43,783 bases of DNA, taken from positions 1-43,783 of the forward strand of contig SVSZ01000005.1 of assembly GCA_015064025.1 (NCBI GenBank), read 5' to 3'. The position numbers and the translations under genes are program-made. The stretch comes from Oscillospiraceae bacterium. GTDB taxonomy: Bacteria; Bacillota; Clostridia; Oscillospirales; CAG-272. Positions 1-43,783 of this stretch are shown in pieces (the stretch's first letter is position 1; the number at the start of each line of letters is the position of its first letter). The notes beneath the pieces are model-generated. The model had not been told where the DNA came from and made no database searches. It saw only the letters and a program-made list of their open reading frames with translations.

Positions 1-41
1 ACGTGTTCTTTTTTCATGGTTTCAAAATCCTTTCTTTCCAT
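1..41 (-). CDS. Possible 5' end of a minus-strand gene running off the window (MERKDFETMKKEH... or MKKEH...)
   Basis: ATG at 41-39 or 17-15 on the minus strand, in the same frame and open to the window edge; a TATAAT-like box lies upstream at about 74-79. Only a few codons visible. Confidence 0.3.
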   Translation of the reverse strand, partial: MERKDFETMKKEH

Positions 42-89
42 TGTTTTTTTGATGTGTTTTGCAGCTGCAAGCTCATTATACAAAACAAG

Positions 90-108
90 CACGACACCCG
101 TTGTCGTG
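90..108. promoter_or_regulatory. Inverted repeat CACGACA-CCCGT-TGTCGTG, possible operator or hairpin
   Basis: Perfect 7-bp arms with a 5-nt centre, just upstream of the minus-strand TATAAT-like box. Confidence 0.4.
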
Positions 109-134
109 TTTAAAAAAGAATTTTGAATTTTTTA

Positions 135-182
135 AAAAATATTGCGCCGGACAAATGCACGGTCACATTTGTCGGGCGCAAT
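135..182 (-). terminator. Intrinsic terminator of the permease gene
   Basis: 17-bp arms 141-157/166-182 (attgcgccggacaaatg / catttgtcgggcgcaat) with one mismatch, followed on the minus strand by a T-rich run. Confidence 0.75.
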
Positions 183-195
183 GCTTCTATGGACG

Positions 196-2400
196 TTACC
201 TTTTCTTTCGGATATAGGTATACATCATTCCCGTTGCGAGGGGAATGAGAGGGATGAGGACGCTGACGATCAACGTCCAGAGTGCAAGATCTCCCGAGGA
301 AAGAGAGAGGGAGGAAGCGGACATTTGTACGGAGGGGATGGAAAGCTCCGTATTTTTTTGTGGGCACATACGGTCCAATACGGAAAGGATATAGAGAAGA
401 TTTCCTCCCGAGGAGAGGTTGTTTGCCGTGGAGGAGACGCAAAGGGGCGAGGAAAGCCAAAATACGGAGGCATCCTTTTTTTGTGCGAGCGCGCCGATGA
501 CGTAAGCTTCGCCCTCCTTGGCAAGCTCCTCTTCAACGGGATCCATCAATGCCCCCTTCGCAGTTGTGGAAAGAAGAGGGGTCACCTCGGCACCGTCCGT
601 CTCTTCGATGAGGATCGGATGGGTAAGCAGCGAGAGGAAGATGCCGTCAAACGTCTCCGCATAGGAGCTGTCGTGGACAGTCGCGGAAAAATAATAGGGG
701 GTGTCCTCACTGATGATACGGGCTTCGTCCGTTTCGCAGACGATCATTTCCCCTAAGGGTGCGGAAAGACCGTAGCTTGAAAGGAGCGAGAGGAGCACGG
801 GAAGCTTGGTGCTTGTGTAATCGGTCGTCAGAAAGATATCCCCACCGCGTGCAAGGTATGCTTCAAGCACCTGTCTTTCTGCCTCGCCGATATCCTGTGC
901 GGGGGCGGAAAGGATCAATACGTCACAGTCTGCGGGAATGCTTTCGAGCGTGTCTGTATACGACACAAGGAAATTGTTTTTGGAAAGAACGGATACAAGG
1001 GTCGTATCCTCCTTCGACGCGGAAAACGGCTTGCAATCCGCGATATAAACTGTACGGACTTCATCGGAGGAGACGTACAGGATCGCGTTTGAAAGAAGCT
1101 TGTCTCCGTTGAAATAGGCGACGGTGGAATTGGAATAGTACAGATGATAACCGAGCTGTACGGAGGTCTCGTCAAGCTCTGCCATAGAGCCTGTTTGCAT
1201 GTATTGAACGTAAGTGGAGACCAGATAGTCATAGTAGGTCGAGGAGAGCTCACCAAGTTCCGCATTTACGTAGTGGTAAAGCTCGCTGCTATTGATCGTG
1301 CGAGCTCTTTTTTCGCTGACGACGAGGATGCTTTGATCCCTCAGGGCTTCCGTCGTATAAGCTTTTGAGAAATCGGGATCACGATCCGTGTCTATGACTT
1401 CAAGCGTTATCTTGTCACTTTCCTCGGCGTATTCCTTAAGAAAGGACAAAAGCTCCTTGTCCGCTTTTGCCTTGCCGCCCTCACAAAGGAAGTATAAGCT
1501 TATCGGCTCATCCAAGTCGTGAAGCACGTCAAGTGAGGTCCCGGAAATGCGGAAGATATCATTGCCCGTGACGTCGGCATTTGCGATCTTTTCGGGAAGG
1601 AGGAGGGAGAGGACGTTTGAAAGAAGGACCGTCAGAAGAAGCAGCGCGGAAACGGAGACGGCAACGATTCTTCTTTTTGGATGATAAAGGTCTCCTCTTT
1701 TTTTCTTCAATATAAATATCTGCAGAACAAGGAAGAGAACGGTGAGCGTTACAAAATAGATCACACCGGGAAGATTGAATTTTCCATAAGTGAAGGCATA
1801 GTAGATTCCCGTGGGGTTGAGGAGAGAAGCGAGCTTTTCACCAAGACCCGATGAAGGAATCGGAAGATAAAAGAAAAAGGAATTGAGAAAATAAACGAAC
1901 AGAGTGAAGACGAGCGAAGAGATCAGCGCAACTGTGGGGCGCTTGATCACAGAGAACAGAAGACGAATCCCCGAGAGAAGAAACGTGCAGTACAAAAAGC
2001 ACCCGAGCAGCGCGGTTTCGGAGGCGGCAACGGGGCTTTCTCCGAATAGGGAGAAAACAAAAGGAAGAAGCGCGATGAGAAGTGTCGGGATCAAAAGCAG
2101 CGTAAGCGTTGCAAAAAAGTCACCGAGCACGATCGCCGTGGGAGACAGTGGGAGAGACAGAAGAAATCTTTCTCTTCCCTCCCTTCCCTTTTTCTTCGAG
2201 GAAAAAAAGACGAAGAAGGGAAGCAGGATCGCGAAAATAAGCGTCATATATCCCAGAGAATAGGAAAGAGACGCATATCCCATGGACAAATTGAACAGTG
2301 AGCAAAGAATGCCGAAGGAAAGAAGGGTGAGAAAGAGCAGTACGTAGGTGGACAGAGAAAAAAAGCGAAGCTTTAACTCCTTGCGGTAAATGGCTTGCAT
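196..2400 (-). CDS. ABC-2 type permease fused to a GldG-like/ABC_transp_aux domain
   Basis: N-terminal multi-TM region; central extracellular region with GldG-like pattern (LDEPISLYFLCEGG...LLSFLKEYAEESDKITLEVIDTDRDP...); C-terminal TM. The 783-aa ORF start overlaps the upstream gene; the internal ATG at 2400 has RBS AAAGGAGG and abuts the upstream stop. Confidence 0.8.
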   Translation of the reverse strand: MQAIYRKELKLRFFSLSTYVLLFLTLLSFGILCSLFNLSMGYASLSYSLGYMTLIFAILLPFFVFFSSKKKGREGRERFLLSLPLSPTAIVLGDFFATLTLLLIPTLLIALLPFVFSLFGESPVAASETALLGCFLYCTFLLSGIRLLFSVIKRPTVALISSLVFTLFVYFLNSFFFYLPIPSSGLGEKLASLLNPTGIYYAFTYGKFNLPGVIYFVTLTVLFLVLQIFILKKKRGDLYHPKRRIVAVSVSALLLLTVLLSNVLSLLLPEKIANADVTGNDIFRISGTSLDVLHDLDEPISLYFLCEGGKAKADKELLSFLKEYAEESDKITLEVIDTDRDPDFSKAYTTEALRDQSILVVSEKRARTINSSELYHYVNAELGELSSTYYDYLVSTYVQYMQTGSMAELDETSVQLGYHLYYSNSTVAYFNGDKLLSNAILYVSSDEVRTVYIADCKPFSASKEDTTLVSVLSKNNFLVSYTDTLESIPADCDVLILSAPAQDIGEAERQVLEAYLARGGDIFLTTDYTSTKLPVLLSLLSSYGLSAPLGEMIVCETDEARIISEDTPYYFSATVHDSSYAETFDGIFLSLLTHPILIEETDGAEVTPLLSTTAKGALMDPVEEELAKEGEAYVIGALAQKKDASVFWLSSPLCVSSTANNLSSGGNLLYILSVLDRMCPQKNTELSIPSVQMSASSLSLSSGDLALWTLIVSVLIPLIPLATGMMYTYIRKKR

Positions 2401-2401
2401 G

Positions 2402-3079
2402 TCAGCGCTCCTCCTTTCTGTTCGTCGGATCGGATCCCTTTTCTTCCATGAGAGAGAATGCTTGCCCGTCAAAGGCGTATACGGTGTCACAAAGGGACCG
2501 AAGGCTTTGCGCATCCGTGTCTCCGAGAATGACGGTCCGCTCCTCAAAGGCTTCCTCTAAAAGGGCGGTCAGTCGGTCTGCCTCGGAGAGGGTAAGCCCC
2601 TTATAGGGCATGTTCAGAATGAGGATCTCCCCACGCCCGATGATGGCTTGAGAAAGAGACAGACACCTTTGTTCATAAACCGAAAGCTGCTTGATCAGCG
2701 TATTTCTTTTGCTTGAAAGGTATGTAAAATCCAGAACGTCCGAAATTCTGCGAACGGTCTTTCGGTATTCCAAGCCTTTGATATCGGCAACAAAAAGAAG
2801 GTATTCCAGCGGTGTCATACAGGAAGGAAGAAAGCTTTGCGACGGCATAAAGCCGATAAATTCCTTTGCCCTCTTGGCTTCCTTGGTCATATCGAAGCCG
2901 TTGATCAGAACGGTGCCGTCTACAGGCGTGAGAGCGCCTGCGAAAAGGTCCGTGAGAAGTGTGAGCTGCTCCTCCGACGCACAAATACCGTATACGCTTC
3001 CGTTGTTTAATTTCAGTTGGATATTTTCTGCCGTTGCCTTCCCTTTTTGCATGGCGGTCACATTTCTCAGCTCGATCAA
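2402..3079 (-). CDS. ABC transporter ATP-binding-like protein with degenerate catalytic motifs (predicted pseudo-ATPase)
   Basis: ABC-ATPase fold pattern (IELRNVTA, TPVDGTVLINGFDMTKEAKRAKEFIGFMPQS-like), but Walker A is GICASEEQLTLL, signature LSVYEQ, Walker B ILILNMP, no switch His. TTG start at 3079 has GGAGG 8 nt upstream; the ORF-track TTG at 3100 has no RBS. Confidence 0.75.
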   Translation of the reverse strand: MIELRNVTAMQKGKATAENIQLKLNNGSVYGICASEEQLTLLTDLFAGALTPVDGTVLINGFDMTKEAKRAKEFIGFMPSQSFLPSCMTPLEYLLFVADIKGLEYRKTVRRISDVLDFTYLSSKRNTLIKQLSVYEQRCLSLSQAIIGRGEILILNMPYKGLTLSEADRLTALLEEAFEERTVILGDTDAQSLRSLCDTVYAFDGQAFSLMEEKGSDPTNRKEER

Positions 3080-3108
3080 CGCTTTATCCTCCGCATTCAA
3101 AAATTCCG

Positions 3109-3137
3109 AGTATAATATTACAATACGATTGTGTCAT
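3109..3137 (-). promoter_or_regulatory. Putative sigma-A promoter for the ABC-like pair (ATGACA-N17-TATACT)
   Basis: -35 at 3132-3137, -10 at 3109-3114 on the minus strand, 17-nt spacer. Confidence 0.5.
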
Positions 3138-3224
3138 GCGTTTGACTGCATTTTGACTTTTTTATGACGTGAAGAAAAACGCGGCACGGAGGTCCTTATA
3201 CACAGGCTTCCGTGTCGCGAATCT

Positions 3225-5138
3225 TTATTTCCCTTTGGAAGAGAGGATGCAAAAGGCTCCGTGCGGAAGCGTCAGAGTTTCCGACCGCTTCCTGCCGCTC
3301 ATGGCATCAAAAAAGATACCCGATGGAGTAAACGTGCGCTCCTCTCCCATATTGGCAAGCAGGATCAGCCGATCCGTTCCTTTTTTTCTTTCGTAGGCGA
3401 TGAAGCCCTCTTCGCACGAAAGGAAGCGGAAGGTGCCGTCCTTGAGCGCTGGATGTGCGCGTCTCATTTTTCCGAGCGCACGGTAGTGCGCCAAAAGCTC
3501 TTCGTTCTCCTCCCCCCACGGGAACGGCATGCGGCAGAAGGGATCGTGATACCCCTCAAGCCCCGCCTCGTCTCCGTAGTAGACCGAGGGAACACCGAAC
3601 ACGGTAAACTGGATCGCAGAGGCGAGCTTCAGCCTTTGAATCGCGTTGTCTCTGTCATTTTTTGAAAGACGGAGACGTGCCAGCTCGGCGTTGAGCTTTC
3701 CTTTTCCGACCGTGCTGTCCCCAAGCCTTGTAAGGATCCGCTCCGTGTCGTGGGTTCCCAGAAGATTCATGAGAGAATTGCTGACGGAGACGGGATAGGA
3801 GGAATAGAGCTCTGTAAGGATATCGTAAAAGGCTTTTGCGTCTCCGCGCTCCAAAAAGGCAAGGACTGCGTTGCGGAAGGGATAGTTCATCACGCTGTCA
3901 AGCTGACGCCCCGAAAAATACCTTCTTCGCTTTCCGTAAGCGATCTTGTCTGCGGCATTTTCCCATACCTCTCCTATGATCAATCCCTCTCCGTCGGTCG
4001 TTTTCTTGACCGTTTCGCGCAATTCATCGAGAAAATCGTCGGACAGCTCGTCCGCCACGTCAAGCCTCCAGCCGTCCGCTCCGCGCTTCAGCCATGCTTC
4101 CACAATACCGTTCGCACCCGTAAAATAACGCCTGCATGCAAGCGTTCTGTGATCAAGACGCGGCATGATCTCAATGTTCCACCAGCATTCATAGTCATTG
4201 GGGAAGCTGCGGAAGGTATACCACGAATAATAAGGAGAATTTTTGGATTGGTAAGCACCCTTCTCGGGGTAATTGCCTCTTCTGTTGAAGTATCTGCTGT
4301 CATCTCCCGTATGATTGAAGACGCCGTCAAGAATGACGCGCATTCCGCGTGCGTGTGCCTCCTTAATGAGGTGATCAAACGCCTCCTCGCCGCCCAAAAT
4401 ACTGTCGATCCGCTCGTAATCCGCCGTGTCGTAACGGTGATTTGAGTAGGCATCGAACAGTGGTGAGAGGTAAAGCACGGTAACGCCGAGGGAGGAGAGA
4501 TAATCAAGCTTCTGCGCAACTCCCCAAAGATTTCCGCCGAAGAATACGTTGTTGGAGAGCGGCGCTCCGGGAGCGCGTGCATACTGTGGGATCCCGGTCT
4601 TCCAATCGGGATCGATCACGGCATCCTTGTGAAGCGCGGTGCTTCCCTCTCCCTTGAAAAAGCGGTCGAGAAAAACGTGGTACATGATCCCACCCGAGAA
4701 CCAGTCGGGAGCAGCAAAATCCTTTTCGTAGATCAAAAGACGGAATTTTCGCTTTTGGCAGGGCGAGAGCTCGCAGTCTACGTTGTTGACGGTGTCGGAA
4801 AAGAGCGTATCCCATCCGCGGACAAGGAGGTACTCATAGTAGAAAAGCCCGTAGTCTGCCTTTTCGCACATCTTTTCGGTATCCAAACGCAACGTGTATA
4901 CGTCACGCACATGATCCGTTGTAAGAAAGGATAAAGGGAGATCGTGAGGCTCAGCCCCGTCCCTGTGGATGCGGAGCACCACGGCAGATGCACCGAGCGC
5001 GCGCGGAACGGAAAGACGAAGCGTGATCACCGTACCGCACGGAAATGCGCCGAGGAGAGAGACGTCCTTGCCGTCAGCGAGCTTTTCGATTTTTATGTTC
5101 TGTCCGCTCTCAAGAGCGTCGTGTAGTTTGAGCAGCAT
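3225..5138 (-). CDS. GH13 alpha-amylase / neopullulanase-like glycoside hydrolase, cytoplasmic
   Basis: GH13 motifs DGVFNHTG, GWRLDVADEL, EVWENA, LLGTHDTERI; no signal peptide; last gene of glycogen operon. Confidence 0.9.
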   Translation of the reverse strand: MLLKLHDALESGQNIKIEKLADGKDVSLLGAFPCGTVITLRLSVPRALGASAVVLRIHRDGAEPHDLPLSFLTTDHVRDVYTLRLDTEKMCEKADYGLFYYEYLLVRGWDTLFSDTVNNVDCELSPCQKRKFRLLIYEKDFAAPDWFSGGIMYHVFLDRFFKGEGSTALHKDAVIDPDWKTGIPQYARAPGAPLSNNVFFGGNLWGVAQKLDYLSSLGVTVLYLSPLFDAYSNHRYDTADYERIDSILGGEEAFDHLIKEAHARGMRVILDGVFNHTGDDSRYFNRRGNYPEKGAYQSKNSPYYSWYTFRSFPNDYECWWNIEIMPRLDHRTLACRRYFTGANGIVEAWLKRGADGWRLDVADELSDDFLDELRETVKKTTDGEGLIIGEVWENAADKIAYGKRRRYFSGRQLDSVMNYPFRNAVLAFLERGDAKAFYDILTELYSSYPVSVSNSLMNLLGTHDTERILTRLGDSTVGKGKLNAELARLRLSKNDRDNAIQRLKLASAIQFTVFGVPSVYYGDEAGLEGYHDPFCRMPFPWGEENEELLAHYRALGKMRRAHPALKDGTFRFLSCEEGFIAYERKKGTDRLILLANMGEERTFTPSGIFFDAMSGRKRSETLTLPHGAFCILSSKGK

Positions 5139-5167
5139 GAAATGATTCCTTTGTACGTATGTTGAGC

Positions 5168-5213
5168 GGGGCTGTCTTATCGGCGCAGCTTCTGCATCGA
5201 ATAAGACAGCCCC
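5168..5213. other. Long stem-loop between glgP and the GH13 gene
   Basis: 13-bp perfect arms ggggctgtcttat (5168-5180) / ataagacagcccc (5201-5213), with inner pairing gcag/ctgc; no U-tract on the coding (minus) strand. Confidence 0.75.
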
Positions 5214-5223
5214 ATGCTTGGTT

Positions 5224-7653
5224 TTATTTTACTTTCTTCAGCTTCCAGATGCGCTGTGCGTATTCCTCAATGCTGCGGTCGGCGGCAAATTTGCCTGCTG
5301 CAGCAACGTTGAGAAGGGACATACGGTTCCAGCGGTCCTTGTCTCTGTATGCACGGATCATAGCCTTGTGCGTCAGATGATAGGACTCGAAGTCTGCAAG
5401 GCACATATAGGGATCCGCAATTCCGTGGCCGTTGTTGAGAAGGTAGGAGGCGATGTCCGCAAAGGATTCACCCGCAAAGCCCACGGAGAGCTGATTGACG
5501 ATTTTGGTAAGCCGTTCGTTGGAAATATAGTAGTTCGCCGCACTGTAGCCGTTGAGCCAGAGCTGCTCTACCTCGTCTGCCTTAAGACCGAAGATGAACA
5601 TATTGTCCGCTCCCGCAGCCTCCTGCATTTCCACGTTTGCGCCGTCCAGTGTGCCGATGGTAAGCGCACCGTTGATCATCAGCTTCATGCAGCCTGTACC
5701 GCTCGCTTCCTTTCCCGCAAGGGAGATCTGCTCACTGATCTCCGCAGAGGGGATCAGTGCCTCCGCCATGCTGACGCTGTAGTTTTCAAGGAAGACCACG
5801 TTCAGCTTTTCGCGGATGCGGGGATTTTGCTCAATGTCCTTGCTGATCATACAAAGCAGCTTGATGATCCGCTTTGCCATATCGTAGCCGGGGGCTGCCT
5901 TCGCTCCGAAAATGAAGGTCTGGGGTTGCATATCGAGATCGGGATTTTCCTTCAGATCAAGGTAGAGACCGATGATGTTGAGCGCGTTGAGAAGCTGGCG
6001 CTTGTACTCATGCAGACGCTTGATCTGCACGTCGTAGACCGAGTGTGTGTCGATGCGCTTCCCTGTCTTTGCCGCAACAAGGTTGGAGAAGCGGATCTTG
6101 TTTTCGTGCTTGATGGCACGCAGGCGTTCCTTGACTGCCGCATCGTCGGCAAAGGAGGCAAAATTGGCAAGCTCCTCGGGACGGTGACGGTAGTCTGTGC
6201 CGATGCACTCATCCAAAAGGGCGGCGAGCTTGGGGTTGGAATAGCACAGCCAACGGCGGTGTGCGATACCGTTTGTCACGTTGTCGAACTTCTCGGGATA
6301 CATCCGATAGAAATCCTTGAAGGTGGAGTCCTTGAGAATGCTTGAGTGAAGCTCGGACACGCCGTTGACGGAGTGTGAGGCGACCACGGAAAGGTTTGCC
6401 ATGCGCACCTGGCCGTAGCCGAGGATGCTCATGTGAGAGATCCGTCCCCAGTTTCCGGGGAATGCAGTCCAGGACTCACGGCAGAAGCGCTCGTTGATCT
6501 CCTTGACGATCATATAAATACGCGGAAGCTTGAGACGGAAAAGATCCTCGTTCCAGGTCTCAAGTGCCTCGGGCATGACCGTGTGATTCGTGTAGGAAAC
6601 GGTGCGCGTTACGATGCTCCACGCCTTTTCCCAGGAGAAGAAATAATCGTCGATCAGAATACGCATCAGCTCAGGCACACAAAGCGCGGGGTGCGTATCG
6701 TTGATGTGGATGGCAACCTTATCTGCAAGGTTGTCAAGCGTTCCGTAAACCGCCATGTGATCGCGGATGATGCTCTGGATCGAGGCGGAAACAAGGAAAT
6801 ACTGCTGAGAGAGGCGCAAAAGCTTTCCCTCGGTGTGGTTGTCGGAGGGATAAAGGACCTTGGAAATGATCTCGGCATTGGTGCTTTCCTCAAGCGCACG
6901 GGTATACTGCCCCTGCGTAAAGAGACGCATGTCAAACTTCTGGATGTTGCGTGCACGCCACAGACGAAGCTGGCTGACAGCAGAGCTGTCGGCTCCCGAG
7001 ATCATCATATCGTAAGGAACTGCCTCGATCTCCTCGGAGTCCTCGTAAATGATCTCACAGTGACCGTCGCTCTTCCATTCCTCGCGGATCCTACCGCCGA
7101 AGCGCACCTTATAGGTGCGGTCGGTTCTCGGAACCAGCCATACCTCGCCGCCGGGCAACCAGATGTCGGGCGTTTCTACCTGAATACCGTCTACGATCAT
7201 CTGCTTGAACAATCCGTACTCGTAGCAGATAGAAAAGCCGGTTGCGGGATAATCAAGAGAGGAAAGAGAGTCCATGAAGCATGCGGCAAGTCTGCCAAGC
7301 CCTCCGTTGCCGAGTCCCGCATCGGGCTCGCATTCGTAAAGCTCCTCAAGGGAAAAACCGAGCTTGCCGAGAGCTTTTTCGTATGCGTCTGCAAGTCCGA
7401 GATTGCAAAGGTTGGTTTTGAGAGATCTGCCAAGCAAAAATTCCATGCACATGTAGTACACACGCTTGGCTCCTGCCGCGTTGACCTTTTTCTTGTAAGC
7501 GGTGCGCTTGTCACTGAGAATGTTTTTGACTGTGATTGCCGCCGCCTTATACATCTGATCGCGTGACGCCTCTCCTGCCGTGCACCCGAAATAACGCTGT
7601 AAAACGTTTTCGAGCAATTCCTTGACCTCTGCGCTGTTGGGATTGTAATTCAT
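5224..7653 (-). CDS. glgP: Glycogen/starch/alpha-glucan phosphorylase
   Basis: PLP region AGKEASGTGCMKLMINGALTIGTLDGANVEM; NGGLGRLAACFMDSLSSLDYPATGFSICYEYGLFKQ; HINDTHPALCVPELMR. Confidence 0.97.
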   Translation of the reverse strand: MNYNPNSAEVKELLENVLQRYFGCTAGEASRDQMYKAAAITVKNILSDKRTAYKKKVNAAGAKRVYYMCMEFLLGRSLKTNLCNLGLADAYEKALGKLGFSLEELYECEPDAGLGNGGLGRLAACFMDSLSSLDYPATGFSICYEYGLFKQMIVDGIQVETPDIWLPGGEVWLVPRTDRTYKVRFGGRIREEWKSDGHCEIIYEDSEEIEAVPYDMMISGADSSAVSQLRLWRARNIQKFDMRLFTQGQYTRALEESTNAEIISKVLYPSDNHTEGKLLRLSQQYFLVSASIQSIIRDHMAVYGTLDNLADKVAIHINDTHPALCVPELMRILIDDYFFSWEKAWSIVTRTVSYTNHTVMPEALETWNEDLFRLKLPRIYMIVKEINERFCRESWTAFPGNWGRISHMSILGYGQVRMANLSVVASHSVNGVSELHSSILKDSTFKDFYRMYPEKFDNVTNGIAHRRWLCYSNPKLAALLDECIGTDYRHRPEELANFASFADDAAVKERLRAIKHENKIRFSNLVAAKTGKRIDTHSVYDVQIKRLHEYKRQLLNALNIIGLYLDLKENPDLDMQPQTFIFGAKAAPGYDMAKRIIKLLCMISKDIEQNPRIREKLNVVFLENYSVSMAEALIPSAEISEQISLAGKEASGTGCMKLMINGALTIGTLDGANVEMQEAAGADNMFIFGLKADEVEQLWLNGYSAANYYISNERLTKIVNQLSVGFAGESFADIASYLLNNGHGIADPYMCLADFESYHLTHKAMIRAYRDKDRWNRMSLLNVAAAGKFAADRSIEEYAQRIWKLKKVK

Positions 7654-7678
7654 ATATTTTGAGCCTCCGTAGGATAGA

Positions 7679-7693
7679 TCCCGCCGTGCGGGA
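7679..7693. other. Short hairpin in glgA-glgP intergenic region
   Basis: tcccgc-cgt-gcggga, 6-bp arms. Confidence 0.4.
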
Positions 7694-7721
7694 CCGAGAA
7701 TTTAAGTTTTGAGTCGGGATA

Positions 7722-9158
7722 TCAGAGCTCTTCGTAAAGAGCAAGGTATTTCTTCGCGGAAACACTCCACGAGAAGTCTGTGTTCATGATCTTGCGTACG
7801 AAGCGTCGACGCAACGCAGCGTCGTTCCACAGTGCGATCGCCGCTTCTGTGCGCTCCTTCAACTCGAAGGAGGAGTAGTTTGTGAAGGTGAAGCCATTGC
7901 CCATGATCTTTCCCTTGGCATCGATCCAGTAGGGCTTGATCGAGTCGTAGAGTCCTCCCGTTTCCCTGACCACGGGGATGGCGCCGTAACGGGAGGCGAT
8001 CATCTGGGAGAGACCGCAGGGCTCGCTTTTTGAGGGCATAAGGAAGATGTCCGTTGCCGCATAGATACGCTTGGAAAGATCGCGGTCGTAGGTGATCATG
8101 GCGCTGACCTTGTCGGGGAATGCTGCCTGAAGATCCAGGAAGAGATGCTCGTATCTGTCCTCTCCCTTTCCGAGGATCACAAGCTGTACGTCGTTTTCGG
8201 CGACGATGTCCCAAATACACTCCGCAACAATGTCAAGCCCCTTATGGGAAGCAAGACGGGAAATGATCGCAAGGAGCGGGACGTCCTTTCTCTCGGGAAG
8301 CCCTGCCTCCTTTTGAAGGGCAAGCTTATTCTTTGCCTTCCCCGCCATGCGTGTGGCGGTAAAGGAGGAGGCGATCACACCGTCGTTTTCGGGGTCATAA
8401 TACACGTAATCAATGCCGTTGAGGATGCCCGAAAGCTTATATGCGTTTCTTTCAAGGCAGGATTCCAGACCGTGTGCGTACTCCGGTGTTCTGATCTCCT
8501 CCGCATATCTCGGGCTGACCGTAGTGACGCGGTCGGCGCATTCGATCGCCGCCTTCATCAGATTGACACAGCCGCCGTGATCCATGAGAGAGTGCTCGTT
8601 TTCGCCCAGCGCAAATACGTCGCCAAGGATCGCAAAATCATACTGCCCCTGGTATTCGATGTTGTGGATGGTGAAGGCTGTGCGGATATCCGTATATCCG
8701 GGACGGTTGCGGTAGATACAGTTGAGATAGACCACGGAAAGCGCGGATTGCCAGTCGTGTGCATGGAGAACGTCGGGATAGAACTCCAGACGTCTGATCG
8801 TTTCCATGACTGCCATGCAGAAATATGCATACCTCTCACCGTCATCAAAATAACCGTAGAGCGACGGCCTTTTGAAATAGTATTCGTTATCGATGAAGTA
8901 ATAGGTCACGCCGTCCTTTACAAGGCTGTATACGCCGCAATACTGCTGGCGCCATGCAAGATCCACGTAAAAGATCGCTTCCTCCTTCATCTGTCGGCGC
9001 CACGCCTCCGATACGGAGGCGTAGAGCGGAAGGATCACGCGAACGTCTGCCTCCCCTGTGGATGCCAATGCCGCGGGAAGAGAGCCGAGCACGTCGCCAA
9101 GCCCTCCCGTTGCCGCAAAGGGCATGACCTCGGCACCGACGTATAATATTTTTTTCAT
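7722..9158 (-). CDS. glgA: Glycogen synthase (GT5)
   Basis: MKKILYVGAEVMPFAATGGLGDVLGSLPAAL; LGKGEDRYEHLFLDLQ; PSKSEPCGLSQMIASRYGAIPVVRETGGLYDSI. Confidence 0.95.
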   Translation of the reverse strand: MKKILYVGAEVMPFAATGGLGDVLGSLPAALASTGEADVRVILPLYASVSEAWRRQMKEEAIFYVDLAWRQQYCGVYSLVKDGVTYYFIDNEYYFKRPSLYGYFDDGERYAYFCMAVMETIRRLEFYPDVLHAHDWQSALSVVYLNCIYRNRPGYTDIRTAFTIHNIEYQGQYDFAILGDVFALGENEHSLMDHGGCVNLMKAAIECADRVTTVSPRYAEEIRTPEYAHGLESCLERNAYKLSGILNGIDYVYYDPENDGVIASSFTATRMAGKAKNKLALQKEAGLPERKDVPLLAIISRLASHKGLDIVAECIWDIVAENDVQLVILGKGEDRYEHLFLDLQAAFPDKVSAMITYDRDLSKRIYAATDIFLMPSKSEPCGLSQMIASRYGAIPVVRETGGLYDSIKPYWIDAKGKIMGNGFTFTNYSSFELKERTEAAIALWNDAALRRRFVRKIMNTDFSWSVSAKKYLALYEEL

Positions 9159-9192
9159 AGCTTAAAGTTTCCTTTCTTTTTGGATAGAGGGA

Positions 9193-10326
9193 TCAGACCA
9201 TAGTTCCCTTTCCGATAAAGAACGGCATGGTTTCATAGCCCGAAAGTGTTCTGCCGTCCTTGATCACAACGTTCTTATCCGCAATGACGCAGTTGAGGCT
9301 TGCTTTAGCGCCCACGTAGGTGTCCTGCAAAAGAATGCTGTTTTTGACCACGGTTCCCTTTCCGACGTGGACGCCGCGGAAGATGATGGAGTTTTCAACC
9401 GTTCCCTCAATGGTACAGCCATCCGCGATCATGCTGTTTTTGACCACGGCGTCAGAGGCGTACTTGGTGGGGGCGCTGTTGCGGATCTTCGTAAAGATCT
9501 TTCTGTCGGGCGTAGAGAAGAGATCCCGACGCACGTTGTCGTCCAAAAGCATCATAGACGTGCTGAAATAGTTTTCAAGGGAAGAGATGCATGCCGCAAA
9601 TCCGTCGAAGACGTAGGTGCGGATCAGCTTTTTCTTGAGCTGCTTTGCAATGATGTCGCGGGTAAAGCTCTTGTATCCGTGCGCGATCGAATCGGAGACG
9701 ATGTTCTGAAGATCGGTACGGCTGATGACCATCAGATTTGTGTTGACGTAACAGGAGCCGCGCTTGGGCATTGTGAAGGAGATATCCGTCACGCGCCCGT
9801 CCTCGTCGGTCGTCAGGACGTCGACTGCCTTATCAAAGAGCGAGTTCTTTACGTCGACCTTCTTAGTGACGAGCGTGATGTATGCCTCGGATTTGATATG
9901 CTCCTCGATCACACGGGAAAGGTCGATGTTGAGAATGACGTCGCAGTCGCTGAGCACGAGATAGTCCGCGCCGCAACGGTTGATGAAGTTTACGGATCCC
10001 ATGAGCGCCTCAAGTCTGCTCTCGTAAAGCTTTCCGGCAGCGTGATTCTCATAAGCGGCAACGTAAGGCGGGAGGATTTTAATGCCGCCCGAGCGACGTG
10101 CCAAGTCCCAGTCCTTTCCGTTTCCGATGTGATCCATCAGAGATTGATAATTGTAGTGTGTGATCACGCCGACGTTTGTGATGTCGGAGTTTACCATGTT
10201 GGAGAGCGCAAAGTCGATCAGACGGTAGCGGCATCCGAAGGGAATGCTTGCCATGGTGCGTCTGCGTGTCATTTCGGGGATGCTTTGATCATGAATGTTT
10301 GAAAAGATCAATCCTGCTGCAATCAT
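9193..10326 (-). CDS. glgD: GlgC-like non-catalytic subunit GlgD
   Basis: GlgD-like N-terminus IFSNIHDQSIPEMTRRRTMASIPFGCRYRLIDFALSNMVNSDITNVGVIT; C-terminal left-handed beta-helix hexapeptides; lies beside glgC. Confidence 0.92.
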   Translation of the reverse strand: MIAAGLIFSNIHDQSIPEMTRRRTMASIPFGCRYRLIDFALSNMVNSDITNVGVITHYNYQSLMDHIGNGKDWDLARRSGGIKILPPYVAAYENHAAGKLYESRLEALMGSVNFINRCGADYLVLSDCDVILNIDLSRVIEEHIKSEAYITLVTKKVDVKNSLFDKAVDVLTTDEDGRVTDISFTMPKRGSCYVNTNLMVISRTDLQNIVSDSIAHGYKSFTRDIIAKQLKKKLIRTYVFDGFAACISSLENYFSTSMMLLDDNVRRDLFSTPDRKIFTKIRNSAPTKYASDAVVKNSMIADGCTIEGTVENSIIFRGVHVGKGTVVKNSILLQDTYVGAKASLNCVIADKNVVIKDGRTLSGYETMPFFIGKGTMV

Positions 10327-10338
10327 GTCCTTACCTCC

Positions 10339-11523
10339 TTATGCTTCCGAGATCATAGAACCTGCGGGGATCTTTTGTTCCGCGGCGATCTCAATACCTG
10401 CACCGACGACTGCGATGCCATCTGCCGTTTCTTTTGCTTCGCCGACCGTGGCATTTTGTCCGATAGAAACGTTTTCGTCAAGGATCGAATAGCGCACGGC
10501 TGCACCGTCCGCAACGGAGACGCCGTTCATCAGCACACTGTCCTCAACGATGGCGCCCTTGCCGACGTAAACGCCTGCTCCCAGAACGCTGTTGCGGACG
10601 ATTCCGTAGATCTCACAGCCTGCGGTTATGGATGCGTTCTCAACGACTGCGCCACCGCTGATGTATTGAGGAGGCTGTGCCGTGTGGCGGCTGTAGATGC
10701 GCCAGGATTCTTCCGTGAGAGAAAGCTCGGGCGACTCTCCGAGAAGATCCATGTTAGCCTCCCAAAGGGACTGAATGGTTCCGACATCCTTCCAATAGCC
10801 TTCGAAGGAATATGCCATCATCTTCTCGCCTGAAGCGAGCATTGCGGGGATGATGTTTTTGCCGAAGTCGTTGACGGACTCGGGATCCTCATTGTCTGCC
10901 GCAAGGTATTCTTCAAGCTTATCCTTCGTGAAGATATAGATACCCATAGATGCCTTGGTGCTGTCGGGGTTCTTCGGCTTTTCCGTGAACTTGTAAATGG
11001 AGCCGTCCTCATTGGTGCTCATGATTCCAAAGCGACTTGCTTCTTCGATCGGTACGTCAATGACTGCGATGGTACAGTCAGCACCCGTCTCCTTGTGGTA
11101 ATTAAGCATCTTGGCATAGTCCATCTTGTAGATATGGTCACCCGAAAGGATGAGCACGTACTTTGCGTCATAGCGGTTGATGAATTCCATGTTCTGCCAG
11201 ATTGCGTTGGCGGTACCCTTGTACCAGTCGGCGCCGCTCTGACCCTGATAGGGGGCTAAGATCTGAACGCCGCCGTAGGTGCGGTCAAGATCCCAAGGCA
11301 GACCGTTTCCAATATATTCATTCAGGAGCAGGGGACGGTACTGTGTGAGCACTCCGACTGTATCTACGCCGGAGTTGATGCAGTTGGAGAGCGGAAAATC
11401 AATAATGCGGTATTTTCCACCGTAGGAAACAGAGGGCTTCGCGGTTTTTTGAGTCAATGCGTAAAGACGGCTTCCCTGTCCGCCGGCCAACAGCATGGCA
11501 ACGCATTCTTTTTTCTTGAACAT
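10339..11523 (-). CDS. glgC: Glucose-1-phosphate adenylyltransferase
   Basis: [66 protein letters not shown]. Start placed at internal ATG 11523 with AGGAGG RBS, not ORF-track 11616. Confidence 0.96.
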
Positions 11524-11572
11524 AGCGGGTTGATCCTCCTGTATATAAGATATTGTTGTATTGGGTACCGTT

Positions 11573-13522
11573 TCAGTCCTTCGCTTTTTTTCTCGGCGTC
11601 GGAGCGCGTCTGACAAGACGCAGAATCATGGCGGCGTGTGCGGGAACCGTAACGGGTACGGCTTGTGTATAACCGCGCAGCATGCAGGGAACCGTTTTTC
11701 TCTTTCCCGTATTTACGTCTCCCCCACCGCCGTAGCGGGTGTCGTCGGTGTTGAAGACCTCCTCGTAAACGCCCGCTGTCGGGACGGCGAGCAGGAAATT
11801 CTCACGCTTGACGGGAAGGAAGTTGATAAGGATCACCAGTTCACTTCCGTCGCGGGAGATGCGGCGGTAGGAGCAGATGCTCTGCTCTGCGTTATCCGCG
11901 TCGATCCAACGGAAGGTGTCCCAGCTGTCGTCTCTGTCCCAAAGGGCGGGATGTGCCAGATAGAAGCGGTTGAGCTCCGCATTGAACAGCTGAAGCCTTG
12001 CATGCATATCATAGTCAAGCAGAAACCATTCGATCTGATCTTCAAAATCCCACTCGCGGAACATGCCGATCTCGCTTCCCATAAAGAGGAGCTTTTTCCC
12101 GGGGTGCGTCATCATATACGTCATGAAGGCACGTGTCCCCGCGAATTTCTGCTCATATTCTCCGGGCATTCTGTCAAGCAGGGATTTTTTTCCGTGGACG
12201 ACCTCGTCGTGAGAGATGGGGAGCACGAATTTTTCGCTGAAGGAATAGGTGATGGAGAAATTAAGCCGATTGTGGTGGTATTTTCTCCAGATCGGATCCT
12301 CCTCGGCGTATGCGAGTGAATCGTTCATCCATCCCATGTTCCACTTGAGAGAAAAGCCGAGACCGTCATTTTCAAAGCCTGTGATGTTTGCCCACGCAGT
12401 CGATTCCTCCGCGATGGTCATCACGTCGGGATAGGCATTTGCGAGATAAGAATTGAGCTTTCGGAAGAAAGCGATCGCCTCAAGACAGCGGTTGTCGCCG
12501 TATACGTTTGGCACCCATTCTCCGGGGCGTTTGTCATAGTCGAGGTAGAGCATGGAAGCGACGGCATCCACGCGCAAGCCGTCAAAATGATATTTTTCCA
12601 GCCAGTACACTGCGTTGGAGATCAAAAAGCTTTGTACCTCCTCGCGACCGACGTCAAATCGGCGTGTGCCCCATCCCTCGTGCTCCATACGGTCAAGGCC
12701 CTGATATTCGTAAAGCGGCTGACCGTCGAACTCATAAAGCCCGTGTGCGTCCTTCGGGAAGTGTGCGGGGACCCAGTCAAGGATTACGCCGATACCTGCC
12801 TCATGCATATGATCGACAAAATACATCAGATCCTCGGGACGGCCGTAGCGCGACGTGGGGGCAAAATAGCCGCATACCTGATAGCCCCACGAGCCGTCGA
12901 AGGGATGCTCGGCAATGGGCATCAGCTCCACGTGGGTGTACCCCATCTGCTTGACGTAGACGGAAAGCTCGTCTGCAAGCTCGCGATAGGAAAAATAGGT
13001 GCCGTCGTCGTGGCGCTTCCAGGAGCCGGGGTGAATTTCATAGATGTTGATGGGCTGTGAGCAGACGTGTGCGCGGTCAAAGCGCGTGCGCCGATGGCGG
13101 AGCCAGCCTGCGTCCTGCCAGTTGTGAGGGGGTATATCGCAGATGACGGAAGCAGTTTCCGGCGGAAGCTGCATCATCTGTCCGTACGGGTCTGCCTTGA
13201 AGACCTCTTTCCCTTTGTTACGGATGTGGTACTTGTAGGTTTGTCCGTCCGACACGCGGGCAGAGGGGAGTGACGCCTCCCATATGCCGCCATTTGTGAT
13301 GCGAGTGAGCGGATCCGCGCCGATCTGCCAAGCATTAAAGTCACCGCAAACGGAGACGGCGTCGGCGTTTGGCGCCCAGACGCGGAAGAGGACGTGATCT
13401 GCCGTGCGGTGGACACCGAGATATTCGTATGCGCGGTAATTGGTGCCTTGGTGAAATAGATAGGGGGCAAGGTCAGCTTCCGACGTTTGCGTCTTTGGGG
13501 TTACCCTTTTGTTCTTTTGCAA
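11573..13522 (-). CDS. glgB: 1,4-alpha-glucan branching enzyme (GH13)
   Basis: [68 protein letters not shown] start at 13522 with GAAGGAG upstream. Confidence 0.96.
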
Positions 13523-13560
13523 CGTTTCACGCTCCTTCCGTTTTGTGCTTACATAATATT

Positions 13561-13588
13561 ATTATAACTTATATTACAAAATATTCAA
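13561..13588 (-). promoter_or_regulatory. Putative glycogen operon promoter (TTGAAT-N16-TATAAT)
   Basis: -35 at 13583-13588, -10 at 13561-13566 on minus strand. Confidence 0.6.
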
Positions 13589-13840
13589 GTGCATTTGGCG
13601 TATTTTCGGTAAAAACAACAAAAAAATAGGCAATATTACGGAAAGTGCTGCCCATTTGGTGCCGCATACGAAAAAACTGCGTTGCGGACTTTCGGCAGGT
13701 GTCGTTGATTTCTCCTTTTGTGAAGAATAAATAAACAAAAGAAACGGTGATTTTTTGGAACAATGCAACAAACTTGGGAAATACCATTGTAATTTTATCA
13801 CAAATAAAGCACATTGTCAATGTGCATATTCTCCAAACAT

Positions 13841-13861
13841 AAAAGCATATGGATGCTTTTT
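13841..13861 (-). terminator. Hairpin terminator, likely for the lipoprotein gene
   Basis: aaaagcat-atgg-atgctttt hairpin with T/A-rich flanks; lies downstream of the minus-strand gene ending at 13909. Confidence 0.5.
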
Positions 13862-13908
13862 TATGATATGCGCATGCCGTTTTATGAAAATCTTTGCCGA
13901 ACGAGGAA

Positions 13909-14424
13909 TTATTTTGTTGCTTCTCTTTCCCACCAGACCGTAGCGAAGGAGATCCCGGGGGCGGTCAAGTGCTGCGGAGTCCCCTCTTGGGAAAGAGAAA
14001 GTGTACTGTTCTCTGACAGAGTAAGAACGGTCATCTTCCCCTCCTTTTGAAGACGGAGGACCTCGGTTCCCTCAAACAGGAGGTGCAGAGGTAGGGTCAG
14101 CCCGTCAAGCGTGTCGGTGTCTGTACTGTGTGAGATCACTCCACTTTCAAGACGGTAGGTTCCGTCGGTGCTTTTATACACTGTGATATCCTTGAGTGCG
14201 GCGGGAGAGAGATATTTGATGTAAAGTGTTTCGGACGTACCGGCAGTGCTGTGACCGATCTCCGCACAAAAAGAGATGCCGAAGAGAGAACCCTCGATTT
14301 CGGCTCGAAAGCTCTCCTTGCGATATGCGAAATATGTACCGCTCTTTGCGTCCGTACGTTGGCAGGACGTCAGTTGACAGACGACAAGGAACGCAAAAAA
14401 CAACAAAATCAGTCGATGCCGCAT
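13909..14424 (-). CDS. Small putative lipoprotein of unknown function
   Basis: MRHRLILLFFAFLVVCQLTSCQ: hydrophobic signal and lipobox LTSC, then about 150 aa predicted beta-rich. Confidence 0.75.
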   Translation of the reverse strand: MRHRLILLFFAFLVVCQLTSCQRTDAKSGTYFAYRKESFRAEIEGSLFGISFCAEIGHSTAGTSETLYIKYLSPAALKDITVYKSTDGTYRLESGVISHSTDTDTLDGLTLPLHLLFEGTEVLRLQKEGKMTVLTLSENSTLSLSQEGTPQHLTAPGISFATVWWEREATK

Positions 14425-14515
14425 AATTCCTCCGCGCTTTGTTTTCGTTATTTGGGATATACAGTATCCGTATGTCTATCATATGAAGATTTTTTCGAAA
14501 TCATGTAAAAAAAGA

Positions 14516-14544
14516 TTGCAATATTTGTCCGATTGTGTTATAAT
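14516..14544 (+). promoter_or_regulatory. Promoter for alr (TTGCAA-N17-TATAAT)
   Basis: -35 14516-14521, -10 14539-14544. Confidence 0.75.
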
Positions 14545-14576
14545 GGTCGCGGATAAAAATGTAAGGAGGTGCGCGA

Positions 14577-15788
14577 ATGAGTGACGGCGGATATCGGCTG
14601 TATTCCTCTTTGGAGGATATCGGCGTCTCACAAAAGCTTGCACGGATCGATCTTTGCGCGTTGCGTGAGAATTATCGGATCCTCCGCAAATCCCTTTCTC
14701 AAAGAAAGCCCGATTTGCGGTTGATCTGCGTTGTCAAGGCGGATGCCTACGGGCACGGAGCGCGGGCATGTGTTCACGCGCTTCTTGACGAGGGGTGTAC
14801 CTTTTTCGCGGTTTCTTGCATTGAGGAGGCGATTGCGGTACGAGCATCTTGCGATGAAAAGGGTGCGGATGCAGAGATCCTGATCCTCGGGTACACGGAC
14901 CCTTCCTTGGCATATCTTTTGGGGAGACATGGTTTGACACAGACGCTCCTCTCCGCGGAATATGCAAGGCGGCTTGACAAGGCTGCGGAGGCGGCAGGTG
15001 TGCGCCTCTTGACTCACGTAGCGATCAACACGGGTATGAATCGCATCGGTTTTGATGCGCGCACAGATGAGGAATGTGCGATATCCGCACATGCGATCGA
15101 ACGCGTATGTGCCCTTCCCTCTCTTGACGTGCGCGGAATGTTTACGCACTATGCGCGTGCCGATGAAACGGAGGAATCCGGTAAAGCCGCCACGCGTCTT
15201 CAGACGGCGCGCTATTCGGCGCTTCTTCGGGCACTCGAGGAGCGGGGTGTGCGTATTCCCTTGCATCACACCTGCAACAGTGCGGCGGCACTCGGGGGAG
15301 AGGCAGAGCTTTTTGACGGTGTGCGCCTTGGCATCGTTCTCTATGGGGCGGCAAGATTTTTGCATGCTGGGCTCAATTTGCGACCTGTGATGCGTCTTGA
15401 AGCAAAAATTCTTCATACGTATACGCTTATTCCGGGAGAATGTGTCGGTTACGGCGGCACGTTTGATGCCGAAACGGAACGGGAAATTGCAGTGATCGGG
15501 ATCGGATACGCCGACGGTTGGCTGCGTGCTTATCGCGGCGCGAAGCTTCTTTTGAAAACCCGTGACGGTGTACATTACGTCCCCATGGTCGGGAACGTTT
15601 GCATGGATCAGTGCATGCTGGACGTTACGGGGACAGGGGCTCGTGTGGGGGACACCGTGACGCTGTTTGGCGGCGAGAGCGCGGATCAGCTCTCCTCCCT
15701 TTCTTCGCGTGCGGGAAGCATTGATTATGAGGCGTTGTGCCTTATTTCCTCGCGTGTGCTGCGTGTCTACAACGATTTTGAGAAATAA
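14577..15788 (+). CDS. alr: Alanine racemase
   Basis: LRLICVVKADAYGHGA PLP-lysine motif; INTGMNRIGFD; VPMVGNVCMDQCMLDVTG. Confidence 0.95.
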   Translation: MSDGGYRLYSSLEDIGVSQKLARIDLCALRENYRILRKSLSQRKPDLRLICVVKADAYGHGARACVHALLDEGCTFFAVSCIEEAIAVRASCDEKGADAEILILGYTDPSLAYLLGRHGLTQTLLSAEYARRLDKAAEAAGVRLLTHVAINTGMNRIGFDARTDEECAISAHAIERVCALPSLDVRGMFTHYARADETEESGKAATRLQTARYSALLRALEERGVRIPLHHTCNSAAALGGEAELFDGVRLGIVLYGAARFLHAGLNLRPVMRLEAKILHTYTLIPGECVGYGGTFDAETEREIAVIGIGYADGWLRAYRGAKLLLKTRDGVHYVPMVGNVCMDQCMLDVTGTGARVGDTVTLFGGESADQLSSLSSRAGSIDYEALCLISSRVLRVYNDFEK

Positions 15789-15839
15789 ATGTCCTTCATA
15801 AAATATTTCTTTGCTCTTTTGTCGGGCGGGAGGTTTTGA

Positions 15840-16727
15840 ATGTCTTTGAATGTCAAATATGAATACAAATCGCAGGATATTGCTTTTTTGGCGGGAAACT
15901 CCCTTTCCCCGCTTCCACACCTGCATCGGGATCTGGAGATGATCTGTATTCTTGAGGGAGAGGCGGTAGCATATGCGGATTCCACAAGATGTGAGCTTCA
16001 TGCAGGCGACGTGTTTCTTTCCTTCCCGAATCAGATCCACTATTACGAGACGCATACACCGATGAAGCACGTGGGCTTTATTTTTAAGCCCGATCTCCTT
16101 CCCGAAATGATGGAGACCTTTACTATGGGATTGCCGCAGCAGCCTTTTATTCGTGGCGTTGCGAGCGAGCCGCAGGTGCGTGTGCTGATCGACGCGCTCT
16201 TTGAAACACACGGGCGAGAAAACTACCCGCATCTTTCCGAATTGCGGCGCGGGTATCTCCTGGCGCTCTGCGCAGAGCTTCTTCCACGCATGACGGTGGT
16301 GAAGCTTCCCGTGGGTGACTCGGCTTCTTTGCGGGCGATCGTTTCCTTTTGCAGCCGAAACTATTCGGAAAATCTGTCTCTTTCTCTCCTTGAGGAAAAG
16401 CTGCATCTGAATAAGTTCTACATATCTCATTTGATCAGCGGCAAGCTTGGCTTGCGCTTTAATGATTACGTGAATTCTTTGCGTGTCTCCGAGGCCTGTC
16501 GCTATCTTCTTAATTCCGATCACAGTATTACGGAGATCGGGTCCTTGGTGGGGTTCAATACGCCTCGCACGTTTAACCGCGCTTTCATCAAGCAGATGGG
16601 CGTTTCCCCTACGGAATACAGGAAGCAGCGGCAGAATGAGCTTACGGTGCATGCCGCTCGCATGGAGACGGACGCGGCTGTTGAAGTTGCCTGTGTATCG
16701 GATTGCGATGAATGTCCCGTGATATGA
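15840..16727 (+). CDS. AraC-family transcriptional regulator (cupin + HTH)
   Basis: N-terminal cupin-like (PLPHLHRDLEMICILEGEAVAYADS), C-terminal AraC HTH (ITEIGSLVGFNTPRTFNRAFIKQMGVSPTEYRKQRQ). Confidence 0.9.
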   Translation: MSLNVKYEYKSQDIAFLAGNSLSPLPHLHRDLEMICILEGEAVAYADSTRCELHAGDVFLSFPNQIHYYETHTPMKHVGFIFKPDLLPEMMETFTMGLPQQPFIRGVASEPQVRVLIDALFETHGRENYPHLSELRRGYLLALCAELLPRMTVVKLPVGDSASLRAIVSFCSRNYSENLSLSLLEEKLHLNKFYISHLISGKLGLRFNDYVNSLRVSEACRYLLNSDHSITEIGSLVGFNTPRTFNRAFIKQMGVSPTEYRKQRQNELTVHAARMETDAAVEVACVSDCDECPVI

Positions 16728-16800
16728 GAGTATTGTCGCCGATGTCTTATCAAAAGAGTACAAAAATAACAAAAAATGACCGAAAAACGGAGGAACCTTT

Positions 16801-18042
16801 ATGAGTCGGATCAAGGATATAAGGCTTGCGCCATCCGGCGCGGAAAAAATTGCGTGGGTGGCATCCTACATGCCGATTCTGAACGCTATCAAAGAAGAAT
16901 TTGAGCGCACGAAGCCCTTTTCGGGAATGAAGATCTCTATGTCTATTCACCTGGAGGCGAAGACTGCTTATCTTGCAAAGATCTTGCGCGCGGGCGGTGC
17001 TGAGGTTTGGGTTACGGGATGCAACCCCCTCTCCACACAGGACGACGTTGCGGCGGCGCTTGCGGCGGAGGGCTTTGAGGTTCATGCAAAGCACGGCGTT
17101 ACGGAGGAGGAGTACCGCGCGGATCTGATCTCGACGCTTTCTTGTATTCCCGATCTGATCATCGATGACGGAGGGGATCTCATATCACTGTTGCACGGTG
17201 AATGCAGAGAGCTTGGCGCGCATCTGATCGGCGGTTGCGAGGAGACCACCACGGGGGTCCACCGTCTTCTGGCGAGGGAGCGTGCGGGACTTCTCGATTA
17301 TACGATGATCGACGTAAACGATGCCGATTGTAAGCATTTGTTTGATAACAGATACGGAACGGGGCAGTCAACGCTTGACGGAATTATGAACAGCACCAAT
17401 CTGATCATTGCGGGAAAAACCGTTGTCGTTGCGGGCTACGGATGGTGTGGCAAGGGTCTTGCCATGCGCGCAAAGGGGATGGGAGCCGTTGTGATTGTTA
17501 CCGAGATAGACCCCATCAAGGCGATCGAGGCGGTTATGGACGGATTTCGTGTAATGCCTATGGACGAGGCTGCAAAGCACGGAGATATTTTCGTTACGCT
17601 GACGGGCTGTAAGGATGTGCTTGTGGAAAGACACTTTGCCGTTATGAAGGACGGTGTGCTGCTTTCCAACAGTGGGCATTTTGACGTGGAGATCAACAAG
17701 CCGGAGCTTGAGGCGATGGCTGTGGAGAGCTTTGAGCGAAAGCCGAATATCCGCGGCTACCGTATGCCGGACGGAAGGATCCTTAATTTGCTTGCGGAGG
17801 GGCGCCTTGTCAATCTGGCGGCGGGGAACGGTCATCCCGCAGAGATCATGGATATGTCCTTCGGGATCCAGGCTAAGAGTCTTGCATATCTTGCCGCTCA
17901 CGGCAAGAGTATGGAGCGGCGCGTATATGCGGTGCCTCTTGAAATCGACCGTGAGGTTGCAAATATCAAGCTTGGCGCTATGGATATTTCCATTGATCGG
18001 CTCACGGAAGAGCAAGAGGATTATCTTGCACGAGTTGAATAA
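16801..18042 (+). CDS. ahcY: Adenosylhomocysteinase (S-adenosylhomocysteine hydrolase)
   Basis: SIHLEAKTAYLAKILRAGGAEVWVTGCNPLSTQDDVAAAL; GYGWCGKGLAMRAKGMGAVVIVTEIDPIKAIEAVMDGFRVMPMDEA; LLSNSGHFDVEI. Confidence 0.96.
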   Translation: MSRIKDIRLAPSGAEKIAWVASYMPILNAIKEEFERTKPFSGMKISMSIHLEAKTAYLAKILRAGGAEVWVTGCNPLSTQDDVAAALAAEGFEVHAKHGVTEEEYRADLISTLSCIPDLIIDDGGDLISLLHGECRELGAHLIGGCEETTTGVHRLLARERAGLLDYTMIDVNDADCKHLFDNRYGTGQSTLDGIMNSTNLIIAGKTVVVAGYGWCGKGLAMRAKGMGAVVIVTEIDPIKAIEAVMDGFRVMPMDEAAKHGDIFVTLTGCKDVLVERHFAVMKDGVLLSNSGHFDVEINKPELEAMAVESFERKPNIRGYRMPDGRILNLLAEGRLVNLAAGNGHPAEIMDMSFGIQAKSLAYLAAHGKSMERRVYAVPLEIDREVANIKLGAMDISIDRLTEEQEDYLARVE

Positions 18043-18101
18043 AGAATAGCAATATTTGTCTTGTTTCAAAATTAACGTCGATTTTTGGAGAAATCTCAGT
18101 C

Positions 18102-20027
18102 ATGTCAAATAAAATGCTTGATAGCGCAAATCTTTCCTGTGACGTTGCGGTCATCGGCGCAGGTCATGCGGGAATTGAAGCGGCGCTTGCGTGCGCGCGA
18201 CTTGGCGTTGACACGGTCCTTTTTACCATGTCCTTTGAAGCAATTGCCAATCTTCCCTGCAATCCCTCTATCGGTGGGACTGCCAAGGGGCATCTTGTCT
18301 ATGAGATCGATGCGCTTGGCGGAGAGATGGGGCGCGCGGCGGATCTGGTCACGTTGCAGTCGCGCACGCTGAATCTCGGCAAAGGGGCGGCGGTGCAGAG
18401 CAAACGAATCCAGGCGGATAGAAAAAAGTATCAGTCTATCATGAAACGAACGCTTGAGACTGTTCCCGGACTTCGCCTCATTCAAACCGAAGTGATAGCA
18501 ATAAATGTCTCAAATGATGGCGAAAAAGACAAATGCGATGTGAATTCCAAAGCAAAATATGTCTCGTCTGTCACAACACGCCTTGGCGAAGAGTGGAAAT
18601 GCAAATGTGTGATCGTTGCGACGGGAACTTATCTGGAAAGTGAGATCTTTGTAGGGAACGTCAATTATTCTGCGGGACCCGACGGCTTTTTGCCGTCCAA
18701 AGGCCTCTCTGCTTCTCTTTCGGAGGCGGGGATCAAGCTTTTGCGTTTCAAAACAGGAACGCCTGCGCGTATCAAACGGGAAACGATTGATTTCTCGCTT
18801 CTTGAGAAGCAGCCCGGAGAGGAACCGATCCAGCCTTACTCTTCTTTGCATGACGAAGCTTTTTTTGACGGACTTGTACAGATCCCGTGTCACATTGTTT
18901 ATACGAATGAAAACACACACCGTATTATCCGCGAAAATATTACGAGAAGCGCAATGTATTCGGGAAAGATCCATGGGACGGGACCGCGTTATTGTCCTTC
19001 GATTGAGGATAAGTTGGTTCGTTTTGCGGATAAGGAGCGCCATCAGCTCTTTGTGGAGCCGATGGGGGCTGATACGTCCGAAATTTATTTACAGGGCTTC
19101 TCCACTTCCCTTCCGACGGATGTGCAACAGGAAATGCTGCATTCCCTTCAGGGGTTTTCAAAAGCGGAAATTATGCGTTATGCATATGCGATTGAATATG
19201 ATTGCGCAGATCCCCTGCAAATGGATGCGACCTTGGAATTTAAGTCTGTAAAGGGTTTGTTTGGTGCGGGGCAATTTAACGGGACCTCCGGGTATGAGGA
19301 GGCGGCGGCGCAAGGGCTGATTGCAGGCATCAACGCGGCAAGAAAGGTCAAAGGGTTGCCGGGGATCGTACTTCCCCGTTCTGAGAGCTATATCGGAACC
19401 TTGATCGACGATCTTGTTACCAAAGGGACGAATGAGCCTTACCGCATGATGACCTCGCGTTCGGAATACCGTTTGCTTTTGCGGCAGGACAATGCGGATC
19501 TTCGCCTTACGGAGCTTGGACACAAGGTTGGTCTTATAGATGATGTACGTTATTGCGCTTTCGTTGCAAAAAAGATGGCGCAGGAGAAGGAAAAGGAACG
19601 TCTGGAGAGCACGTACGTCTCTCCGGCTCAGGCGAATGCCTGGCTTTCCTCGATTGGAGAGACGCCTTTGAAATCGGGCGCTTCTTTGGCGGATTTGCTG
19701 CGACGCCCTCTTATTAGCTACGAGGGGCTTGCTGCGCTTGATGCAGATCGTCCGCAGCTTTCGCGTGCTATTTGTTTGACGGTGGAAACGGATGTAAAAT
19801 ATGCGGGATATGCCAACCGTCAATTGGCGGAGGTGGCGCATCGCAAAAAGCTTGAGGAGAGACGCTTGCCGGAGGATATTGATTATAAGCAGATCCGCGG
19901 CTTGCGACTGGAGGCGGCACAAAAGCTTTCAATGATCCGCCCCTGCACGGTTGGACAGGCATCCCGCATCAGCGGTGTCAATCCTGCTGATATTACGGTT
20001 CTTTTGATATATTTGGGCGTAAAGTGA
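18102..20027 (+). CDS. mnmG: tRNA uridine-5-carboxymethylaminomethyl modification enzyme MnmG
   Basis: [73 protein letters not shown]. Confidence 0.97.
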
Positions 20028-20037
20028 GGTTTTTACA

Positions 20038-20769
20038 TTGGATTTTGCAGAATTTGAGTCCTTGCTTACGGCGGCGCTCGAAAAAAACGGGCTTTCGCTC
20101 TCGGACAAGCGACTTTTTGAGAAATTTTATCTTTTTACAGAACATCTTGTTAAAGTCAATCAAATCACCAATTTAACGGCGATTCGTGATATTCCTTCCA
20201 TTATTATAAAGCATTACGTGGATTCCTTGCTTCTTTCCGAACACATTCCCGTAGGGGCACGCGTTCTCGATCTTGGCTGCGGCCCCGGTTTCCCTTCGCT
20301 TCCTTTGGCAATTGTGCGGGATGATATTGATATCGTTTCCTTGGACAGCACGGCGAAGAAAATCGCTTTTGTGAACGAGGTGATCGCACTTCTGGAGTTA
20401 AAACATATAAAAGCGATTGTTGGGCGTGCGGAGGATCACTCTTTGATTTGCTCGCTTGGTTCCTTTGACATTGTTACAAGCCGCGCCGTTGCCAATCCGC
20501 TGGTATTGTGTGAGCTCTCCTTGCCGTATTTGAAGATTGGTGGGAAAATGCTTGCTATGAAGGGTGCGCAGATTGAAGAAGAGGCGGATCTCTTGCGAAA
20601 GAGCAGAATTCTGGGACTGTGCGGTGGGGAGAGAGCTGCTACCTTGACATGGGAGCTTTATTCTGAGGGTGGCAAAGAAATGCGTGGCGTGATCGTTGTG
20701 GAAAAGAAAAAGGCAACGGATCCGCGCTATCCGCGCCAGTATGCTACGATATTAAAAAAACCACTTTGA
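20038..20769 (+). CDS. rsmG: 16S rRNA (guanine527-N7)-methyltransferase RsmG
   Basis: NLTAIRDIPSIIIKHYVDSLLL; RVLDLGCGPGFPSLPLAI; TTG start. Confidence 0.95.
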   Translation: MDFAEFESLLTAALEKNGLSLSDKRLFEKFYLFTEHLVKVNQITNLTAIRDIPSIIIKHYVDSLLLSEHIPVGARVLDLGCGPGFPSLPLAIVRDDIDIVSLDSTAKKIAFVNEVIALLELKHIKAIVGRAEDHSLICSLGSFDIVTSRAVANPLVLCELSLPYLKIGGKMLAMKGAQIEEEADLLRKSRILGLCGGERAATLTWELYSEGGKEMRGVIVVEKKKATDPRYPRQYATILKKPL

Positions 20770-20783
20770 CGATTTCGCAAAAG

Positions 20784-20828
20784 GAGAAGATGGCGGATGC
20801 GTTGAGCATCCAACATCTTCTCTTTTTT
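20784..20828 (+). terminator. Intrinsic terminator downstream of rsmG
   Basis: gagaagatg (20784-20792) / catcttctc (20814-20822) with inner ggatgc/gcatcc, followed by TTTTTT. Confidence 0.8.
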
Positions 20829-20841
20829 CTTTTGAACAAAC

Positions 20842-20855
20842 GTTTCACGTGAAAC
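20842..20855. promoter_or_regulatory. parS site 1 (GTTTCACGTGAAAC)
   Basis: Perfect 14-bp palindrome matching the conserved bacterial parS core, adjacent to parAB. Confidence 0.93.
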
Positions 20856-20876
20856 GAGATATACATGTCTTTGCAT

Positions 20877-20890
20877 GTTTCACGTGAAAC
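20877..20890. promoter_or_regulatory. parS site 2 (GTTTCACGTGAAAC)
   Basis: Identical 14-bp palindrome. Confidence 0.93.
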
Positions 20891-20918
20891 GTACATTTTG
20901 ACGTCTGCAGAGCTGTTT

Positions 20919-20932
20919 GTTTCACGTGAAAC
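20919..20932. promoter_or_regulatory. parS site 3 (GTTTCACGTGAAAC)
   Basis: Identical 14-bp palindrome. Confidence 0.93.
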
Positions 20933-20986
20933 AATGGAGTGTCGAAAGTTTTTTCTGAGAACTCCTGTTTTTCTTGCAAATAACCG

Positions 20987-21015
20987 TTGCATTTGAAATT
21001 GTTTTGTGCTATAAT
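20987..21015 (+). promoter_or_regulatory. Promoter for parAB (TTGCAT-N17-TATAAT)
   Basis: -35 20987-20992, -10 21010-21015; 55 bp downstream of the last parS. Confidence 0.7.
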
Positions 21016-21084
21016 ATAAGGGAATACAAACACGCATCTTGCTTGTTGAGATGTGTGATACCATACATAGAAAGGAATGACAGA

Positions 21085-21846
21085 ATGGGGAAATTTATTT
21101 CGTTCGCAAACCAAAAGGGTGGGGTTGGAAAAACCACTTCTGCGGTGAATGTCGCGGCTTCTCTGGGGATTCTCGGATACAAGGTGCTTCTGATCGATCT
21201 TGATCCGCAGGGGAATGCAACCAGTGGTGTGGGTGTTGTGAAAAAGAATCTGAAAGCAACAGCATTTGATCTTTTGGCGGGAAGTGCCGGTGCGGAGGAT
21301 GTGGCGATCAAGACAAGATATGAAAACTTGTCTGTGATCCCTACCAATACAACGCTTGCACGTGCCGAGTTTGAGCTTGCAGACGTTGAAAACGGCGAGT
21401 ATGTGATGAAAAACAAGCTGGAAGCGGCAAGAGAGGCGTATGATTACATTATCATTGACTGCCCTCCATCTCTTGGCATGCTGACGGTCAATGCGATGAC
21501 GGCAAGCGATGGCGTTGTGATCCCGATGCAGTGTGAATTCTTTGCCCTGGAAGGCCTTTCGCAGCTGATGTTTACCATCAGCCGCATCAAGGCGCACTAT
21601 AATAAGGATCTAAATGTGACGGGAATTCTGATCACTATGTACAACAACCGCTTGATCCTCTCGACTCAGGTCATTGGAGAGCTTCGTAAGCATTATGCGG
21701 ACAAGCTCTTTGAAACACCCGTTTCAAGGAACGTAAAGCTTTCAGAGGCTCCCAGCTTCGGTGCTCCCGTTTATTATCACGATAAGCGTTCTAAGGGTGC
21801 AAATGAGTATATGAACATTGCTAAAGAGCTTGCGGAGCGCATTTAA
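21085..21846 (+). CDS. parA: Chromosome partitioning ATPase ParA/Soj
   Basis: MGKFISFANQKGGVGKTTSAVNVAASLG deviant Walker A; LLIDLDPQGNATSG. Start set at ATG 21085 rather than ORF-track 20974. Confidence 0.95.
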   Translation: MGKFISFANQKGGVGKTTSAVNVAASLGILGYKVLLIDLDPQGNATSGVGVVKKNLKATAFDLLAGSAGAEDVAIKTRYENLSVIPTNTTLARAEFELADVENGEYVMKNKLEAAREAYDYIIIDCPPSLGMLTVNAMTASDGVVIPMQCEFFALEGLSQLMFTISRIKAHYNKDLNVTGILITMYNNRLILSTQVIGELRKHYADKLFETPVSRNVKLSEAPSFGAPVYYHDKRSKGANEYMNIAKELAERI

Positions 21847-21857
21847 GGGGGGGCGAA

Positions 21858-22754
21858 ATGGCAAAATCGAGAAGTGGTTTGGGAAGAGATTTTTATTCTC
21901 TTTTGGATGATAACATTTTGGGCGGTGACAAAACCAATGCCGCTACAAATTTGCGCATTTCTGAGGTGGAGCCGCGAAGCGACCAGCCTCGTAAAACCTT
22001 TTTGCACGAATCCTTAGAGCAGTTGGCGGATTCTATCGCGCAATTCGGAGTTCTTCAGCCGATCATCGTTCGGGAAAGCACGCTTTTGGCGGGTACGTAT
22101 GAGATCATTGCGGGAGAACGCCGTTGGAGAGCTGCGAAAATGGCAGGACTCAGTGAGATCCCCGCGGTTGTTTTGGACGGTGATGATCTGAAGGCTGCAC
22201 AGGTATCTGTTATTGAAAACGTTCAGCGTGAGGATCTGAATCCCTTGGAAGAAGCGCAAGCATACGATGCTTTGATCGAACGCTTTGGACTCACGCAGGA
22301 GCAGGTTGCAAAGCAGGTGGGAAAGAGCCGCACTGCCATAACTAATATTTTGCGTCTGCTTCAGCTTCCCGACGAGGTGTTGGAATATTTGCGTCGCGGA
22401 GATATCTCCGAAGGGCACGCAAGAGCCTTGCTTGGTTTGAAGAATGAAGAACAGATGGCGCCTCTTGCACAAAAGATCGTGGAAAAAGAGCTTTCCGTGC
22501 GTGATGTGGAGCGTACGGTGCGTTTGATGAATTACGATCCTGCAGAGGCGGAGGAAGAGGATGGTGCTCTCACGCAGCGTAAGGCGTATATGCGTGATCT
22601 GGAGCACAGGGCTGTTACCATTCTCGGTAGACGTGTCAAGATTCTTAAAACGGGAAAGAAAAAGGTTGTTGAGCTGGCTTACAGTGACGATGACGATCTG
22701 GAGGCATTGTTAAAAACAATTTGCGGCGATGAAATTTTCGCCGGAAATGATTGA
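21858..22754 (+). CDS. parB: Chromosome partitioning protein ParB/Spo0J
   Basis: QPRKTFLHESLEQLADSIAQFGVLQPIIVRE; YEIIAGERRWRAAKMAGLSEIPAVV; ENVQREDLNPLEEAQAYDALIERFGLTQEQVAKQVGKSRTAITN. Confidence 0.96.
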   Translation: MAKSRSGLGRDFYSLLDDNILGGDKTNAATNLRISEVEPRSDQPRKTFLHESLEQLADSIAQFGVLQPIIVRESTLLAGTYEIIAGERRWRAAKMAGLSEIPAVVLDGDDLKAAQVSVIENVQREDLNPLEEAQAYDALIERFGLTQEQVAKQVGKSRTAITNILRLLQLPDEVLEYLRRGDISEGHARALLGLKNEEQMAPLAQKIVEKELSVRDVERTVRLMNYDPAEAEEEDGALTQRKAYMRDLEHRAVTILGRRVKILKTGKKKVVELAYSDDDDLEALLKTICGDEIFAGND

Positions 22755-22790
22755 AAAAATACGCAAAAACGTAAATTGTAGGAGAATACT

Positions 22791-24071
22791 ATGTTAGATA
22801 TTAAGTATATCAAGGAGAACCCCGAGGACGTGATCGCGCGACTTGCGAAGAAGGGCAAGGACGCAAAGGAAGACATTGAAATGATCCTGCGACTTGACGG
22901 TGAGCGCCGTGCGCTGATCGGTGAGGTTGAGGTGCTGAAGGCTGAGCAGAACAAGACAAATAAGCTGATCCCTCAGTACAAGAAGGAGGGGAAGGATACT
23001 GCGGCTATCTTTGCGCAGATGAAGGAGCTGGGAGCTCGGGTGAAGGCCGACGACGAGAAGCTGAAGGAAGTGGAGACACAGCTGACCTCCTTTATGCTGG
23101 GACTTCCCAATCTCCCCGATGAGGATCTTTTGGCAGGCGGCAAGGAAAATAATCAGCCTTTGCGCTACTATGGTGAGCCCAGAAAGTTTGATTTTGAAGC
23201 AAAGAACCACGTGGATCTTTGCACGGATCTTGGACTCATCGATTACAAGCGAGGCGCTAAGCTTTCAGGCAACGGCTTCTGGATCTATTCGGGGCTTGGT
23301 GCGCGCCTCGAATGGGCGCTTCTTAACTATTTCATTGATTTCCATCTTGGAAACGACTATCAGCTGATGCTGGTTCCTCACATGCTGGGGTATGAATGCG
23401 GTCAAACGGCGGGTCAGTTCCCGAAGTTCCAGGATGAGGTTTACTGGCTGGAGACTGCGGAGGATGAGCGCCGTCGCTTTATGCTTCCCACAGCGGAGAC
23501 CGCACTCGTCTCTCTCCATCGCGACGAGATTCTCACCGAGGCGGATCTTCCCAAGAAGTATATCAGCTATACTCCTTGCTTCCGTCGTGAGGCGGGTTCT
23601 TACCGCGCGGATGAAAGAGGTATGGTCAGAGGGCATCAGTTCAACAAGGTAGAAATGGTACAGTATACGCTTCCCGAAAAGAGCGACGAGGCATTTGAAG
23701 AGCTTGTTACCAATGCTGAAAATCTTGTCAAGGGGCTGGGATTCCATTTCCGTACCGTGAAGCTGGCGGCAGAGGATTGCTCCGCTTCCATGGCACGTAC
23801 CTACGATATTGAGATCAACATTCCCTCGATGAATGGCTATAAGGAGGTTTCCTCCGTTTCCAATGCGCGCGATTACCAGGCTCGCCGCGGTATGATGAGA
23901 GTAAAGAGAGAGAACGGAAAGACGGAGTTCCTCCATACGCTCAACGGATCGGGTCTCGCTACCAGCCGTATTTTCCCTGCATTGGTGGAGCAGAATCAAA
24001 ATGCAGACGGAAGTGTTACGGTCCCCGAGGTTCTTCGCAAATATATCGGTCTTGACATCATTAAAAAGTAA
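22791..24071 (+). CDS. serS: Seryl-tRNA synthetase
   Basis: MLDIKYIKENPEDVIARLAKKG; class II motifs, TAETALVSLHRDEIL, TPCFRREAGSYRADERGMVRGHQFNKVEMV. Confidence 0.97.
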   Translation: MLDIKYIKENPEDVIARLAKKGKDAKEDIEMILRLDGERRALIGEVEVLKAEQNKTNKLIPQYKKEGKDTAAIFAQMKELGARVKADDEKLKEVETQLTSFMLGLPNLPDEDLLAGGKENNQPLRYYGEPRKFDFEAKNHVDLCTDLGLIDYKRGAKLSGNGFWIYSGLGARLEWALLNYFIDFHLGNDYQLMLVPHMLGYECGQTAGQFPKFQDEVYWLETAEDERRRFMLPTAETALVSLHRDEILTEADLPKKYISYTPCFRREAGSYRADERGMVRGHQFNKVEMVQYTLPEKSDEAFEELVTNAENLVKGLGFHFRTVKLAAEDCSASMARTYDIEINIPSMNGYKEVSSVSNARDYQARRGMMRVKRENGKTEFLHTLNGSGLATSRIFPALVEQNQNADGSVTVPEVLRKYIGLDIIKK

Positions 24072-24103
24072 TTTCTCCGCGGAAGATCTTTAAGGAGAAT
24101 GAT

Positions 24104-24877
24104 ATGCATACCATAGGCTTGTACGTTGCCTCCGGGTTGTTTTGGGAAGGCATGATCAACAGATTCAAAGAATCCGTCGTTTACCAGCTGATTTCTTATT
24201 TCTCCGAGCGCTACTTCAGTGTGAGCTTTCACAGATACGAGCATATCCCGCTCGGTCCCTCGGCGAACCGAAGCGCTCAGATGATTATTCTGGCGGCTGT
24301 CATTGCCTTGATCATGGCATCTGTCATCATTACCGTCACAAAAGCCAGGCAGGTCAGATTCGTCAGAAAGCTTTTGAAGGGGGAATGTTTTTCAACGGCG
24401 ACCGCAAAGACGCTTGCGGAGCTTGGTGAATTCAGAAGCACATTTCTTCGCCGCGAGCTCTCGCGCGGGGGGACGCTTCGCCGATGCGTGTATTGCGCGC
24501 GTGAGGATATTGTCGAAGCATCGGATGCCGCTTTTGAAAACGGTTCAGCGACGGCTGAAGTTGCGGAGACTGCGGATCTTGAAAAAAAGGAGACCGCAGA
24601 GGATCCTTCCGAGACTGCCGAGCAAAAGGCATTACGCATGCACGAAAAAAACAGACTTTCGGGGGAAGGGAAGCTTGATTTTACAACCGCGCGTTTCTAT
24701 ATCCCGAAAGAACTGAAGTACTTTGCGGACGTGCGATTTGAACGCAGAGGGTTTGGGTGGCTGACGGTGCTGCTGACCGTGGCACTTTCCTTGGTGGGAG
24801 CAGCGCTCATTTGCCACTTCCTGCCGGACTTTATCCAGCTCTTGGATAATTTGATCACAATGACCGCACCGCAATGA
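24104..24877 (+). CDS. Hypothetical membrane protein, two TM helices with a charged middle region
   Basis: TM segments MIILAAVIALIMASVIITV and WLTVLLTVALSLVGAALICHFL; Glu/Ala-rich linker; start 33 bp downstream of serS stop. Confidence 0.7.
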   Translation: MHTIGLYVASGLFWEGMINRFKESVVYQLISYFSERYFSVSFHRYEHIPLGPSANRSAQMIILAAVIALIMASVIITVTKARQVRFVRKLLKGECFSTATAKTLAELGEFRSTFLRRELSRGGTLRRCVYCAREDIVEASDAAFENGSATAEVAETADLEKKETAEDPSETAEQKALRMHEKNRLSGEGKLDFTTARFYIPKELKYFADVRFERRGFGWLTVLLTVALSLVGAALICHFLPDFIQLLDNLITMTAPQ

Positions 24878-24898
24878 GAACTGAATAAAAATGAAAAA

Positions 24899-24937
24899 CA
24901 ACGGCGCACCTCGCAGGATCTGAGGTGTGCCGTTGCT
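24899..24937. terminator. Bidirectional terminator between convergent genes
   Basis: caacggcgcacctc / gaggtgtgccgttg hairpin with flanking A-rich and T-rich runs. Confidence 0.8.
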
Positions 24938-24943
24938 TTTGGT

Positions 24944-25990
24944 TCAGTTGAGTAGATAAGATTCCTCTGTAGTTTCCAGAAGAGAGGTAAGGAAGGACAG
25001 AGCAGGAAACGTGAAGGTGATCTGCTTGAATTCACCCATGGCGCCCGTGGCAGAAAGCAGGGATCCTGTCGGGAAATTGGCTTCCAGCACCAAGGCACCG
25101 TCATGCTCTGCCGCATAAAAATGAGAAAAGGCGGGGAGTTTCAGAATACGATCAAGAAGCAGGGACTTTTCCTTTTTCAAGAGTTCCCGGTAGCGTGGTT
25201 GAAGATATTGCCGTACAGAGGGAGTCTGGCTGATCGTAAGAGAAAGCGCGCTTGATTCATGGCTTATTGTCGGAATTTCCTCGGATGAGAGTGCCCCCGG
25301 GGAAACTCCGGATTCGTGTGCTTGGGCAGTGACGCCGTCAATGAACTTTTGCATTCCGAGGAACGTAGCAAAAAGAAAGGCGATCAGACGGTATCTTTCT
25401 TCTGTTGACAGTGCAAGTGGGCGGAGAGGAACGTTGGTGCAGGTCAGTTGACAACCGGCAAAGTTTGCAATGAGTCGACAAAGCGTGCGGGGATCTGTCG
25501 TTGGCAGGTCTGAAAAGATGCGGTTGGTATAATAAAAAATTTCTGCCAGGATCTGCGGAAGTGAGGGATCGTACGTGCCCTTCAGATCTTCTTGAGAGGT
25601 GCGGAGTATGGGCGTTGTTGAGAGCAAGAAAGCTTCGTCAAGCACTGCGCGGACGTCTTTTTCGGGCGCCTTTACGTGGATCACAAGCAGTAATCCTGTT
25701 GATTTTTGCATTTGCGAAAACAGAAGAAGTGTTCCGTGTATGCTTGGGACGACAAACACCTCCTTTTCCGAGGTGAGGGCGGCGCGACAACGCTCATACG
25801 ATGCGGCAGAGCCGTCAAGCAGAGAATATAACGACGTGTTTTCCTTCATTGTCGTCCCGCGGGAAGCGATGATTCTGAAATTGTCATGTGCGAAAACGAT
25901 CGCACTGTCCTCGCGGAAGATCCTTCCGAAGGCTTCCTGCTTTCCTTCAAAGAAAAGGCTTTCGGGGACGTAGGCATTGATTTTCTCCAT
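24944..25990 (-). CDS. Hypothetical protein, unknown function
   Basis: 348-aa ORF bounded by a convergent terminator; no motif recognised. Confidence 0.65.
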   Translation of the reverse strand: MEKINAYVPESLFFEGKQEAFGRIFREDSAIVFAHDNFRIIASRGTTMKENTSLYSLLDGSAASYERCRAALTSEKEVFVVPSIHGTLLLFSQMQKSTGLLLVIHVKAPEKDVRAVLDEAFLLSTTPILRTSQEDLKGTYDPSLPQILAEIFYYTNRIFSDLPTTDPRTLCRLIANFAGCQLTCTNVPLRPLALSTEERYRLIAFLFATFLGMQKFIDGVTAQAHESGVSPGALSSEEIPTISHESSALSLTISQTPSVRQYLQPRYRELLKKEKSLLLDRILKLPAFSHFYAAEHDGALVLEANFPTGSLLSATGAMGEFKQITFTFPALSFLTSLLETTEESYLLN

Positions 25991-26122
25991 GGTTTATAGG
26001 ACCTCTTCGTTTCATTGCTTATATTTTACCACAAATTCTTTAAAAATGCTATAGGGAAGAGAAAGTATTTGTGATCCGATTACATCCAGTGTGTATCGCC
26101 ATAAGAAAACTTGAAAAAAGTA

Positions 26123-26151
26123 TTGCAATCCGTTCGTTTCTTTGTTATAAT
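26123..26151 (+). promoter_or_regulatory. Promoter for hisS (TTGCAA-N17-TATAAT)
   Basis: -35 26123-26128, -10 26146-26151. Confidence 0.75.
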
Positions 26152-26183
26152 ATTAAGAGAATGACAATAAAAGAGGTAAACCT

Positions 26184-27479
26184 ATGAGCGAAAAGCTGTC
26201 TGTACAGCCCTACAAAGGGACACGTGATTTTTATCCGCAGGAAATGCGCCTGCGTAATTGGTTTTTTGGCGTGATTCGCCGCGAACTGGAGAACGCCGCA
26301 TTTGACGAATATAACGGTCCGATGCTGGAATCTCTGGAGCTTTATGCGGCGAAGAGCGGTGAGGAGATCGCAAATAAGCAAACGTATAATTTTATGGACA
26401 GAGGCGAGAGACATCTTGCCATCCGCCCCGAGATGACACCGACGGTGGCGCGCATGGTTGCTGCAAAGATCGGCGATCTTTCTTTCCCTCTGAAGTGGTT
26501 CTCTATTCCGAATATGTATCGGTATGAGGCGACGCAAAGAGGGCGTTTGCGCGAATTCTGGCAGTTGAACGTGGATATTTTCGGGTGCAACACATATGAA
26601 GCGGACCTTGAGGTCATTACCAGTGCTATTCGCATTTTGCGTGCCTACGGTGCGGACGAAACGATGTTTACCGTGCGGATCAATAACCGTCGCTTTTTCA
26701 ACGACGTGATCGCGGCGATCACCGATAAGAACGCCGAGGAAAGCCGTCTTGTTTCCAAGGTGATCGACCGTAAAAACAAGGTGACGCGCGAGAGCTATGA
26801 GAAGGATCTGCGTGCTTTGGGACTGTCGGACGAGCAGATTGGAAAGATCGATGCTCTTTATTCCATGAACGTTGCGCAGGCGACGGCTCTTTGCCCCGAT
26901 TCCGTCGGCTCGTGCGAGCTTCGTTCGCTTTTTGCGGCGCTTGAAAAAATGGGACTGGATAAGTTCTGTGTGTTTGATTTCGGAATCATTCGCGGATTGG
27001 ATTATTATACGGGAACGGTGTTCGAGGTCTTTGACAACGCGCCCGAAAACAACCGTGCGATGTTCGGCGGGGGAAGATACGACAACCTGGTGGATCTCTT
27101 TGTAAAGAATGCAAAGATCTCAGGTGTCGGATACGGTATGGGAGATGTGACTCTGGAAAATTTCCTTGTAACACACAAGCTTGTTCCTGCATCCTTTGGA
27201 AGCGGTGTAAAGGTGCTTGTGACAAGATTCGAGGACGTGCCCTACGAGGCATATACCTCTCTTGCGGAGCGTTTGCGTGATGCGGGAATCGTTTCTTCTG
27301 TTTATCTCGGTCAGAAGAAGTTTGGAAAGCAGCTTGAGTATGCAGTAAAGGGTGAGTATTCTCACGCCGTGATCATGGGCGGTGACGAATATGCGCGTGG
27401 CGTTGTGAGATTGAAAAATCTTTTGACACGCGAGGAAAAGGAAATTTCCTTGGATGCACTGATCGAAGAGCTTCAATAA
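26184..27479 (+). CDS. hisS: Histidyl-tRNA synthetase
   Basis: YKGTRDFYPQEMRLR; LAIRPEMTPTVARM; YRYEATQRGRLREFWQLNVDIFG; GLDYYTGTVFEVF; FGGGRYDNLV. Confidence 0.95.
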   Translation: MSEKLSVQPYKGTRDFYPQEMRLRNWFFGVIRRELENAAFDEYNGPMLESLELYAAKSGEEIANKQTYNFMDRGERHLAIRPEMTPTVARMVAAKIGDLSFPLKWFSIPNMYRYEATQRGRLREFWQLNVDIFGCNTYEADLEVITSAIRILRAYGADETMFTVRINNRRFFNDVIAAITDKNAEESRLVSKVIDRKNKVTRESYEKDLRALGLSDEQIGKIDALYSMNVAQATALCPDSVGSCELRSLFAALEKMGLDKFCVFDFGIIRGLDYYTGTVFEVFDNAPENNRAMFGGGRYDNLVDLFVKNAKISGVGYGMGDVTLENFLVTHKLVPASFGSGVKVLVTRFEDVPYEAYTSLAERLRDAGIVSSVYLGQKKFGKQLEYAVKGEYSHAVIMGGDEYARGVVRLKNLLTREEKEISLDALIEELQ

Positions 27480-27491
27480 ATATCATCATGC

Positions 27492-27521
27492 GAGGAGGAA
27501 TGCAGGTCTTGCTTCCTCCTC
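27492..27521 (+). other. Leader hairpin between hisS and thiN containing an SD-like and anti-SD arm
   Basis: gaggaggaa (27492-27500) / ttcctcctc (27513-27521); the right arm is also complementary to the thiN RBS ggaggaag (27531-27538). Confidence 0.6.
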
Positions 27522-27539
27522 TGCGTATAGGGAGGAAGT

Positions 27540-28172
27540 ATGCGCGCTTTTATTTATACAGGCGGCACCGTTTATGATGAATACGTGCTTGAAAAGCCGC
27601 AAAAGGGAGATCTTGTCATTAGTGCGGATGCGGGCTTTTTAACCGCGCAGCGCTTGGGGATCACTCCCGACGTAATGCTCGGTGACTTTGATACGCTTGG
27701 GGAACCGAAGGTGCCCGAGGGCGTCGAATGCTTACGCTTGCCCGCTGAGAAGAGTGTGACAGATACGCAATACGCGGTCGATCTTGCCGTTGCGCGCGGA
27801 GCAAGTGAGCTTGTGATCGTAGGAGGGCTTGAGGGGCGATTGGATCATACACTCTCGTTGCTCTCTGTTTTGGAGGAGCTTTGGTCTGTGAAGGAGCGAC
27901 GTGTCCATGCGATCATAACGAGTGGGAAAAACCGTGTGCGCTTTGTCAGAGACAGCGGCGTGATCCTTCCCAAAAGTCAGTACCGTTATTTTTCTTTGAT
28001 CGCAGCGGATGAGCGTGTGAAGGGAATTACCCTTGAGGGGTGTAAATATCCCTTGAAGAGAGGGGAACTTCGGCGCCTTCGCCAGTGGGCTGTTTCCAAT
28101 GAGGTCGATGGAAACTGTGCGCTTGTCGAGGTGCACCGCGGAGGCGTTTGGGTCATTGAAAGCATGGACTGA
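27540..28172 (+). CDS. thiN: Thiamine pyrophosphokinase
   Basis: LVISADAGFLTAQRLGITPDVMLGDFDTLGEP; PAEKSVTDTQYAVDLAVARGASELVIVGGLEGRLDHTLS. Confidence 0.93.
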   Translation: MRAFIYTGGTVYDEYVLEKPQKGDLVISADAGFLTAQRLGITPDVMLGDFDTLGEPKVPEGVECLRLPAEKSVTDTQYAVDLAVARGASELVIVGGLEGRLDHTLSLLSVLEELWSVKERRVHAIITSGKNRVRFVRDSGVILPKSQYRYFSLIAADERVKGITLEGCKYPLKRGELRRLRQWAVSNEVDGNCALVEVHRGGVWVIESMD

Positions 28173-28199
28173 AAAGTCATTTTTTAATATACGTATCGC

Positions 28200-28236
28200 A
28201 AAAAAGGGGCTTCTTCTAATGAATCAGCCCCTTTTT
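28200..28236. terminator. Bidirectional terminator between thiN and glnN
   Basis: aaaaaggggc ... gccccttttt hairpin. Confidence 0.8.
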
Positions 28237-28240
28237 GATA

Positions 28241-30331
28241 TTATACTCTGAACATCATGTCGCCGTAGGTGGGTACAGGCCAAAACTCGGATGCGGTAAG
28301 AACCTCCATTGCGTCCACCGAAGCGCGAAGCTCCTCCATCAGGGGGATGACCTTGGAAACGTAGTATTCCGCACGTGCCTTTGCATCGGTGAGAGATGCG
28401 GCATACGATTCCTCAACCTTCAGCTTTTCCACACCGCTATAAGCGCTTGCCACACAGTCGGAAAGGCGGCGTACGATATCCTTTTCCACGGCACAGGAGA
28501 GATCCTCACAGATGGCACGCTTCTTTGCCGCTGCGTCTGCGATCAGCGCAATATACTTTTCCGCGGCGGGGATATAGTCGCGCGATGCCATAACGATCAT
28601 CGTCAATGCTTCAATGTTGATGATCTTCGAATAGTTTTCAAAATAGATTTCCTCGCGGGAACGCATTTCCGTCTCACTCATAACGCCCATGGAAGAGAAA
28701 AGAGAGACGTTTTTGGAATCCATAAAGGTTTTGTATGCATCGACCGAGGTGCGCAGATTGGAAAGTCCTCGTTTTTTGGCTTCCTTTTCCCACTCCTCCG
28801 AGTAGCCGTTTCCGTCGAAGATGATGCGCTTGTGCGCAGTGAAGGTTTCACGAATGAGCTTTGCTACAGCCGCATCGAGGTTATCCGCGCCTTCAAGGAC
28901 ATCCGCGAACTGGCGGAAGGATTCCGCAACGGCGGTATTGAGAACGGTGTTGGGAAGCGCGATGTTCTGAGAAGAGCCCAGCATACGGAATTCAAATTTG
29001 TTTCCCGTAAATGCAAAAGGAGAGGTGCGGTTGCGGTCGGTGGTATCCTTTCGGAAGACGGGAACGGTGGGGATTCCCAGATCCATCATCGCTTTTTTTG
29101 CGCCCTTGTATGCGGTGCCGTCCACGATCGAATCGATCAGTGCGTTTAATTCCTCACCCACAAAGACGGAAACGATCGCGGGAGGCGCTTCGTTTGCCCC
29201 CAGACGGTGATCGTTACCTGCGTGCGCAACGGAAACGCGCATCAGATCCTGATAATCGTCCACTGCCTTGATGATCGCGGCGAGGATCAGAAGGAACTGT
29301 ACGTTTTCCTCGGGGGTCTTTCCGGGATCCAACAGATTTTTTCCGTTTGCGTTAAGCGACCAGTTGTTGTGCTTTCCGCTTCCGTTGACACCTGCGTATG
29401 GTTTTTCGTGGAGAAGACAGACAAGACCGTGCTTTTCCGCGATCTTTTTCATGTACTCCATGGTCAGAAGATTCTGGTCAACGGCAATATTGGTTGTGGC
29501 ATAAATGGGAGCCAGCTCATGCTGCGCGGGAGCCGCCTCGTTGTGCTTGGTCTTGGCGTTGATGCCCATGATCCACAGTGCCTCGTCCAGATCCGACATA
29601 AAAGCGGCAATGCGGGTCTTAAGAGGGCCGAAATAATGGTCCTCAAGCTCCTGTCCCTTGGGGGCGGGGGCACCGAAAAGGGTGCGGCCCGTATAGACCA
29701 GATCCTTGCGGCGGTCATACATCTTTTTGTCGATGATAAAGTATTCCTGCTCGGCACCTACCGTAATATCTACGTGCTTGCTCTGCGTATCTCCAAAGAG
29801 ACGCAGGATGCGAAGCGCTTGATTGCTCAGCACGTCCATCGAGCGAAGAAGAGGGGTTTTGCTGTCCAACGCTTCACCCGTGTACGAGCAGAAGGCAGTG
29901 GGGATGTAGAGTGTGCCGTCCTTGACGAATGCATAAGAGGCGGGGTCCCAGGCAGTGTATCCGCGCGCCTCGAACGTTGCACGCAAGCCACCCGAGGGGA
30001 AGGAGGAGGCGTCGGATTCGCCGCGGATCAGCTCTTTTCCCGAAAACTCCATAACGACCTTACAGGAGCCGACGGGAGAAATGAAGGCGTCATGCTTTTC
30101 GGCGGTTACACCCGTCAGAGGCTGAAACCAGTGGGTGTAATGCGTAGCGCCTTTTTCCACTGCCCAGTCCTTCATCGCGTTTGCAACAACGTCCGCAATG
30201 GAAGGGTCGATCGTTCTTCCCGTGGCAATGGTCTTTGTCAAGGATTTGTAAACCTCCTTGGGGAGGCGCTCGCGCATAACGTCATCATTGAACACCATTG
30301 AACCGAAAATTTCGGAGATTCTTCTATCCAT
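28241..30331 (-). CDS. glnN: Glutamine synthetase type III
   Basis: EMFSGKEL-like GSIII features: HTHWFQPLTGVTAEKHDAF, KPYAGVNGSGKHNNWSLN, RVSVAHAGNDHRLGANEAPPAIVSVF, DGNGYSEEWEKEAKKRGL. Start at ATG 30331. Confidence 0.95.
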   Translation of the reverse strand: MDRRISEIFGSMVFNDDVMRERLPKEVYKSLTKTIATGRTIDPSIADVVANAMKDWAVEKGATHYTHWFQPLTGVTAEKHDAFISPVGSCKVVMEFSGKELIRGESDASSFPSGGLRATFEARGYTAWDPASYAFVKDGTLYIPTAFCSYTGEALDSKTPLLRSMDVLSNQALRILRLFGDTQSKHVDITVGAEQEYFIIDKKMYDRRKDLVYTGRTLFGAPAPKGQELEDHYFGPLKTRIAAFMSDLDEALWIMGINAKTKHNEAAPAQHELAPIYATTNIAVDQNLLTMEYMKKIAEKHGLVCLLHEKPYAGVNGSGKHNNWSLNANGKNLLDPGKTPEENVQFLLILAAIIKAVDDYQDLMRVSVAHAGNDHRLGANEAPPAIVSVFVGEELNALIDSIVDGTAYKGAKKAMMDLGIPTVPVFRKDTTDRNRTSPFAFTGNKFEFRMLGSSQNIALPNTVLNTAVAESFRQFADVLEGADNLDAAVAKLIRETFTAHKRIIFDGNGYSEEWEKEAKKRGLSNLRTSVDAYKTFMDSKNVSLFSSMGVMSETEMRSREEIYFENYSKIINIEALTMIVMASRDYIPAAEKYIALIADAAAKKRAICEDLSCAVEKDIVRRLSDCVASAYSGVEKLKVEESYAASLTDAKARAEYYVSKVIPLMEELRASVDAMEVLTASEFWPVPTYGDMMFRV

Positions 30332-30374
30332 TGGTTTTATGATCCTTTCTCTTTCGAAACGAAAATTCAAAATT

Positions 30375-30403
30375 ATTATATAACACAACTGTTATTTTGT
30401 CAA
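30375..30403 (-). promoter_or_regulatory. Consensus promoter for glnN (TTGACA-N17-TATAAT)
   Basis: Exact sigma-70/A consensus hexamers with 17-nt spacer on the minus strand. Confidence 0.88.
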
Positions 30404-30603
30404 TCCCCGCACAAAAAATAATGCGCGAGATTCATATTTTTTGCCTTCCTCGCATTTGATAAATCATCTTATGCATAACAATAAAAGTATAACGAGAATA
30501 AGAATTGATATTAAAAAAGGAAATCGAAAGCAAAATGAAAGGGAAATGAGCAAAAAAGTGATTGACAATTTGTACAATCTTCAAAAAACTCCCTTTTTTG
30601 CTA

Positions 30604-30632
30604 TTGACAAGCAGAGAAAAGAATGCTATTAT
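30604..30632 (+). promoter_or_regulatory. Promoter for giant surface protein (TTGACA-N17-TATTAT)
   Basis: -35 30604-30609, -10 30627-30632. Confidence 0.8.
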
Positions 30633-30658
30633 ATTATATATATGTATATCAATTTGAG

Positions 30659-30721
30659 TGCCACCCGACTCCGATGACGGGCGGCGTTTGGATATGTTGC
30701 AGCCTCCTTTCGGGTGAGGCA
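30659..30721 (+). other. Structured 5' leader with two hairpins upstream of the giant gene
   Basis: gccacccg...cgggcggc and gcctc-ctttcgggt-gaggc, between promoter and RBS. Confidence 0.5.
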
Positions 30722-30739
30722 AAAAATACGGAGGTTCTT

Positions 30740-33700
30740 ATGAAGAAATTTCGCAGGATTCTTGCCATGATACTGGCAATCGTCACTGTCCTGACAGTGA
30801 CTCCGTTGAGTGTATTCGCCGATACTTGGCTCGGAACGGAGACCGAAAACACTACAAACACCGATACGAATACAACGTCCACCCACGTTACGCTGACGGT
30901 GGACCCCGAGGTGTTGATTTCCTACATCAAGAGCGGAGACCGCGAAGGACTTCTTTCGGGGATTTCTTTTGACGGCTTGCGCGATATTCTCACGAAAGAA
31001 GAGCTGACAGAGATCTTCCCGGAAAAGGAGATCCAAAAAATTGCGGATATCCTTTTGGGAGAGCTTGAACTTGAGTTTTTGATGCAGTACATCAACGTCG
31101 ATGAGCTTTTGGCAGGTATGGATATGACGGCGTTGATCGAAGCGATCAAGGAGATCGAGAATTTGGAGGACTACGTCAAGAATTACGACAAGCTGATGTC
31201 TTATCTTGACGATGGGGATCTCCTCGGCGTTGTCGATTGCGTTAACACCGATGCGCTGATCAAGGATCACAGCGACAAGCTTTTGCCGCTGGCACTGGAG
31301 CTGGGGGCGGATGAGCTTGCCAAGCTTGTGGACTTGGAGCTTCTGATCGAGAAGGAGATCGTTGACTTTTCGACGGTTTTGAATGAGACGTATCTTAAGA
31401 GCATTACCTTTGACACATTGTACAAGGACTATGTAGACGAGGGAAAACTGATTGAGTACGTGAACAGTAATTTTGAAAGCCTCGGTAAGCAGTTGATCTC
31501 GTACGTCGACGAGGAGGAGCTGAGGGAGCTGTTTTTGATTCCCGAGGAACGCCATCAGTTTGAGCCTTATATACAGTTCTCCGAGCTCCAAGCTTTGATC
31601 GTGCAAAAGGAGATAGAGAACAATCTGACCTCCGCAGAACTGTTGAACTATTTTGAGAAGCCGAAGCTGTTCGCACTTGTCAAAGGTCTGGATTACACAA
31701 AATTTGATCCGTTTGTGGATGAGGATCGGGCAAGAGAGATCATTACCGCTACGTTGGATGACAGCGATAGCTCCAATGATCTGATCGCGCCCTCCAAGCT
31801 GCTCCCGTACATTGATATGGAGCAAAGTGTTTTTTACATGGAGGAGCTGCTTGCGAGCGATCTGATCAGTGACAAGCTGATCGGGGCGTTGCTCGACGGT
31901 GACGCCATTGGCTTTACGGGCGTGAACGAAGAGCGTGTTAAGGAGATCTTTGTTGAATCGGTCGAAAACGGAGATCCTCTGATCGCCCCGGAGAAGCTGG
32001 TTGATTACGTTGTCGATTACGATTTCGACGCTTTGATGAACAGTACGCTCGTTACAGATTCCATTCTCGAGGAATTGGTGAACGAAAACGCTGTCGATCC
32101 CAACACAAAAGAGGTTCTGGATGCTGCCAAAGCCGAGACGATCCTTCTGAACAGGATCGGTGCTGCCAAGCTCGTGCCGTACGTGACAAGCTTTAAAACG
32201 GCGGAACTGCTTGCAAGTGATCTGATCACTACGCGCGTTGTCCAGACGCTTCGTAACGACAGCAGTGCGATCAATAATTTTGAAAGCTGTGTTGACAAGA
32301 CCAAGGCAAAGGATATCATCGCAAGCTCTCTTGCCAACGAGGACGAAACGGACGACTTGGTGAACGCAGAGGACCTGCTTCCCTACATCGACATGGAGCA
32401 GTGTTACATCAAGGATATGACCGCATTGATGCAAAGCGACCTTATCACGGACGAAGTGTATACTGCTTTGATCGTGGCAGATGAGCCCGCAATCAATTTT
32501 ATCGGGATGACGAAGGCGGAGAATCCTCCCATTTCGATGTACGATCTTTATCACAGCGATGCAATTGATATCGTCAAAATGCTTGACCATGAGCCTCCCT
32601 TCATTACCCTTGAGGAAATAGAGGAGGTCATCAGCTTTGAAAAGATGCTGCTGGGAGATCCCGAAGAGGGACTTTCCCCGATTGACAAGGACCTCATTTT
32701 GGGGACTCATCAGATCTTCCACCCGGAGGATATGATCAAAACGTCGGATGACGACGAAGGCCTTTTTTCGCTGGAGGTGCTTGCTGCCAACGAAATTCTG
32801 AAATTGCAAAAGCTGGTGGACGATGCGCCGAACGGATACAGCGACCTTGTGGATGTTGCCGAGCTGAAAAGGCAGATCAATGCGCTTGGGGATAAGAGTG
32901 CGCTGATTGACTGTATTCCGGACAAGGAAGCGGTCGTTCGAAAGATCGGTCCCAAGAAGGCGCTGAATGCAACCGGGCTTGGCTACGGTGTGCTGATCGA
33001 AAAATACGTAACCGACCGCACGGCTTTCTTTGAGGCTCTCGGAATCGAAGATCTTATTTCCGAGATCCAAGCCGCAGGAGAGCTGGAAACGATCTTTGAC
33101 GTAGAGGGACTGATCAATAAGATCGGTGTTGCGAAGCTGCTTAAAATGGTCGACGTTCTTGAGCTTTTTGATCAGCTTCGTGAGAACGGTGGACTTAAAG
33201 AGATCGTAAAGGCAATTGACTACGAGACGTATCTTGCCGTTTTGAACTATGCCCTGAGTATTCTGGAAAAGAATATCTGCAAGATCAAAATCAACGGCAC
33301 CGAGATCACGGAAAAGGACGGTAATCTTCTTTCCTTCAAAACTGCGACGTTGGTTGACCTTCTGATGGATGACGTTCTTCCCGAGCTTGATGATATCATC
33401 AACATGGGGGACGACGGAAAGGTCTTCAGTGCGAGCGTATCGCTTACTTATGCGTCTGAGGAGACGAACGGCGAGGAGAAGACGAAGGAAATCGTTTTTG
33501 ATGCCGTTCTCGGAAGCGGTGTGGAACGCGTGAGAAATGCCGCGAAGAGATTCAAGGAGCTCATTGAAAAGTACCTCAAACAAGATTTCACGGACGGTAT
33601 TCTGACTTTGGATATCAGAATGCCGAGCAAATTCGCAAGCGCGATCCGCGTAGCGCTTGAAAAGCTTTCTGCCGAGGGAGATCCCGAGCTTGAAAAGCTG

Positions 33701-36700
33701 AAGAATGACATTCTGGATCTTTACGATGCGAATGCCAATGACGTAACTGCGTTTATCGATGGCTTGACCTTGGAGCAGTTTGTAGCGCTTATGGAGGCGA
33801 TTGATGCATCCCGATTCGACGATGCATACGGCGAGGTGATCACAAACGATTACGTACAGACCTTGCTTGAGTACATCAAGGAAAAAACGGGATACGATTT
33901 TACCAATCTGACTCCCGCGGATCTTCTGATCAAGGCAGGGGAGCTTCCCACTCTGGAGTCTCTTTGCGACAAGATCGAAACAAAGCTTGATCGCGAGATC
34001 GAGGCGTTTGACCGTTTGCCCGATGAGGATCCTGTGGAGGTTCTTGAAAAGCTTGCTGCAAAAGCGGGGCTCGACGTAGATCTGAAGAAGCTTTTGGAGG
34101 ACGCAGCGGCATCCGAGGATCCCTTGAAGACCCTTTACGAATCTGCGACCGAGCTTGTTGCGAATGCCGGAGATGCCTATGAAGCCGTCAGCTCCCGTGT
34201 TGTCAGAGGCTTGAACAAGCTTCTTTCAAGCAAATACGGTGCAAAGCTTGCGGGCGTTCGATTGATCGATCTTTACGACGGCGAGGGCGTATTCAAGTAC
34301 GCAAAATCCATTTCCTACGATCCGCTCAACGTCATAGAGCGCCTTGTCGATAAGGGAATTTCTCTGCTTGGAAAGAAGCTTGATGAAGAAAAGCTTGCCG
34401 AGGTCTCCAATCTTTTCCTCAGCTATTTTGAGTCTGATGGCGAGTTGAAGCTTGGCGTAGACGTTACGCTTCGCACGACGGATCTTTACAGAATCGATTT
34501 TTACGAGCATGTGGACGGGAAGCTCGTTCCCATTCGCTCCGCCTTCCTGCCTGCAGGCACGGATCTTGCGTTGGTTCAGCCCTATGAAACGGATTCCCTG
34601 CATCAATTTATTGGTTGGGAGGATACCCGCACCGGTGATATTTATCAGAAGATGCCGGATAACGACGTTGAGGTGGTGGCACGCGTCGATGACAATACCT
34701 ACTACGTGTACTTCTACACCCTCGACGGAACGAGACTTGAGGATGTGATTTCTGTTACGGCAGGTGATAAGCTTGCCGATTACACGGATCGCATGGAAGA
34801 GATCGTGCGGAATTACCTTGTTGAGAGCAACGCCTCCGAGGATATTGCCGCCATCGATTGGTTGGTATATTCGGAGGATGGTAAGCATACCCCCTTTGAT
34901 GCATGGAGTACGCCCGTGGGTTCTGCGATGATGCTCACGTGGAAGCACTATTACAACGTGAAGATCGTGAATCCGCTGGATTCCTCTGCGACGATAAGCT
35001 TCCCGGTTCCTGCGGGAACTCCTCTTCGTGAGTTTGAGAAATATGCGGAGATGGTTGGCTTCACAGGCTTTGAGGAGGGCCGTATCACGTGGATACTGCC
35101 CGACGATAAGATTTTTTCTCCCAATACGCCTGTTAACGACAATCTCACCCTCACTTGGTCTGCGTCCTATAAGGTCACGCTCAAGGACGGAAACGGACAG
35201 GAAATCGGATACGTGTCGATCCCGTACGGATATTCTCTTGCTGCTTATATGTCGGATCTTCGTCAGCTTGTGAAGGATGCAGTCGTGAATGATCCCGACG
35301 ACGCATGCATTGAATTTTATAAGGATGGGGTCCTGTTGACCGAGACGGAACTTGGTACTCCTGTGTCTTCGGATCTGACGCTTACCTGGAAGCATTATTA
35401 CAAGGTGACTGTCATAAAGCCCGGAACGGTTAATGCTGCGTTGGGAGAACCGATCAAGCTTTTGGCAGGCAGCGACCTGGCTTCTCTTAAGGCGACTATT
35501 GACGCGCGTGTTATTGCGCTGAATTCCAATTTGAATGCTTCCAACGTTGTGTGGTTGCAGGGAACCGACGAGTTTAATTTCGATACGAAGATCGATAAAA
35601 ACATTACCCTTACGTGGAAGATCGAGTTCCACGTCACGCTGATCGATCCGGCAGATCCCTCCAATCCGATCAAGGTTATTCCTCTTGACGAAGGAAAGGC
35701 GCTGGGGGAAATTCTCGAGGATATGAACAGCGCGGTCAAAGGACTTCAGAAATATTCACAGCTTGAATTGACGCAGGACAATATCAAGTGGTATGATTAT
35801 GCTACTTCCCAAAAAGTGGCTTCGTATGAAGTGCCCACGGAAGACAGAACTCTTTTCTGGAGAATCTTCTTCACAATCAAGGTGGTTGACCGAAACGGTG
35901 ACCAAATAAGTGATTTGAACTTCCCCTTGGAGCTTGACGAAAAGTTGACTTCGGCTGATGTGGCAAAAATTGAAACGAAAGTTCTTGCGCATATCAGAAC
36001 GACCGATCCCTTTGTTCAGCCGGGTGACATTGTTTATAAGGTAGGAAATCAGGAATTCAAAGAAGAAGATTGGTATACGGCTCCGAAGAAGGATCTTACG
36101 ATCTCCTTTGAATACAAAACGTACCATGCTGTCACGATTCAGGATGCAGCAGGAAACCCGGTTCATACCGAGGGAGCTCTTGCCGGGTTTAAACTCTCCG
36201 ATGCGCAAGTTCATACGATCAAAAACAAGATCCGTGGGAAACTTGGACTGAGCGAAGAGCAGCTTCCGGATAAAGATATCATTCTGACCAAACCGGCCAA
36301 CGGTGCCTATGCGGATTTTGATCCTACCTCCGATGCATCTGTTATCACAGAACCGATCACGCTTTCCTGGAGAATTGCGGAGTATTACGACGTTGACGTC
36401 GTTTACTTCGATGAGACGGCGCAGGAGTGGATCTCCAAGGTCTACACTGTAAGAGAGGGCTTCAGTCTTAAAACCTGGGACGTTAACGGTTGGAATGCAG
36501 TAGGGGGACAGGAAAGATCCGTATACGATGCAATGGAGTCCTATCGCTACGGTATTACGGGCGACCCGGCACCGTTTTACGCTTATTTCTGGGCGGAGAT
36601 CAACTCTGCCAACGAGATCAGCGAAACGAATTATGATGCGAATGCCGAAGTTGAGAACGATCTGCGTTTGACGTGGGTGCACAAGTATAACGACGTTTTG

Positions 36701-39700
36701 ATTTCGATTGAGATCGTTTCCCGTCCTGCAGAGCAAGGCGGAAGCGGTGAGCGGTTGGAGCTGATCACAGGTGTCGAGAAGGGTAAGTATCTGAAGGATT
36801 ATCTTTCCATACTTCCGTATGCGCCGCAGGATGGCGGTGATGCTACCAACTACTGGGCATGGCTCAAGAGTGTAACGGATGCGGATAACCCACATCTTGT
36901 CGACTATGTGCATGAGTACGATTTTGCTTGGAGCTTCAACGGTGTGACGTATGAAGAGAGCGCTGAGAATCTCTATCTTACGGAAGCTCTGACGCTTACC
37001 TGGACGTATACGATCGACTATGAGAGCGCGGGGCTTGGCACTGTTGACGGTAGCTATACCGGCGACACCGAGAATGACGACTACGTCATCATTGTGCCCT
37101 CGGATACCAATGACAACTGGGAATTGAAGTGGAACGGTGCTTGGTCGACGAATGCGGAAGTTCCTATGAAGTTCAGAATGTCTGCGGACTTCCTTAGAAA
37201 TGCGTCCCTTGAGGAGCACGGTGTGCGCTTCAGCGCAAGCGACTCCAATGAGAAAATTACACTGTCCGCAGCGCTTCTCGGTAAGCTTTTGGCAAAGGCG
37301 GAAAATGATGAGACGCTGTTCTTAGAGTATACTCCCAATAGTGGAGACCGTAGCTTTGATTTTACTTCAAACAGCGGTGCCGCGTACTATGAACTCGATT
37401 TCCATGATTCCGACGGTGTCATCAAGCTTGGTAATTTCACGACTACGGGTGAGGATCCCGACGTGTTGATTACTCTTCCGTTTGAGAATGCAGTTTCGAA
37501 CACAGGTGGCGTTAAGACCTTCATTTGTGTTGAAGAAGGGACAGGGTATGGCAAGTACGAGATCTTGGCATCCAGTGTGAATGATAAGACGGTTACCTTT
37601 GCCGCACCTCACTTTTCCGCAATTTCGATCGTCAACCAGTATCAGATCAGTATTAAAAAGCCTCATGCTTTGCAGGCAGGCGCTACCTCTTTGACGGCTT
37701 ATCCGTGGAATGAGGATATTGCGACCAACTATCCTATTCTGATCAATTCTACGGACGATAATCTCAACTATTATCCTGCGGGCGCTGAGCTTACGATACA
37801 GTCGTTCTCCGTCATAGCAAACTACAGCTCTAAGATAAAAATCACAAAAACCACTGTTCTGAATAGCAGCTCCGGCGCAGTGTTGGGCGATCTTCCCACG
37901 AGCGGTACCTACACAATGCCTGCACACGCGATTTCTATGCAGTTTGAGTTTGCACCTGTGATCTATTATGTACATTATTATAAGGATAGCTCGCTTCTTG
38001 GAACACTCAGCCGTTCTTATACCGCATACATGGTAGAGAGCCCGGCAGACAAGGCAGCGTTTAAGGCAGAGATTCTGAGCCTTGCAAATCTTGCAAGCCT
38101 TGGCGAGGATTATGCTGATTATACAGCCGAGAACGGTTGGTATTGGGGCGGATTGAACGATGCCCAGATCGGTGTTTCTGACATTACCTTGAATCTTCGC
38201 TGGGAGGATCCGTCACCCGATGATCCCGATGACCCCGACGATCCCGATGATCCCGACAATCCCGACGATCCCGACGATCCCGATGATCCCGATGATCCTG
38301 ACGATCCCGATGGTCCCGATGGTCCCGGCCTTCCCGACATTCCCGAAGGAGATCCGACGGAGAGTAAGATCAAGGTGATCTTCTATGATGAAAAGGGTAA
38401 CCCTGTTAAAGACAAAGACGGTAATGAGTACGTTATGTATCCCATTTCCGTGCTCACAAATCTTTCGGGCTTCCCCACGGTAGAGTCGATTTTTGGTAGC
38501 AATGCAGATCCTGCAAAGATTGCATATTGGGTCAACAAGGCCGACGGAACGCGTATTCCCGACGGATATACCTCTGCACAGTGGCGTGCGCTTGTAGAAA
38601 GCACCGATACTATTGAGGTTTGTTTGACGTATACCTTGCGCTCCTTTGTGATCGGTACGGATGGAAATGCGATCGTGCTCCTTGGGAACACATCGGTAAC
38701 TTCTGCCGTGGTTGGAGCAGAGCTTGTTGTTAAGCTTAAGGGCGGGCTTGATGAAAGGATTCCTACCATATTGATCAAGACGGCATCGGGTGAGACCGTT
38801 GCCAAGGTGATCAATAAGGAGCAGGTGACGATCACAATGCCTGCGGAAGATATCGTGGTTTCCGTGACCTATGCGACTTCTGTCGTTGAGTACGAGGACG
38901 CAGAGGGCAATAAGCAGAGCGCTGTGGAAGGGACCGTTGTTGCCCTGCCTCCGCTTACGCTGACACCCGGTACCTCGATCGATCTCTCCAAGCTCCCGTC
39001 CGAGCTCTTCCTGTCCTCTGTCCAAACAGACAAGGATCAGCTTATTTTGACCTTCTCCTATATTCTCAGAGCCGATTCGGATGCGAAGGCTTTCCTGAAG
39101 GCACTTAACGGCGCTGTTGCGAAGATCGAATATAAGGATAAGTTCATTGTCAACGGTACGGTCTTTGACAGTGCTGAGGAAGCCAAGGCAAGCCTTACGT
39201 CTGATGATGAGTTCAAGGATTGGAGCGAAAAGTATGACAAGAACCTCTATTTTGGCTCTTTTGTTCAGAAGAGTCACTCCTTCCCCTGGATCCTGATCAT
39301 TATTCTTGGCATTCTGCTCTTCTTGATTGCGTTGATCACACTCTTCTACATCCTTTATGTTAAGGGCATTTTGAAGCCTTGCCTCTTCTTGAAGGCAATC
39401 ACCTCGATCGTATCCGTGTTCTTTGCACTTTGCATGGCTCTCGCTGCGGCATGGCTGTGGATCTTGCGCAAATTCGGATATGATGAGCAGAGACTTCTTA
39501 AAAAGTATCCGCTCCTGAAGTCTCGCAAGAAGAATCAGGCTACGCTTGAAGATTCCTTGGATGCATTGAAGAACGTGGATCCCGCATTTGAGAATACCGC
39601 AAGCACGGTGTCTGTTGAACGGATCGCGCAAAAAACGCTTTCTGTTGAGACTGAAATGTATTCCTTCGAGGAAACGACCGAGGAAACGACCGAGGAAACG

Positions 39701-39784
39701 ACCGAGGAAGCAACCGAGGAGACGACCGAGGAAACAACCGAGGAAACAACCGAGAAAACGACCGAGGAAACAACCGAGGAATAA
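30740..39784 (+). CDS. Giant (~3,014 aa) secreted, membrane-anchored multi-repeat surface protein
   Basis: ATG at 30740 with GGAGG; signal peptide MKKFRRILAMILAIVTVLTVTPLSVFADT; N-terminal Leu/Asp-rich helical repeats; about nine LTLTW-type beta repeats; DPD linker; two C-terminal TMs; TTEE-repeat tail. No LPXTG motif seen. ORF-track start 30623 would add a non-signal extension. Confidence 0.9.
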   Translation: MKKFRRILAMILAIVTVLTVTPLSVFADTWLGTETENTTNTDTNTTSTHVTLTVDPEVLISYIKSGDREGLLSGISFDGLRDILTKEELTEIFPEKEIQKIADILLGELELEFLMQYINVDELLAGMDMTALIEAIKEIENLEDYVKNYDKLMSYLDDGDLLGVVDCVNTDALIKDHSDKLLPLALELGADELAKLVDLELLIEKEIVDFSTVLNETYLKSITFDTLYKDYVDEGKLIEYVNSNFESLGKQLISYVDEEELRELFLIPEERHQFEPYIQFSELQALIVQKEIENNLTSAELLNYFEKPKLFALVKGLDYTKFDPFVDEDRAREIITATLDDSDSSNDLIAPSKLLPYIDMEQSVFYMEELLASDLISDKLIGALLDGDAIGFTGVNEERVKEIFVESVENGDPLIAPEKLVDYVVDYDFDALMNSTLVTDSILEELVNENAVDPNTKEVLDAAKAETILLNRIGAAKLVPYVTSFKTAELLASDLITTRVVQTLRNDSSAINNFESCVDKTKAKDIIASSLANEDETDDLVNAEDLLPYIDMEQCYIKDMTALMQSDLITDEVYTALIVADEPAINFIGMTKAENPPISMYDLYHSDAIDIVKMLDHEPPFITLEEIEEVISFEKMLLGDPEEGLSPIDKDLILGTHQIFHPEDMIKTSDDDEGLFSLEVLAANEILKLQKLVDDAPNGYSDLVDVAELKRQINALGDKSALIDCIPDKEAVVRKIGPKKALNATGLGYGVLIEKYVTDRTAFFEALGIEDLISEIQAAGELETIFDVEGLINKIGVAKLLKMVDVLELFDQLRENGGLKEIVKAIDYETYLAVLNYALSILEKNICKIKINGTEITEKDGNLLSFKTATLVDLLMDDVLPELDDIINMGDDGKVFSASVSLTYASEETNGEEKTKEIVFDAVLGSGVERVRNAAKRFKELIEKYLKQDFTDGILTLDIRMPSKFASAIRVALEKLSAEGDPELEKLKNDILDLYDANANDVTAFIDGLTLEQFVALMEAIDASRFDDAYGEVITNDYVQTLLEYIKEKTGYDFTNLTPADLLIKAGELPTLESLCDKIETKLDREIEAFDRLPDEDPVEVLEKLAAKAGLDVDLKKLLEDAAASEDPLKTLYESATELVANAGDAYEAVSSRVVRGLNKLLSSKYGAKLAGVRLIDLYDGEGVFKYAKSISYDPLNVIERLVDKGISLLGKKLDEEKLAEVSNLFLSYFESDGELKLGVDVTLRTTDLYRIDFYEHVDGKLVPIRSAFLPAGTDLALVQPYETDSLHQFIGWEDTRTGDIYQKMPDNDVEVVARVDDNTYYVYFYTLDGTRLEDVISVTAGDKLADYTDRMEEIVRNYLVESNASEDIAAIDWLVYSEDGKHTPFDAWSTPVGSAMMLTWKHYYNVKIVNPLDSSATISFPVPAGTPLREFEKYAEMVGFTGFEEGRITWILPDDKIFSPNTPVNDNLTLTWSASYKVTLKDGNGQEIGYVSIPYGYSLAAYMSDLRQLVKDAVVNDPDDACIEFYKDGVLLTETELGTPVSSDLTLTWKHYYKVTVIKPGTVNAALGEPIKLLAGSDLASLKATIDARVIALNSNLNASNVVWLQGTDEFNFDTKIDKNITLTWKIEFHVTLIDPADPSNPIKVIPLDEGKALGEILEDMNSAVKGLQKYSQLELTQDNIKWYDYATSQKVASYEVPTEDRTLFWRIFFTIKVVDRNGDQISDLNFPLELDEKLTSADVAKIETKVLAHIRTTDPFVQPGDIVYKVGNQEFKEEDWYTAPKKDLTISFEYKTYHAVTIQDAAGNPVHTEGALAGFKLSDAQVHTIKNKIRGKLGLSEEQLPDKDIILTKPANGAYADFDPTSDASVITEPITLSWRIAEYYDVDVVYFDETAQEWISKVYTVREGFSLKTWDVNGWNAVGGQERSVYDAMESYRYGITGDPAPFYAYFWAEINSANEISETNYDANAEVENDLRLTWVHKYNDVLISIEIVSRPAEQGGSGERLELITGVEKGKYLKDYLSILPYAPQDGGDATNYWAWLKSVTDADNPHLVDYVHEYDFAWSFNGVTYEESAENLYLTEALTLTWTYTIDYESAGLGTVDGSYTGDTENDDYVIIVPSDTNDNWELKWNGAWSTNAEVPMKFRMSADFLRNASLEEHGVRFSASDSNEKITLSAALLGKLLAKAENDETLFLEYTPNSGDRSFDFTSNSGAAYYELDFHDSDGVIKLGNFTTTGEDPDVLITLPFENAVSNTGGVKTFICVEEGTGYGKYEILASSVNDKTVTFAAPHFSAISIVNQYQISIKKPHALQAGATSLTAYPWNEDIATNYPILINSTDDNLNYYPAGAELTIQSFSVIANYSSKIKITKTTVLNSSSGAVLGDLPTSGTYTMPAHAISMQFEFAPVIYYVHYYKDSSLLGTLSRSYTAYMVESPADKAAFKAEILSLANLASLGEDYADYTAENGWYWGGLNDAQIGVSDITLNLRWEDPSPDDPDDPDDPDDPDNPDDPDDPDDPDDPDDPDGPDGPGLPDIPEGDPTESKIKVIFYDEKGNPVKDKDGNEYVMYPISVLTNLSGFPTVESIFGSNADPAKIAYWVNKADGTRIPDGYTSAQWRALVESTDTIEVCLTYTLRSFVIGTDGNAIVLLGNTSVTSAVVGAELVVKLKGGLDERIPTILIKTASGETVAKVINKEQVTITMPAEDIVVSVTYATSVVEYEDAEGNKQSAVEGTVVALPPLTLTPGTSIDLSKLPSELFLSSVQTDKDQLILTFSYILRADSDAKAFLKALNGAVAKIEYKDKFIVNGTVFDSAEEAKASLTSDDEFKDWSEKYDKNLYFGSFVQKSHSFPWILIIILGILLFLIALITLFYILYVKGILKPCLFLKAITSIVSVFFALCMALAAAWLWILRKFGYDEQRLLKKYPLLKSRKKNQATLEDSLDALKNVDPAFENTASTVSVERIAQKTLSVETEMYSFEETTEETTEETTEEATEETTEETTEETTEKTTEETTEE
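31712..32512 (+). repeat. Diverged protein-level repeats within giant gene (LLPYIDMEQ...SDLITD units)
   Basis: KAKDIIA..L..ED..DDLV..EDLLPYIDMEQ...M..L..SDLITD....AL recurs as two close and two more diverged copies. Confidence 0.7.
34470..37020 (+). repeat. Tandem diverged beta-type repeats (~70-110 aa each) in the giant protein
   Basis: Unit ends LTLTWKHYYxVTV recur near nt 34930, 35143, 35377, 35602, 35849, 36092, 36358, 36664, 36990. Confidence 0.75.
38212..38340 (+). repeat. DPD-repeat linker (gaycccgay-type microsatellite)
   Basis: Encodes SPDDPDDPDDPDDPDNPDDPDDPDDPDDPDDPDGPDGPGLP. Confidence 0.9.
39668..39783 (+). repeat. 12-bp tandem repeat (gaggaaacgacc / gaggaaacaacc) encoding (TEET) cytoplasmic tail
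   Basis: Encodes EETTEETTEETTEEATEETTEETTEETTEKTTEETTEE at the extreme C-terminus. Confidence 0.92.
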
Positions 39785-39828
39785 GCTCTGAAAAAGAGAT
39801 GCTAAACCCATGAAAATATGGGAAACCC

Positions 39829-39857
39829 GGGGGTGCCGCGATTTTTGCGGCACCCCA
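39829..39857. other. 10-bp GC-rich hairpin downstream of giant gene
   Basis: ggggtgccgc-gattttt-gcggcacccc; no U-tract after it, so the terminator call is uncertain. Confidence 0.6.
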
Positions 39858-39873
39858 TATGAAATGTTGATCA

Positions 39874-40611
39874 TTGGATGAAGATATGAAATTTTCACAG
39901 CATTATACCGTTAAATGGCACGATACAGATCTGAACCGATGTGTCACCCCCTCGGCAATTCTTATGTACATGCAGGAAACGGCAGGAGAACATCTCAAAT
40001 CGCTTCTTTTTTCCATGGACGAGCTTCGCGATAGGATGGGACTGGCTTTTCTTTTGAGCAGTATCTCCATTTATATACACGAGCCGCTCTATGCCGATGA
40101 TGAGATCGACGTGCAGACGTGGGTTTGCGAAAGCAGAGGGCTATCCTATAACCGTTGCTTCTGTATTCTTCGCGACGGGAAAACGATTGCCGAAGCGAGC
40201 TCGGTGTGGGGGTTGTTGGATATTGCCAATCACCGCTTGTTGAAGGCGGATGAATCTCCGTTTAAGGCAGAGCCTGAGGCGCCCTGCCAACTGCCGTTAC
40301 CAAGACGTCTTCAGGTGTTGCGCACCGAGGACATGGAGGAGGCGGGAGATCGACGCATTGTGTATTCGGATATCGATTATAACGGGCACATGAACAACAC
40401 ACATTATCCCAATCTTTTGTGTGATTTTACCCCGGACATCTGCAAGCGCCGTGTCAAGGGCTTGATGCTTTCCTTCTTACATGAGGCGGCGTACGGCCAC
40501 ACACTGCGCGTCTATCGCGGAGAAAGCGCGGACGGTTTGCGTTTTCGAATCGTTGATGCGGACGGCACGCTTTGTACGGAGGCTTTACTTTGTACAGAGG
40601 AAATACAATAA
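39874..40611 (+). CDS. Acyl-ACP thioesterase
   Basis: Hotdog thioesterase pattern: VKWHDTDLNRCVTPSAILMYMQETAGEH...FLLSSISIYIHEPLYADDEIDVQTWVCESRGLSYNRCFCI; second hotdog YSDIDYNGHMNNTHYPNLLCD. Start could be the second ATG at 39886. Confidence 0.85.
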   Translation: MDEDMKFSQHYTVKWHDTDLNRCVTPSAILMYMQETAGEHLKSLLFSMDELRDRMGLAFLLSSISIYIHEPLYADDEIDVQTWVCESRGLSYNRCFCILRDGKTIAEASSVWGLLDIANHRLLKADESPFKAEPEAPCQLPLPRRLQVLRTEDMEEAGDRRIVYSDIDYNGHMNNTHYPNLLCDFTPDICKRRVKGLMLSFLHEAAYGHTLRVYRGESADGLRFRIVDADGTLCTEALLCTEEIQ

Positions 40612-40650
40612 AAAAAGTAACCCAAATGCGTTTGGGTTACTTTTTTATTG
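40606..40650. terminator. Bidirectional intrinsic terminator
   Basis: caataaaaaaagtaacccaaa-tgcg-tttgggttacttttttattg, about 20 bp near-perfect stem. Confidence 0.9.
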
Positions 40651-40659
40651 TATCGCGAA

Positions 40660-41041
40660 AACCCCGCCATAGTGGCGGGGTTCAAAAAAGGGTATTGCCG
40701 ATAAGGAGAAGTGAAATGAGAAAAAGGGGTAGCATGTTTTTGATGAAGAGCCCTCCTCCGGGAGGAGGGGGGTCACGGTGAAACCGTGACGGGGAGGAGC
40801 CCGCGCGACTGTGAGTACGCACACCCAAGCGGTGTGTCATTTTGTTTCTACACGCAGGCTCCTTCTGTCATTTTGCAAGCAAAATGCCACCTCCCTCTCG
40901 GAGGGAGGCTCAATAGCAACCCGTTTACGGGTTGCAAGTATCCGTTGCATGGCTGGCAGGCCAATCTCAAGCACACTTGTGTGCAGCCGGTATCGGGTAG
41001 GGCTATGCCCGAAAATGAAATACCACCCGCTATGCGGGTGG
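40660..41041. repeat. Array of about ten distinct short hairpins
   Basis: Successive perfect inverted repeats: 40660-40682, 40751-40769, 40772-40790, 40820-40836, 40869-40886, 40890-40908, 40916-40935, 40971-40984, 40993-41012, 41023-41041. Confidence 0.85.
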
Positions 41042-41048
41042 ATATTTA

Positions 41049-41978
41049 TTATGATTTCAGAAGTGCTTCAAAATGATCTGTGGCAAGCTTCATCTGCTTC
41101 ATACAGCTTTTGGCGTAGTCGGTAAGCTCGCGGCTTTCTCTGTTTCTTGCGATGTTCTCTGTAGGAAGGCCGCATAGGTTCATATGGTACTTCGCGGTCA
41201 AGGGGTAGGGAAGTCCTACCTCGGTAAAGCCGAAGGTGCCGATGACGGATTGGATGAGCTCAGCACGAGCGGGCTCTTTATCAAAGCTCTTGCCGAGCCA
41301 TGCGTAGAGTGCGGGGTGAAAATTACACATAATACCGCAATATCCGTCGCCACCGCTCCGCATGCTTTCAAGAAGCGTTTGGCAGTTGGCGTTGAGAAGC
41401 TTGAAATGGCTCCCCTTAAGCTGCTTACAGCGCTCCGCGATGAGAGCCGCGTCACAGCACGTGTCCTTCATATAGTAGAATCTTCCTGTAGAGAGACACC
41501 AGTCGAGAATACGTGGCGTGACGAGACGTTTGTAAGGATGCGGACACTCGTAGAGCCCAAGCTTTATATCCCCCGGAAGTCTTTCGAGCAGTCGCTCTGC
41601 ATTTTGAATAAAGACGTCATCCCCACGGTTTTCCGGGTCGAGGCGGTTTGTGATCAGGATCAGTGCGTCGGTGCCGGAGGCTGCAATAGCACAAAGCTCC
41701 TCTACTTGTTCATCGAAGCCATCGCTTGTGTGACCCGAGGAAACAACCGTAAATTTTCTGTTGTGCGCTCTTTCAAGCTCCTTGGCACGTGCGTATACCG
41801 TACGGTTGAGCGCAACCTTTTCTTCAAGGGAAAGATAGAAGATCTCGCTGGACTGACAAACGGCAAATATGCCGTCAAGTCCGTTTTCAAAATACCAGTC
41901 TACGTATTTTTTTGCGGTTTCAAGATCCACACTGCCGTCCTTTTTGTAGGGGGTGATCATTGTTGTAAGAATTTCCAT
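41049..41978 (-). CDS. Dihydrodipicolinate synthase / N-acetylneuraminate lyase family aldolase
   Basis: MEILTTMITPYKKDGSVDLETAKKYVDWYFENGLDGIFAVCQSSE; YECPHPYKR (Tyr) and FYYMKDTCCD (Schiff-base Lys). Start at ATG 41978 with CGGAGG RBS, not 42044. Confidence 0.88.
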   Translation of the reverse strand: MEILTTMITPYKKDGSVDLETAKKYVDWYFENGLDGIFAVCQSSEIFYLSLEEKVALNRTVYARAKELERAHNRKFTVVSSGHTSDGFDEQVEELCAIAASGTDALILITNRLDPENRGDDVFIQNAERLLERLPGDIKLGLYECPHPYKRLVTPRILDWCLSTGRFYYMKDTCCDAALIAERCKQLKGSHFKLLNANCQTLLESMRSGGDGYCGIMCNFHPALYAWLGKSFDKEPARAELIQSVIGTFGFTEVGLPYPLTAKYHMNLCGLPTENIARNRESRELTDYAKSCMKQMKLATDHFEALLKS

Positions 41979-42009
41979 ACGTTGCCTCCGATTCGAATGT
42001 GCTACGTTC

Positions 42010-42038
42010 ATTGTATCAAAGAAGAGGCGAATAAGCAA
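42010..42038 (-). promoter_or_regulatory. Promoter for aldolase gene (TTGCTT-N17-TACAAT)
   Basis: -35 42033-42038, -10 42010-42015 on the minus strand. Confidence 0.65.
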
Positions 42039-42080
42039 TTCCATGGGAAGACATTTTTTTATGAAATACGGACATTTTTA

Positions 42081-42109
42081 TTGCAAGATTTCAAAAAGCG
42101 TGGTATACT
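42081..42109 (+). promoter_or_regulatory. Promoter for AraC regulator (TTGCAA-N17-TATACT)
   Basis: -35 42081-42086, -10 42104-42109. Confidence 0.7.
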
Positions 42110-42139
42110 GAATATGAAAAGATCGTTTCGGAGGCAAAT

Positions 42140-42970
42140 ATGCACATTGTTTATCGCCAAAAAACAGGAGAAGGCTTCCTTGAAAGCGTCGGCATTTTTT
42201 CAGCATGCGTAAAGCAGATTGATCTTGAAAGAGATGTCCGACGCACAACGAAAAAAGAGCACTATCACACAAGTTATGAGCTCCACATCATTGAAAAAGG
42301 CACGCAGAGCTATACGGTGGATGATGTGGAATATACGTTGAGGGACGGCTGCTTTTTGCTTCTGCCACCGCGAAAAAGACATTGCGCCAAAAGCTTTGCA
42401 CCGCATACGAAAAAGGTCTCTTTTACGTTTGAGCTGCTTGATGGAGAAATGCTTTCGGAAATGAAAGACGTTTTGTTCGGAACACTTGACGAAGAGGCAC
42501 GGGAGTGCATTGCGCGCTTCATTTCGGAAAGGCGGCAAAAGGATGGTTTTGCGGATCGCATGCTTGCGTGCTTTGTTTTCGAAAGCATTGTTCGTATTTT
42601 ACGCCTTTGCGGCGTGACGGGAAACACAGAAAAGGGAGCCGCTGAGGAAGAAGACATACGACTTACTATGGCAAAGCAATATATTTCGGATAATATTGAA
42701 TTTGCTCCCACCATTTCCGAGATCGCGGATTACTGCCATTTGAGCACTAAGCAGCTGTCGCGCATCTTTTGCGACGGTGAGGGAATTACACCGACAGAAT
42801 ACATACGCAGCCAAAGGATCGAGCGGATACAGACGTTGTTGGTGGAAAGTGAGCTTGCGCTTTCAAAGATCAGTGAGCTCATGCATTTTCCCAACGAATA
42901 CTATTTCAATACTTTTTTCAAGCGCCTTGCGGGGATGCCTCCGGGAGAATATAGAAAAATGCGCGGATGA
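42140..42970 (+). CDS. AraC-family transcriptional regulator (cupin + HTH)
   Basis: YHTSYELHIIEKGTQSYTVDDVEYTLRDGCFLLLPPRKRH; TISEIADYCHLSTKQLSRIFCDGEGITPTEYIRSQRIERIQTLL; divergent from the aldolase. Confidence 0.9.
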   Translation: MHIVYRQKTGEGFLESVGIFSACVKQIDLERDVRRTTKKEHYHTSYELHIIEKGTQSYTVDDVEYTLRDGCFLLLPPRKRHCAKSFAPHTKKVSFTFELLDGEMLSEMKDVLFGTLDEEARECIARFISERRQKDGFADRMLACFVFESIVRILRLCGVTGNTEKGAAEEEDIRLTMAKQYISDNIEFAPTISEIADYCHLSTKQLSRIFCDGEGITPTEYIRSQRIERIQTLLVESELALSKISELMHFPNEYYFNTFFKRLAGMPPGEYRKMRG

Positions 42971-42973
42971 AAG

Positions 42974-43015
42974 AGATGAGGAAGATTCCAAAAAGAATCG
43001 ATCCTCATCTTTTTT
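42974..43015 (+). terminator. Intrinsic terminator of the AraC gene
   Basis: agatgagga / tcctcatct arms with inner gattc/gaatc, followed by TTTTT. Confidence 0.85.
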
Positions 43016-43085
43016 AATGTTTGAACGGTATGAAATATTTGCGTTTTTTGTGATAAACTAATAAAAAGAAAGAGAGGTATACAAA

Positions 43086-43715
43086 ATGAAAAAGATCAAT
43101 GAGGGTATGCTTGAAGCCTACAAAAAGCACTTGTGGAACGATGAAAAGGCAGAAGCGACGATTGAAAAATATTTGAGGGATGTTACAGAATTTTTTGAAT
43201 GGTATTTCGAGAATTTTGGCGAAAGAGAAATTACAAAGGAAGCTGTGCTCGCTTATAAAAATCTGCTTTGCGAGCAATTCGCTCCCGCCAGTGTGAATGC
43301 TGCTTTATCGTCATTGAACAGTTTTTTTAGTTATATGGACCGGTTTGATCTGAGGGTTAAAAGTTTAAAAATTCAAAGGCAAATATTTTCCTCGGATGAA
43401 AAAGAACTGACAAAGCGGGAATATGAGCGCCTTCTTTGCGCGGCACAAAGGAATAAAAATGAAAGGCTGTACTATTTGATGCAGACGATCTGCTCTACCG
43501 GAATTCGCGTTTCCGAATTGAAATTTATTACGGTGGAGGCGGTGCTTCGCGGTGTTTCTGAAATCAACTGCAAGGGGAAACTGAGAAGAGTGTTTTTGCC
43601 AAGGCAGCTTTGTAAGCTTCTTGCGCATTACACAAAAAAACAAAAAATAAAAAGAGGTCCCATTTTTAGGCTCTTTGTCAATAGTTGGGGTAGAAAAAAT
43701 CTGACGAAAAGATAA
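43086..43715 (+). pseudogene. Truncated tyrosine recombinase/integrase (XerC/D-like)
   Basis: SAM-like N-terminal domain plus first catalytic Arg box (ICSTGIRVSELKFITVE); reads through GPIF then RLFVNSWGRKNLTKR*; HxxR and catalytic Tyr absent. Confidence 0.75.
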
Positions 43716-43730
43716 AGAACTATTAAATTG

Positions 43731-43777
43731 CATAGGAAAAGCGTCACGAAGCGAAGCGGAGTGGCGCTTTTCCTATG
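43731..43777. other. Inverted repeat hairpin at window end
   Basis: cataggaaaagcg / cgcttttcctatg perfect 13-bp arms. Confidence 0.7.
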
Positions 43778-43783
43778 CGCCGG

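Follow-up and report, generated by a model that had tools for sequence, protein, structure and literature searches.

A hairpin-rich locus in a gut clostridium is very probably a PATE derived from a TnpA-only IS200 transposon

Introduction

PATEs (palindrome-associated transposable elements), known from Haloquadratum walsbyi (PMC3119063) and Halanaerobium (PMC7290912), are defined by the near-terminal palindromes of IS605-type transposons, together with the lack of inverted repeats, of target duplication and of a transposase (PMC3119063). REPs are also thought to be moved by a transposase related to that of IS200 (PMC2817692, PMC8266576). In ISPpu9 of Pseudomonas putida, control of the transposase mRNA acts on its 5'UTR, through structure and through sRNAs from loci upstream and downstream of the transposase gene (PMC8450116).

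We analyzed a 43,783-nt stretch of DNA from an Oscillospiraceae bacterium (the window), in which positions 40660–41041 had been singled out as an array of different perfect hairpins. Our comparisons indicate that this region is very probably a PATE, namely a derivative of a TnpA-only IS200 element that would be mobilised in trans, sits behind a terminator and has captured units in its middle. The nature of the locus is thereby largely resolved: it is of a known kind (PATE/IS200), and what sets it apart is its filling and its striking insertion site.

Hairpin content and dispersed copies

Positions 40660–41041 hold nine non-overlapping perfect hairpins (arms ≥ 6, loops 1–5) covering 168 of 382 bases, compared with a chance mean of 0.49 and a maximum of four in 300 dinucleotide shuffles, and no other tile of the window ever has more than four. 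The predicted cluster is therefore real, and its tenth member (tcggg/cccga, 40993–40997 and 41008–41012) also exists, with 5-bp arms and a longer loop than the other hairpins. The description of the interval as consisting almost wholly of inverted repeats went too far, as perfect stems and loops make up 44% of it. Nor is it one array of uniform geometry: the hairpins are not equivalent and sort into four groups, namely the left-end (LE) hairpin, two inverted REP-like units with their spacer, a tnpA remnant, and the right-end (RE) hairpins. Their arm sequences are unrelated because the hairpins come from unrelated parts of the element. With unrelated arms and no identical repeats at regular spacing, a CRISPR array was rejected, as had been foreseen, and the exclusion of an integron likewise holds.

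The real extent of the object is larger, comprising a 401-bp element at 40650–41050 (plus strand) that we delimited by its dispersed copies, by comparison of LE and RE flanks, and by LE–RE pairing. A search of its own genome with the element stretch gave 11 matches (85–100% identity, about 127–421 bp each), corresponding to about 8–11 copies, and additional short matches to the inner part only. The copies are 85–99% identical and lie in unrelated contexts. Many matches stop at contig ends, as expected because the repeat breaks the assembly. Among relatives across the order, the left end (query ∼5–71) and the right end (query ∼280–411) are the same and the middles are variable, which bears out the proposal of a composite dispersed element of this lineage. 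The RE pattern matches at least 120 stretches, nearly all from gut Clostridia, and among the matches is a record of Hydrogenoanaerobacterium saccharovorans strain An564, a cultured relative; many of the compared genomes are MAGs, in which collapsed copies are undercounted. Plasmids yielded one weak match, to the RE part only (Subdoligranulum), and no similar DNA was found in phages.

Orthologues of the window gene downstream of the element end without it in four congeners (L227, L229, L230, and L232). A search for an exact empty site with the joined flanks in 35 congeners found none; gene order is not conserved there, and only the downstream gene is comparable. Upstream in the window, positions 30623–39784 carry a 3053-aa ORF that contains long repeats and, at the C-terminal side, a stretch of TTEETTEE; it may encode a large surface protein.

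Ends shared with TnpA-encoding elements

The LE (40650–40715, plus strand) contains the hairpin AACCCCGCCA-TAG-TGGCGGGGTT at 40660–40682 and is common to six TnpA-encoding elements (L030, L041, L042, L049, L067, and L069). The RE (40918–41050, plus strand) is conserved order-wide, with hairpins at 40971–40984 and 40993–41012, a terminal hairpin at 41023–41041, and the terminus TTTATT. In related Clostridia, elements that share both ends and encode TnpA measure 700–721 bp. An ORF lies between the same ends in L030, L041, L042, and L049, intact in L049; in L030 and L042 it is interrupted by stop codons or a broken frame. Its product is an IS200-type Y1 transposase (Pfam Y1_Tnp PF01797, E = 6.5e-42; nearest solved structure 2ec2, E = 1.8e-29) with HxH at residues 65–67 and Tyr 129 within EYI. 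Since the window copy shares its LE and RE with these elements, it is a non-autonomous IS200 derivative; an autonomous IS200 was rejected, as the intact Y1 HUH transposase gene present in relatives is absent from it.

The trace of tnpA in the 401-bp element amounts to the last ∼22 bp of the gene, and the element is too short for a transposase. Alignment with tnpA-bearing elements (L030, L041, L042, and L049) places this 3'-end remnant at 40916–40940 (plus strand), where it now forms the hairpin GCAACCCGT-TT-ACGGGTTGC; it corresponds to the codons PFMGSK-stop, which read CCCATTTATGGGTAGTAAGTAA in autonomous elements and CCCGTTTACGGGTTGCAAGTA in the window. Relative to the autonomous layout (LE hairpin, anti-SD arm, promoter, 5'UTR, tnpA, RE), the window element keeps its first ∼65–75 bp and, of tnpA, the last ∼25 bp, and lacks everything in between. 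The place is taken by two copies, in opposite orientation, of a separate REP-like hairpin unit that is itself dispersed. With the last tnpA codons still within its RE, the window element thus looks like an internal-deletion derivative of IS200 with a new filling.

LE and RE profiles pair up in 49 distinct elements. Nine of these have the autonomous size of 700–721 bp and contain no REP-like units; the other 40 measure 211–742 bp, with at least one unit present in 22 and an inverted pair in nine. The LE begins with GTATCG or GTATAACG and the RE terminates in TTTATT, so that terminal inverted repeats are absent. The left flank varies (TTTTT, TTATT, TCATT, TTGTT, and others) and the RE terminus is almost constantly ...TTATT, which argues that there is no target duplication. 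A classical MITE was rejected on these two grounds.

The element's own assembly, which is 80% complete, yielded no TnpA with matching ends; the sole TnpA there (L056) is 59% identical and has different ends. The original prediction had proposed to look for a co-occurring transposase or RAYT, and a classical IS200 TnpA does go with these ends, but it is not a RAYT, as it lacks the NP(L/V)(R/K)xG motif (PMC2817692). By sequence inspection, the 5' flanks of L203–L219 and L056 carry the anti-SD arm upstream of the −10 box of the tnpA promoter, so the ribosome-binding site would be hidden only in read-through transcripts and not in those from the element's own promoter. In L035 (∼1630–1713) and L054 (∼1640–1693), the RE hairpin loops contain inserts of roughly 40–60 bp with the outer stem kept, resembling the small repeats inserted in PATE palindromes of Haloquadratum.

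Insertion behind intrinsic terminators

The insertion target in the window is the intrinsic terminator of an upstream thioesterase-like gene (40611–40646, plus strand), which has a 16-bp perfect stem and a T tract. Alignment of LE flanks places the left-flank target motif TTATT (TTNTT in most copies) at 40645–40649 on the plus strand, adjoining the left end. An intrinsic-terminator hairpin (score ≥ 10) lies directly upstream of the LE in 92% of the 49 elements vs 12% of 336 control sites, these being TTNTTG sites from the same loci, and it precedes all eight own-genome LEs (8/8). Inspected by eye, more distant TnpA-encoding relatives also have a terminator upstream of their left hairpin. In L042 and L066, a new element stands directly behind the right-end hairpin of another; with its T-rich tail, the RE hairpin seems to offer further insertions a target akin to a terminator.

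Group IIC introns insert directly downstream of intrinsic terminators, and one was considered here because of the terminator targeting; it was rejected, as the window has no Rfam match, no reverse transcriptase was seen, and the relatives carry Y1_Tnp between the same ends. Our limited search of the open literature found no description of terminator targeting by IS200/IS605, which is weak evidence. Landing behind terminators fits with one large survey, in which IS200 was over-represented between convergent genes (PMC9208149).

Complementarity between the tnpA mRNA 5' end and the right end

In the autonomous relatives, a segment just downstream of the tnpA −10 box, and hence the presumed 5' end of the mRNA, is complementary to an RE segment shortly past the stop codon. 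The complementarity spans 10–20 nt (L049, L201, L203, L206, L212, L056, L219, and others), and pairing is kept where the sequence differs: CCTGCCAGTTACGCAA/TTGCGTGGCTGGCAGG in L049, ATGCTCAAGTCTATTGC/GCAATAGGCTTGAGTAT in L056 from the own genome, and GGTTTGATGCCGTGTTACAA/TTGTAATGCGGTATCAAACT in L219. A pairing score of 11 is reached by 19 of 22 autonomous elements (all except L208, L213, and L215) vs 7% of divergent mismatched pairs, with means of 12.95 and 8.40, respectively. The observed pairing sum was reached in none of 20 000 permutations of REs among elements, which mix close and distant relatives, and its exact significance is to be read with care.

The window element has kept the RE half of this pair and lost the 5' half. 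The retained motif is GGCTGGCAGGCC at 40951–40962 on the plus strand, the complement of the tnpA mRNA 5' end in autonomous relatives (GACCTGCCAGTC). Its conservation is similar in non-autonomous and autonomous REs, and when special retention in non-autonomous copies was looked for, the motif did not differ from the rest of the RE; action of the motif in trans from such copies is possible but not indicated. It may be, though we consider this unlikely, that IS200 elements of gut Clostridia control themselves through direct contact between the tnpA mRNA 5' end and the RE, and that RE transcripts of PATEs act in trans on the transposase mRNA. If this is true, every PATE would function as a regulatory small RNA for the transposase on which it depends.

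A limited literature search returned no description of such pairing. Of the described cases we found, the nearest is ISPpu9 (PMC8450116), in which RNAs from either side of the transposase gene control the 5'UTR of its mRNA. That element is a different IS, inserted in REP sequences, and the direct partner of its downstream sRNA is an antisense sRNA and not the mRNA 5' end (PMC8450116).

The same features bear on a different account of the locus, in which the element is a conserved structured RNA, such as a 3'UTR-type regulator, kept for its RNA function and not for transposition. The original prediction had also named an RNA with many stems as a candidate. The consensus fold of the RE does have six doubly compensated pairs, and the covariation of the RE motif with the tnpA mRNA 5' end among the 22 autonomous relatives would suit an RNA. 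However, an Rfam search of the whole window gave no match, and dispersal at high identity to unrelated loci, behind terminators and with exact ends, is the behaviour of a transposon. Conservation of the RE may also reflect the needs of transposition alone, given that non-autonomous copies conserve the motif to no greater degree than the remainder of the RE. A structured RNA as the reason for the element's maintenance is thus distinctly improbable, and we continue with the reading as a PATE.

Captured REP-like units in the middle

The middle of the element contains two copies of one REP-like unit in opposite orientation. Each comprises a pyrimidine/purine hairpin (A), a second hairpin that varies (B), and a tail of purines with complementarity to the A arm. 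Unit 1, located with a unit finder (40749–40801, plus strand), has its A hairpin at 40751–40769, its B hairpin at 40772–40790, and the tail GGGGAGGAG; unit 2 (40857–40910, minus strand) has its B hairpin at 40869–40886 and its A hairpin at 40890–40908. Between them lies a spacer hairpin, CACACC-CAAGC-GGTGTG (40820–40836, plus strand), which is seen in copies with the full cassette.

In the own genome, the units are found alone, in 57-bp tandem arrays, and inside element copies. The unit survey counted 25 in 391 kb and none in a base shuffle; it covered 20 own-genome stretches, mostly from contigs with matches, and the resulting density is not a genome-wide estimate. Two contigs carry head-to-tail arrays with a 57-bp period and variable inner hairpins (L183:5693–6018 in G000:C127, and L194 in G000:C134). 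A search of the open literature turned up no description of the unit family, which is weak evidence.

The B hairpin of unit 1 occurs in two block forms, GTCACGGT-GAA-ACCGTGAC and GGCACCGC-AA-GCGGTGC, in copies that are otherwise near-identical, and B arms also differ between units (18 arm strings among 32 units). The comparison with the own genome and relatives that had been suggested thus returned one arm-substituted hairpin alongside the dispersed copies. The simplest cause of the block swap is exchange with other dispersed units.

The original prediction went further, holding that selection or a generating mechanism acts on pairing and not on sequence. Arm substitution in unit 1 agrees with the idea, but most stems are homologous, conserved transposon-end hairpins. 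A hairpin-templated generator, for example template switching across quasi-palindromes, could in principle change the B hairpin as a whole paired block with unchanged flanks and yield varied B arms. It would have to account for the whole array, however, and the hairpins of the LE, the RE, and the tnpA remnant are inherited, with homologous counterparts in the autonomous IS. Elsewhere in the genome there are units with GCACCGC-type B hairpins, which could donate the block via gene conversion across the A hairpin and tail that the units have in common. No generator gene was found. Such a generator is neither needed nor shown, and we regard it as very unlikely.

It is just as improbable that mobility resides in the inner units, as a REP/BIME-like family that a RAYT has brought into a resident PATE. 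The units do occur alone, in 57-bp tandem arrays and in BIME-like inverted pairs, but the dispersed copies begin and end at exactly the same LE and RE boundaries, which means that the PATE moved as a whole and carried the units along, and the TnpA of these ends lacks the RAYT motif. In the comparison with REP/BIME-RAYT systems (TnpA-REP; PMC2817692, PMC8266576), the likeness lies in the inner units, short hairpin repeats that occur singly, in tandem, and as inverted pairs, whereas the associated TnpA has no RAYT signature and the LE and RE do not represent a single REP in two inverted copies. A REP/RAYT-BIME identity for the element itself was rejected, as tnpA is flanked by LE and RE and not by inverted REPs, and the nine elements of 700–721 bp are free of units.

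Discussion

As a PATE, the window element resembles the described ones in its near-terminal palindromes of IS200/IS605 type, in the absence of terminal inverted repeats and target duplication, in being too short for a transposase, and in its multiple dispersed copies with shared boundaries. It also shares with them termini in common with IS200/IS605-type transposons and frequent interruption by other small repeats. It differs in occurring in bacterial gut Clostridia, in deriving from the TnpA-only IS200 type, in lying consistently behind intrinsic terminators, and in a middle formed by an inverted REP-like pair with block-swapped hairpins. Its autonomous relatives resemble the IS200 group (TnpA only) in their Y1 HUH transposase, subterminal hairpins, and a 5'UTR inverted repeat over the ribosome-binding site. 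Differences from that group are the missing tnpA of the window copy and a long RE (∼105 bp past the stop codon) with a motif complementary to the tnpA mRNA 5' end.

Because of the distribution of copies, we infer that the element transposes. An IS200-type TnpA supplied in trans would recognise the LE and RE hairpins, folded in single-stranded DNA, and may cut at two places, the RE terminus TTTATT and the 3' side of a motif like TTNTT. The element would then insert without target duplication. Its insertions lie immediately behind intrinsic-terminator hairpins, the T tract of which forms the left flank. Such a site is presumably a harmless spot at gene ends, with low read-through. The diversity of hairpins is made up of transposon-end stems and captured units, the inner hairpin being block-exchanged between copies.

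The odd-looking hairpin array thereby needs no new mechanism to explain it, and the analysis identifies a mobile family that is widespread in gut Clostridia and breaks assemblies. Two testable rules emerge for IS200 elements of this group, namely a position right behind an intrinsic terminator and covariation of the tnpA mRNA 5' end with the RE. The second of these would make the regulation of near-silent IS200 transposases directly testable.
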